This document shows, piece by piece, positions 1 to 33,244 of a DNA stretch of 33,244 nt. The position numbers and the translations under genes are program-made. Source of the DNA: Woeseia sp. (GTDB taxonomy: Bacteria > Pseudomonadota > Gammaproteobacteria > Steroidobacterales > Woeseiaceae); assembly GCA_013003155.1 (NCBI GenBank), contig JABDKF010000344.1, positions 1 through 33,244 of the forward strand, read 5' to 3'. A model generated the notes under the pieces. It worked only from the letters and a program-made list of their open reading frames with translations, did not search any database and was not told the DNA's origin. Every line of letters starts with the position of its first letter. The first letter of the stretch is position 1.

Positions 1-127
1 AAATCGTTTTTGATCCTCAAGATTCCAGACCCACCGAACTACAATAAGTTCGAAACGGATATGGTTGATCCCGAGTACACCCCCGGAGCAACCCCTGGGA
101 GCGAGAACGTGATTCGCAGAAAGCGAA
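1..127. repeat. Left copy of 127-bp terminal direct repeat
   Basis: Bases 1-127 are identical to bases 33118-33244. A reading frame continues through the join without a break, so the repeat is the overlap of a circular or circularly permuted molecule. 127 is also a common maximum k-mer in short-read assemblers, so the length itself is probably an assembly artefact rather than a biological terminal repeat. Confidence 0.95.
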
Positions 128-288
128 AATACAAAATCGATTGGCGCCAACGATTTTCAGCCAATGAAATCAATTTGATTGAGTCGGCAAGTGACACTCT
201 GCCTGACGGAGCAACCCAAGGTGGAGGAACTGTTGTTAGTGGTGTCGTTTCGGATCTGTTCACAGTTTCTGATATGTTGCGAAAGTGA
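1..288 (+). CDS. 3' part of a gene that wraps the join; unknown phage protein
   Basis: This is the downstream part of a 136-residue protein whose ATG is at 32995 near the other end of the window. The frame enters at base 1 as K-S-F-L-I-L-K and ends with TGA at 286-288. The protein has a central stretch with KIPDPPN and a basic RRKRKYKIDW segment. The layout (short beta-like N-terminus, then a PEYTPG loop, then a basic RKYKIDW strand) resembles small proteins often found beside tail-fibre genes. I do not know their function. The next gene starts on a GTG overlapping this stop. It should be joined to the 32995 entry when the contig is circularised. Confidence 0.8.
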   Translation, partial: KSFLILKIPDPPNYNKFETDMVDPEYTPGATPGSENVIRRKRKYKIDWRQRFSANEINLIESASDTLPDGATQGGGTVVSGVVSDLFTVSDMLRK

Positions 289-1535
289 TTCCCAATGACA
301 CAGACGGGAGAATGCTTGGACTGCTCGAACAGGTCGCGGGCAATGCGTTCTTGCCGTTTAGTCTCAATGAGACAGACACGCGATTGCGATCACTTCGGAT
401 TGCCGAGGCGATGGCACGACAGCTCGGAATACTCCCATATGCCCCAGGCGACATGGCCACGGTAACAACAACTATCGGAACGACAAGCCGTGATTACTCG
501 ACTATTGTAAGTTGGGAAAGCGATCTTGATAACGGCGGCGTCTATTCCTCTGGTGATGACGCGGTTGGCGAGTGCTACAACGATTCCGCATTCGGTAACA
601 CTTCAATCACTAATATCAATGGCGGGGGTACAGTCGGACTCAACTCGATTGCATTGACCGCAGCCAGTGGAGAAGAGCACGACGGGACGGCTGGCAGTGG
701 TGCCAGGATGGTACTCAGCAGCAACAATACGATACCGATTCAATCGACCGGATCAATTGACATCGAGGTTTCTTGGCTGGAGATCGACGCTAACGGCAGT
801 GGAGATGACAACTATTTCATGCTCAACTTCGATGGCCCCGGCACTCAGGTCGTACAGAACAACTTAATTCATGATTGCAGCGGGTCGGGGGAGAAGGCAG
901 GTATTAGATTCACGCAGGTGTCAACAGAAGTTCGTTGCACAAACAACATTGTCTATGACATCGTTAAGTCTACGGGATCAGGAAGTGCAAACGTCTACGC
1001 TCTGTTCCTTGATCTTTCGAGTCCGTCGGGAAAGACGCTCACAATCGCCAACAATACAGTTCACAATTCAACGAACAACGGTTCGGGCACGGGCCATTGT
1101 GAGGGGTTACATATAGACACAGATCATGCCGATATTGACCTGAAAAACAACCTGATAACAGGTACGACTGGCGATAACTCTGGAACGCGGGTTGACTTCG
1201 ACGCGACAATATCGTCAACGACAACCGCTACTAACATGTCGTCAGATGCGAGCAGCCCCGATGGTGCGAGTTACCAAAGCGTCACCACTGCCGACCAATA
1301 CGAATCGATCACAGGCGGCAGTGAAGATCTCCACCTAAAGAGCGGTGCAGATGCTATTGATGCGGGAACCGATCTAGGCACGACCCCCAATAACGTCGAA
1401 ATAGATATCAACGGGCGAGATCGCGATTCCAACGCTGACACATGGGACATTGGAGCCCATGAGTTTGTTTCGGCAGGTGGCGGAGCCACAGTGCCAATCT
1501 TTCATCGTCATTACCAGACAATGAGGCTTAGCTAA
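285..1535 (+). CDS. Beta-helix surface protein with choice-of-anchor-Q-like C-terminus
   Basis: The 416-residue protein is rich in Asn, Thr, Ser and Gly. Turn-rich N-N-x-(I/V) repeats (NNLIHD, NNIVYD, NNTVHN, NNLITG) between about residues 185 and 290 are typical of right-handed parallel beta-helices. The C-terminus (about 340-400) has AIDAGTDLG, DINGRDRD and WDIGAHEF, the hallmark of choice-of-anchor-Q proteins. It may be a tail-tip adhesin or a glycan-degrading tailspike; no catalytic residues can be named. The first 57 residues (ending QLGILPYAPGD) look like a separate small phage protein, and the segment from the ATG at 456 (MATVTTTIGT) looks like the usual start of such beta-helix proteins, so this may be a fusion. 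The GTG at 285 overlaps the previous TGA; ATG 312 and ATG 456 are alternatives. Confidence 0.75.
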   Translation: MIPNDTDGRMLGLLEQVAGNAFLPFSLNETDTRLRSLRIAEAMARQLGILPYAPGDMATVTTTIGTTSRDYSTIVSWESDLDNGGVYSSGDDAVGECYNDSAFGNTSITNINGGGTVGLNSIALTAASGEEHDGTAGSGARMVLSSNNTIPIQSTGSIDIEVSWLEIDANGSGDDNYFMLNFDGPGTQVVQNNLIHDCSGSGEKAGIRFTQVSTEVRCTNNIVYDIVKSTGSGSANVYALFLDLSSPSGKTLTIANNTVHNSTNNGSGTGHCEGLHIDTDHADIDLKNNLITGTTGDNSGTRVDFDATISSTTTATNMSSDASSPDGASYQSVTTADQYESITGGSEDLHLKSGADAIDAGTDLGTTPNNVEIDINGRDRDSNADTWDIGAHEFVSAGGGATVPIFHRHYQTMRLS

Positions 1536-3436
1536 TGCTTTACTTGAAACAATCAACCGCAGCTCAGGCGATCTTGTTGGGGCCATTTGTGGACGATACC
1601 GACGGCGCGACAGCGGAAACAGCGTTAACTATTGCCAACACCGATATTCGGCTAAGTGCCAACGGTGGCAACATGTTTGCCAAGACTTCCGGCGGCGGCA
1701 CCCATGATGAAAACGGCTGGTACACGATCACGTTAGACGCGACCGATACAGCGACCGTCGGGAGCCTGCAAATAAGTTGCAAGGTCGCCGGGGCGCTGGC
1801 TGTGTTTAGCGAAGTGCAAGTGCTAGAGGAGGCGGTTTACGATACCGTATTCGGCAGCGGTGCAACGTTGGACGTGAACGTTACGAAGGTGGCGGGGCAA
1901 ACGGCCAGTGCGGCAGCGACAGTAGACTTCGATGATATCGCGGCGATCCTCGTCGATACAGGAACTACGCTGCCACTGTCGCTAACAGCGATCGAAACGG
2001 ACACACAAGACCTCCAAACGCAGATTGGTTCCGCTGGTGCGGGACTTTCGGGAGTGCCGTGGAACGCATCGTGGGACGCGGAAGTCCAAAGCGAAGTGAA
2101 CGACGCACTGGTGGCTCTTGGGCTCGATCATTTGGTGAATGCCGCAGTGGCTGGCACCGACGTTGCCGACAACTCCATTGTCGCGAAACTTGTTTCGTCC
2201 TCGGCCACCGCCGATTGGGATTCGTTTGTAAACACCACCGACGCACTAGAAGCGATTGCCGATTCGGGTGGAGGGGATGCAACGGAGGCGAAGCAGGACA
2301 GCATCATTGCGGCGGTTATTACCAACGCTGCCGGGGCGGATATTGCTGCCGACATCATCGCGGTAAAAGCCGAGACGGCAGCGATTGTGGCCGATACCAA
2401 CGAACTGCAAACGGATGACGTGCCAGGGTTGATAGCAGCACTGAATGATATTTCAACGGCAGAGGTCAATACCGAAGTGGATACGGCACTGGCCGACATT
2501 CACTTAGACCACCTACTGGCAGTTGACTACGATCCAGCAACACCTCCGGGAGTCGCTACGGCACTGCTGAACGAACTGGTCGAAAGTGATGTTGGCGTGT
2601 CACGGTTCACAGTCAACGCATTGGAGAATGGACCGAGTGGTAGCGGTGCATCAGCCGAGGCGATTGCGGACGCTGTTTGGGACGAAGCAGCGACGGGGCA
2701 TACCGATGCCGGAAAAGCCGGGGCTCAGCTGTGGACCGATATTGACGCGATTCTTGTGGATACCAACGAGTTGCAATCAGACGATGTACCAGGATTGATC
2801 GCGGCACTCAACGATTTCAATCCAACAACCGATGCGGTGGCGAATGTCACCCTCGTGGCGACGACCACCACGAACACCGATATGCGGGGAACCGATTCGG
2901 CCAACACCACGACTCCTCCAACAGCCGTTGCCATCGCTGACCAAGTTTGGGATGAAGCGCTTGTAGACCACCTCACACCCGCAACGATGGGTTGGCAGGT
3001 CGCCGCTGTTCTGGAGGACACGGCAACGACGATCCCGGCACAGATCACAACAGCCCAAAGCGACCTGGACATCATCACGGGCGCCGATGGCGTTAATTTG
3101 TTATCCGCTACGCAAGCAAGTGTCGACGCTATCGAAGCCGATACAACCGAAATCCAAGCGGATTGGACCAACGGCGGGCGCCTCGATTTAATCCTCGACG
3201 CCGTTTTGGCGATGCTAGACGACGCCAGAGCCGAACCAGGCCAAGGCGCGCCGCCAGTTAATCCAGACCTTGCCACAAAAATTGACTATCTCTACAAGGC
3301 GTTTCGAAATCGGAAGACGCAAACTGCAACGACGTTTTCGCTCTACGACGACGCCGGCACGGTCGTAGATCAGAAATCGACGGTTTCCGACGATGGAACG
3401 ACGGCCACTTTGGGCGAAATTGTAACGGGGCCATAA
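1535..3436 (+). CDS. Long tail-fibre-like protein with internal repeats
   Basis: The 633-residue acidic, Ala/Thr/Asp-rich protein has three parts. An N-terminal beta domain (residues 1-105; YLKQSTAAQAILLGPFVDD, SANGGN, ENGWYTITLDATDT) recurs in many environmental siphophages. A long middle section of short helical blocks follows, with the block DTNELQTDDVPGLIAALND at residues 287-305 repeated at 409-427 with one change (T to S), and two AIAD-x-VWDEA blocks near 375 and 465. A C-terminal section (from about 585) has KIDYLYKAFRNRKTQT and DDAGT. I infer a trimeric fibre or tip protein, because such helical repeats usually form stalks. The ATG overlaps the last base of the upstream stop, indicating coupling. 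Molecular function beyond structural or host contact is not known. Confidence 0.7.
   Translation: MLYLKQSTAAQAILLGPFVDDTDGATAETALTIANTDIRLSANGGNMFAKTSGGGTHDENGWYTITLDATDTATVGSLQISCKVAGALAVFSEVQVLEEAVYDTVFGSGATLDVNVTKVAGQTASAAATVDFDDIAAILVDTGTTLPLSLTAIETDTQDLQTQIGSAGAGLSGVPWNASWDAEVQSEVNDALVALGLDHLVNAAVAGTDVADNSIVAKLVSSSATADWDSFVNTTDALEAIADSGGGDATEAKQDSIIAAVITNAAGADIAADIIAVKAETAAIVADTNELQTDDVPGLIAALNDISTAEVNTEVDTALADIHLDHLLAVDYDPATPPGVATALLNELVESDVGVSRFTVNALENGPSGSGASAEAIADAVWDEAATGHTDAGKAGAQLWTDIDAILVDTNELQSDDVPGLIAALNDFNPTTDAVANVTLVATTTTNTDMRGTDSANTTTPPTAVAIADQVWDEALVDHLTPATMGWQVAAVLEDTATTIPAQITTAQSDLDIITGADGVNLLSATQASVDAIEADTTEIQADWTNGGRLDLILDAVLAMLDDARAEPGQGAPPVNPDLATKIDYLYKAFRNRKTQTATTFSLYDDAGTVVDQKSTVSDDGTTATLGEIVTGP
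2393..2449 (+). repeat. Internal protein repeat copy 1 of fibre gene
   Basis: It encodes DTNELQTDDVPGLIAALND, found again at 2759-2815 with T changed to S. The two DNA copies differ at many third codon positions, so the duplication is old and maintained at protein level. Confidence 0.85.
2759..2815 (+). repeat. Internal protein repeat copy 2 of fibre gene
   Basis: Partner of the block at 2393-2449. It encodes DTNELQSDDVPGLIAALND within the stalk-like middle of the fibre candidate. Confidence 0.85.
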
Positions 3437-3682
3437 ATGGACACCGCAGCAAAGCGATTTTCGGCCATTTCCGTTAGCTTGCCATTTCGCGGTATTCAAA
3501 CGCCGCCAGATGGAGCTAGCAGCGCAGCGGATCGTTACGCAATCGCCTACCTCTACGCTTTCGTTTCAACGGCCCCCGCAGCGGGCTTTATTTGCGTCCG
3601 AGTTTCTAAAAGCTATATTTCGGCACCCTCTGCTACGGGCTCGATTTCAGCGCCTAAGACCGTCTCTACAGGGACTTGTTAA
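3437..3682 (+). CDS. Small unknown protein after the fibre gene
   Basis: The 81-residue protein starts on an ATG immediately after the fibre stop codon, with no spacer. It is rich in Ala, Ser and Pro, with a hydrophobic central stretch (RYAIAYLYAFVSTAPAAGF, about residues 33-51) that is too interrupted by Pro and Ala to call a membrane helix. The next gene starts directly after its TAA, so it sits in a tightly packed row and is probably translated. I do not recognise a family. It may be a small virion or tip component, judged only from position. Confidence 0.55.
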   Translation: MDTAAKRFSAISVSLPFRGIQTPPDGASSAADRYAIAYLYAFVSTAPAAGFICVRVSKSYISAPSATGSISAPKTVSTGTC

Positions 3683-4105
3683 ATGACCTCACCAGCCAAG
3701 CCCGATCTACTGCTACAGAGCGATGGTAGTGAACTCTATGTAGATGAGTCAGAAAGTTGCAATATCACTAACACGCTATACGATGCTACTGGTGTAGCCC
3801 TGGCTACAGCATCAATACTTACCCTCACGGCTACCCTCAAGAATGCATCCGATGGAGCTATCATCAATAGCATTAATGGCACAGATGTATTGAACGCAGG
3901 TAAGGGCGTTGTTGCTGATAATGCAGATGGTGAGGCAGTGCTAACGTTAAGGCTAGAGCCTGCTGACAATGCAGTGATTACAGAGACGGATACCGAAACG
4001 TTAGAGTCGCATTACCTCATGCTAGAGTGGACATGGAACGATGGAGTAGCATCAAGAACGGGGCGACATTGGTGGGAAATTCGAGTGCAATTGAGTGGTG
4101 CATAA
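3683..4105 (+). CDS. Small beta-rich structural candidate
   Basis: The 140-residue acidic protein has alternating short strands (SCNITNTLYDATG, LTLTATLKN, EAVLTLRLEPAD) and a C-terminal segment SHYLMLEWTWNDG followed by HWWEIRVQL. The pattern suggests an immunoglobulin-like or jelly-roll fold like those in small proteins next to phage tail fibres, but no family can be named with certainty. It is the last gene before the roughly 100-base gap ahead of the terminase. By eye its DNA is richer in A and T than the packaging genes that follow. Its role as a tail-tip or accessory virion protein is inferred from position. Confidence 0.6.
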   Translation: MTSPAKPDLLLQSDGSELYVDESESCNITNTLYDATGVALATASILTLTATLKNASDGAIINSINGTDVLNAGKGVVADNADGEAVLTLRLEPADNAVITETDTETLESHYLMLEWTWNDGVASRTGRHWWEIRVQLSGA

Positions 4106-4207
4106 AGGGGGGGGTGTTTCGGGTCCTACCCTGCATATCCCGTACCATACGCGATGCAAAGGCCCGGAATAACGTTAGAAAATAAGTGTGGTCCGCAAGG
4201 GTGAAAC
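4106..4207 (+). promoter_or_regulatory. Gap before the packaging operon, with terminase RBS
   Basis: This 102-base non-coding stretch begins with a run of eight G (4107-4114) just after a stop codon. A 5-bp inverted repeat (TGCAT / ATGCA) lies in the middle. AAGGG at 4197-4201 is a good ribosome binding site 6 bases before the terminase GTG at 4208, and it decides that start. I see no convincing -35/-10 pair. Confidence 0.4.
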
Positions 4208-6313
4208 GTGCCGCAAACGCTCGAACAGGCTAAGAACGCCGAAACGCAGGCCAAGCGCCGCGCATTCGAGCGGGATATCTTTATTCCGCAGGTGGCCGAC
4301 CCTGAACGCCGCCGGCAGCTAGGCGAAAACGACGCAGAGTGGTTGCGGCATTACCTGCCAGACGTTTTTTACAACCCGTTCACCGACGATCAACTGCGGA
4401 TTATCGAGGAATGCGGCGATACGCTCGCGTATGGAACGCGGCAGTGTAAAGCGGCCCCGCGGGGTGATGGGAAGTCGTCGATTGTTAAATACGTGATGCT
4501 TAAAAAGGCGTTGTATCGTGAGGTCAACTTCCCTTTGGTCATCGCGGCCACGTTTGGCAAGGCGCAAAAGACGACGGCGAGCCTAAAGCGTCGCCTGCAA
4601 TCCAAGGCCCACACCTCGGCCGAGCTCGCCGAGCTTGGCAAGAGCGGTAAAAGCACCGCGGGCATGACGCCTAACCTACTGGCCGACGATTTCCCGCTCG
4701 AGTGCGCCGTCGCTCGCCACGTTGGCCCCTGGCCCTCGCGGGCCCGTAACGTCACGGCCAACGGCGGTAAGCCGATCCATATCCACTGGGGCAGCGGTGA
4801 CGGGTATTTCATCCTGCCGACTTGGGAGAGCGAGGAACCACTAGGGCCAATCATTATGTCGCTCGGCTGGTCCAGCGATGAGCTACAGGGCTGCAACGTT
4901 TACGACGTTCGGCCTGATTGGATCATGCTCGACGACCTCGACTCGCGTAGTAGCCTGGCGAGCGAGGCTGGCAGCATTGCCGAAAAGATCGAGGAAGTAA
5001 TCGAAAAGACAGTCGCGGGTTTAAGCGGGCCTAACCAGAAGCTCGGCCAATTCATGCTCTGTACGATCACCAGCGAGGCGGCCGCAGCGTACAAGTATTC
5101 AGACCCCAAGTTGAAGCCCGCCTGGCACGGTGAGCGGGTCCGCGCGATACGCACTTGGCCGACCAATAAAAAGCTCTGGGACGATTACATTTGGAAGCGA
5201 CAAAAGGGGATGCAGGAGGACGATACGCTAGGCCGCGAGGCCCACCGTTTCTACCTGGATAACTTCGAGGAGATGAACGCGGGCGCCGTCGTCAGTAACC
5301 CGCACAACTTTAACGAGACGGAACTACCCGACGGCACGGCACTGGAGGCGTCCAACCTCCAGCGGTGTTTTAACTTCATCGCGGATACCAGCCTCGAGGC
5401 GTTTAACACCGAGTACCAAAACGACCCGCCCAAGCTCGATGAATTGATGCAAGTGCGGGTTACGGGCTACCACGTATCCGAGGCCGCCGGCGATATGTCC
5501 CGCGGGATGGTAGCCGAGGGCGTCGAGATGGTTGTCCGCGGCGTCGACGTGCGTAAGATCGAGTTACACCAGGTGACGCTCGGCGTGGAGGAGGAGACGC
5601 CGCACCGCATTTGCGATTACGGGCTCGATAGCCACGGCACCAGCGAGACGACGGTCGAACAGGCCGAGCGGCTAATTTTTACGGCCCTGCATAACATGGC
5701 CGACGGATGGGCCGCCGAGCCCATTGTCGACGTCAACGGAATCGCCCACCGCACCGACCTAACGTTGATCGACAAAGGCTGGCTCGGTAACTGGACAGAA
5801 GACGGGGTGGTAAAGACATGGGCCACCCAGCCAGTCGAGACGTTTTGCATGGAGCGGGGGCTGCGTAACTGGCTACCGGCCAAGGGTGCCCCGAATTACC
5901 GCGCCCCCAAGGCCGACAGGAAAACCATCGTTGGGGATAACTGGCATATAAACCGGGGCGCCGGGCAAGAGCGTCGCTGCGACGAGGTGATCTGGAACGC
6001 GGCCCACTGGCACCAGCTTGCCGAGGAGCTTTTCCTTTCGTCCGATGGGCGGTTTGAATTGTTCATTCCTGGCGACGGCGTCTACACGCACCATAAAGCG
6101 TTTGGCGACCATATCGTTACAGGTGCGACGGAGATGCGGGCGGTGCTAGCCAGGGGAAGTCGATCCCGAAAACCTCGATTCGTCCGCGACCATTGGTTCG
6201 ACTCGTTGGCGATGGCCCTGGTCGCCAAAAGCATAAATGCCCGCTTCAACTTATCCATGAAGGCCCGCGTTCGTAAAACGTTGGACCAGTTACAAGCGGA
6301 GGCGGCCAGGTGA
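4208..6313 (+). CDS. Terminase large subunit, GpA type
   Basis: The DNA-packaging motor ATPase and nuclease cuts concatemers and pumps DNA into the prohead. The N-terminal ATPase domain has a P-loop APRGDGKSS at residues 83-91 and a Walker B strand WIMLDD at 238-243, with a likely coupling motif TIT at 286-288. The C-terminal nuclease domain matches the lambda gpA pattern: GVDV at 445-448, LIDKG at 520-524 and HWFDSLAMA at 662-670, giving acidic residues D447, D522 and D665. The length, 701 residues, is normal for the family. The GTG start is supported by AAGGG six bases upstream. No separate small terminase subunit is recognisable nearby. The stop overlaps the start of a zinc-ribbon gene, and the portal follows, which is the usual packaging order. 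Confidence 0.93.
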   Translation: MPQTLEQAKNAETQAKRRAFERDIFIPQVADPERRRQLGENDAEWLRHYLPDVFYNPFTDDQLRIIEECGDTLAYGTRQCKAAPRGDGKSSIVKYVMLKKALYREVNFPLVIAATFGKAQKTTASLKRRLQSKAHTSAELAELGKSGKSTAGMTPNLLADDFPLECAVARHVGPWPSRARNVTANGGKPIHIHWGSGDGYFILPTWESEEPLGPIIMSLGWSSDELQGCNVYDVRPDWIMLDDLDSRSSLASEAGSIAEKIEEVIEKTVAGLSGPNQKLGQFMLCTITSEAAAAYKYSDPKLKPAWHGERVRAIRTWPTNKKLWDDYIWKRQKGMQEDDTLGREAHRFYLDNFEEMNAGAVVSNPHNFNETELPDGTALEASNLQRCFNFIADTSLEAFNTEYQNDPPKLDELMQVRVTGYHVSEAAGDMSRGMVAEGVEMVVRGVDVRKIELHQVTLGVEEETPHRICDYGLDSHGTSETTVEQAERLIFTALHNMADGWAAEPIVDVNGIAHRTDLTLIDKGWLGNWTEDGVVKTWATQPVETFCMERGLRNWLPAKGAPNYRAPKADRKTIVGDNWHINRGAGQERRCDEVIWNAAHWHQLAEELFLSSDGRFELFIPGDGVYTHHKAFGDHIVTGATEMRAVLARGSRSRKPRFVRDHWFDSLAMALVAKSINARFNLSMKARVRKTLDQLQAEAAR

Positions 6314-6573
6314 CACGTAAAACACTCCGAGAATTGGCCGCTGAGGCGGCCACCGACAGCAACGGCGCGGTGACGTGTCCGAAATGCAACTGCGCCGATT
6401 TCCGCACCTACGGTAGCCAGCCCAAGCGCACCGCGACGTTTCGTTACAAGCGTTGCCGCAACTGCGGGCACCGTATCCTGACAGCGACGACCAGCCAGGA
6501 ACGGATAGTTCGCGACGTCGAGACGGAGGACGATTACCCCGCGTCCTGTCTACCCATAGACGCCACCGCGTAG
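6310..6573 (+). CDS. Small zinc-ribbon protein between terminase and portal
   Basis: The 87-residue protein has a treble-clef-like zinc ribbon: C23-x2-C26 near the N-terminus and C49-x2-C52 after a basic stretch (RYKRCRNCGHRI). The second half resembles the zinc ribbon of NrdR-type regulators, but the ATP-cone domain of NrdR is absent. The GTG overlaps the terminase TGA (GTGA), so it should be co-translated with the packaging gene. It may bind DNA at the packaging site, in the place of a small terminase subunit or a regulator. That role is inference; only the metal-binding pattern is visible. Confidence 0.7.
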   Translation: MTRKTLRELAAEAATDSNGAVTCPKCNCADFRTYGSQPKRTATFRYKRCRNCGHRILTATTSQERIVRDVETEDDYPASCLPIDATA

Positions 6574-6606
6574 GATTGGCCCACCGCACGCGTGATACTT
6601 GGGGGC

Positions 6607-8181
6607 ATGGTTTCCATTCTGGATGTGAACGGCAAGCCGTTTAAAGCAAACGGCAACGGCAAGGCCCGCCGCGAATTAGTCGATGCATTCGTAAACGCTC
6701 AGAACAAAAAGCGGCCTCTGCGGGCGGAATATGATTCCGCCCAGACGACCGATGAGTACAAGAACATCTGGTCGGCTACCGATGCCCTCGATGCGGACAG
6801 TGCCAATTCCTCGGCCGTCCGTCAAAAGTTGGTGCAGCGATCACGCTACGAACACGGTAGCAACGGCTATGCCGCGGGGATCGAGAACACCTATACCAAC
6901 GACCTGGTCGGCACGGGTCCCAGCCTGCGAATGCAGACCGGTAGCGAAGACTTCAACCGCATGGTCGAGCGGGTATGGCGGGAGTGGGCCAAAGAGACGG
7001 GCTTTCGTCGCAAGCTCTGGTGCATGGCTCACGCCTACGGCCAGGACGGCGAGGGGTTTGGCATCCTGCGGCAGAACCCTGGACTACGGCATCGCGTCAA
7101 AATCGACATGGTGTTGATCGAAACTGAACAGTGCCAAACGCCCTATCTGCCGTTTAACGAAGATGGCTACATCGACGGGATCCGCTTCGATGATTTTGGC
7201 AACCCCGTCTCGTATGACATTCTCCGCGACCACCCCGGGGCGGGCTCGGTCCCGTTGGACCTGCAACCCGAGCGAGTCCCGGCCCGTTTTGTCGCTCACT
7301 GGTTCAAGATGCGGCGCCCCGGTCAACATCGAGGCATCCCAGAGGGCACCCCGACGCTTAACTGCGGCGCCGCCTCGCGTCGATTCCGCGAAAGCGTCTT
7401 ATCGGCGTCGGACAACATCGCCAACTATGCCCTGTTCCTGCGCACCAAGATGGACCCCGACCAGCTCGATACCGTTAGCCCGATGTCGACGCTGGATATC
7501 GAGCGGCGGATGATGACGGCGTTACCAGAGGGCTGGGACGCCTTCCAGCCGCGAGCCGAGCAACCCGTCGCCACGTACGAGAGTTTTCATAAGTCGCTCA
7601 TTAACGAACAGGCACGCCCGCGGAATATGCCGCTCAATAAGGCGCTTTGCGATTCGAGCGACTACAACTTTGCCTCTGGCCGCCTCGATCATATTACCTA
7701 TTACGACGCCTTGGATATCGACCGTGCCGACTGCGCGGATATGGTCCTCGACGTTGTATTCCGCGCCTGGTTCGACCTGGCGGTGGTCGCCTTCCGCTGG
7801 CTCGGCGGGAACCCGCTCGCCATTAGCGAGGGCGGGCGAATGCATGTTTGGGATTTCCCCAAGCATAAAGTCGCCGACCTCAAGAGCGAGGCACAGGCCA
7901 ATCAAACCCGCCTGGCCACGGGTCAAACCTCGCTACCGACGATCTACAGCGACGCCGGCGATGATTACGAGGACGAGGTGATTAAAGAGGCCACGGCCAA
8001 CGGGATTACCGTCGAACAACAAAAGCAAATCAACCTTTTACGCAACGTTCCCCCGCACGCCATCCAGCAAGTGGCGTCGATCCTCGGCATTGCCCAGCCA
8101 GAGCCCGAGCCCGCGCCCGAGGCAGAGCCAGAGGATGAGGAAGAACCAGACGAGGACGAGGCCGAAAATGACGAAGAGTAA
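6607..8181 (+). CDS. Portal protein, lambda type (phage_portal_2)
   Basis: This forms the dodecameric ring at the capsid vertex through which DNA enters and to which the tail attaches. The 524-residue protein shows the lambda-family pattern: RSRYEHGSNGYAAGIENTY near residues 75-95, FRRKLWCMAHAYGQDGEGF in the first third, GIPEGTPTLN, and a helical C-terminal half with RLDHITYYDALDIDRADC. The C-terminus is a long acidic tail of Glu, Pro and Asp. ATG 6607 is chosen because it is the first ATG; a GTG five codons upstream (6592) is possible, and neither has a well-spaced ribosome site. The stop overlaps the protease-capsid gene by 14 bases. Confidence 0.92.
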   Translation: MVSILDVNGKPFKANGNGKARRELVDAFVNAQNKKRPLRAEYDSAQTTDEYKNIWSATDALDADSANSSAVRQKLVQRSRYEHGSNGYAAGIENTYTNDLVGTGPSLRMQTGSEDFNRMVERVWREWAKETGFRRKLWCMAHAYGQDGEGFGILRQNPGLRHRVKIDMVLIETEQCQTPYLPFNEDGYIDGIRFDDFGNPVSYDILRDHPGAGSVPLDLQPERVPARFVAHWFKMRRPGQHRGIPEGTPTLNCGAASRRFRESVLSASDNIANYALFLRTKMDPDQLDTVSPMSTLDIERRMMTALPEGWDAFQPRAEQPVATYESFHKSLINEQARPRNMPLNKALCDSSDYNFASGRLDHITYYDALDIDRADCADMVLDVVFRAWFDLAVVAFRWLGGNPLAISEGGRMHVWDFPKHKVADLKSEAQANQTRLATGQTSLPTIYSDAGDDYEDEVIKEATANGITVEQQKQINLLRNVPPHAIQQVASILGIAQPEPEPAPEAEPEDEEEPDEDEAENDEE

Positions 8182-10201
8182 AATTCTTGCGATGCAGGCC
8201 CCCGTAACGATTTCCGCTGGTGCGGCCGAGGATAACTCGCCCCCCAAATTTGAGGTTGTCGCCTATACCGGCGGGGCCATGCAGATAACTGGCTGGGAGC
8301 ATCCCGTCGTAATCGACCTGGAGGGCATGGACTTTTCCAATTCCCTCGTCGCCAATCTGGACCATGACCGAACCAAACGGGTCGGCCATGTAACCGCCAA
8401 AGAAAAGACCATCGACACCCTCACCCTTTCCGGCGTCGCCTCGGCGGCCACCGAGAGTCGGCGGGAAGTGGTCGAGAGCGCCGCCGGCGGTTTCGGCTGG
8501 CAAGCGAGCGTCGAGGCTACCCCGCGACAAGTGCGAGAGGTAGCCGCAGATAAAAAAACAACGGTGAACGGTCAGACGTTCGCCGGGCCGCTTTACGTGG
8601 CATCACAAACGACCCTGACTGGTTTCGGTTTCGTCTCGCATGGTGCCGACGATTCTACCCAAGTAACTATCGCGGCAACCGCCGACCTGGAGGAAGATAA
8701 CGTGAACCCTAAACTAAAAGCATGGGTCGAGGAAATCGGCTTTGACCCCGAGAATATCAGCGACGACGAGTTGAGCCAGTTAAAGGCCAACTACGGCGGC
8801 CGCCAGGCACCCGCGGCCGCCCGTCAGACGTCGAGTAACCCTTTCGAGGCTCGCAAGCTGGAGGCCAAACGCCGCCGCGAGATGCGGGACATTGCCGACC
8901 GCCAGATTGATCTTCGCAACAGTGACGAAGAGGAAATCATCGCCATTGAGAAAATGTACGACCATGCGGTCGAGGCCAATATGACCGTCGATCAATTTCG
9001 CCTCGGTATTTACGAGTCGACGTTGCCGCCCGCATCGAAGGTGCGGACCCGACATACGGGGTTAAACTCCCGCACCGTCGAAGCCGCCGTCTGCCAGGCC
9101 GCCCGGATGCCAGGCATTGAAAACCATTTCGACGACGCGACGCTCCAGGCCGCGCACGACGAGTTCAAAGGTCGCATCGGCCTCAAGCAACTTTTCCTGC
9201 TTTGCGCCGAGGCCAACGGCCACCACAACCGCCACTCCAGCGAGGTCGACCGCGACGTCTTGCAGGCTGCGTTCACCAACCAGGGCCGCACGATTGAGGC
9301 CGCTGGGTTTAGTACGCTCACGATTTCCAACGTCGTGGCGGCGACCGCTAATAAATTCATTATGCGGGGCTGGAATAGCGTTGACCAAACCTCGATGAGG
9401 ATTTCACGCATTCAAAACGTGCGAGACTTCAAAACGGCGACCACGGTTTCGCTGACCGACAACGTGATCTATGAAAAGGTCGGCGCGTCGGGAGAGATTA
9501 AGCACGGCACGTTGTCTGACCTGACCTACACCAACAAGGTGGACACCTACGCTCGCATGTTGGCGATTACTCGCGAAGATATAGTTAATGATGACTTGTC
9601 TGCCCTTACCGATGTCCCGATGAAACTGGGCGCCGGTGCGATGAAGAAACTAAACGATATCTTCTGGACTGAGTTTCTCGGTCTGGTCGGCGCGTCGTTC
9701 TTTGCCGCTGGCAACAACAACATCAACACCGGCGTCGCGACGATGACTGAGGCGGGGCTTGATGCCACTTACGTGATCTTCAAGAACCAGACCAACCCCG
9801 ACTCGACCCCGTTGGGATTAGAGCCGGCGATTCTTCTGGTGCCAACGGCGCTGGAGGGTGCGGCCCTGCGGCTGGTGCGTAGCGAACAGTTTGTAACTGG
9901 TGCCACCACGATGGAAGGCTCAAGTAACATCTGGGCAAACCGCTTCCAGGTTTACTCGTCGCCGTATATCAGCAACAGCAGTTACACCGGGAACACCTCG
10001 GTAGCCTGGTGGATGCTTGCCAACCCGTCCGAGTTGCCAGTGATCACCATCGCGGCGCTCAACGGCCAGGTCGAGCCAACCGTGGATACGGCCGAGGCCG
10101 ACTTTAATACCCTCGGCGTCCAGATGCGTGGCTACAACGATGTGGGCGTCTCGGATACCGAGTACCGCGGCGGCGTCCATGCAGATGGAGGCGCGAGCTA
10201 G
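8168..10201 (+). CDS. Prohead protease-major capsid fusion protein
   Basis: The 677-residue single chain combines a maturation protease and the shell protein. Residues 25-170 resemble prohead proteases: a GWEHPVVIDLEG strand, NLDHD with H66, and GFGWQASVEA with S114 as the likely nucleophile. A charged helical linker (about 175-375) could act as the scaffold, and residues about 375-677 form an HK97-fold, Mu gpT-like capsid domain ending in ANPSELPVITIAALNG. Such fusions are known in other phages and imply self-cleavage during assembly. The ATG at 8168 is preferred over an upstream ATG at 8090, because the extra 26 residues are only an out-of-frame reading of the acidic portal tail. It overlaps the portal stop. 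Confidence 0.9.
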   Translation: MTKSKILAMQAPVTISAGAAEDNSPPKFEVVAYTGGAMQITGWEHPVVIDLEGMDFSNSLVANLDHDRTKRVGHVTAKEKTIDTLTLSGVASAATESRREVVESAAGGFGWQASVEATPRQVREVAADKKTTVNGQTFAGPLYVASQTTLTGFGFVSHGADDSTQVTIAATADLEEDNVNPKLKAWVEEIGFDPENISDDELSQLKANYGGRQAPAAARQTSSNPFEARKLEAKRRREMRDIADRQIDLRNSDEEEIIAIEKMYDHAVEANMTVDQFRLGIYESTLPPASKVRTRHTGLNSRTVEAAVCQAARMPGIENHFDDATLQAAHDEFKGRIGLKQLFLLCAEANGHHNRHSSEVDRDVLQAAFTNQGRTIEAAGFSTLTISNVVAATANKFIMRGWNSVDQTSMRISRIQNVRDFKTATTVSLTDNVIYEKVGASGEIKHGTLSDLTYTNKVDTYARMLAITREDIVNDDLSALTDVPMKLGAGAMKKLNDIFWTEFLGLVGASFFAAGNNNINTGVATMTEAGLDATYVIFKNQTNPDSTPLGLEPAILLVPTALEGAALRLVRSEQFVTGATTMEGSSNIWANRFQVYSSPYISNSSYTGNTSVAWWMLANPSELPVITIAALNGQVEPTVDTAEADFNTLGVQMRGYNDVGVSDTEYRGGVHADGGAS

Positions 10202-10426
10202 TTGAAAATTAAACTGCTGACCAGCCTCGGCACTCGCGACGCGGGCGTCTTGGGCCTTAATCATCACGACTGTGGCTGCGGGGAACTCCTAGAGGTCACC
10301 GACGAGGTTGGTCAGCAGATATTACTACGGGGCTGGTGCGAGGTGGTCGAGGAAACAAAACCACCCACCAAGCCCAAGGCAAAAGCGAAACCCAAAGCGA
10401 AACCCAAACCCGACGAGACATCGTGA
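10202..10426 (+). CDS. Small head protein with Lys-Pro tail
   Basis: The 74-residue protein starts on a TTG placed directly after the capsid stop. The N-terminal part (KIKLLTSLG, LGLNHHDCGCGELLEV, GQQILLRGWCEVVEE) has the short beta layout seen in small proteins next to capsid genes in many phages. The last 25 residues are Lys, Pro and Ala repeats (KPKAKAKPKAKPKP), probably disordered and able to touch DNA or the acidic capsid surface. Its GTGA overlap with the next gene suggests coupled translation. The head-completion role is inferred from position. Confidence 0.6.
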   Translation: MKIKLLTSLGTRDAGVLGLNHHDCGCGELLEVTDEVGQQILLRGWCEVVEETKPPTKPKAKAKPKAKPKPDETS

Positions 10427-11664
10427 GCCGACGTATCTACCTGGCAGCGCCCAGTTACGGGCACGTTACCGCCGCCGCTTCCCGCGGGATTTGGCGATGT
10501 GCTTACGATATGTCGCAGGTGACGGTACCTCATCTGTCGTCGAGTCTGTTAGCGGCTAACTTCAATGGCCTCTGGTGTAGTGCGCTCAACGATCCAGACG
10601 GGGTCGATTACTTCGCAATGATTCACAGCGACGTCGGGCCAACGGATTTCTGGCTCGATGAATTGATCGCCGAGCTAGAGGATAAAGACCTCGACGTCTT
10701 GAGCGTTGCGATTCCGATTAAGGATTCCCGCGGACTAACGTCCTGCGCCGTCGATGGGCCAGATACCTGGTCGCCAGGCCGTCGTATCACGATGAAGGAA
10801 TTGGTAAGCCTGCCAGAGACGTTTACCAGCGAGGACGTTGGCGGGCCGCTACTGGTTAACACGGGATGTTGGGTTTGTCGTTTCGATCCTGAGTGGGCCA
10901 AGCAATGCTATTTCACGATCAACGACCGCATCGTTTTCAACGCGGCGACGGGTAACTATCTGGCCCAGACCGAGCCCGAGGACTGGTTTATTTCCCGCCT
11001 CTTCCATGAGCTAAAGTTGAAAGTAGGCGCCACCCGCAAGATCGAAATCAAACACCGCGGCGAGGTCGACTTTTCCAACCAGGTCGTCTGGGGCCAACCA
11101 TTCGACCAGGAATACGCGACCGAGTCATTCATTGAGCATCATTTCCCCGCCGACGTGCAAGGCTGGCTAACGGCCAACGAGGGGCAGCGACTGACCGAGC
11201 TTTGCAAAGATAAAAAGGTGGTCGAGATTGGCAGCTACTGCGGCCGCTCGAGTATCTGCATCGCCCAGCAGGCCGAGTCGCTTTCCTGCGTGGATTACTG
11301 GGACGGTCGCGCGACGCCCTCGCCACGCTCGACCGAGGCAGATTTTCAGGCCAACGTAAAGCGATACGGCGTGGCCGACAAAATCACGATGTACGAGCCC
11401 GACGATTTCCTACCCGAAAAGTATTTCGACGTCGTCTTTATCGACGGCGATCATGCTTACGAGTCAGTGGCCAAGGATATCGAGCGGGCGCGGCATCTGT
11501 TAAACGCCGATGGTGTGATGGCCTTCCATGATTATAAAAGCCCCTGCGACCCTGGCGTGACCCAGGCCGTCGACGAGCTACTTGCCGCCGACGGTGAACT
11601 ATTAGACGTAACCAATACCCTGGCCGTTGTGCGGCCTTCCCTTTTGTGCCCTAGTCGAGGTTAA
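10423..11664 (+). CDS. Glycosyltransferase-methyltransferase fusion in the head module
   Basis: The 413-residue protein has two enzyme domains. Residues 1 to about 230 look like a GT-A glycosyltransferase domain of a type seen in phages: YFAMIHSDVGP with a D-containing metal site near residue 70, SVAIPIKDSRGLTS near 94-107, and LLVNTGCWVC near 143-152. Residues about 235-413 are a class I SAM-dependent methyltransferase of the Methyltransf_24 kind: motif I VVEIGSYCG at 266-274, CVDYWDG near 289, and FDVVFIDGDHAY at 335-346. It could add and then methylate a sugar on the capsid or another surface. The GTG at 10423 overlaps the upstream TGA; the longer in-frame reading from 10336 is a shadow of the Lys-Pro tail. 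Target and sugar are unknown. Confidence 0.75.
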   Translation: MSRRIYLAAPSYGHVTAAASRGIWRCAYDMSQVTVPHLSSSLLAANFNGLWCSALNDPDGVDYFAMIHSDVGPTDFWLDELIAELEDKDLDVLSVAIPIKDSRGLTSCAVDGPDTWSPGRRITMKELVSLPETFTSEDVGGPLLVNTGCWVCRFDPEWAKQCYFTINDRIVFNAATGNYLAQTEPEDWFISRLFHELKLKVGATRKIEIKHRGEVDFSNQVVWGQPFDQEYATESFIEHHFPADVQGWLTANEGQRLTELCKDKKVVEIGSYCGRSSICIAQQAESLSCVDYWDGRATPSPRSTEADFQANVKRYGVADKITMYEPDDFLPEKYFDVVFIDGDHAYESVAKDIERARHLLNADGVMAFHDYKSPCDPGVTQAVDELLAADGELLDVTNTLAVVRPSLLCPSRG

Positions 11665-11667
11665 CCG

Positions 11668-12027
11668 ATGGCCGACACAACATTCCGACACGGTAACCCC
11701 GTGATGATTGACCACACCCCGAGCGGTGGCGACGTAGCAGCAGGCGAGGTTGTGTTACTCGGTAACACTGCTGGCCTCCAGTGCGGAATCGCTCACGTTG
11801 CGATCACCAATTCAACGCTCGGCGCAGTGGCCGCCGGCGGTGGCGTTTATACCGTTGTCAACCTCGACGACGCGGCTGATTATGCCGAGGTCTGGTGGGA
11901 CAACAGCGCCAACAAAGTAACCACGACTTCGACCAATAACGCCAAGTTTGGTTATGTGGTCCGCGATGGCGGCGGTGGTGCGAACACCAACTGCCTGGCG
12001 ATTCACGCACCAGCCGAGAACACGTAA
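11668..12027 (+). CDS. Head decoration protein, DUF2190-like
   Basis: The 119-residue beta-rich protein has GGDVAAGEVVLLGNTAGL near the N-terminus and VAITNSTLGAVAAGG in the middle, the pattern of DUF2190 capsid-decoration proteins found right after major capsid genes. These bind the outside of the shell and stabilise it. It is separated from the fusion enzyme by only three bases and followed closely by a gpW-like joiner, which fits a head-completion row. A second, looser member of this kind is encoded at 18170-18586. Confidence 0.72.
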   Translation: MADTTFRHGNPVMIDHTPSGGDVAAGEVVLLGNTAGLQCGIAHVAITNSTLGAVAAGGGVYTVVNLDDAADYAEVWWDNSANKVTTTSTNNAKFGYVVRDGGGGANTNCLAIHAPAENT

Positions 12028-12031
12028 ACCG

Positions 12032-12247
12032 ATGGCCGAGTTTGACCCCCATGCGACCGTTAACGAGGCGATCACTGAGATCGCCAAGGGCGGCGTACGT
12101 ACCGCGAGCGACCCGACGGGAAGCGTCGAGTATATGAGCCTGGCCGACTTGATTGCGGCCAAACGATTCCTCGACTCGCAGACGGCCGCAACGCAGCCCC
12201 ATTTCGGCGTGCGGATGACCAAGCAAGTACCACCAGGGACGGGGTAA
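12032..12247 (+). CDS. gpW-like head-tail joining protein
   Basis: The 71-residue protein starts at the ATG at 12032, four bases after the decoration gene. It has an N-terminal helix (TVNEAITEIAKGG), a short strand pair (VRTASDPTGSVEYMS) and a second helix (LADLIAAKRFLDSQ), the same order as lambda gpW, which plugs the portal after packaging. The family is usually 60-75 residues, so the length fits. It sits between decoration protein and connector genes, as expected. The call rests on layout and position rather than strong residue identity. Confidence 0.68.
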   Translation: MAEFDPHATVNEAITEIAKGGVRTASDPTGSVEYMSLADLIAAKRFLDSQTAATQPHFGVRMTKQVPPGTG

Positions 12248-12251
12248 TGCT

Positions 12252-12617
12252 ATGTCGCGTTTTCAGAACAGATACCTGGCCCATCTGGTGCCAGTGCTGG
12301 AACGTGAACACGGCGTAGCGGTCACGTTGACCAAGGGCACCCTCGTAAGTGCATCCTTTACCGCTCGGCGTAGCCCGCGGGAGTACGATGCACGGGCCGA
12401 GGAGTTAGCCCTTTCGGTCGCGACGCAGCAGCGGACTTATTTCCTGCCGATAGTCGATTGCGTGATCGCCTCCGAGACGGTCGAGCCCCAAGCGGGCTGG
12501 ATCATTACCGAGGGAACCGAAACCTGGCAGATTCACCACCCCGACGACAGCACGCCGGCGGTGAGTGAGTCCAGCAACAATTACGAGTGGGTTTGCCACT
12601 GTAGGCAGGTGAGCTAA
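12252..12617 (+). CDS. Head-tail connector or stopper candidate
   Basis: The 121-residue protein begins with a helix (RYLAHLVPVLEREHG) and continues as beta strands (VAVTLTKGTLVSASFTARR, TYFLPIVDCVIAS, TWQIHHPDD). Its place between a gpW-like joiner and a tail-terminator candidate is that of gpFII or stopper proteins, which seal the portal and receive the tail. No signature motif confirms this. The next start overlaps its TAA by one base (TAATG), so the two are probably made together. Confidence 0.6.
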   Translation: MSRFQNRYLAHLVPVLEREHGVAVTLTKGTLVSASFTARRSPREYDARAEELALSVATQQRTYFLPIVDCVIASETVEPQAGWIITEGTETWQIHHPDDSTPAVSESSNNYEWVCHCRQVS

Positions 12618-13111
12618 TGGCCAAACCCATCCGCGAAAAGATACTCGACGAGATACTCGCCCGCTGCGCGAATATATCGACCAAGAACGCTTTCGAGTTC
12701 ACCGTGAACACGGTTAAAGAGGCGGGGCGGGATAAAGACACGCACGCCCCGCAGCCGCTGGACATCATCGTCGATGAGTTGGAGGTTAACGAGAACGAGG
12801 ACCTATCGTATCCAGGTAACCCGCCTCGAGTCGCCTTTGATGTCGAGTATGCGATTAACGGGTATGCCCGCCAGCTCGACAGCAGCGACACCGAAAGCAA
12901 CGTTTCCGACGGCGTCACGCCGACCCAGATGGGCTCGGCCATCATGCAGACGATTACCACCGGCGGCGGGTGGTATACCTTTGGCGGTAACGCGGTCATC
13001 GCCTCGTTGTCGGGCTCGGCACCGCTACAGGCACCAGGACACGAGGGCGTGACGTTTACCCTGCTGGTGACCTACCGCCACGGCGAAAACGACCCCTACA
13101 CGGCGGGCTAA
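12617..13111 (+). CDS. Tail terminator candidate (gpU-like position)
   Basis: The 164-residue protein has an N-terminal helix IREKILDEILARCANI, a negatively charged central loop, and strands VAFDVEYAINGYA and VTFTLLVTYRHGEND near the C-terminus. Tail-terminator proteins that cap the tube and join it to the head have this size and alpha-beta order, and this one lies between the connector and the gpZ-like gene. The terminal YRHGENDPYTAG resembles family endings (strand followed by a short polar tail). The assignment depends on order and general layout. It is translationally coupled to the upstream gene. Confidence 0.62.
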   Translation: MAKPIREKILDEILARCANISTKNAFEFTVNTVKEAGRDKDTHAPQPLDIIVDELEVNENEDLSYPGNPPRVAFDVEYAINGYARQLDSSDTESNVSDGVTPTQMGSAIMQTITTGGGWYTFGGNAVIASLSGSAPLQAPGHEGVTFTLLVTYRHGENDPYTAG

Positions 13112-13114
13112 ATC

Positions 13115-13702
13115 ATGGTTGAAATTAAAGTCGACCCGACCAGCCTGGCCGCTCTGAAGTCTGCCATCCGCGGGACCAATAAACAGTTACCCAAAGAGAT
13201 GGCCAACGCCGTTAACAAGACGGCCACCAAAACACGCACCCGCGTTAGTAAAGAAATCCGCAAGGAACTTAACGTAAGTTCCAAGGGCATTAAAAAGTTT
13301 CTGCGGATCAAAGGCCGTGCGACATCTCGCAACCCAACCTCGGCGGTGATGCTCGACCATGAAAAGCGGCCAGGGGTGGGCGGGCCTACCAAGCGATTCT
13401 CGCCAGACCAGAAGGCCAAGGGCACGAGCTGGAAGATTAGTAAGCGGGAACGCAAGGCCGTGCGGCCTGGAACGTTCATGGGGCCGCGGCCAGGAAGGCT
13501 AGCCCCGAAACTACATGGCGGCGTCTTTGTCCGTCGCGGTGCTGGCCGTCAGCCCATCGTCAAAATACACGGCCTGAGCCCGTGGGCGGCGTATCTGAAA
13601 AACGATATGGACCCCATCATCCGCCAGTGGTCCCAAGAGGAACTGCAAGAACAGATAGCGTCTAGGGTGCGCACGATACTTAAACAAAAACTTAGGAGCT
13701 AA
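13115..13702 (+). CDS. Minor tail protein, gpZ-like
   Basis: The 195-residue, strongly basic protein has an N-terminal helix ANAVNKTATKTRTRVSKEIR and the segment LNVSSKGIKKFLRI, which match the prophage minor tail protein Z family. In lambda, gpZ acts at the head-proximal end of the tail and helps DNA enter the tail channel. A middle section has Gly, Arg and Lys (RPGTFMGPRPGRLAPKLHGG), and the C-terminus forms a helix (EELQEQIASRVRTILKQKL). It starts three bases after the previous stop. Confidence 0.78.
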   Translation: MVEIKVDPTSLAALKSAIRGTNKQLPKEMANAVNKTATKTRTRVSKEIRKELNVSSKGIKKFLRIKGRATSRNPTSAVMLDHEKRPGVGGPTKRFSPDQKAKGTSWKISKRERKAVRPGTFMGPRPGRLAPKLHGGVFVRRGAGRQPIVKIHGLSPWAAYLKNDMDPIIRQWSQEELQEQIASRVRTILKQKLRS

Positions 13703-13707
13703 CTGTT

Positions 13708-14661
13708 ATGCCACTGTTAAAACGTATCCAAACCATCGCCGCCAAGGTCGAGGGAACTATCGGCACGGCGGAAACGTTGACCGCTAGCGAGGGCGTCTTT
13801 AACGCTTTCGACATCGAGATTAACGCCGACATCGAACTATTTGAGCGGGAGGGGCAGGGGTCGTTTAACTACCTCACCGGCACCAGCGGCGCCCGCGGTG
13901 GCTCGATGACATTTAAAACGGGGATGGAATGGGACGGCGCCGCCCATCCCGCTTGGGCCTCGGTCCTGTTCCCCGCCTGCGGCTGGGTCGCATCGGGCGA
14001 CGTCTACACGCCCCGCAGCGAGGCACCAGGGGCCAACGTAAAAACGGTCACGCTCGCTGTTTACCAGAATGGCCTTCGCAAGATGCTCGCCGGTGCGGTG
14101 GGAACCTTTAAGATCGTTTGCCCGTCGGGTGAGCTGACCGCCATTGAGTGGGAGTTTACTGGCGTCTGGCAAGCGGTGGCCGATGTTGCGATCCTGGCCC
14201 CGACCTATCCGACCGACCTGCCATTGCGTTTTGGCTCGGCCGTGGTGACCTACCAGGCCGCCAACGTGATCGTCGAAAACGTCACCCTCGATGCGGGCAA
14301 CGAAATCATCCTCCGCGAGGACCCAGCGACCGCCGCGGGTTACGTGTCTGGTTTAATCGTATCGCGTAAGCCGATGATTACCTTTAACCCCGAAGCGGGA
14401 CTGGTGGCCGCCGACGCGGCGAGCGACCCTTACGGCGATTGGCTCGCGCATACGGAGGGGATTTTTAGCTGTAAGATCGACGGCCCGACGGGTGCCAATA
14501 CGAACGGCGATTTCACCTTTTCGGCGCCAAAGGCACAGGTAATGAATGTCCAGCAGAGCGAACGGAATCGCCTGCTGACCCACGACGTCGAGTTGGTCTG
14601 CAATAAGAACGCAGCCACGGCCGACGAGGAAGTGAGCCTCACCTTTACTGACGCAACCTAA
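13708..14661 (+). CDS. Major tail (tube) protein
   Basis: The 317-residue beta-rich protein stands just before the tail chaperone and tape measure, the normal site of the tube protein in siphoviruses. It begins RIQTIAAKVEGTIGTAETL, like other tube proteins that start with a ligand for the neighbouring subunit. Repeated strands follow (VKTVTLAVYQNGL, ELTAIEWEFTGVW), and the end is EEVSLTFTD. AGGAG at 13694-13698, about 9 bases before the ATG, gives one of the best ribosome sites in the late block, which suits a protein needed in hundreds of copies. Exact fold family is not proven. Confidence 0.8.
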   Translation: MPLLKRIQTIAAKVEGTIGTAETLTASEGVFNAFDIEINADIELFEREGQGSFNYLTGTSGARGGSMTFKTGMEWDGAAHPAWASVLFPACGWVASGDVYTPRSEAPGANVKTVTLAVYQNGLRKMLAGAVGTFKIVCPSGELTAIEWEFTGVWQAVADVAILAPTYPTDLPLRFGSAVVTYQAANVIVENVTLDAGNEIILREDPATAAGYVSGLIVSRKPMITFNPEAGLVAADAASDPYGDWLAHTEGIFSCKIDGPTGANTNGDFTFSAPKAQVMNVQQSERNRLLTHDVELVCNKNAATADEEVSLTFTDAT

Positions 14662-14673
14662 CACGGCGACCTA

Positions 14674-15027
14674 ATGGCAATTATCGAACCTGGCGACCTG
14701 TTCACGATTTCCTACGGCAACGAGCATGAGTTGGACGTCACAGCCCTTTCCTTGCGGCAGGCTAAGTTTCTATCCCGCAAGGTGAAAGAGCTGGTCGCCG
14801 CGGAGGAGGACGGCCGCGGGCTCGATCTGTTCGAGTTAACCGAGGAGGCGTTAGCCCTGGCCATCGGGGCAGAGATGGCCGAGGAATTGATAGACGAGGT
14901 CGACGCCGAAATCGCGATGGATATTTCTAGCAAGGTTTTAGCCAAACAAGCCCTCAGCGAGGAGGAAAAAAAAAGGCCCGAATCGTTGCCCTCGTGCAGT
15001 GTGGAAAGCTCTGCCGAGTATGCGTGA
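14674..15027 (+). CDS. Tail assembly chaperone, short (gpG-like) product
   Basis: The 117-residue, helical, acidic protein encoded between the tube and tape-measure genes is the zero-frame product of a frameshifted chaperone locus. Segments LSLRQAKFLSRKVKELVA and LTEEALALAIGAEMAEELIDEV are typical helices of gpG-like chaperones that coat the tape-measure protein until tube assembly. Past codon 100 (AAA ending at 14973) the zero frame continues for only 17 residues to TGA at 15025-15027. Most ribosomes should make this short form, and a fraction should shift at the A9 run to make the 218-residue form. Confidence 0.82.
   Translation: MAIIEPGDLFTISYGNEHELDVTALSLRQAKFLSRKVKELVAAEEDGRGLDLFELTEEALALAIGAEMAEELIDEVDAEIAMDISSKVLAKQALSEEEKKRPESLPSCSVESSAEYA
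14959..14976 (+). promoter_or_regulatory. -1 programmed ribosomal frameshift site
   Basis: Nine A at 14966-14974 place the heptamer A-AAA-AAA (14967-14973) exactly on zero-frame codons GAA AAA AAA AGG. Slipping back one base reads AAG GCC CGA and opens the downstream frame to 15329. A strong purine stretch GAGGAGG (14959-14965) lies immediately upstream and may act as an internal ribosome-binding stimulator, although it is closer than in the classical dnaX case. I see no clear downstream stem-loop. Confidence 0.85.
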
Positions 15028-15329
15028 ACGGGTGCCAGAAGGATTACCAGTCGGCGCAGACGATGATACTTTGCCCGGCGTGCGACGGGACCAACCCGAA
15101 GTGCCCCGGATGCAGCGGCCAAGGAATGGTCGCCATCAATGAATGCCCGATGCAGTATGTAGGCGAGAGTTTTATCGAGGCGGCGAACCTGGCCGTCGAA
15201 AGCGGCGGGGGTGATTGGCCAGTGGCCGGCGGCCTACTCGACCAGGCGGGATGGTTCCTACAACTACACCAGCGACTAAAAGCGGAACGAAACCAGATCG
15301 AGGCAGAAGAGTTAGCAGCAAGTGGCTAA
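14973..15329 (+). CDS. Frameshift extension of tail chaperone (gpGT-like) with Cys motifs
   Basis: This is read only after the -1 shift, giving a fused protein of 100 + 118 = 218 residues from 14674. The extension starts KARIVALVQC and holds ten cysteines in its first 60 residues, including CPACDG (134-139) and CPGCSGQG (144-151), the CxxCxGxG pattern of the DnaJ zinc domain, plus C110, C114, C117 and C121. The C-terminal part has a hydrophobic helix LLDQAGWFLQLHQRLKAERNQ that probably meets the tape measure. The order G, shift, GT, tape measure is conserved in siphoviruses. No independent start with a ribosome site is needed. The end overlaps the tape-measure GTG by 8 bases. Confidence 0.8.
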   Translation, partial: KARIVALVQCGKLCRVCVNGCQKDYQSAQTMILCPACDGTNPKCPGCSGQGMVAINECPMQYVGESFIEAANLAVESGGGDWPVAGGLLDQAGWFLQLHQRLKAERNQIEAEELAASG

Positions 15330-17316
15330 AGACGTAACCATCACAATCGGTGCTAAAGACATGGCCAGCAAGGTGATTGCTGGGGTGTCTGCTAGTGTCA
15401 GCCGCATGGCTAAAAAGATGCGGGCCGTCGGCGCCACGACCGCGGGACTATCCAAGTCGGTCGGCGGGTCGTTTGCCTCGATAGGCCGCCGAGCCTCGGC
15501 AATGGGTTTGTCGGTGGTGACCGCGTTGAGCGGGGCCATTAAAAAACTGCTGAAGTTTGGCGCCGTCGCTGCGGCCATCGGTGGGGCGGCCTTTGCGGCC
15601 ATCATCTCGAAGGCATCCGAGATGCAAGAGACGATGGGCAAGTTTGACGTCGTCTTTGGTAGTAACTCCGAGACAATGAAAAAGTGGTCCAATGAGACCG
15701 CGGACTCGCTAGGGACAACGCGCCAGGAGATGGCGGGCATGTTGTCGGGGATGCAAGATTTGCTGGTCCCGATGGGCGTGGCTGAGGGCCAGGCAACGGG
15801 CATGAGTAAGGAGATGGCCAAGTTGGCCGTCGACCTCGGTAGCTTTAACAATATGTCAACCGACCAGGTATTCGGTGACCTGCAAGCCGCGATGACGGGT
15901 AGCGGCGAGGTGATGAAAAAATACGGGGTGGTTTTGACCGAGGCGGGGATTAAACAAGAGGCCCTTAATATGGGCCTCGACCCCAAAAAGCTGACCGACG
16001 CGCAAAAGGCCCAAGCCCGTCTTAACATCATCATGCGGGGCACGACCGCGGCCCAAGGCGACGCGCTCCGCACGCAGGATAGTTTCGCCAATCAGCTCAA
16101 GCGGGTGAAGTCGAACATATCTAACCTAGCCGTTAGCCTCGGCGGTCCATTCCTCGAAGGGTTATCGGGCGTCGCCCAGGCGATCAATACGCAATTGAAA
16201 GCGGCGTTTAACTTCATCGAGTCCCGCGCCGATACGATTAAGGGTTTCGCCGAGGGCGTGGCGAACGTTCTCAAGCGGGTCGTCGGCGCCGTTGCTGGTT
16301 TTGTTAAAGGGTTTACCAGCAAGGTAGCGGGCAACATGGATATTATTAAAGGCTGGGCACTGGCGATCAAAATACAGCTCGGCGTCGTGCGGGATATGTT
16401 CGCGATGCTCGGCGGCGTGATTGCTAAATTTGCCGGCAAAGGCATGGCAAAACTGGGCGGGTTTCGCGCATTCATGCAGCGATCTATCCGCGCTCAGATA
16501 ACCGTTGTAACGCTATTCGAGACGGCACTAAAAAACCTGCCGCTCGTCTTTGACATCTTAAAGAATAGCGCCGCGTTGAAAATGACGACGCTGGGCTTGG
16601 ACATCAAGCACACCTTTACAAAGGTCGTGCCCCATGCCTTTAAAGTGTTTGGCGTCCTGGTCGCGAATACCTTTAAGGGGATCGTGCGGGCGACCACTGG
16701 CCTATTTGAAAAGATGATAGATACCGTTATTGGGCTAATGCGAAAGGTCGAGTCGATTGACCCTACTGGGATGGTTACGGCCCATATCGCCGCGCTGGAA
16801 AAGGGGTCCGAGTTTCTTGGCATCATGCAAGATAGCCTCGCCGACACCGCCGCACCCGCCGCAGTCGGACCGCGGGCACGGTCACCCATCGAGGACATCT
16901 TACAAGGCGACCTCAACAAGTCGGTCGACAGTTTCGCCGGGAAATTCCAAGATGCCCTCGCCCCGCGGCTGGCAAAGCTCGACGCCATCTTTGCCCCCAA
17001 AGTCGAGGACGGCGGTATCTTTGACAACCTCAAAAAGTTTGGCAGCGATTTTTGGGCGGCGTTCAAAGCGGGCTCGGCCGACGCGACCGCTGAGGAAACC
17101 ACGGCCGCGACCGCCGTCGCTACCAAGGTCGCCCCCGCCCTCCAGGCGACCCAGTCGCGGCTACTGACCCGAGGCCGCACCCAAAACACGACGGTTAAAA
17201 TTCTCGACGAAAGCAAAAAGCAGACCGCCGCGTTAAAAGAGGCAAATTCCAAACTCGCAGACCTAATACCGTCGACCGCAGTTGACGAGACGAAGCTAGT
17301 AATGGTGGGCCCGTGA
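15322..17316 (+). CDS. Tape measure protein
   Basis: The 664-residue protein sets tail length and is injected with the DNA. It is rich in Ala, Gly, Lys and Met, with long helices and hydrophobic segments such as KLLKFGAVAAAIGGAAFAAI (about residues 75-94). The N-terminal MAKDVTITIGAKDMAS and the middle block EMQETMGKFDVVFG to KEMAKLAVDLGSF are characteristic of phage tape-measure proteins. At about 0.15 nm per residue it predicts a tail near 100 nm, fitting a siphovirus. No lysozyme or peptidase domain is visible in the C-terminal region. It starts on a GTG inside the end of the frameshifted chaperone, and its stop overlaps the next GTG. Confidence 0.88.
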   Translation: MAKDVTITIGAKDMASKVIAGVSASVSRMAKKMRAVGATTAGLSKSVGGSFASIGRRASAMGLSVVTALSGAIKKLLKFGAVAAAIGGAAFAAIISKASEMQETMGKFDVVFGSNSETMKKWSNETADSLGTTRQEMAGMLSGMQDLLVPMGVAEGQATGMSKEMAKLAVDLGSFNNMSTDQVFGDLQAAMTGSGEVMKKYGVVLTEAGIKQEALNMGLDPKKLTDAQKAQARLNIIMRGTTAAQGDALRTQDSFANQLKRVKSNISNLAVSLGGPFLEGLSGVAQAINTQLKAAFNFIESRADTIKGFAEGVANVLKRVVGAVAGFVKGFTSKVAGNMDIIKGWALAIKIQLGVVRDMFAMLGGVIAKFAGKGMAKLGGFRAFMQRSIRAQITVVTLFETALKNLPLVFDILKNSAALKMTTLGLDIKHTFTKVVPHAFKVFGVLVANTFKGIVRATTGLFEKMIDTVIGLMRKVESIDPTGMVTAHIAALEKGSEFLGIMQDSLADTAAPAAVGPRARSPIEDILQGDLNKSVDSFAGKFQDALAPRLAKLDAIFAPKVEDGGIFDNLKKFGSDFWAAFKAGSADATAEETTAATAVATKVAPALQATQSRLLTRGRTQNTTVKILDESKKQTAALKEANSKLADLIPSTAVDETKLVMVGP

Positions 17317-18170
17317 CCGTCCAAGCAGCTACCCGAATGTGGAGCCGGCACGACGGCGCGATTAGTACCAGCGACGGCAGGAAGTTTACCGTCACGATCA
17401 AAGAGGGTTACCAGATCGTGGCCGATGCGACCGATACGTTGGTCGAGGTTGCCAACGCCGCCAGCCTGCCAGTTATCAACTCGGTTTACAGCGGTAGCGT
17501 GCAAATCCGAGTTACCAACCGTAGTTTCAAACAGGTCAGCCCCATTCTCTGGTCAGCAGAGATTGTTTACAGCGGCGAGGGCGGGCTAACGAAATCGCCA
17601 CTGGACGAGCCGCCGACGATTTCTTGGGGGAAGACCGAGAGCGACGAAGCAGTCGACCAGGATTTGAACGGCCAACCAATAGTCAATGTCAACGGGGAAC
17701 CGCTGGACGGCGTTACGAAAAAGATTAGCGATATGGTCGTAACGATCAAACGGAATTTTCAAAGCATCAACTTGCCGGCCACTTACCAGTACCTCCATAG
17801 CGTCAATAGCGACACGTTTTTGGGTTTCGCACCTGGCCTAGGGCGAATGACGCAATTCAGCGCCGTCGAAAAGATAGCCTCAGAGGTTGGCGGATACATT
17901 GAAGTGTCAGCGACTATCCAGTTTCGTTATCCCTATAACACGACCGCCGCCAAAGCCTGGCACGCCAGGCTACGCAACGAGGGGTTTTACGTGAAGCGGC
18001 TACAAGATAATAAAGTGGTCCGCGCCGTCGACCCTGGCAACAAGCAACCCGTCTCGAAACCAGTCCTGTTAAAAGCCGATGGAACGGTCGAGCTAAACCC
18101 CGCCAATGCGATCTGGCTCGAGTTCCCAATTTACCAACCACTCGCTTACAACTCCCTAGGGTTAGTCTGA
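17313..18170 (+). CDS. Unknown tail protein after the tape measure
   Basis: The 285-residue protein is translationally coupled to the tape measure (GTGA). It is mostly beta with motifs VQIRVTNRSFKQVSP, WGKTESDEAVDQD, NVNGEPLDGVTKKISDM and IQFRYPYNTTAAKAW. The segment TQFSAVEKIASEVGGYIEV looks like a helix leading into a strand. Position suggests a distal tail or baseplate hub component, in the place where Dit proteins are usually encoded, but I cannot see a Dit or Tal signature. The final residue's codon overlaps the next ATG (TGATG). Confidence 0.6.
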   Translation: MTVQAATRMWSRHDGAISTSDGRKFTVTIKEGYQIVADATDTLVEVANAASLPVINSVYSGSVQIRVTNRSFKQVSPILWSAEIVYSGEGGLTKSPLDEPPTISWGKTESDEAVDQDLNGQPIVNVNGEPLDGVTKKISDMVVTIKRNFQSINLPATYQYLHSVNSDTFLGFAPGLGRMTQFSAVEKIASEVGGYIEVSATIQFRYPYNTTAAKAWHARLRNEGFYVKRLQDNKVVRAVDPGNKQPVSKPVLLKADGTVELNPANAIWLEFPIYQPLAYNSLGLV

Positions 18171-18586
18171 TGGCAGACCTTACACAAACCGCGGCCAACG
18201 TAGGCCTTACCGATACCGCGGGCTCGACCGTTGCTGTCAAGCAAGCCGGCGAAGCACTCACCCAAGGCCAGCCCGTTTACCTCAACACGGCTGATAGCAA
18301 GTATTACAAATGCGACGCCAACGTCTCAGCGGTCACCGCGGCGGCGGCTGGTATTTGTATGTCGCCGGCGGCCACCGACGAATACTTCATCCTGTGTAGT
18401 GCGGGCCCAATTGATCTGGGCGGGACGCTCGCCATCGGCACCACCTATATCGTCAGCGCCACGGCCGGCGGCGTGGCCCCCGATGCCGACGCGGCGACGG
18501 GCTGGTTTAAAACGGCCCTCGGCCACGCCATCGCGACGGATAGGTTGGAGTTGGATATCAACGCCTCTGGGGTCGCGGTGCCTTAA
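18170..18586 (+). CDS. Second DUF2190-like small virion protein
   Basis: The 138-residue, Ala/Thr-rich beta protein has QAGEALTQGQPVYLNTADSKYYKCD at its core (GEAL-x-QGQPVY pattern), then SAVTAAAAGICMSPA and GGTLAIGTTYIVSATAGG. This resembles DUF2190-like decoration proteins, but it is encoded in the tail block rather than next to the capsid. It may be a tail-tube or tip ornament derived from a decoration protein. ATG overlaps the upstream TGA, and its TAA overlaps the next ATG, so three genes in a row are coupled. Confidence 0.6.
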   Translation: MADLTQTAANVGLTDTAGSTVAVKQAGEALTQGQPVYLNTADSKYYKCDANVSAVTAAAAGICMSPAATDEYFILCSAGPIDLGGTLAIGTTYIVSATAGGVAPDADAATGWFKTALGHAIATDRLELDINASGVAVP

Positions 18587-19335
18587 TGCCCAACGAAGCG
18601 GGGGTCTATAGTCGCGAAACCGCGGAGCTGATCTTAGAGGTGGTCAACTACCTCCAGCGCGCTGGGTTCGTCCCACGCAAAGGGTTACAGCGGCCGCCGA
18701 TTATCGAGGGCGATGCGATTTTGATCCGCAACGACGCCTCGACCGAACTGCCGCGGTACGGGTGCCTCCAGGTTACCGGCACGGTCGAGGTCGAGGGGAT
18801 TAATTACTTTACCGCCGACCAACCGACAGACGTATCCGGCGAGGCTGGGCCGTATCTGTTTAATCTGCACACGGCGATCCCCGCGGGTGAATACGGAATC
18901 GCCTCGGCGGGGCCGCTGGTCCACGCTCTGGCCGATACCGCATCGCCCAGCGCGGGCGAGAACTACGGCCCGCAGGTGGGCGAGTGGGAAGTAACGCTGA
19001 CCGCCGGCGGAATCCTTAACGTCTGCGGCACCGATGACATCGACACCAACGTGATCCGCGCGATCTGCAAGGGTGGCGGCGGCGGTGGAACCTACATTTT
19101 CAAAACACCCACCGGAGGAATCCCGGCCAGGTCAGTCGATACGCCAGGCAACGCGGCATGCACGCCGTACCAGATCAACGCCAGCGGCGACCTGGAGGAA
19201 ATACTAGACGCCCAAGAACAGAGCCAAACGCTCACCGTTTACCATATCGGCGGCAGTGCTGTCGAAGAGGACGTTTACATCCAGGCGAAAACGGTGAACG
19301 GTTCCATCGTCGTGGATATGGAAGATTGCGAATAG
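18586..19335 (+). CDS. Unknown tail or tip protein
   Basis: The 249-residue protein has an N-terminal helix (ETAELILEVVNYLQRAGFV), a beta-rich middle (VTGTVEVEGINYFTAD) and a glycine run (KGGGGGGTYIF) that could be a hinge. The C-terminus carries QTLTVYHIGGSAVEEDVYI and ends acidic. No family is recognised. Its place after tail genes and strict coupling to both neighbours suggest a virion component expressed late with the tail. Host contact or baseplate function is a guess from position. Confidence 0.58.
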   Translation: MPNEAGVYSRETAELILEVVNYLQRAGFVPRKGLQRPPIIEGDAILIRNDASTELPRYGCLQVTGTVEVEGINYFTADQPTDVSGEAGPYLFNLHTAIPAGEYGIASAGPLVHALADTASPSAGENYGPQVGEWEVTLTAGGILNVCGTDDIDTNVIRAICKGGGGGGTYIFKTPTGGIPARSVDTPGNAACTPYQINASGDLEEILDAQEQSQTLTVYHIGGSAVEEDVYIQAKTVNGSIVVDMEDCE

Positions 19336-19339
19336 AGCA

Positions 19340-20599
19340 ATGGTGATGCGGTGGAACCCTGGCGGAACCAAGGAAGGCTGTTGTAATTGCGGCGGCGGGG
19401 GATGCTTCCCGAAACGGCATTACCCGCTAACCAACGCCGCGGGGACCGCGTTCAATACTACCGAGTGGTCGGTCGGTTCTACGGGCAATGTGACCGTCAA
19501 CGGCTACGACGATATCACCGTTACCAATGACACGTTAACGCCCGTCACTAAACCGATCACCGAGGCCTATCAGATTTGGTTTCAACTTCACCATGACGCG
19601 GAAACGGTGGAGTGCAAATGCACCAAAACGCCCGCGGAAAATAGCAACACGTTTAACATTTCCGGCGGCACGATGACGCTGGAAAGTACCGCCCATAACT
19701 TTGTGCCGTTGATTCAAGGTTTCGGGTTATTCGCCAACAACTTCTACGCATGCAATACAGTCTTTTCGCCCACTTATCTGGTCGGGGAAATCGGGGCGGC
19801 CGATTGCGGCGAGGCGTGGGGCTCCAGCTATGACACGCTTAATACCTACATCGGCTACCGAAATAAACGGGGGCCGTTTCACACGTGGGCGGAAGACGTG
19901 TCATTCGTCGATTTTGATGAGAACTGGGAGCTAATCTTTAGCGGCGGGGCCAGCCGGATTACCGGGGTGTATCACATTCCCAATACAGTCGAAGTTAGCG
20001 GCGGGGTGATCGTGGAAGAATGCCCGCGGCGGCGGGTGTTTGAGATGTACCCTTACTCGAGCCGCTTTGCTGAGAATCTCGATGTACCGATCACGCCGTC
20101 GATTACATCGGGTTACGATATCGCACTCGAGGGGGCTTTCACGCAGCGCCGCTGGAAGGGTGGTAGCCCATTGACGACGCCGATCAATCCGATTGATCAC
20201 TGCCAGCCGCACCCGTCCGACAGCGTCACCATCCCGTGGGATTACGAGCCCTCTTCCTTGCTCAATCAACATGATCCCGATTTGATCACGTACCGGGTCG
20301 GTGGCTACGAAATCTCACCCGGTGGGGATTGGTTTCATTCATTGGTGCCGGATTCCATGGAGGTGGGTTTGCTAATGCGAATGGGCAAGATCGCGCCGAC
20401 GGTGGCCACGGCGTATCCGCTCGACCAATGCTTCGCCACGCTGTTTCTGGGCGATATCGGCACGAGGGAAATCGCGTCGACCGCACTACAGCGCCAGGGC
20501 ACCAGTATCGAAACGGGTTTCACCATGAACCTAACTCTGGACCGGTTGATCGCACCCCGCGACGGGGTATCCACCGCCATTTCGCTGACGTATCCATGA
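19340..20599 (+). CDS. Large tail-tip candidate with Cys-rich N-terminus
   Basis: The 419-residue protein begins with a compact Cys-Gly cluster CCNCGGGGC at residues 14-22, unusual for a virion protein and suggestive of a metal or disulphide knot. The rest is beta-rich with many Thr, Asn and aromatic residues (FNTTEWSVGSTGNVTVNGYD, AYQIWFQLHHDAETVECKC, TFNISGGTMTLES), as in receptor-binding or tip proteins. The C-terminal part, TNLTLDR-like with MNLTLDRLIAPRDG and AISLTYP, may be a beta-sandwich. The family is unknown. It ends in an ATGA overlap with a small zinc-ribbon gene, closing the tail operon. Confidence 0.6.
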   Translation: MVMRWNPGGTKEGCCNCGGGGCFPKRHYPLTNAAGTAFNTTEWSVGSTGNVTVNGYDDITVTNDTLTPVTKPITEAYQIWFQLHHDAETVECKCTKTPAENSNTFNISGGTMTLESTAHNFVPLIQGFGLFANNFYACNTVFSPTYLVGEIGAADCGEAWGSSYDTLNTYIGYRNKRGPFHTWAEDVSFVDFDENWELIFSGGASRITGVYHIPNTVEVSGGVIVEECPRRRVFEMYPYSSRFAENLDVPITPSITSGYDIALEGAFTQRRWKGGSPLTTPINPIDHCQPHPSDSVTIPWDYEPSSLLNQHDPDLITYRVGGYEISPGGDWFHSLVPDSMEVGLLMRMGKIAPTVATAYPLDQCFATLFLGDIGTREIASTALQRQGTSIETGFTMNLTLDRLIAPRDGVSTAISLTYP

Positions 20600-20928
20600 T
20601 TTGCGAGTGCGGCCACGGCCACGCCAGCAACGTCCCGACGTCCTACCGCTGCCGCTGCGGCCGAAACGTGACGGTAACGCCTGAGCTGTTACCCCTGTCA
20701 TCGAGGGTCAGGACGGCAAACTCAGAGCTATTTCGCCTCGCCGCCTCCTGCCGCCGCGATGACGTCCTAGCGATGCTGGATAGGCGGGGCGATGTAGGTA
20801 GTTTAGAGACGCTTGACCAACTGGCGAGGCATTTAAAAAAGGGCCACCGCTGGAAACCGTCGAGGGTAAAAACGGAACTTGCACGATCTTTAAAAATTGT
20901 TCTTGCAACGGATAAGGACGCGCGTTAA
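20596..20928 (+). CDS. Small protein with N-terminal zinc ribbon
   Basis: The 110-residue protein starts on the ATG at 20596 that overlaps the TGA of the tip candidate. The first 21 residues hold four cysteines in C-x-C pairs (C3-x-C5 and C19-x-C21, with CECGHG and RCRCG), which fits a small metal-binding ribbon. The remaining 80 residues are helical and basic (SELFRLAASCRRDDVLAML, LDQLARHLKKGHRWKPSR). No family is recognised. As the last gene before a structured non-coding element, it closes the late block. The upstream in-frame reading from 20329 is a shadow. Confidence 0.6.
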   Translation: MICECGHGHASNVPTSYRCRCGRNVTVTPELLPLSSRVRTANSELFRLAASCRRDDVLAMLDRRGDVGSLETLDQLARHLKKGHRWKPSRVKTELARSLKIVLATDKDAR

Positions 20929-20937
20929 CTTCCCAGC

Positions 20938-21030
20938 ATGACGCATACAAAACCAAACACCTAATCGGAAACCCGTCGAAAGTTCTTCTGCATATCTGCG
21001 GTTGGATGCGTCATACCTCGGCGGGTTTCC
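20938..21030 (+). terminator. Interleaved inverted repeats; terminator or pseudoknot element
   Basis: Two inverted repeats interlock. ATGACGCAT (20938-20946) pairs with ATGCGTCAT (21006-21014), and a 13-base arm starting GGAAACCCG (20967-20979) pairs with the arm ending CGGGTTTCC (21018-21030) with one G-U pair. The second stem is followed by five T (21031-21035), as in an intrinsic terminator, although its loop is long (38 bases). The A-B-A'-B' order allows a pseudoknot or two mutually exclusive folds, as in attenuators. It lies between the end of the tail block and the next operon. Confidence 0.55.
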
Positions 21031-21049
21031 TTTTTGTTTCGGGCTGGTC

Positions 21050-21301
21050 ATGGCTGACGTGGAAACAATCACCGCGCAAGTGCAAAAGCTCAGTGGGATT
21101 GTCGACTCATTCACGCAGCCAGACCAATTAGGTTTTGAAACCCGCGAGACGCTCCAGCGCCTCGAGGTTACTTTAGCGTGGTCTATCAATGCGGCGTCGC
21201 AGGCGGGCCACCATCTAGAACAGTCCGCTGGCGCGGGCCTCCATTCTCGCCCGAAAGGTGGGGACCCGTTGCCAGTGGACGTAAAAGAAAAGGGCGAATG
21301 A
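21050..21301 (+). CDS. Small unknown protein
   Basis: The 83-residue protein starts from ATG 21050, 20 bases after the terminator-like element. The upstream in-frame codons are part of that element and not chosen. The protein has a helical N-terminal half (VETITAQVQKLSGIVDSFTQ, RETLQRLEVTLAWSINAASQ) and a polar C-terminus with Lys and Gly. Its helical pattern could form a dimeric coiled coil. The TGA overlaps the next start (ATGATG), suggesting the beginning of a new operon of small genes. No function is assigned. Confidence 0.55.
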   Translation: MADVETITAQVQKLSGIVDSFTQPDQLGFETRETLQRLEVTLAWSINAASQAGHHLEQSAGAGLHSRPKGGDPLPVDVKEKGE

Positions 21302-21528
21302 TGAAAGAATATCTCTACCAACTTATTTACAGCGAGGACGGCGGCGGCTGGTACGCGGAAATCTGGGAAGGGCGTAGCGGAGTACAGGCCCATACGACAG
21401 ACGTCGTAGACCTTTCGCACAGAACACCAGCCCTCGCCGCGGCAAGACTTGCCACCGATTGGATCGAGGACAAAGGCGGCGTCGCTCGCGAAATATCCAC
21501 GGACCAGGGCCGCACGGCTGCGACCTAG
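21298..21528 (+). CDS. Small unknown protein of the early row
   Basis: The 76-residue protein (or 75 from the second ATG at 21301) has AAGGG a few bases upstream, which fits the second ATG best. A beta-hairpin-like start (KEYLYQLIYSEDGGGWYAEI) is followed by a helix (ALAAARLATDWIEDKGG). That strand-strand-helix order resembles small HicB-like or dsRBD-like folds, but no motif confirms it. It overlaps the preceding gene by four bases. Probably a small accessory protein expressed early. Confidence 0.55.
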   Translation: MMKEYLYQLIYSEDGGGWYAEIWEGRSGVQAHTTDVVDLSHRTPALAAARLATDWIEDKGGVAREISTDQGRTAAT

Positions 21529-21545
21529 CGCACGGAGGCGCTTCA

Positions 21546-21866
21546 ATGATTCTATCTATCTGCTTAATCATCCTGGCCATTCTTTTAGCGTGTACGTTCG
21601 CGCTCATCTGCATGGTCGAAACCGCACCCGTAAGGGAGGACATACCCGACGACATCAACCGAAAAATTCAATACGCCCACTGGCTGCGAGAACAGCAGGA
21701 GGCGACGGCCCTGGAATTTGTCGACATCCACGAGCCGACAAGCGACTACGAAATCGACGAACTGCGGAACGTTATCTACAACGATCCAACGGCGGAAGAG
21801 TACGCCGCCTGCATGATACGAATCATGCATTACCGTTTCCCTACGAATCATGAGGCGAGAACATGA
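21546..21866 (+). CDS. Single-pass membrane protein
   Basis: The 106-residue protein has a very hydrophobic N-terminal segment (residues 2-24, ending FALICMV) followed by a charged soluble domain with helices (INRKIQYAHWLREQQEAT, YEIDELRNVIYND). GGAGG at 21534-21538, seven bases before the ATG, is an excellent ribosome site and fixes the start. The layout fits a membrane-anchored accessory or inner-membrane lysis helper, but it lies far from the other lysis candidates and no family is recognised. The ATGA overlap couples it to the RecT-like gene. Confidence 0.65.
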   Translation: MILSICLIILAILLACTFALICMVETAPVREDIPDDINRKIQYAHWLREQQEATALEFVDIHEPTSDYEIDELRNVIYNDPTAEEYAACMIRIMHYRFPTNHEART

Positions 21867-22441
21867 CCACCAGTTACGAATTACCAGAAGCACCCGAAAC
21901 CGAACCAGAAACCGAACCTCGCACCCTATCGGAAATCGAGCGGGAGGAGCGGGGCTTTGAACTACGCCAGCGGGAGGCCAAAGCACTGGCCGCCTCGACG
22001 CTGGTGCCGACGGCCTACCAGGGCCGCGAGGGTATCCCCAACGTGATGATCGCCCTCAACATGGCCCGCCGTCTCAACGCTGACCCGCTGATGGTGATGC
22101 AGAATCTGCACGTTATCAACGGCAAGCCAGGCTGGTCGGCCCAATTCCTCATCGCGACGTTTAACTCATGCGGTCGCTTTTCCTCGATCCGCTACGAGTT
22201 TGAGGGCGGGTCGTGTAAGGCCGTTTGCACCGAGCTGGCTACCAGTAAGGAAATCGAGGGAACGACGATCACGATGGAAATGGCCGACGCGGAGGGCTGG
22301 ACCAAAAAGGCTGGCAGCAAATGGAAAACCATGCCGGAACAGATGCTCAAGTATCGGGCCGCAACATTCCTCATTCGCAGCATTGCCCCCGAAATCGGGC
22401 TTGGCCTTTACACGAGCGAAGAATTGAAGGACATCGAGTAA
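21863..22441 (+). CDS. RecT-like single-strand annealing protein
   Basis: The 192-residue protein resembles phage RecT-type annealing proteins. After a Glu-Pro-rich start come IPNVMIALNMARRLNADPLM, NLHVINGKPGWSAQFLIAT and KWKTMPEQMLKYRAATFLI, then PEIGLGLYTSEEL. The LNMARRL, INGKPGWSA and MLKYRAA blocks match the family's core, which binds ssDNA and pairs homologous strands during phage recombination and concatemer formation. A partner exonuclease is not visible, although a RusA-like resolvase and an SNase are encoded further on. It is coupled by ATGA to the upstream membrane protein and followed by small genes. Confidence 0.75.
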   Translation: MTTSYELPEAPETEPETEPRTLSEIEREERGFELRQREAKALAASTLVPTAYQGREGIPNVMIALNMARRLNADPLMVMQNLHVINGKPGWSAQFLIATFNSCGRFSSIRYEFEGGSCKAVCTELATSKEIEGTTITMEMADAEGWTKKAGSKWKTMPEQMLKYRAATFLIRSIAPEIGLGLYTSEELKDIE

Positions 22442-22443
22442 CG

Positions 22444-22581
22444 ATGGAGAATAGGCATTTGGTCGACGCCATCGCGGCAATGGTGATGCAGTCCAAGGAG
22501 TTCGCTGCCGCGATCGGCGTGGAGCATGTGGACCAGCAGCGGGAAGAGGTCAGCAGTGCGGATGCGGACTGCCCGTTCTGA
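22444..22581 (+). CDS. 45-residue small protein after the RecT-like gene
   Basis: The short ORF begins two bases after the RecT-like stop and ends in a TGATG overlap with the next start. It is helical and polar (HLVDAIAAMVMQSKEFAAA, VEHVDQQREEVSS) and ends DADCPF, a common ending for small acidic phage proteins. Both junctions are tight, which supports translation. It could be an ssDNA- or RecT-associated factor, but no family is recognised. Confidence 0.5.
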   Translation: MENRHLVDAIAAMVMQSKEFAAAIGVEHVDQQREEVSSADADCPF

Positions 22582-22907
22582 TGGCGTACTACAACACGAC
22601 GCATGAGGAGCAGTCGGTCGCGGACGCAGAACTTCGGAACTGCAATCGTCAGGAGGCATCCATCCTGATCCTGTTCCGAGAGCGTCCGTCCGACCTCCTC
22701 AGCCCGTGGGACGTGGCAGTTCATGTCCCGTTCCCGATTACGTCGGTTCGACGTGCGATTTCCGACATGTCCGACCGAGGACTGTTGGTCAAGACGACGA
22801 CCAAGAAGCAAGGGCCATACGGAAAATCCAGCTATTGCTGGCGCTTAGCGAAACCGAAGTACGTTCAGAGCGAATTGAACTTGACAGAATCCGCTGGATC
22901 TGAATAA
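22581..22907 (+). CDS. Winged-helix DNA-binding protein
   Basis: The 108-residue protein has a central helix-turn-helix with wing: EASILILFRERPSDLLSPWD, then PITSVRRAISDMSDRGLLVKT and a basic wing KKQGPYGKSSYCWRL. This is the MarR/DprA-type winged-helix pattern, with ITSVRRAISDMSDRG as the recognition helix. It is the last gene of the early row. A good promoter overlaps its 3' end (22881-22908), which suggests that it could repress or activate the adjacent control region. The exact target is unknown, and a role in replication initiation is also possible. Confidence 0.65.
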   Translation: MAYYNTTHEEQSVADAELRNCNRQEASILILFRERPSDLLSPWDVAVHVPFPITSVRRAISDMSDRGLLVKTTTKKQGPYGKSSYCWRLAKPKYVQSELNLTESAGSE

Positions 22908-22908
22908 T
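22881..22908 (+). promoter_or_regulatory. Sigma70-type promoter for the candidate small RNA
   Basis: A consensus -35 TTGACA (22881-22886) is separated by 16 bases from AATAAT (22903-22908), five of six matches to the -10 consensus. It overlaps the last codons and stop of the winged-helix gene. The expected start of transcription is near 22914-22916, just ahead of the structured element. Another TTGACA-16-base promoter of the same design lies at 23224. Confidence 0.6.
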
Positions 22909-22913
22909 CACGA

Positions 22914-23023
22914 GCGTCGGAACTGTTGACCCGGCAACACTACAATACGAAGACCGCTGCTGGTCATCCCTGTCAACAGAACATCGCCGCAAGGCATGTT
23001 GGGATGGTCAGCAGCGGTTTTTT
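22914..23023 (+). ncRNA. Candidate structured small RNA of about 110 nt
   Basis: It is bounded by a good promoter upstream and a strong intrinsic terminator. It holds no ORF longer than nine codons. CTGTTGAC at 22923-22930 is exactly complementary to GTCAACAG at 22972-22979, which lies in the side bulge of the terminator hairpin, so a pseudoknot is possible. Inside the hairpin sits a second stem (AACAT / ATGTT and GCC / GGC) closed by a GCAA tetraloop at 22989-22992. No known RNA family is recognised. Confidence 0.5.
22953..23023 (+). terminator. Strong intrinsic terminator
   Basis: An 18-base arm beginning ACCGCTGCTGG (22953-22970) pairs with 23001-23018, with two G-U pairs and no gap, followed by six T (23018-23023). 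The 30-base loop carries an inner GCAA-capped hairpin. It ends the early operon and the candidate small RNA. Confidence 0.85.
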
Positions 23024-23221
23024 AATGCCCCGCTAGAAGGACGATGCCGGGGGCTAACCGTCGAGTGCGGAGCATCGTCTGGTTTCGACAGCGTTGTAGA
23101 GTCGCTACCAATAACTTCGCGGGAGTTCATAGCACCCGCACGGTACAGTCTGGCTCCGAAGGAACAGAACTGGCACCGCACATAGCGTAGCGGTGCGTCT
23201 CCACCAAAGGAACAAACTGCT
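23024..23221 (+). other. Non-coding structured stretch with tmRNA-like motifs
   Basis: I see no credible ORF in these 198 bases. Local stems include GACGATGC / GCATCGTC (23040-23047 / 23072-23079), GCGGG / CCCGC (23119-23123 / 23135-23139) and CACCGC / GCGGTG (23174-23179 / 23190-23195). TGGTTTCGACAG at 23080-23091 matches the conserved 5' end of tmRNA, and TCTCCACCA ends at 23206. Between them GTC GCT ACC AAT AAC TTC GC could be read as a resume codon followed by T-N-N-F-A. No T-arm or acceptor pairing is found, so I do not call a tmRNA. A loose direct repeat (AAGGAACA-AACTG) occurs near 23159 and 23207. Confidence 0.35.
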
Positions 23222-23223
23222 AT

Positions 23224-23251
23224 TTGACAGGCGAGCGACGTAGCCTATAAC
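23224..23251 (+). promoter_or_regulatory. Sigma70-type promoter for the ParB-Mom operon
   Basis: Perfect -35 TTGACA (23224-23229), a 16-base spacer, and -10 TATAAC (23246-23251; five of six). Predicted start near 23258, giving a 5' leader of about 64 bases before the ATG at 23322. Confidence 0.65.
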
Positions 23252-23263
23252 TGGTCGCCGACA

Positions 23264-23292
23264 TTAGCCAACGACAATGCGTTCGCGGCTAA
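23264..23292 (+). promoter_or_regulatory. Leader hairpin ahead of ParB-like gene
   Basis: TTAGCC (23264-23269) pairs with GGCTAA (23287-23292), enclosing AACG / CGTT with a three-base bulge. It would form in the leader RNA 30 bases before the start codon and contains an upstream in-frame ATG (23277) that it may hide. A role in translation control is inference. Confidence 0.4.
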
Positions 23293-23321
23293 CACAATCC
23301 TGCCAATCCGAAAGGGAACCA

Positions 23322-24419
23322 ATGGCAAGAATTACTAAGACCACTACGTGGCAAGAGCTTGGTTGCACTGACAAAGAAGCTAAGAACCGGCACTTCTCGC
23401 CGTTTCAAGCACTATCGATCAGGCGATTCCAGAAAGAACGCAAGTACGGAATTGATCGTTTCAAGTCAACAGACATTCAGCAGCTTTCAAAAGTCTTGGG
23501 GCATGAGCCGGAATCGCTACGCGATCGGTTAGGACTAGAACGACGCCGTCCGGTTGCAATGGTCGGGACTGTTGCTTACCTAAACATGAGCGGCAAACCG
23601 CGCGGGGCACCGAAAAACGGTAAACCGTCAAACACAAAGCACGGGCTACGGGTGGAGTGGTTGCCACTGGACCTGCTCATTGTGGACCCGGACTATCAAC
23701 GAGCACTAAAAGGAAAGTTCCAGCAATACACTACGGAGTGGGATTGGCGGGCTTGCAGTGCGTTGACTGTATCTTCTAGAGACGGCCATTTTTATGTTGT
23801 CGATGGATTGCAGAGAAAGTCGGCATTGGAAAATAAAGGAGAGTCGGAAGTCCTTTGTGTAATTGTTGACGTGCAAAACAAAGAAGATGAGGCGGAGTTG
23901 TTTTGCAAGTGCAACGTAGACCGAACGCAGTTATCAAGCCTTGAGAAGTTTTGGGCAAAAGTAGAGGCAGGGAGCCGCAACGGACGAGAAATACTCGGTA
24001 TCGTACAAGCGTTTGATTTCTGCATTAAGCGGCCGGGAGTGCAGCAGGACGGTTGCAGCAACGGAACAATTAGCTCGATCGCCAAGATAGACGAAGCGTT
24101 CAGCCAAGGAGTTTTATCGCAAGTCATGAAAGTCCTGAGTGACGGCGTAACAAAAGATAACCGCTCACAACTGCTGAGCAGTTTTTATATTGGTGGGATT
24201 GCTTACTTGTGTAGATGCAATCGAGAGATCGATATAGAGAGGCTAAGCAGTAAGTTGCAGACGATGAATTTTGACGCTTGTACTGCCAAAGCGAAACGAC
24301 TGAATAACGAAAGTAAGTCGCTTGGCTTGGGCGGCGGCGGAGCAAAGTATTTCGCCCAAGCGTTAGCAGACGTCTACAACTACAGGTTGAAGAAAAGTGA
24401 CAAAGTAGATGTCGTGTAG
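23322..24419 (+). CDS. ParB-like nuclease-fold protein preceding Mom
   Basis: The 365-residue protein has a ParB/sulfiredoxin-type domain at about 108-185: LRVEWLPLDLLIVDPDYQR, then HFYVVDGLQRKSAL (157-169) with the family D-G-x-x-R core, and VLCVIVDVQNKEDEAELF. It resembles phage proteins of the DUF6551 kind. The N-terminal 80 residues are basic and may bind nucleic acid; the C-terminal part is helical. The ATG at 23322 has AAGGGA a few bases upstream and is preferred over 23277, which lies in a leader hairpin. It overlaps the Mom-like gene by 11 bases, so it is probably its partner, perhaps sensing DNA or supplying specificity. By eye the gene is richer in A and T than the late block. Confidence 0.7.
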   Translation: MARITKTTTWQELGCTDKEAKNRHFSPFQALSIRRFQKERKYGIDRFKSTDIQQLSKVLGHEPESLRDRLGLERRRPVAMVGTVAYLNMSGKPRGAPKNGKPSNTKHGLRVEWLPLDLLIVDPDYQRALKGKFQQYTTEWDWRACSALTVSSRDGHFYVVDGLQRKSALENKGESEVLCVIVDVQNKEDEAELFCKCNVDRTQLSSLEKFWAKVEAGSRNGREILGIVQAFDFCIKRPGVQQDGCSNGTISSIAKIDEAFSQGVLSQVMKVLSDGVTKDNRSQLLSSFYIGGIAYLCRCNREIDIERLSSKLQTMNFDACTAKAKRLNNESKSLGLGGGGAKYFAQALADVYNYRLKKSDKVDVV

Positions 24420-25068
24420 TATTACGGAGATTGATTCTCGCTCCGCGATGGACTTGGTGATGCGGTATCACTACAGCGGTCGGAAGGTCGGGTGTAGGGT
24501 AGCCTTCGGGCTGTTTGAAGCGGACCGGCTCATCGGTTGTGTCTGCTATTCAGTCCCCGCGTCATACACGTTGTGCAACGGTGTCTGCGGGCCAGGTTAC
24601 AGAAAAGACGTGCTGGAGTTGTCGCGTCTGGTGATTGTCGGCAGCGACAAGAACAATGCCTCTCGCTTAATCGGCGGCAGTCTGCGATTACTTGGCAATC
24701 AGGTACTCGTGAGTTACGCCGATCCGAACGTCGGCCATGTTGGTTACGTTTATCAGGCGACCAATTGGATTTACACTGGACTCGGCAATGCAGAGCCTGC
24801 CTGGGTGAATCCCATCACCGGAGAAATCGTCAGTAAGACACGGCGACATATTGACAAGAAAGCGGAACGATTGGGATTGCACTGGTCAGATCTAGAAAAG
24901 GTGCCGCAAATAGGGAAGCATCGTTATGTGACCTTTACCGGAAACAAGCGATTCAAGAAAGCAGCACGGCGAGCGTTGCGATACAAGGGCCAACCTTTTC
25001 CCAAAGGCGACACGGAGCGGCACGATATAGATCGTGGGGGGGATGTCAGCGGATATTTGTTTGCATGA
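24409..25068 (+). CDS. Mom-family DNA adenine modification enzyme
   Basis: The 219-residue protein matches the Mom family, a GNAT-fold group that changes adenine in phage DNA to a carbamoylmethyl-type modification, shielding it from restriction enzymes. Visible family blocks are MRYHYSGRK at 18-26, LFEADRLIGCVCY at 35-47, VLELSRLV at 68-75 and SYADPNVGHVGYVYQATNW at 102-120, followed by a basic C-terminal part with HRYVTF and RRALRYKGQPFPKGD. The start overlaps the ParB-like gene by 11 bases and the stop overlaps a Cys-rich ORF (ATGA). In phage Mu, mom is coupled to the zinc protein Com; here a Cys-rich protein follows instead. Which adenines are changed cannot be seen. Confidence 0.82.
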   Translation: MSCSITEIDSRSAMDLVMRYHYSGRKVGCRVAFGLFEADRLIGCVCYSVPASYTLCNGVCGPGYRKDVLELSRLVIVGSDKNNASRLIGGSLRLLGNQVLVSYADPNVGHVGYVYQATNWIYTGLGNAEPAWVNPITGEIVSKTRRHIDKKAERLGLHWSDLEKVPQIGKHRYVTFTGNKRFKKAARRALRYKGQPFPKGDTERHDIDRGGDVSGYLFA

Positions 25069-25349
25069 CCAGCCGCCAACCAACCTGTAACCACTGCGGG
25101 CACGCCAGACCCGAGTGCCGGAAACAAACAGTCTGTTTCGCCTGTCGCTGCGAAACGTGCGGACGGATAACGGAGTTTTGCGATGGACATCAAGACGATC
25201 AAGGCGGAACTGTGGGAGATAGCGAAGGTGTACCCGACGCTGATGGGACTTCTGCAAAAGACGCTCGACAACGGCAAGGGCGAAACGATCGGGAACGTCT
25301 GGGCACGGACGGTGCAGAACTCGCATCTGGACAGCGATCACTTTTCTAA
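25065..25349 (+). CDS. Cys-rich zinc-finger ORF overlapping the next gene
   Basis: The 94-residue ORF starts in an ATGA overlap with the Mom-like gene. The first 42 residues have nine Cys/His candidates (C8, C11, C18, C24, C27, C29, C32, C39, H42; CNHCGH, CFACRCETCG), typical of a small zinc protein. From about residue 40 the frame runs over the next gene (25183) for 167 bases, and its sequence there (DDQGGTVGDSEG, RQRQGRNDRERLG) looks like an out-of-frame shadow. The start and Cys-rich part are probably real, and the tail may be a by-product. It could be an activator like Com of phage Mu, but that is speculation. Confidence 0.45.
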   Translation: MTSRQPTCNHCGHARPECRKQTVCFACRCETCGRITEFCDGHQDDQGGTVGDSEGVPDADGTSAKDARQRQGRNDRERLGTDGAELASGQRSLF

Positions 25350-25641
25350 CGTCTGCTACGAGTACCAGTGCCTCGAGCGTCCGATGCCCAATCCGCTCGA
25401 TACGCTCGTGTTCGAGATCGTCGAGGAAGCGAAAGAGCGTGCCGACCGAGACCGGCGTAAATTGGAGCAGCACAGCAAGTACCACGGGCGAAAGCGATCC
25501 AAAGCGTCACCGCTGTATTACCGAGCTGCCCACTGGGTGATCGACCACGGGCCGCTGGAGCCGGATCGACTCGATGAACTGTGCAACTGGGTCAACAAGG
25601 ACGCCCAGCGACCAGCGTGGCTTGCGGAGGGAGAACTATGA
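25183..25641 (+). CDS. Unknown helical protein between zinc ORF and RusA-like gene
   Basis: The 152-residue protein begins MDIKTIKAELWEIAKVYPTL and has helices throughout, with a Lys/Arg-rich middle (ERADRDRRKLEQHSKYHGRKR) and a C-terminal part (RAAHWVIDHGPLEPDRLDEL, NWVNKDAQRPAWL) resembling a small DNA-binding bundle. GGAG at 25172-25175 precedes the ATG by 7 bases. Its end overlaps the RusA-like start by four bases. The family is unknown; context suggests an accessory to DNA modification or recombination. Confidence 0.65.
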   Translation: MDIKTIKAELWEIAKVYPTLMGLLQKTLDNGKGETIGNVWARTVQNSHLDSDHFSNVCYEYQCLERPMPNPLDTLVFEIVEEAKERADRDRRKLEQHSKYHGRKRSKASPLYYRAAHWVIDHGPLEPDRLDELCNWVNKDAQRPAWLAEGEL

Positions 25642-26027
25642 TCTTTCACACGCGGCCGATCCTGGAAGCGATCCTGCCGATCAACCTGAAGAGCCAGAAC
25701 ACCGGACGCGGAAACGCATGGTACGGCACTGCCGAGGCACGACGGGCGATGCAGGAGGCGTTGTACCCTGAGTACAACCGCAACGATCCGTTCGACTACC
25801 CGGTCGGTGTTCTGTATACGCGGGTTTGCGGAGTCGGCCAGAGGTCGTGGGACAACGACAATCTGGCGATCAGTTGCAAGCAGTTACAAGACGCACTGAC
25901 GGCGCTGGGCTGGTGGCACGACGACAGCGATAAGTGGTTACGGTGCCTCGCGTACCGGCACGACACGTCGCGTCGGCAACAGGGACCGGCAGTAATGGTA
26001 TCCGTATTCCGATTGGAGGATGAGTGA
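25638..26027 (+). CDS. RusA-like Holliday junction resolvase
   Basis: The 129-residue protein cuts four-way DNA junctions, resolving branches before packaging. The RusA signature is visible: SWDNDNLAISCKQLQDAL at 70-87 (D72, D74, N75, D85) followed by GWWHDDSDKW at 91-100 (D95, D96), the acidic residues that hold magnesium. The length suits the 120-140 residue family. GGAGGGAGA lies just before the ATG at 25638, which overlaps the preceding TGA. It fits with the RecT-like protein as the recombination set. The longer in-frame reading from 25581 is not needed. Confidence 0.78.
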   Translation: MIFHTRPILEAILPINLKSQNTGRGNAWYGTAEARRAMQEALYPEYNRNDPFDYPVGVLYTRVCGVGQRSWDNDNLAISCKQLQDALTALGWWHDDSDKWLRCLAYRHDTSRRQQGPAVMVSVFRLEDE

Positions 26028-26071
26028 TGAGTGAGCGACGGGAAACTTTCTATTTGGAGAAACAAAAATGA
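26027..26071 (+). CDS. Possible 14-residue peptide
   Basis: A 14-codon ORF (MSERRETFYLEKQK) sits between the RusA-like gene and the next ATG, with overlapping codons at both ends (TGATG and ATGA). It could be a translation-coupling leader rather than a functional protein. GGAGGATGAG upstream is a plausible ribosome site. Support is only positional. Confidence 0.3.
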   Translation: MSERRETFYLEKQK

Positions 26072-26500
26072 TTGCATGGTACGGTGAACAGAAACTGAAA
26101 GACGCGGCGATGCAGCGGTTGCGTGAGCATCAACGACTTGATCAGTTTACGCAGGGTGTGTATACGGCAAGGGGTGTCACCTCGGCTGCCTGACGCATTG
26201 CGATGAAGATAGCCAATCAGAGGCTAGTAGGATGTTCGGATTCGATCCGAAGATTCCTTACTGGCTGGAAGCTGTGTTTGAGGGATTGCCAAAAGCGGAC
26301 GCGACACGTTGGGTGATCGAATCGACTGACGCAATTCCGGTCGGTGCGGATCTTTCGATGTGCCATCACGAATTGGCATATTGGCTACTCGCACCGGACT
26401 CTCCGGTTGGTGCCAGCAATTCACACGAGTCGGTCGCTGATGCAATTGCACAAATGCGTGAATGTCACCGCATCGCACTAGAGGGAGGCGATCCAGATTG

Positions 26501-26753
26501 GTCGGCCGCAAAGTCCGCCGCATGGTCCGCAAGGTCCGCCGCATGGTCCGCAAGGTCCGCAAGGTCCGCAGAGTCCGCCGCATGGTCCGCCGCATGGTCC
26601 GCCGAAAGGTCCGCAGAGGGCGCAGCAAGGTCCGCAGAGGGCGCAGCAAGGTCCGCATTGTCCGCCGCAAGGTCCGCATGGTCGGCCGCAAAGTCCGCCG
26701 CAAGGGCCGCCGCAGGGTCCGCCGCAAGGTCCGCCGCAGGGTCCGCCGCATGG
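26501..26753. repeat. Tandem GGTCCGC-type minisatellite
   Basis: Imperfect units of 9 and 12 bases built on GGTCCGC (such as GGTCCGCAA and GGTCCGCCGCAT) fill about 250 bases. In the coding frame they give blocks such as AAWSARSAAWSARSA. Units are multiples of three, so copy changes keep the frame. Because of its composition the stretch is open in several other frames too; those ORFs are not taken as genes. Confidence 0.85.
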
Positions 26754-26878
26754 CAAACAATCGCTTCCAAGTCAATCGAGATATTTGCTGCTTCTCCGGT
26801 ACGCACAGCGACAGCAGACGAACAGTGCGAGGAGTGTGTCCGCGAGTCGATGATTCAGTTGAGCAGTCCGGTGGTGGT

Positions 26879-26897
26879 GGAGGCGGGCGATGAGTGA
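26879..26897 (+). repeat. Gene-junction repeat copy 1
   Basis: GGAGGCGGGCGATGAGTGA combines a ribosome site, an ATG start and, in another frame, the stop of the upstream gene. A copy with one change lies at 27150-27168. Confidence 0.8.
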
Positions 26898-27168
26898 CGA
26901 CAGGTACGAAGAAGCGTTGGACTGCATTCAACAAGACGGCCAGCACATTGGGCACCTGGAAGCCGAAAACGAAAATTTGCGCCAGCAACTCACCGCGTTG
27001 CGTGAGGCTGCACGGGATGCGGTGGATAGTGCGTGGCGACGAGACGACGGAACGTACTCGATTGACGCGGTGGAGTACGAAGCACTACGCGAAATTAGTA
27101 GCAGCGATGCTGACGTGATAGCCGGTTTGCGGCGACTGCTCGACAGGATGGAGACGGGCGATGAGTGA
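26890..27168 (+). CDS. Small coiled-coil protein
   Basis: The 92-residue acidic protein has a leucine-patterned helix IGHLEAENENLRQQLTALREA (heptad-like, residues 20-40), likely a short coiled coil for dimerisation. A second helix follows (DVIAGLRRLLDRMETGD). GGAGG at 26879-26883 gives a clear ribosome site 6-7 bases before the ATG, which overlaps the previous stop by 8 bases. The C-terminus METGDE is encoded by the second junction repeat. No family is recognised. Confidence 0.62.
   Translation: MSDDRYEEALDCIQQDGQHIGHLEAENENLRQQLTALREAARDAVDSAWRRDDGTYSIDAVEYEALREISSSDADVIAGLRRLLDRMETGDE
27150..27168 (+). repeat. Gene-junction repeat copy 2
   Basis: GGAGACGGGCGATGAGTGA differs from the copy at 26879 by a single base and performs the same task: ribosome site, start and overlapping stop. 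Confidence 0.8.
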
Positions 27169-27427
27169 GCTAAACCGGCAGGCACGGGTGGCAGAGCGTG
27201 GATACCCTCAGCACTGGGTTGACTGCGGCAACGTCACCCACGCGGCAGCAGCGGAGTGCCTTGCGAGACTGTGGCACGAGGATGATGGCGATGGCGAGTC
27301 GCAATCTACAGTGGAGACACGCGACCAGGGCAGCGACGTCGTGCATCGCCACCGGGTCACGCGGCGGGTGGTCTACGAGGTGGTCAGCCTACGGGGCGAT
27401 TTGACACCCAGCCCCGGTTCCGACTAG
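27161..27427 (+). CDS. Small unknown protein
   Basis: The 88-residue protein is polar, with a helical middle (THAAAAECLARLWHEDDGDG) and a basic second part (HRHRVTRRVVYEVVSL) that could form strands. The ATG lies in the second copy of the gene-junction repeat, overlapping the preceding stop by 8 bases. A promoter candidate overlaps its last codons. Nothing in the sequence allows a function call. Confidence 0.5.
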   Translation: MSELNRQARVAERGYPQHWVDCGNVTHAAAAECLARLWHEDDGDGESQSTVETRDQGSDVVHRHRVTRRVVYEVVSLRGDLTPSPGSD

Positions 27428-27430
27428 CAT
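27401..27430 (+). promoter_or_regulatory. Promoter candidate before the nuclease gene
   Basis: TTGACA (27401-27406), an 18-base spacer and TAGCAT (27425-27430; four of six -10 matches). The predicted start near 27437 leaves a short leader with GGAGGG at 27444-27449 before the GTG at 27455. Weaker than the two promoters near 23 kb. Confidence 0.4.
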
Positions 27431-27454
27431 TGCAGGAACCCATGGAGGGTATCT

Positions 27455-27814
27455 GTGACGCGAGAGCCAGAACTCGGACTGACAGCACGGGGCACCATCG
27501 ATCGAGTAATCGATGGCGATACCGTCGTCGTGGACCTCGCCTTCATCGGCATCCCCCTGCATATCCGTCTCTTGGATTGCTGGGCACCAGAGCGACACAC
27601 CGATGCTGGCAAAGCGTCCACGTCGTTCATGGAGACGCTCGTTCACGACGGCACGGCAGTGACTGTCCACGTTCCGACGCAGGACGTAGACTCTCTGCGT
27701 GACCTACTCACATTCGACCGCGTGCTAGGCGAAGTCTGGATTGCAGGCGATACTCAAAGCCTGAACGAACGGATGGTCCACTCTGGCCATGCCACCGAGA
27801 CGAAGGAAGGGTAG
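27455..27814 (+). CDS. Staphylococcal-nuclease-like (SNase) protein
   Basis: The 119-residue protein has the SNase (TNase) fold pattern: RVIDGDTVVVDL at 17-28, IRLLDCWAPE at 37-46 and FDRVLGEVWI at 87-96. R38, E46 and R89 match the catalytic R35, E43 and R87 of the S. aureus enzyme in spacing and context, so a calcium-dependent phosphodiesterase is likely. The usual Asp before T/A-P-E is Trp here (W43), which may alter metal binding. No signal peptide is visible, so it probably acts inside the cell, perhaps on host DNA or branched intermediates. GGAGGG five bases upstream fixes the GTG start. Confidence 0.78.
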   Translation: MTREPELGLTARGTIDRVIDGDTVVVDLAFIGIPLHIRLLDCWAPERHTDAGKASTSFMETLVHDGTAVTVHVPTQDVDSLRDLLTFDRVLGEVWIAGDTQSLNERMVHSGHATETKEG

Positions 27815-27820
27815 TCACTT

Positions 27821-28102
27821 GTGTGTATCCTAGGTCAAACCGTCGAAATCCCCTGGCAACTTGCCGTCGCGATGGTGCTGGGCAACTTCATCATCATCAC
27901 TGCCCTGATCATGCAACTGCGCGACAGGGCCGATAGACAAACCCAGCGTGACAACGAAACTGTACGATCAACCAAAGCAGCAATGACCGAGGGACTGAAC
28001 CAAGGTCACACGATCTTCCTCGACATGCTGCACGAACAACAACACCAACTGGAACACAAAGATGAAAGCGATCCTTGCGATACTTACGATCCTGATCAGT
28101 AG
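27821..28102 (+). CDS. Membrane-anchored small protein
   Basis: The 93-residue protein has a hydrophobic helix at residues 12-33 (WQLAVAMVLGNFIIITALIM) followed by a charged, probably coiled segment (RDRADRQTQRDNETVRSTK) and an acidic end. GAAGGAAGGG precedes the GTG by about 10 bases. The layout, a short N-terminus, one helix and a soluble tail, is common for small phage membrane proteins near lysis genes. It overlaps the following secreted-protein gene by 41 bases. Confidence 0.6.
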   Translation: MCILGQTVEIPWQLAVAMVLGNFIIITALIMQLRDRADRQTQRDNETVRSTKAAMTEGLNQGHTIFLDMLHEQQHQLEHKDESDPCDTYDPDQ

Positions 28103-28331
28103 CACTGCCGTGGCACAGTGCCCAAACTGCCGACCGATCGTCGTGCAACCGGCACAGACAATCATGGTCCCGCGCACTGTGTATCAACCATACCAGTTGC
28201 AACGAACAACGATCCAACCGCGCTGGTACGGAACTCCGGTGCGGCGCTGGCTATTTGGTACGCATCAAATCCAGCATCAGTACGCCCCAGTTCAGCGGCA
28301 GCAAGATGTCCCACAAACTCCCACTCAGTGA
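28062..28331 (+). CDS. Small secreted protein with Planctomycete-like motif
   Basis: The 89-residue protein has a signal peptide (MKAILAILTILISSTAVA, cleavage probably after AVA at residue 18) followed by QCPNC and a Pro/Gln/Tyr-rich body with VPRTVYQPYQLQR. Short secreted proteins with CPxC and VPRTVYxP segments are common in Planctomycetes, and I take this as a weak host clue. It lies inside a cluster of membrane proteins and overlaps both neighbours (41 and 26 bases). Function unknown; it may act in the periplasm or on the envelope. Confidence 0.6.
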   Translation: MKAILAILTILISSTAVAQCPNCRPIVVQPAQTIMVPRTVYQPYQLQRTTIQPRWYGTPVRRWLFGTHQIQHQYAPVQRQQDVPQTPTQ

Positions 28332-28527
28332 TTCCAACCATCCCGCCTGGGCGTTTGGTCGCTACGCGCTTTTGATGATGGTGTTGTCTGTCGTTTTGTG
28401 GCAGAACGCCAGCAATTTCGACATGACCGAGATTCGATCTTTGGTGATGATGGGCGCGGTGATGTTGGGGTGGGGAGTGACCGAGAAAGTCGCCCAAAAG
28501 AAACTAAAGGAGTCAGACGATGACTGA
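28306..28527 (+). CDS. Two-helix membrane protein, possible holin
   Basis: The 73-residue protein from ATG 28306 has two hydrophobic helices (about residues 20-33 and 46-60) separated by a short polar loop and ends in a Lys/Asp-rich tail (KKLKESDDD). This is the size and layout of class II holins, which form pores in the inner membrane at lysis. No sequence signature proves it, and the protein at 31221 is another candidate. The upstream in-frame codons from 28255 read through the preceding gene and are not used. It overlaps the protease gene start by eight bases. Confidence 0.55.
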   Translation: MSHKLPLSDSNHPAWAFGRYALLMMVLSVVLWQNASNFDMTEIRSLVMMGAVMLGWGVTEKVAQKKLKESDDD

Positions 28528-29734
28528 GCCGCACCGAACGGTTGACAGTAGTAGATTCCGAAAACTGTTACTGCTGTCTGGCAGTCTTGTCTGGGGTCTT
28601 GTCCCGTGTCAATCCACTCAAGTCACGGGGCAAGACCTTTCTACACCGCTGACGACGCTGGTGCCGGTCACGACGCAGACAGGGTTTCGACCTGCAAGCG
28701 GTCAAGATCGCATTTGGCGAATGACCGCTGATGCCGATTACCACGACGCGGTGATCCGCGTGGAGACTCCCGAGAATTTCGGCGGCACCGGATCAGTCGT
28801 CGCGACCGATGGCGATGAGACGATCTGCATCACAAATCAACACGTCGTCGAGATCGGGTTCAACTCGAATCGAGTGCATCGGTATGTCACGGTGACCGGC
28901 TCACTTGGACGTTCCCGCGCCGAGGTGATCTATTCATCGAAATCGGCAGACATTGCGATCCTGCGATCCGAGCGACCGATCACCAGTAGCGCCCTTCCGT
29001 TGGCAGCAGAGTCACCGGCAATCGGCGCGGCTATCGAACTGTGTGGATTCGGTGGTCCCAATCAAACGATGCGTCACTTCTCTGGTAAGCGTGTTAGTAC
29101 CCGTTATTCGGTGTCGATCGATGCGCCATGCGTCAGCGGCGATAGCGGTGGACCGATGATTGTTGATGGCTGTTTGGTCGGCGTCAATTTTGGCGGACCA
29201 GGACACCCGACACGCTCGTTCCAAGGTTGGCGATTAGTCGAGCCAGCATCGAGTCAAGTTGGACCAGAGTGGCTCACAGAGACACTCACACAGGTATGCC
29301 GACCGCTGGGTTGCCTGCCGATTATCCGGCGTCGTGCTGCCGGATCGATAGCGTTGACGCCTCCAGCAAACGGTGGCGCTTCGGGTGGCCCGGTGTCTGG
29401 CTTGCCAGATTACGGGAGTCGGGCCATCCCTGGTCCAGCCGGGCCGCCCGGTCCACCGGGTGCTGATGGTGCTGTTGGCGCTGTCGGACCACCCGGCGAA
29501 CAAGGTCCGCCAGGAGTCGCTACGATCTCTCCCGAGCAAGTGCAGCAGATTACCGAACAGGTGTTGGCGCAGTGTCCGCAAGCCGACATCGATCAGATCA
29601 CTCAAGCCGTGATAGACCAACTACCGCCAATCTCGCTCGCGCTCTACGACGGGAATGGTGTTCAGATAGATCGTGACACCGTCCCGTTGGGCGGTACACT
29701 TAACCTGCGTTTTGTACCCGAGGACAATCAATGA
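28520..29734 (+). CDS. Secreted trypsin-like protease with collagen-like stretch
   Basis: The 404-residue protein has an N-terminal hydrophobic export segment (residues 15-29), then a chymotrypsin-fold protease domain (about 70-260) with a complete triad: ITNQHVV (H108), KSADIAIL (D144) and CVSGDSGGP (S209). A collagen-like Gly-x-y stretch at about 305-332 (GPAGPPGPPGADG) and a C-terminal beta part (LALYDGNGVQI) follow. AAGGAG at 28507-28512 gives a strong ribosome site. A secreted protease with a collagen stalk could sit on the virion or the host surface and cut proteins at infection or lysis. This combination is rare in phages, and a host-derived origin is plausible. Confidence 0.8.
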   Translation: MTEPHRTVDSSRFRKLLLLSGSLVWGLVPCQSTQVTGQDLSTPLTTLVPVTTQTGFRPASGQDRIWRMTADADYHDAVIRVETPENFGGTGSVVATDGDETICITNQHVVEIGFNSNRVHRYVTVTGSLGRSRAEVIYSSKSADIAILRSERPITSSALPLAAESPAIGAAIELCGFGGPNQTMRHFSGKRVSTRYSVSIDAPCVSGDSGGPMIVDGCLVGVNFGGPGHPTRSFQGWRLVEPASSQVGPEWLTETLTQVCRPLGCLPIIRRRAAGSIALTPPANGGASGGPVSGLPDYGSRAIPGPAGPPGPPGADGAVGAVGPPGEQGPPGVATISPEQVQQITEQVLAQCPQADIDQITQAVIDQLPPISLALYDGNGVQIDRDTVPLGGTLNLRFVPEDNQ

Positions 29735-30012
29735 CTCCTGATGATGGCGTTGTCGAAGTCCCAATTCCTATACCCGAGGAAAATAACATGCCTGCACCAG
29801 ACCTTAGCGAAGCTGTTGCCAACCACCTTCTGACCGAATCGGTCGGGAATATCCAGGCCAATAACCGCGACGGGCGCAACATCGGAACTACCGCGATGGG
29901 CGTTCTGCAACTTGCTGCCGCAAGAAATTTCGATGAGCTTGGAACCGTCGAAGGCAGGGCAAATTCTGGGGTCAATGCGACACCGATTGCCGCCCCAGCG
30001 GTTCCGCAGTAA
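29731..30012 (+). CDS. Small unknown phage protein
   Basis: The 93-residue protein starts in an ATGA overlap with the protease gene; a second ATG at 29788 with GAGGAA upstream would give 74 residues starting MPAPDLSEAVANHLL. The body has ESVGNIQANNRDGRNIGTTA and VLQLAAARNFDELGTVEGR, helical and polar, and ends in Ala/Pro. Nothing points to a family. It might be a partner of the upstream secreted protease or a small virion protein. Confidence 0.5.
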   Translation: MTPDDGVVEVPIPIPEENNMPAPDLSEAVANHLLTESVGNIQANNRDGRNIGTTAMGVLQLAAARNFDELGTVEGRANSGVNATPIAAPAVPQ

Positions 30013-30015
30013 GCA

Positions 30016-30219
30016 ATGGACGATCCACTTGATTACATCGAGCGGATGATGGAAGACAACCGCAAGGCACGGGAGCGTGCAACCGCGCGCTTCCGTCGCC
30101 TTGCAGAGTCGCTGACAACAGAGGAACCCAACAATGCCATCAGCGAAGTCCTCGACGAGTACCAGCACGACCTTGAATCAACAGGACAGGAAGGGGAACA
30201 TCCGAGAGAGGACGGTTAA
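30016..30219 (+). CDS. Small charged helical protein
   Basis: The 67-residue protein is almost entirely helical and highly charged (DYIERMMEDNRKARERATAR, FRRLAESLTTEEP). It starts three bases after the previous stop and overlaps the next gene, in another frame, over its last 86 bases. It could be a coiled-coil partner. No family is seen. Confidence 0.5.
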   Translation: MDDPLDYIERMMEDNRKARERATARFRRLAESLTTEEPNNAISEVLDEYQHDLESTGQEGEHPREDG

Positions 30220-30664
30220 GTATTTTGATCGCAAGGGACGGCTTGAATTGCTTTCCGGCGTGACGGCAGAACAGCAACTGCGATGGAACGCACAGCAGGA
30301 AAGAAAGAATCGGGAAGCGGAGGATGCAGCGGTGCGAAAACACTTCGGTGAGGAAGCAAAACCAGAAGAAGAGGGCGAGGATGTGGGTGATAATATCGTT
30401 CTCGGAGACGTTACAGAAACTCACAACCATCCTGCTCCGATCCAGCCTCCACCACCCACACCCTCGCCCACCGCAGGACTCGCAAAAACCTTAGCAGCAC
30501 TTGGGCTAGCGGCGGCAGGGATTGGCACAGGAAGCGCGATCCCGATTATGGCTTGGAACTGGACACGCGGTGCTGACGACACCAACGACACCGCTGTCAT
30601 CGACGATGATGCAGATACGCGGTATCGCTTGGAGATTTTCCGTCCCGACGAACAAGAGGAGTAA
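30134..30664 (+). CDS. Charged protein with one membrane helix
   Basis: The 176-residue protein has a basic, then strongly acidic N-terminal part (EEAKPEEEGEDVGDN) and a Pro-rich linker (PAPIQPPPPTPSPT), followed by a hydrophobic Ala/Gly helix at about 115-141 (KTLAALGLAAAGIGTGSAIP) and an acidic tail. GAGGAA at 30121-30126, seven bases before the ATG, supports the start despite an 86-base overlap with the preceding frame. The layout suggests an N-in membrane-tethered protein. Function is unknown. Confidence 0.58.
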   Translation: MPSAKSSTSTSTTLNQQDRKGNIRERTVKYFDRKGRLELLSGVTAEQQLRWNAQQERKNREAEDAAVRKHFGEEAKPEEEGEDVGDNIVLGDVTETHNHPAPIQPPPPTPSPTAGLAKTLAALGLAAAGIGTGSAIPIMAWNWTRGADDTNDTAVIDDDADTRYRLEIFRPDEQEE

Positions 30665-30668
30665 ACCT

Positions 30669-30872
30669 ATCGCCATCGAGAACCTGCCTCATGTATTCGC
30701 ACCGTTGATCGAACTGCTGCGAGACATCGGTTGGGTGATGTTACTGCCGCTGGCAGCGATCTCGATCCTGGCGATGGTCCAATCATGGTCACACGCGGAA
30801 GACGACGACGAACAAGACAGCGACGAACGCCCGTCGCTGCCCCTGCACCACTACCACCAAAAACCAAGGTAA
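30669..30872 (+). CDS. Small membrane protein with non-AUG start
   Basis: This in-frame ORF reads AIENLPHVFAPLIELLRDIG, then a membrane helix (residues 19-38, GWVMLLPLAAISILAMVQSW) and an acidic-to-basic tail. No ATG, GTG or TTG lies near its apparent start; the likely start is ATC at 30669 with AAGAGGAG (30654-30661) about seven bases upstream. GTG 30735 or ATG 30738 are the first ordinary starts and would cut into the helix. It sits exactly between two other genes, so it is probably translated. Confidence 0.4.
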   Translation: MAIENLPHVFAPLIELLRDIGWVMLLPLAAISILAMVQSWSHAEDDDEQDSDERPSLPLHHYHQKPR

Positions 30873-30880
30873 CGAAAACG

Positions 30881-31144
30881 ATGGCCGGAACCGACAAAAG
30901 ATACAACGCTCGATTGATCCTCCAGGTCGTCAAGGTAGGCGATGGCGAACTACCGCCACTGCCGCCAGAAACCGAGGGCATGACCGGCAGCATCAACTAC
31001 TGGAACAACCTCAAGCCAGAGGGGTTGCTGCTATTGGAATACGCAGGCATCCAGGCGTTGGCACTGCTGAACGAGGCAGGCATCGAAGTGGTGAAAGAAC
31101 AGAGCGGAATTGACATTACGAAGATGCTCCAGCAAGACGATTAG
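30881..31144 (+). CDS. Small soluble protein
   Basis: The 87-residue protein from ATG 30881 contains RYNARLILQVVKVGDGELPP, GSINYWNNLKPEGLLLLEYA and GIQALALLNEAGIEVVKEQ. The mix of a strand, a Pro loop and an amphipathic helix suggests a small folded domain, but no family is recognised. AAGGT sits about 11 bases upstream. Its neighbours are membrane proteins, so it may be a cytoplasmic partner in lysis or a regulator. The upstream reading from 30731 is a shadow. Confidence 0.55.
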   Translation: MAGTDKRYNARLILQVVKVGDGELPPLPPETEGMTGSINYWNNLKPEGLLLLEYAGIQALALLNEAGIEVVKEQSGIDITKMLQQDD

Positions 31145-31153
31145 ATTAGCGTT

Positions 31154-31231
31154 GTGTGGTTCATTTTGATCGGTGTTGCATGGGGCGCGGCGATCCTGTT
31201 GGCAATTTGCATCGGAGGCGATGGACGATAG
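31154..31231 (+). CDS. 25-residue membrane peptide
   Basis: A GTG-started ORF encodes MWFILIGVAWGAAILLAICI followed by GGDGR, a single hydrophobic helix with a polar end. It starts nine bases after the previous stop, and its stop overlaps the next gene's start region. Such short transmembrane peptides are often missed and can regulate holins. Evidence is composition and packing only. Confidence 0.4.
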   Translation: MWFILIGVAWGAAILLAICIGGDGR

Positions 31232-31586
31232 TGTGGAACCTACGACATTCAACGAACTCGTCTTCTACATCGCAGCGTGGGCGGTCGCTGGATGTTGCGG
31301 CGTTCTTAGCACCTTCATTAACCGCCGCTACCGCTCTGTGTGGGACTTGCTGGCAATTGGCACTCTTTCTGGGTTCATCGCTGTTAGCGTCCTCGGTTTT
31401 GTCGTTGGCGCTGTGGGTGGTGTGGATGGGCGGGAGCCTTATTTGCTGGCGATTGCAATCACCGTGGGGGTGAGCGGGAAACAAGCCTTGAGACTGTCGT
31501 ATTTCATCGTAAACGGAGTGTTGGACAGGCTTGGAGTTACGATAGAGGTCGAGGAAGACGATGAGCGAGTGCCCAGGCAAAGGTGA
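31221..31586 (+). CDS. Three-helix membrane protein, holin candidate
   Basis: The 121-residue protein has three hydrophobic segments at about 12-33, 43-66 and 74-90, with RR at 35-36 after the first and a polar C-terminus (EVEEDDERVPRQR). The pattern FINRRYRSVWDLLAIGTLSG and LLAIAITVGVSGKQALRL resembles phage holins of the LydA/HP1 kind, which oligomerise in the inner membrane and trigger lysis. GGAGG at 31213-31217 precedes the ATG by three bases; the start overlaps the preceding 25-residue ORF. It is the best holin candidate here, and no endolysin is seen next to it. Confidence 0.68.
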   Translation: MDDSVEPTTFNELVFYIAAWAVAGCCGVLSTFINRRYRSVWDLLAIGTLSGFIAVSVLGFVVGAVGGVDGREPYLLAIAITVGVSGKQALRLSYFIVNGVLDRLGVTIEVEEDDERVPRQR

Positions 31587-31950
31587 ATGCATGAGGAGAA
31601 CAACAGCAGGACAGTGGATCGCGGTGCTGGCGGTGGGTGCCGGGATCATGTGGATGATTTTCCGAGTCAACGCTGTCGCCCTGGATCACGCCCAAGCCAA
31701 TGCGGAGTGGACAAAGACGATGAGGGTATGGCACCAGGAGATGGAGGGTAATAACGAAGCGATTCTGAATGCCACCAAAGTCCTCTCCCTTGAAGTGTTG
31801 CCTGCCGACGTGCGGGAGGATGTGCTCGAAGCGGTCGATGGGATCAAGGAGGACATCGAGAACAAGACACGCGACCGTGTTTTTCGTGGGGAGATCGAGT
31901 CGCTATTACGGAACAACCCTGACCTCGTGCCGCCGGATGGTTGGGAATGA
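31561..31950 (+). CDS. Single-pass membrane protein after holin
   Basis: The 129-residue protein starts 26 bases inside the holin candidate. A short polar N-terminus is followed by a membrane helix (residues 18-35, QWIAVLAVGAGIMWMIF) and a long charged, helical outer part (NAEWTKTMRVWHQEMEGNNE, VREDVLEAVDGIKEDIENK). The topology would suit an inner-membrane spanin subunit, which connects the membranes at lysis, although no lipoprotein partner is evident. A later ATG (31591) would remove only the first ten residues. The ATGA overlap couples it to the next gene. Confidence 0.58.
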   Translation: MSECPGKGECMRRTTAGQWIAVLAVGAGIMWMIFRVNAVALDHAQANAEWTKTMRVWHQEMEGNNEAILNATKVLSLEVLPADVREDVLEAVDGIKEDIENKTRDRVFRGEIESLLRNNPDLVPPDGWE

Positions 31951-32129
31951 AGCTGATCGTTCGCGTACAGAAACACCTCGTTGTGGCCCATCGTGCCTGT
32001 GATGGTGGTGACTGGGTTTTCACCCTTTGTCGAAGGGGTTTTGAAGAAGCGGTTGGCCGACGATTGAAAACAGGCGAAACTGTGGTAGCAGATTTAAGCG
32101 CCACGATACTAGAACAGGAAAATCAATGA
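31947..32129 (+). CDS. Small unknown protein
   Basis: The 60-residue protein from ATG 31947 overlaps the previous TGA. It reads VQKHLVVAHRACDGGDWVFT then GFEEAVGRRLKTGETVVADL, suggesting a beta-alpha mini-domain. Its ATGA junction with the next gene supports translation. No known function. Confidence 0.5.
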   Translation: MKLIVRVQKHLVVAHRACDGGDWVFTLCRRGFEEAVGRRLKTGETVVADLSATILEQENQ

Positions 32130-32995
32130 CAGCAGAATTGCTAGTCAAGATTGGCGACGGTGCTGGTTATTCCGATGGAGATGTTCTGTGCGCGTTCAAC
32201 CGGCGTGAAGTGTTGCGGGTTTGGGCAGAGACGATTTGTCACCCCCGCAAAGCACCACGAAGCGGTAACGGGTTGATTCAGGCCAATTCGGTCTGTCGAG
32301 ATTGGTTTGATGCAACACATCAGTATTGCTTTCGTCGAATAGGTGCGACTGAACTAATGAGGGTCGAGACCAGTGGTCCTCGGCAACGGGAAACAGTGCC
32401 CGCGCTTCGGTCAATCATTCGCCGGAGAAAGCAGAACAACAACTGTGTGATGTTTGGCGAAGACGGCAGTGAGTTCTGGTACGGTGGACGCAAGGACTTC
32501 TCGCTTGCAACGATTCAGCAAGTGTGGATCGATATTAGGAACAAGACTCCACGGCATGAAAGCCAGCCACGTCATGCTTTTTGGCCGATGGGCCGTCTAG
32601 ACATTCGCTCGCACCTTGCCTTGCGCGTTGACGACATGACTGATGAGGAAGCCGATGATGCGATGCGGCCGCAGCGACAGCTTGACGAGAACGGCGATCT
32701 GATGTGGATTCTCAAGCAAGAAGGATTGGCTAGTATCGAACTGCCGGGTACGACCAAGCCGGACGAACGGCGATGGGAGCCTCTGTATGCAGCCAAGCGG
32801 AAGCATAGCGTTAAATGGCGGGACATGCTCCCTGATATAAACGCAACCGAAGCAGAAGTGATGGACCCCAATCTCGCAATTGGCGAAGAGCATGCCGACG
32901 AAGAGCTGCCAATGCGTTACCAATCAAAAACACAACCCGATCAGCCGAAGGCTCGCGTGGAGCGGAAGCGTCGGGTAACCACTAGGGGATCGTGA
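32126..32995 (+). CDS. Unknown tail-region protein
   Basis: The 289-residue protein begins TAELLVKIGDGAGYSDGDVL, a start seen in phage proteins that precede tail-fibre genes, and continues with FNRREVLRVWAETICHP, GRKDFSLATIQQVWIDIRNK and RHAFWPMGRLDIRSHLALRV. The C-terminus is basic (KARVERKRRVTTRGS). The following gene (32995) also has a similar short beta start, so both may belong to one family with a joint job near the tail fibres. Its GTGATG junction couples it to that gene. No enzyme motif is visible. Confidence 0.58.
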   Translation: MTAELLVKIGDGAGYSDGDVLCAFNRREVLRVWAETICHPRKAPRSGNGLIQANSVCRDWFDATHQYCFRRIGATELMRVETSGPRQRETVPALRSIIRRRKQNNNCVMFGEDGSEFWYGGRKDFSLATIQQVWIDIRNKTPRHESQPRHAFWPMGRLDIRSHLALRVDDMTDEEADDAMRPQRQLDENGDLMWILKQEGLASIELPGTTKPDERRWEPLYAAKRKHSVKWRDMLPDINATEAEVMDPNLAIGEEHADEELPMRYQSKTQPDQPKARVERKRRVTTRGS

Positions 32996-33244
32996 TGCTG
33001 CTTTGGATCTGGACGCGTGATGACGAAAGCGGATTACTGGACGATGAATTTAGAGACGGCGATATCTTCCAGACCCAGCCCGACTCATTTGAACCGAGCA
33101 TTGGCAATCAGGAAAAGAAATCGTTTTTGATCCTCAAGATTCCAGACCCACCGAACTACAATAAGTTCGAAACGGATATGGTTGATCCCGAGTACACCCC
33201 CGGAGCAACCCCTGGGAGCGAGAACGTGATTCGCAGAAAGCGAA
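32995..33244 (+). CDS. 5' part of the gene that wraps the join
   Basis: The ATG at 32995 overlaps the previous TGA (TGATG). It encodes LLWIWTRDDESGLLDDEFRD then GDIFQTQPDSFEPS and runs through the join into the frame at base 1, giving a 136-residue protein ending at 288. The N-terminal 41 codons are unique to this end. No function is recognised. It belongs with the upstream gene and the beta-helix protein in a tail-tip row. Confidence 0.8.
   Translation, partial: MLLWIWTRDDESGLLDDEFRDGDIFQTQPDSFEPSIGNQEKKSFLILKIPDPPNYNKFETDMVDPEYTPGATPGSENVIRRKR
33118..33244. repeat. Right copy of 127-bp terminal direct repeat
   Basis: This is the exact second copy of the window's first 127 bases. Removing one copy leaves 33,117 unique bases. 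No inverted repeats, integrase gene or tRNA lie beside it, so I do not read it as an attachment site. Confidence 0.95.

Follow-up and report, generated by a model that had tools for sequence, protein, structure and literature searches.

Judging from its sequence, a genuine RNA element, not a random one, lies between positions 22923 and 23023, downstream of a phage winged-helix gene; in the simplest reading it is a pseudoknot-capable terminator, and it may double as a small RNA (sRNA). A promoter match, a hairpin, a U-tract, a complementarity between the hairpin loop and an upstream segment, and a second copy of this layout elsewhere in the same DNA are all present. We give an even chance to the joint reading, in which the element would be a pseudoknot-capable intrinsic terminator of the recT-small ORF-winged-helix unit and a promoter at the end of the winged-helix gene (promoter P1) probably adds an RNA of about 105-110 nt. 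The element is not yet a demonstrated RNA family of its own.

Genomic setting

The window, i.e. the whole stretch of 33,244 nucleotides that was analyzed, is an entire contig (C295) of a metagenome-assembled genome (MAG), to which it was assigned by binning alone, so that mis-binning is possible. It is judged to be a tailed-phage genome or prophage, and genes for terminase, portal, capsid/protease, neck and tape-measure proteins were recognized in it. All main genes annotated in the window lie on the plus strand, and around the element they follow the order recT (21863-22441), a small ORF, the winged-helix gene (phrog_9069, 22581-22907), the element, a DUF6551/ParB-like gene (23322-24419) and mom (24409-25068). 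Farther downstream, positions 28520-29734 encode a trypsin-like protease fused to a stretch of collagen-like repeats. The RpoD protein of the host MAG has conserved promoter-recognition regions and, to the eye, is of the gammaproteobacterial type.

Promoter, terminator hairpin and pseudoknot pairing

The preliminary description had proposed a promoter TTGACA-16-AATAAT at the end of the winged-helix gene, an 18-bp hairpin with T6 about 110 bases later, a GCAA-capped stem in its loop and an 8-bp complement interlocking with the hairpin, and each of these was recovered. The sigma-70-type promoter P1 (22881-22908, plus strand) lies within the 3' end of the gene and scored 11/12 in the promoter scan. 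Its -35 hexamer (22881-22886) is followed by a 16-nt spacer and by the -10 hexamer (22903-22908), which overlaps the TAA stop codon of the winged-helix ORF (22905-22907). The pattern TTGACA-N15-18-WATAAY occurs exactly twice in the 33 kb against 0.03 expected, and sites of at least 11/12 on both strands of the window number two against 0.23 expected. The other pattern match, promoter P2 (TTGACA-16-TATAAC, 23224-23251, plus strand), precedes DUF6551-mom; it was found by pattern search, the simple scanner having passed it over on account of the final C of its -10. Promoter P1 falls within the 18 codons that close the winged-helix gene, a C-terminal extension without counterpart in the mycobacteriophage relatives of the family, and is thus not tied to the conserved winged-helix domain. 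Taken alone it could be a chance site, about 0.2 such being expected in the window.

The hairpin starts 45 nt past the winged-helix stop codon. Folding and a stem scan agree on its two plus-strand arms, segment b (22953-22970) and segment b', which with the U-tract occupies 23001-23023. The stem (22953-22970/23001-23018) has 18 unbroken pairs, 16 Watson-Crick and two G-U, and closes a loop of 30 nt; the T6 run is at 23018-23023, so that a G+C-containing stem is directly followed by a U-tract, as in an intrinsic terminator. None of 200 dinucleotide shuffles of the whole window had, on either strand, an 18-pair stem before T5. The RNA of the element folds at -50.4 kcal/mol (z -5.4), a value equalled in none of 200 shuffles. 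Within the terminator loop, folding places the inner GCAA-capped hairpin at 22980-23000 on the plus strand (AACAU-c-GCC(GCAA)GGC-AUGUU). The earlier statement that no protein is encoded holds for ORFs of at least 50 aa on the plus strand, none of which lies inside the element, but a 36-aa ORF starting with TTG, in frame with the upstream gene and without support for coding, runs through it.

Segment a (CTGTTGAC, 22923-22930, plus strand), just past the stop codon and close to where the RNA is predicted to start, is an 8-nt perfect complement of segment a' (GTCAACAG, 22972-22979, plus strand) in the terminator loop; the probability of such a match with the loop by chance is about 0.8-0.9%. The complementary segments thus follow the order a-b-a'-b' of an H-type pseudoknot. 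Since the inner hairpin adjoins both a' and b', its five outer pairs are probably in competition with the pseudoknot. Folding of successively longer prefixes predicted the a:a' helix from about position 22980 onward; once b' has been extended to about 23012 and is about half complete, the terminator stem is predicted instead. Nested folding cannot display the a:a' helix and the terminator stem together; the two could coexist as an H-type pseudoknot provided that about 20 nt of linker suffice to bridge the stem, and part of the inner hairpin would then be lost. Against the proposal, the putative pseudoknot has to cross an 18-bp stem with a linker this short while competing with the inner hairpin.

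A second element with the same layout

A second element (20938-21035), absent from the preliminary description, surfaced in the scan for long T-tailed stems about 2 kb upstream of the reported one, after the previous gene block. Its segment a (ATGACGCAT, 20938-20946) is 9 nt past the stop codon (20926-20928) that ends the preceding gene and is separated by a 20-nt linker from a hairpin with T5 (20967-21035; fold z -3.7), which lies 38 bp past the same codon. The 13-bp stem pairs 20967-20979 with 21018-21030, and the loop holds a' (ATGCGTCAT, 21006-21014), a 9-nt perfect complement of segment a with a chance of about 0.5%; all these parts are on the plus strand. Both elements present the same order of parts (a, a linker of about 20 nt, b, a loop with a', b' and a U-tract) in unrelated sequences, with the inner hairpin on opposite sides of a'. 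The same topology with different sequence points to RNA structure and not to a common protein site. Moreover, the window scan found no promoter of at least 10/12 before the second element, which suggests that the structure goes with the ends of gene blocks and not with a dedicated sRNA promoter.

The window holds no strong long-loop terminators other than these two, and the a:a' complementarity is present in each. Considering the 34 T-tailed hairpins on both strands, a:a' matches of at least 7 nt were found in these two and in none of the 32 others, the reported element being counted here, as in the other counts, with 8 nt, since the hairpin scan itself extended its stem through a mismatch and gave 6 nt. 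In a 0.8-Mb sample from a genome of the same genus, none of 125 long-loop T-tailed hairpins had an a:a' match of at least 8 nt (2.9 expected by swapping). Stop-codon read-through over the pseudoknot was considered and rejected: the frame of the reported element stays open for 43 codons and that of the second element does not.

Similar layouts in other phages

A viral sample of 1.65 Mb, collected for other purposes, contains 139 non-redundant long-loop T-tailed hairpins, including the two of the window. Seven of them have a:a' matches of at least 8 nt against 2.2 by swapping (P 0.01), and four have matches of at least 9 nt against 0.6 (P 0.006, or 0.03 without L134, a candidate rejected as an artefact because its supposed segment a merely repeats one arm of the hairpin stem). 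This enrichment is modest and suggestive only. The only convincing cases outside the window come from two unrelated phage contigs, L140 and L089, each with a promoter-like site, a segment a, a hairpin whose loop contains a' and a U-tract. In L140 (926-1013), AGGTGTGGC is followed by a 20-nt gap and a stem with U6 before a primase/helicase-like gene, and the promoter-like TATATTTG, which resembles the Bacteroidota TAnnTTTG element, precedes it. In L089 (minus strand, 1259-1150), GGTGAGATCG begins 13 nt past the stop codon of a nuclease-like gene near recT, preceded by the promoter-like TAAATTTG, and is followed by a 25-nt gap. Lambda, Mu, half of phage P1 and one Flavobacterium phage gave no convincing case. 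Two further features were noted: in phage Mu (L263, 36652-36701), a long-loop T-tailed hairpin with a 12-bp stem and a 26-nt loop lies 50 bp past mom, and in L029 (5150-5245) a tRNA-like GCAGGTTCAAATCCTGC is found among small genes downstream of recT.

Search for relatives

The element is an orphan among the phages, plasmids, viral contigs and genomes searched. It matched no Rfam family at gathering or lax thresholds, and ARAGORN found no tRNA or tmRNA in it. Similar DNA was found neither by blastn against phage and plasmid records nor in 60 related genomes, and the element is absent from viral contigs with related RecT, Mom, capsid/head or winged-helix proteins. A single-sequence covariance model recovered only the element itself at a meaningful score among 296 order-level and 398 phylum-level genomes and loci, the rest being noise, and the matches inspected for exact loop and gapped pseudoknot DNA patterns were coding or unrelated sequence.

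Between the terminator and promoter P2, positions 23027-23223 form about 200 nt without a clear gene, with several hairpins and a 48-aa ORF. Part of it (23045-23206; GGGGGC ... TGGTTTCGAC ... CTCCACCA) has a tmRNA-like look, which was dropped as neither Rfam nor ARAGORN found a tmRNA. An intergenic element of about 71-74 nt was also noted directly after a related HTH gene in Mycobacterium phage Deloris (L176, 1783-1860). A 161-nt query holding this mycobacteriophage element matches 217 phage records, many identical over the core alone, without an annotated feature. The 71-nt element was rejected as support, since it folds no better than shuffles and is absent from D29 38.5-43.5 kb.

Discussion

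From these features we infer how transcription, termination, pseudoknot formation and switching, and any sRNA function, may be connected. The 18-bp stem with U6 would halt transcription and insulate P2-DUF6551-mom from the recT-winged-helix unit. Segment a, just past the stop codon, would pair with a' in the terminator loop, and this helix, predicted before b' exists, could delay or lock the terminator and stabilize the 3' end, so that terminator efficiency or 3'-end stability would be tuned by a:a'. From promoter P1 this stretch is probably also transcribed on its own, as an RNA of about 105-110 nt that would end at the same terminator and may be bound by Hfq. Against this interpretation it must be taken into account that a long-loop terminator by itself is not unusual.

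Each of the closest known systems shares part of this arrangement. In MicX of Vibrio cholerae, an sRNA derived from a 3' end, the promoter is internal to an ORF (PMC9438474). As in sRNAs of the MicX type, a consensus promoter is found here at the end of an ORF, and the predicted RNA covers the 3' UTR and stops at the terminator of the gene; it differs in belonging to a phage gene, in its pseudoknot-capable terminator, in being a predicted transcript and in that conservation was not found. The phage small RNAs lambda OOP, PreS and Gifsy-1 IsrK (PMC12197685, PMC4825925) likewise are short RNAs of phage regulatory regions that start at a promoter of their own and end at an intrinsic terminator, and IsrK is followed by a 45-aa ORF (PMC4825925) as the reported element is by one of 48 aa; in contrast to them, the element has no sequence relation that we found and no antisense target. 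The fhsA motif of Leptotrichia, a weak riboswitch candidate with 52 distinct representatives that goes with the metabolic gene fhsA, has a terminator stem-loop proposed to form a pseudoknot with upstream RNA, which would block termination (PMC11109978). The terminator loop may pair with upstream RNA here as well, whereas the reported element closes a phage gene block at its 3' end, and relatives of the element were not found. The C4 antisense RNA of phages P1 and P7 is similar in that short upstream segments of the same transcript (a1 and b1, annotated in phage P1) are complementary to parts of the RNA. However, C4 has separate downstream target sites, none of which was found for a', and its layout is otherwise dissimilar. 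CTGTTGAC has no other plus-strand copy in the window, and the 7-nt TGTTGAC at 23864 lies within a gene and not at the translation start of a target.

It is possible, but in our estimation rather improbable, that the element is a dedicated phage sRNA gene whose RNA from promoter P1 acts in trans, its 5' tail or its loop pairing with mRNAs of the phage or the host. The terminator would then be just the 3' end of the RNA, as in many Hfq-dependent sRNAs. A consensus promoter and a terminator 110 nt apart, the Hfq gene of the host MAG, the similar promoter-to-terminator unit of L140 and the fact that phage sRNAs are common (PMC12197685) are in line with this. On the other hand, the second element folds alike without a good promoter, a target scan of 41 gene starts gave nothing above shuffled sRNAs, and conservation was not found in the genomes and phages searched. 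The interpretation in the preliminary description is supported in part: a discrete unit running from promoter to terminator, with a fold far from random and unmatched in Rfam, stands, but an sRNA gene of its own is one reading only, because the hairpin sits where an operon terminator is expected and the second element lacks a good promoter.

That the hairpin simply terminates the recT-winged-helix operon as any intrinsic terminator would, with promoter P1 and the pseudoknot as coincidences, is unlikely. Its site 45 nt past the stop codon fits, as do the genes on one strand and the separate promoter P2 of the next unit. However, promoter P1 is one of only two consensus promoters in 33 kb, and the joint chance of both a:a' pairings is about 4e-5 if they are independent, although the complement of the reported element was noticed before testing and the 0.5% of the second element is the cleaner figure.

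We consider it very improbable that the hairpin is a leader-type terminator under antitermination, as in lambda pR'-tR' or Gifsy-1 IsrK, where a factor or RNA would permit read-through to the 48-aa ORF and DUF6551-mom. The promoter-terminator spacing would suit such a role, as would the 48-aa ORF (23044-23190) with an AAGGA motif closely before its ATG and the IsrK order of sRNA, 45-aa ORF and regulator (PMC4825925). Upstream, positions 22531-22542 are a 12-nt perfect complement of terminator arm b, the only one for this left arm outside the element in the window, and 0.25% of shuffled upstream sequences have one. Nevertheless, DUF6551-mom is already driven by promoter P2, no Q or N homologue was recognized among the proteins scanned, and the second element has no comparable promoter. 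Finally, DNA-level operator pairs or recombination sites can practically be dismissed: a' of the reported element (CTGTCAACAG) and a/a' of the second are near-palindromic, but the layout is common without common sequence, unlike the sites of one binding protein, the T-tract is one-sided and both non-Watson-Crick pairs of the stem are G-U.

As a tentative extension of the pseudoknot-capable terminator, about which we are ourselves doubtful, some phages might close early gene blocks with a distinct terminator, in which a segment a near the stop codon or RNA 5' end, set off by a linker of about 20 nt, forms a pseudoknot with the terminator loop. Compared with an ordinary terminator, the proposed gain would be a choice between termination and read-through set by folding kinetics, together with a stable 3' end held in a knot and, once a promoter is added, an sRNA. 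The candidate cases are the two elements of the window (20938-21035 and 22923-23023), L089 and L140.

If the pseudoknot is real, RNA folding alone could tune termination at the ends of phage gene blocks, and the presence of two elements in one phage allows a clean comparison by compensatory mutations. Even if the element is ordinary, it shows that a promoter and a terminator found together at a gene end should first be compared with the terminators nearby, before a new RNA family is named. If promoter P1 is active, the phage also gains a compact sRNA where its recombination genes adjoin those for DNA modification (mom).
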